Below, piece after piece: positions 1 through 6,193 of a stretch of DNA of 6,193 nt. The DNA is from Actinomycetes bacterium (lineage in GTDB: Bacteria; Actinomycetota; Acidimicrobiia; Acidimicrobiales; Acidimicrobiaceae). A program made the translations under genes and the position numbers. Every line of letters starts with the position of its first letter. The stretch's first letter is position 1. The notes under the pieces were generated by a model. It searched no databases. It saw nothing but the letters and a program-made list of their open reading frames with translations, and had not been told where the DNA came from. Location of the stretch: NCBI GenBank assembly GCA_021844725.1, contig JAKBSX010000191.1:1-6193 (forward strand). Direction: 5' to 3'.

Positions 1-122
1 GTGGGTTGATGCTGAGTGGGCATCCGGTTGCCAACGGGCATTCCAGGGTATTGCCCACCAGCCTGCTGCTGTTGCTGGAGATTTTGATAATAGGCCATTT
101 GCTGCTGTTGCTCATTTGTCAT
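1..122 (-). repeat. Inverted copy of the mcmA 3' coding end (left arm)
   Basis: Read on the minus strand, these 122 bases are identical, base for base by eye, to 2689-2810 in the last exon of the MADS-box gene. Identity stops sharply at 122/123 and continues to the left window edge, so the arm may extend further left. It encodes the glutamine-rich tail, about residues 178-217 of the MADS protein, in the opposite orientation. No MADS-domain sequence accompanies it inside the window. On the minus strand the same reading frame stays open upstream of the copy to about position 176, where a TAG closes it. This could be a gene fragment, the last exon of a rearranged gene that continues leftwards, or an assembly artefact. 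Confidence 0.95.
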
Positions 123-1600
123 TGACTCATTAGTATTATGGCCATCATCATCCGACAACTTGGCCAATTGAATATACTAACATGCGGTAACTCGAAATTT
201 GGGAATTTGGAGTATACGTATGAGCTTAGTCGAAATATATTTCTCTCAGCCAACGAAACCGTCTCAGTCGCCTTGATGAAATAGTAAGAAGTGGAGTTTT
301 AATTGAAAGGTGTCTCAGCAGTTACAGCACCCCCTACGTATTTAGCTCAATCTGGTGGTTGTCTTGATTATGGAGACGCGCACTGTTTCTTCCTGGAGAT
401 AAGGCTGAAAGAATGAAAGAAAACGGTTGGAGCGTCATTGACGAAAGTTGTGACCCCTGCCCAAGTTCGCACGAGGGACTCGGCTTTCAGAATCCAGCCA
501 GCCCTAGCCGACTTGGTGCGTCTCGTGCTGGCCTTTGTGAAGATGCAGGGTAGAATGACAATGATACCGACTAGAGGTTTATTGGCATGGATATTGCCGA
601 TATGGCTGGTAATTATTGGATCAACTATCGCTGCCTATATCCTATAGTGGTGTGGATTTCGATTTTCAGGGTTCACAAGACTCAGGAGTCAGGAGCAGTC
701 ATTTGAAGTTTGTCCTTTCGTCTAGACTCGAGTCCGTTTTGTCGATCTAAATCAATCATGGGAGGTTTGCTAGGGGCTGCACTTGCCAAGTCCGTGAATA
801 CTGACAATGCATTGTACTCCGTACGACCAGTTCATTCAGCTGCTGGCCAACGACTCCCTTTCTGCGCGATTGCGAGACAGCGGAAAGAGGATATCACCTC
901 CCGAAGCAAGGTACTTCTGTCCCCAACAGTGAGCCGTTGTGATCCAGATGCGCTGGCCAGCCTCTGCATTCCTTACCCACTGATCACCTCTGTTCGTTGA
1001 TTAGGCTAGAGATGCGTGATTCCAAGTGGTGGGCTTGAGGAGGTTGGTATGCTGGGACTCCACAGGTTACATGCTATTCTGGTCCAGTTGCGGACGAGAC
1101 CGTGTCCGTGTTCGGTGAAGACTGAAGACAGTTTCAGCCGTCCAGTAGTTCAGAAAGACATGCTTGGAGAGTCGTTCCCCCCTCTGGCCCCAATGTCCAG
1201 AGTATCCTCCAGGCATGTCTTTGGGCTTTGGGGACTTCTGGAGCGATGGACAGGCGGGCTGGACGAGGGCGTTGGCCGTCGGACGGAGTACCGGTAATAT
1301 TACGCGGTATTGGTGGGGAATGGGCGACTGGCAAATCACGACTCCAATACCTCACTGGACTGATCCAATAATGCGCGCTGCCAAGAGGAGATTGTCCCCA
1401 CTAGAAGGTCTGGACAAACTTAGTACCGGCCGGATTCCAGCCGTGCACTTGTCACCACTGCGACTCTTGCTTCCTGATTCGAGCTTTTATGAGGGGGAGG
1501 AAGGAAAATCTGGAGCTGGACGAAGGGGGTCTCTGGGTAACTCGTCCTCTAACTCTAGGGAACGTAGTGTCAAGGAAATTGGTCGCTAGTGAAGGCGAGG
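123..1600. other. Stretch without a recognisable gene
   Basis: I see no convincing gene here on either strand. The longer open frames starting at 438, 710, 1016 and 1164 (plus) all begin with TTG or GTG rather than ATG and encode nothing I recognise. The right part (about 1000-1600) looks richer in G and C than the left part, which by itself lengthens chance open frames. CCAAT pentamers occur on the plus strand at 1343-1347 and 1364-1368, and in inverted form (ATTGG) near 1309 and at 1578-1582, as would suit a promoter bound by the CCAAT-binding complex. The most economical reading is upstream regulatory DNA of the MADS-box gene, joined on its left to a rearranged or artefactual end. A non-coding transcript cannot be excluded. 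Confidence 0.6.
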
Positions 1601-1920
1601 CAACCAAGTTGGGGGAGAGTGACAAGCGGTGGGGCAGTCACGTACGGTAAGGCACACGTGAGACACCGCCTTCCTCTCTGCACCGGCACTTTGCCTTCTT
1701 CGACCAACTTCCCAGCTCTCCCCGTTTCCCTCTTTCTCTCGTCCTGAACCCAAACCCTGCGAAGCCAAACGCGTTACTCGATTTGGTCATCCTCCCTTCC
1801 CCTCAAAAGCATCATTCCTCTTTGGGCATTTGTCTTCAAGTCCCCCAGATCCTTCCTTTTATTATTTGACGACTCGATCCGAACAATTCTTCTCGTCGCC
1901 TCCTCCATTTAAATTCAATC
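1600..1920 (+). promoter_or_regulatory. CT-rich promoter/leader of mcmA
   Basis: From about 1670 to the start codon the plus strand is strongly pyrimidine-rich, with repeated CTTCC, CCCTC and TTTCTCTC tracts, the usual look of a filamentous-fungal core promoter and 5' leader without a clear TATA box. No ATG occurs between about 1490 and the start at 1921, so the leader carries no uORF wherever transcription begins in it. A CACGTG E-box lies at 1655-1660, a potential site for bHLH factors. A palindromic ATTTAAAT is at 1907-1914, just before the start codon. The start itself has A at -3 and G at +4, a favourable context. The transcription start cannot be placed from sequence alone. Confidence 0.6.
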
Positions 1921-2817
1921 ATGGCCGACATCACCGCTGTTGGTGAGGAGAACCCTTCGCCCACTCAGGACGAGCTGCAACAGGCCGCCGGTAACGGCGC
2001 CGCTGACAACCGCGGTACCAAGCGCTCTCGCATGAGCGCCGACGACGACGATGATGACGAGGATAAGCCCGGTCGCGAGCGCAGAAAGATTGAGATCAAG
2101 TTCATCCAGGATAAGTCGCGTCGCCACATTACGTTCTCCAAGCGGAAGGCGGGTATCATGAAGAAGGTGCGTACATCCGCGTCTCGAGTACCAGCCTCAC
2201 AACATCTGCTTTGCAGCTCCCTGCATTGCGATATCTACCATTTATCTTGTCCCTTTTATTCAAATACATCGTCATCTTTATTCCTTTACCGCGAGAACGT
2301 GTATTGTTGGATTCCCACTGACATGTCGATGCGGTCGCGTAACAGGCATACGAACTCTCCGTCCTTACTGGAACCCAAGTCCTTCTCCTGGTCGTGTCCG
2401 AGACTGGTCTCGTCTACACTTTCACAACTCCCAAGCTGCAGCCATTGGTGACGAAGCCCGAAGGAAAGAACCTTATCCAGGTGAGTCTTTGCCCAGGCCG
2501 ACTTTCTTCGCACGAGACTGACGTCCCCTGAACCCTAGGCCTGCCTCAACGCTCCCGACCCCACTGCCAACGAAAATGGCGTCGATGCCCCCGATGTTCC
2601 TGCTGAGACTCCCGAAGATGTGAGCCACAGCAACGTCAATGCCCAGCAGTCGAGTATCCCTCGACCTGCGGGTATGCACCCAGGCTACATGACAAATGAG
2701 CAACAGCAGCAAATGGCCTATTATCAAAATCTCCAGCAACAGCAGCAGGCTGGTGGGCAATACCCTGGAATGCCCGTTGGCAACCGGATGCCCACTCAGC
2801 ATCAACCCACTGCGTAA
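1921..2817 (+). CDS. mcmA: Mcm1/SRF-type MADS-box transcription factor, three exons
   Basis: Proposed exons are 1921-2166, 2346-2480 and 2539-2817, all joined in phase 0, giving 219 residues. Residues 1-50 form a variable N-terminus ending in an acidic run of Asp/Glu (about 41-48). The SRF-type MADS domain follows (about 51-127): it has the DNA-binding stretch RRKIEIKFIQDKSRRHITF, the SKRKAGIMKK helix, and after intron 1 the dimerisation core with LSVLTGTQVLLLVVSETG. The C-terminus (128-219) is low in complexity, with glutamine runs at about 181-184 and 193-197. Length and layout fit Aspergillus McmA. Mcm1 proteins bind CC(A/T)-rich P-box sites in the nucleus as dimers and act with partners such as Ste12 or alpha-box mating factors in cell cycle, mating and development; these roles are known of the family and not visible here. 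The last part of the coding sequence is duplicated in inverted orientation at 1-122. Confidence 0.95.
2167..2345 (+). other. mcmA intron 1
   Basis: The donor is GTGCGT and the acceptor AACAG. A CTGAC branch-like motif lies about 25 bases before the acceptor. Splicing restores the conserved MADS sequence KK|AYELSVLTG. At 179 nt it is long for this kind of fungus, and it holds no stop in the exon 1 frame. Because 179 is not a multiple of three, retention would shift exon 2 out of frame and end translation at 2449-2451 after 176 residues, with the second half of the MADS domain lost. Confidence 0.93.
2481..2538 (+). other. mcmA intron 2
   Basis: This is a 58-nt intron with donor GTGAGT, a CTGAC branch motif at 2518-2522 and acceptor CCTAG. 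Removing it joins NLIQ to ACLNAP, the conserved end of the SRF-type extension in fungal Mcm1 proteins. Confidence 0.93.
2689..2810 (+). repeat. Inverted repeat, right arm (inside mcmA exon 3)
   Basis: This is the sense copy of the 122-bp perfect inverted repeat whose other arm is 1-122. It starts exactly at an in-frame ATG (Met178) and ends seven bases before the end of the TAA stop codon; how far homology goes past 2810 cannot be seen because the other arm runs off the window. The segment includes two CAA/CAG runs. About 2.57 kb separates the two arms. Confidence 0.95.
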
Positions 2818-3472
2818 ACTTACGCATGTGTAGCCACCCAGAGAAATGGAGAAGCTTAGATTGCGTTGCAATCCATATAGCTTCTTCTCGCGCAATCGCG
2901 CACTCTCTTGGCCCTATCTTGATACCCAGCGAATCCACGATTGTTTACCCTAAATCCGGTCTTCGTTGTATAACAAACCTACGCAAGACAATAACCTTTC
3001 CTCATAACCTAACCTGTGTATATCCTGAGCCGCCTGGCTCTGAATGTTGCAGGACGCTAAATACTCAATTCCGGCGTTTGGCAATATTTTTTTTTTTCCC
3101 TCTGCTATCTATCCCGTTTAATGACGTCGCCCTCTCCCCTCTTTTCCCTCGCGAAAATGGTCAAAAATCCCAGAAAAAAAGAAAATAGAGAAAGAAACAT
3201 GAGCGCCCGGGATGGTGATTGATCGATGCAGGCTATGTGCAACCTTGACCTGAATCTCGATATTATTATTTGATCTTACTGTCCGTCACCTCATAATCAT
3301 TTCCTAGACGAGGGGGAAGATGCGGTGTTTCTGGTGCCTTTTCGTCTTGATTTATTCTCATATTACTTAACGGCGAACGTGGTTGTCTTTGATTCAATAG
3401 TCTGCGGCTTGTCGTGCTCTTTATTTCCTAACCTATCTCTGTTCTCTTATCTTTCTCGATTTCCCCTATGCG
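2818..3472 (+). other. mcmA 3' UTR and downstream intergenic DNA
   Basis: No gene is recognised. The first part is probably mcmA 3' UTR. An 11-base T run lies at 3087-3097, followed by a CT-rich tract and then an A-rich one near 3172-3200. A 120-codon ATG frame starts at 2826, nine bases after the mcmA stop, but its composition (a phenylalanine run from the T tract, a lysine-rich end from the A tract) points to chance. From about 3400 to 3472 the plus strand becomes pyrimidine-rich, like a leader, just before the ATG at 3473. Confidence 0.5.
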
Positions 3473-3718
3473 ATGAGTGATTGCCTTCCTCCCAAGATGA
3501 TTGTCTTCCTCGATACAATACTGGCTTGCGGGCAAGTGGAGAATAATAGCTCAGGCAGCAGGAGACACTCGTGGAGAGAGGCAAATGGCTCTGCTCAAAG
3601 TTGTTTTGGGAGTGTCCGATATGATAAATACGTCATGTATGGTATGGAGAAAATTGGACTTTCCTTGACTACTCTTACAAATGCAACTCTTAAAGAAATA
3701 CATATGATTCTATATTGA
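3473..3718 (+). CDS. Possible small ORF, unrecognised (81 codons)
   Basis: This frame starts with a true ATG and is preceded by about 70 bases rich in C and T, similar to fungal 5' leaders. AATAAA motifs follow on the same strand at 3890-3895 and 3939-3944. The 81-residue product has no signal peptide, membrane segment or family motif that I recognise. Its codons are not obviously selected, and the frame may be chance within a long mcmA 3' UTR or within the region beyond the transporter's 3' end. I list it because leader-like DNA, an ATG and downstream AATAAA motifs occur in the right order; expression or conservation evidence would be needed to accept it. Confidence 0.15.
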   Translation: MSDCLPPKMIVFLDTILACGQVENNSSGSRRHSWREANGSAQSCFGSVRYDKYVMYGMEKIGLSLTTLTNATLKEIHMILY

Positions 3719-4010
3719 CTGAATGGGTATTATAAAGCTCTTCAACAGCCCGTACTCAGCAGCATCTCTGAGGCCAATTCTTCCCACTCCCAAAGAGGTA
3801 GATATATCGGGTATATAGTGTAGATAAAGCATAGGAAGAAAGCGGAAGGCATAAAGCAGAATATATAGGGAAATGCCACGATGTTTGATAATAAATTCAT
3901 GGAGTACTATACATATCTTGTGTTTCTGTATTCAGAACAATAAAGGGCGAAAGGCGGAGACTGCGCCAGGTCAGATCGGACATGTAGGGTCCACGACTCC
4001 ACGGTAGGTG
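3719..4010. terminator. Convergent 3' ends, AT-rich with poly(A)-like motifs
   Basis: This AT-rich stretch lies directly beyond the transporter stop codon on the minus strand. On the plus strand it has two AATAAA motifs (3890-3895 and 3939-3944) and several TATATA-like stretches (about 3800-3870). The nearest minus-strand AATAAA motifs are distant, at 3420-3425 and 3351-3356. Transcripts from the two strands could therefore overlap here. Fungal poly(A) signals are degenerate, so no cleavage site can be fixed. Confidence 0.35.
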
Positions 4011-6003
4011 TTACTGGTCTGGCGCATGCCTGTTGATTGGGTTTGCTTCCGGGTCGGGTGGTTCTCGTTCACGGGCTAGCGGCTCCTCTCGCTCTTGCCT
4101 TCTCTGACTACTAGTCCCGGTTAGACGAGCTAGGTACTGTATACCTGTTCGCCAAACCCCTAGGGCGTTCCTCGAGCCTGCGAGGAGACGGTCTCGGGCG
4201 GTGTCCGAGTACTGCGGTTGATCTGATTCTTGAGGAATTAGTGGATTATGTGAAGTGTCGAAGGAAGTCCCGTATCCGGTGGAGGCGGGTTGTTGGTCTC
4301 TATTATTAGCAGCTGCGGGTTGGACTGGTGTTCGCCGTTTGGGGAGGAGAAGGGCATGCTCGGTGCCCGAAAGGGATGTTCTTCTCGGTTTGTTGCGAGC
4401 CTCGTGAACAGAGTGGGGAGTCCGACGTGGGCCCCAGCCCGATGGGAGACGGGGCGCGTTGCTTTTGCTCCGCGGGCGGTTTTGGATTGGGTCGACTGAG
4501 AACCTGGTGAGGAGGGACGATCGTGCACCCGTGTCATTTGTTGCCTCCACGTCAGAGTCATCCAACTCGGCCCAGATGGAAGTTGGATCCATGTTGGAGG
4601 AGGCGGAGGCTCGTTTGGACATTGTTGAGTATAGTGGGAGACTAGGTGCTCGCTGGCGGTGGTATTCATGGAAGGTGTTGGTTGAGCGAAGCAAGGGTTC
4701 TCGTTCTCCGAGGCGGTTCTCTTCATCCTCTAGTTCCAGCCTGAGAGGAGATTCTGTGTTTTCGTCAATAGCGGCCATTCCGGGCCCTATGGCCGTTTGG
4801 GATGGACCGGCGGATGCTATGGGTGCATGGCTGTCAACGTCCTCTAATCGCCAAGATAGGCAGAGGACACCGGCCAGAAGGACTACTGTACCTAAGGCGA
4901 TGAGTCCGGCATGGAAGCCCGTGAGCCGGGACATTTGGCGAAAGTATATTAGACCGTCTAAGATGGCGATGATGTTGTAAATGCAGAAGACAAACGGGTA
5001 GAGAACACTGGTACTGCAAAGCTTCAAACCTCGATGAAGGTAATACAATTGCAGGAGAGCAAGTCCGATCATAGAAAGCAGAATTATCCACGACTGCCAG
5101 CGATTGAATTGATTATGGCGATCCACGATTGTCCGGACGAGTAACTCCACGGCCGACTTGGCTAAGAGCAGCGAGTGGGCAGAGAGAATGCCGCTTATCA
5201 ACCCGTAACATAACCCACGTATGAGACGGACACGGCTATGCGTGATATTCAGGTGTGGTGTATACGAATTTCGGAGTATAGGGTGTTTCGATCGAGGGGA
5301 AGTGATGGCTTTGAGGAGTTTCGATCCGGCGAAAATGACTACTGACAACACAGTTGTCGCGGCCACCCAGAGGATAAAGCCCCAGCCACGGAGAAGCTCG
5401 AGGAGTTGATCAAGGGTGTGCGCTGGCTCTCCGATAGCACCAAAGACCGCGATCAGAATTGCGCCGCCACACACCAGAAGGGTACCGATCAATGAGTATC
5501 GAGTGAAGGCTTCTCCGAGGATCAACGTAGCAAAAATGGTATTGAAGACGAGGCCCGACTGTTGGAAGGAATTTAGTTAAGCTTAGCATTTGGGGAATTC
5601 GGGTCACTGACTGCTTGAAGCGTCGAAAGCACAGGAAGCGGAAGTGTTGTGATCTGGATTGTACTCCCGACGATGTTTGAAACAACAAACATGAACATTC
5701 CCAGCTGCACGAAGTCAGCGTGCTGTAACTAGCAAAAGGCTTCACTGCTCATTCATACCTGCCATCGCCGCCGCTTGTAGGGAGGTCTCCGTGATTCGTA
5801 TGGGTGTTTTCCATCTTCAAGAATATGCGACTTGCGCTGGAGGGTCAGTCCGATCGCTTGGAGGCTAGTCGAGATCAACCCGACAAGAACCCCGATCTGA
5901 ATAATGAAATCGCATTAGCCATTGAAAGATAATAGATATTGTATTCCAATATAGAACCTACCGCGACACTCCCCTGCGGCGACAGGCCACCAAGATTGCC
6001 CAT
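4011..6003 (-). CDS. NIPA-type (DUF803) magnesium transporter, four exons
   Basis: Exons on the minus strand are 6003-5962, 5896-5759, 5704-5612 and 5558-4011, all in phase 0, giving 606 residues. The ATG at 6003 is the first in-frame Met after an in-frame TGA at 6018-6016. About nine hydrophobic segments follow (near 15-34, 61-80, 84-106, 113-134, 149-169, 205-232, 245-268, 275-297, 305-327), as in the NIPA family within the drug/metabolite-transporter fold. Conserved fungal stretches include STSLQAIGLTLQRKSH, RRPPYKRRRWQ and FGAIGEPAHTLDQLLELL. Family members move Mg2+ and are reported at plasma-membrane or endosomal sites; substrate and location here are inferred. Residues from about 330 to the end form a long hydrophilic tail rich in Ser, Arg, Pro and acidic residues, with an acidic dileucine-like EREPLL near residue 376, a possible sorting signal. 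Animal NIPA proteins lack so long a tail. The gene converges on mcmA, with 1193 bases between stop codons. Confidence 0.92.
5559..5611 (-). other. Transporter intron 3
   Basis: This 53-nt intron has the less common donor GTCAGT, with CTTAAC/ACTAA branch-like motifs and acceptor AACAG. Splicing gives LSTLQA|SGLVFNT, which keeps the third membrane segment intact. Confidence 0.9.
5705..5758 (-). other. Transporter intron 2
   Basis: This 54-nt intron has donor GTATGA, a GCTGAC branch motif and acceptor GTGCAG. Splicing gives the conserved RRRWQ|LGMFMF junction before the second membrane segment. Confidence 0.9.
5897..5961 (-). other. Transporter intron 1
   Basis: This 65-nt intron has donor GTAGGT, a GGCTAAT branch-like motif and acceptor TTCAG. 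It joins a 14-residue first exon to the conserved first membrane segment (IGVLVGLISTS). Confidence 0.88.
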
Positions 6004-6023
6004 CACGGGGTATCCTCATGCAT
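6003..6023 (-). promoter_or_regulatory. uORF 2 whose stop overlaps the main start (6 codons)
   Basis: ATG at 6023-6021 opens a six-codon frame, MHEDTP, ending in TGA at 6005-6003. The final A of this stop is the first base of the transporter ATG, giving TGATG. Such an arrangement can couple termination to re-initiation, or block access to the main start. The context is weak (C at -3). It lies so close to the coding region that it is likely to be in the transcript. Confidence 0.5.
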
Positions 6024-6193
6024 TGGATACAGAGTGGGGAGAGGACTAAATTCGGGCACCGCACGGCATCAGACAGAACGAGTGAAGAGATGGCGAGGAG
6101 GGTTGGCCATGTTGGTATAATGTAGAGCTTCTAAGTTGCAAAGGATAAGAGGAACGAGAGTATGGAGAGCGAGAGACCAAGGAGATGGGGAGG
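6024..6193 (-). promoter_or_regulatory. Transporter promoter/leader region
   Basis: Read on the minus strand, the region begins with a CT-rich stretch (6193 to about 6140) of the type common in fungal promoters and leaders, followed by uORF 1 and a second CT-rich stretch (about 6105-6035). There is no clear TATA box; an ATTATA motif lies just before uORF 1. The window ends here, so upstream control elements are not visible. Confidence 0.45.
6069..6110 (-). promoter_or_regulatory. uORF 1 in the transporter leader (13 codons)
   Basis: An ATG at 6110-6108 with A at -3 and G at +4 (CAACATGG) opens a 13-codon frame, MANPPRHLFTRSV, ended by TGA at 6071-6069, 65 bases before the main ATG. If the transcript starts upstream of it, the strong context predicts that many ribosomes would initiate here, so the main protein would depend on leaky scanning or re-initiation. 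The transcription start is unknown; a start downstream of 6108 would leave this uORF out. Confidence 0.45.

Follow-up and report, generated by a model that had tools for sequence, protein, structure and literature searches.

The window analysed here, a stretch of 6,193 nucleotides, opens with an inverted duplicate of the terminal part of a gene that lies within it, which raises the question whether this copy is a feature of the genome or an error introduced when the DNA was copied or assembled. An earlier, sequence-only reading had offered three explanations for the copy, namely an event of very recent date, gene conversion and an artefact. The form and the position of the copy lean towards the last of these. 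As set out below, the inverted copy is most likely a copying or assembly error and no genuine genome feature.

Extent and significance of the inverted repeat

A repeat search returned bases 1-122 (arm 1, minus strand) as the perfect reverse complement of bases 2689-2810 (arm 2, plus strand), and a script confirmed the exact equality that the sequence-only reading had claimed. The arms are 122 nt long, 100% complementary and separated by a spacer of 2566 nt. The match had also been said to stop abruptly at 122/123, and this is borne out, with an identity of 20% over the following 50 bases when position 123 onward is compared with position 2688 backward. The boundary at 122/123 is directly observed and is the sole visible boundary of arm 1; its outer boundary falls on base 1, so that 122 nt is either the minimum length of the repeat or a product of the edge. 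Arm 2 accordingly has flanks on both sides and arm 1 a right flank only, its left side being the window edge.

A match of this length is far beyond chance. When bases 1-122 are left out, no exact inverted match that remains in the window is longer than 12 bases, and in 200 shuffles of the window that preserve dinucleotide composition the maximum was 20 bases. None of the 122 bases differs between the arms, giving a 95% upper bound of 2.4% on their divergence. Translation shows that arm 2 encodes residues 178-218 of a 219-residue protein, its first base opening the codon of residue 178 and its last base falling within that of residue 218. Arm 1, the inverted copy of this gene tail, contains neither a start nor a stop codon and is a probable chimeric end.

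The CAA/CAG tract at this site had been proposed to fold and thereby promote template switching. DNA-folding z-scores were calculated for five stretches, yielding -1.36 for arm 1, -0.60 for arm 2, and +0.10, +0.68 and +0.50 for three stretches that cross the boundaries. Because the folding of arms and boundaries is unremarkable, this idea is not supported, and a hairpin-prone tract was dropped as the driver.

The native copy and its gene neighbourhood

Arm 2 lies in mcmA (1921-2817, plus strand), which encodes a MADS-box protein (PF00319) of 219 residues. The name is that of the sequence-only reading; database sources label such proteins MCM1 or MCMA. Splice sites, translation and comparison with relatives define three exons, 1921-2166, 2346-2480 and 2539-2817, and the gene is observed to be intact. 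Among the 120 relatives listed, the closest has 99% identity and the closest named one, from Aspergillus germanicus, 96%. McmA aligns end to end with 10 relatives chosen from these 120, and the residues encoded by arm 2 are conserved in relatives.

On the minus strand, positions 4011-6003 hold a gene for a NIPA-type transporter with at least three coding pieces. It was recognised by a PF05653 match on its long exon, in the open reading frame 4011-5525, and by alignment of an A. varians protein, which covers the gene in three main pieces with the start codon at 6003. A. varians is also the source of the closest named relative of the transporter, at 76% identity. The two genes stand tail to tail, their stop codons lying about 1.2 kb apart (2817-4011). 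Consecutive locus numbers place the same two genes next to each other in A. hiratsukae (004960/004961), Penicillium canescens (001356/001357) and Penicillium sp. HAV15 (004016/004015), and in A. venezuelensis and A. unguis the pairing is also indicated, both proteins coming from contigs of equal size. Since its gene pair recurs elsewhere, the right-hand part of the window is ordinary, and arm 2 is the native copy. To judge from these relatives, the window is Aspergillus-like fungal DNA, which, from the species names of the relatives, we take to be placed near the subgenus Nidulantes. A plasmid or phage origin was also considered and dropped, the whole window being unmatched in 72,556 plasmid records and 50,697 phage records.

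A probable fold-back chimera at the fragment terminus

Bases 1-122 are most likely an inverted, or fold-back, chimera that terminates an assembled fragment. In the mechanism that we envisage, a strand synthesised leftward across the region upstream of mcmA would have left its template around base 123. It would then have primed anew on the opposite strand close by, near position 2689, and been extended by 122 bases or more along the mcmA tail, and the assembler would have retained this chimeric extension as the fragment's terminus. What we infer here is an origin in the laboratory or in the assembly, the renewed priming and the status of base 1 as a contig end. The artefact is preferred on account of the form and position of the copy, namely its place at the edge of the record, its one visible junction, the complete identity of the arms and the short range of the inversion. 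It is further backed by the native status of arm 2 and by a like structure in another assembly, described in the next section. Against it stands the fact that a young real duplication would look identical.

Three published classes of artefact were compared with the window. In a study of multiple displacement amplification (PMC1855051), inverted joining across a short gap was the main kind of chimera: 406 of 475 chimeras were inverted, and in 337 of the 475, that is 337 of the 406 inverted ones, the segments were also less than 10 kb apart; short junction complementarity was present in 93.5% of the inverted chimeras below 10 kb. The structure in the window resembles these chimeras in that its second segment is inverted and lies 2566 bases away, within 10 kb, a likeness of orientation and distance only. 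In PMC12870357, about 0.55-0.6% of nanopore reads of genomic DNA fold back and continue on the opposite strand of their own locus. The window shares this continuation on the opposite strand of the same locus, but the segments of those fold-backs map within 200 bases of each other, whereas the breakpoints in the window are 2566 bases apart and fall outside that definition. The library chimeras of PMC10908179 likewise contain a part that is the reverse complement of nearby sequence; as that article describes them, they arise from inverted repeats or palindromes that the genome natively contains. In contrast, the window from position 123 rightward, that is without arm 1, has no native exact inverted match longer than 12 bases. 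The long-read fold-back and the inverted-repeat library chimera thus fit less well than the amplification chimera.

Searches for the junction and a similar structure in another assembly

On the minus strand, the McmA-tail frame of arm 1 is open for 18 codons before the tail. A 58-residue minus-strand translation across the junction was used as a query against proteins of about 32-102 residues and returned 18 of them, none of which contains the junction; this is a weak test, and P0248, which starts at the tail, is uninformative. A 20-base word spanning the junction had 0 matches in viral contigs. No DNA of relatives was confirmed in genome contigs, with McmA and transporter alignments, or in viral contigs, with the McmA alignment. 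Since these collections cover prokaryotes and viruses, such negative results carry little information on fungi.

One protein, P0254, shows a related arrangement. It is a JGI metagenome protein of 92 residues, known from a single contig of 4501 bases, in which an mcmA tail is followed by 32 other residues and then by a stretch that is antisense-compatible with its own tail. Residues 27-43 and 76-92 form a run of 17 codon pairs compatible as sense and antisense. The longest such self-antisense run was 10 in the other 257 proteins and 8 in 2000 shuffles of P0254. Compared with the antisense frame of the tail in the window, the antisense stretch of P0254 is identical at 8 of 16 positions (E 5e-4, for a single comparison). 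Inspection by eye suggests that the antisense side of P0254 covers codons of an ordinary tail (RMPP) that are missing from its sense side. P0254 had no Pfam match at E<=10 and, as a whole protein, no plasmid match at E<=1.

The translated sequence of P0254 thus indicates that at least one further assembly, derived from a fungus whose mcmA tail differs, has an inverted copy of that tail, here with the spacer on the opposite side. We read P0254 as a probable second, independent chimera, and the protein seems to be spurious, the translation of a contig end that folds back. Such a contig end is suggested because the open reading frame of P0254 ends within a tract that, in the window, remains open in the antisense frame. 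At the level of titles and abstract openings, an inverted mcmA tail was not found in the literature searched.

Alternative explanations

The fold-back chimera has to be weighed against a real event that took place very recently in the isolate, a fold-back inversion or an inverted duplication, in which a broken or stalled strand switched template and left an inverted mcmA tail, perhaps with more, to the left of base 123. Template switching in the cell can produce the same geometry, and both the length of the exact repeat, far beyond chance, and the visibility of its inner boundary alone are compatible with such an event. Yet the event would have to be young enough to leave 122 identical bases, within the upper bound given above, the outer part would have to begin by chance at the window edge, and the junction is absent from the proteins returned by the junction query, P0248 again being uninformative. 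A real duplication is therefore considered unlikely. A variant of this explanation takes the glutamine-rich mcmA tail as a recurrent site of template switching in Eurotiales, with the window and P0254 as two independent fold-back inversions made in the cell; we regard it as very unlikely.

Two further explanations are less probable still. An end that merely shares one graph word with the interior of its own fragment would need no chimeric molecule, and the terminal words of 121 and 122 bases do recur inverted inside the window, while the 123-base word does not. Common assembler word lengths near 122 are 119, 121 and 127, and such lengths are usually odd. A plain overlap would equal the word length, so the even match length of 122 makes it less likely, and a link between the two places, which the overlap alone does not supply, would also be required; this origin is highly improbable. 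Least probable of all is a conserved inverted copy near mcmA in Eurotiales that is held identical by gene conversion. The inverted mcmA tail of P0254, in another assembly, speaks for it, but the geometry differs, the 2566-base spacer of the window holding mcmA and that of P0254 consisting of 32 codons downstream of the tail. Nor is there unusual folding, and a self-antisense run of more than 10 residues occurs in 1 of 258 proteins, most of which are full proteins that are unable to show an upstream copy.

If the fold-back chimera is the true explanation, ends of this kind may be taken for inverted repeats or for antisense genes, and they can seed false proteins in metagenome catalogues, of which P0254 appears to be one. 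If the copy is instead real, a regulator gene has a very young inverted duplication next to it, and the locus gives an opportunity to learn how copies of this kind arise.

The mcmA upstream region

Between the junction and mcmA, positions 123-1920 contain no recognised gene. Six of the seven open reading frames of at least 60 amino acids wholly inside this region were scanned against Pfam, with 0 matches at E<=1, and scans of the window returned neither an Rfam family at gathering score nor any tRNA or tmRNA. A hidden gene in 123-1920 was dropped on these results. The region also carries a second, short inverted repeat at 1154-1169 and 1207-1222, whose arms of 16 bases are 94% complementary and lie 37 bases apart.
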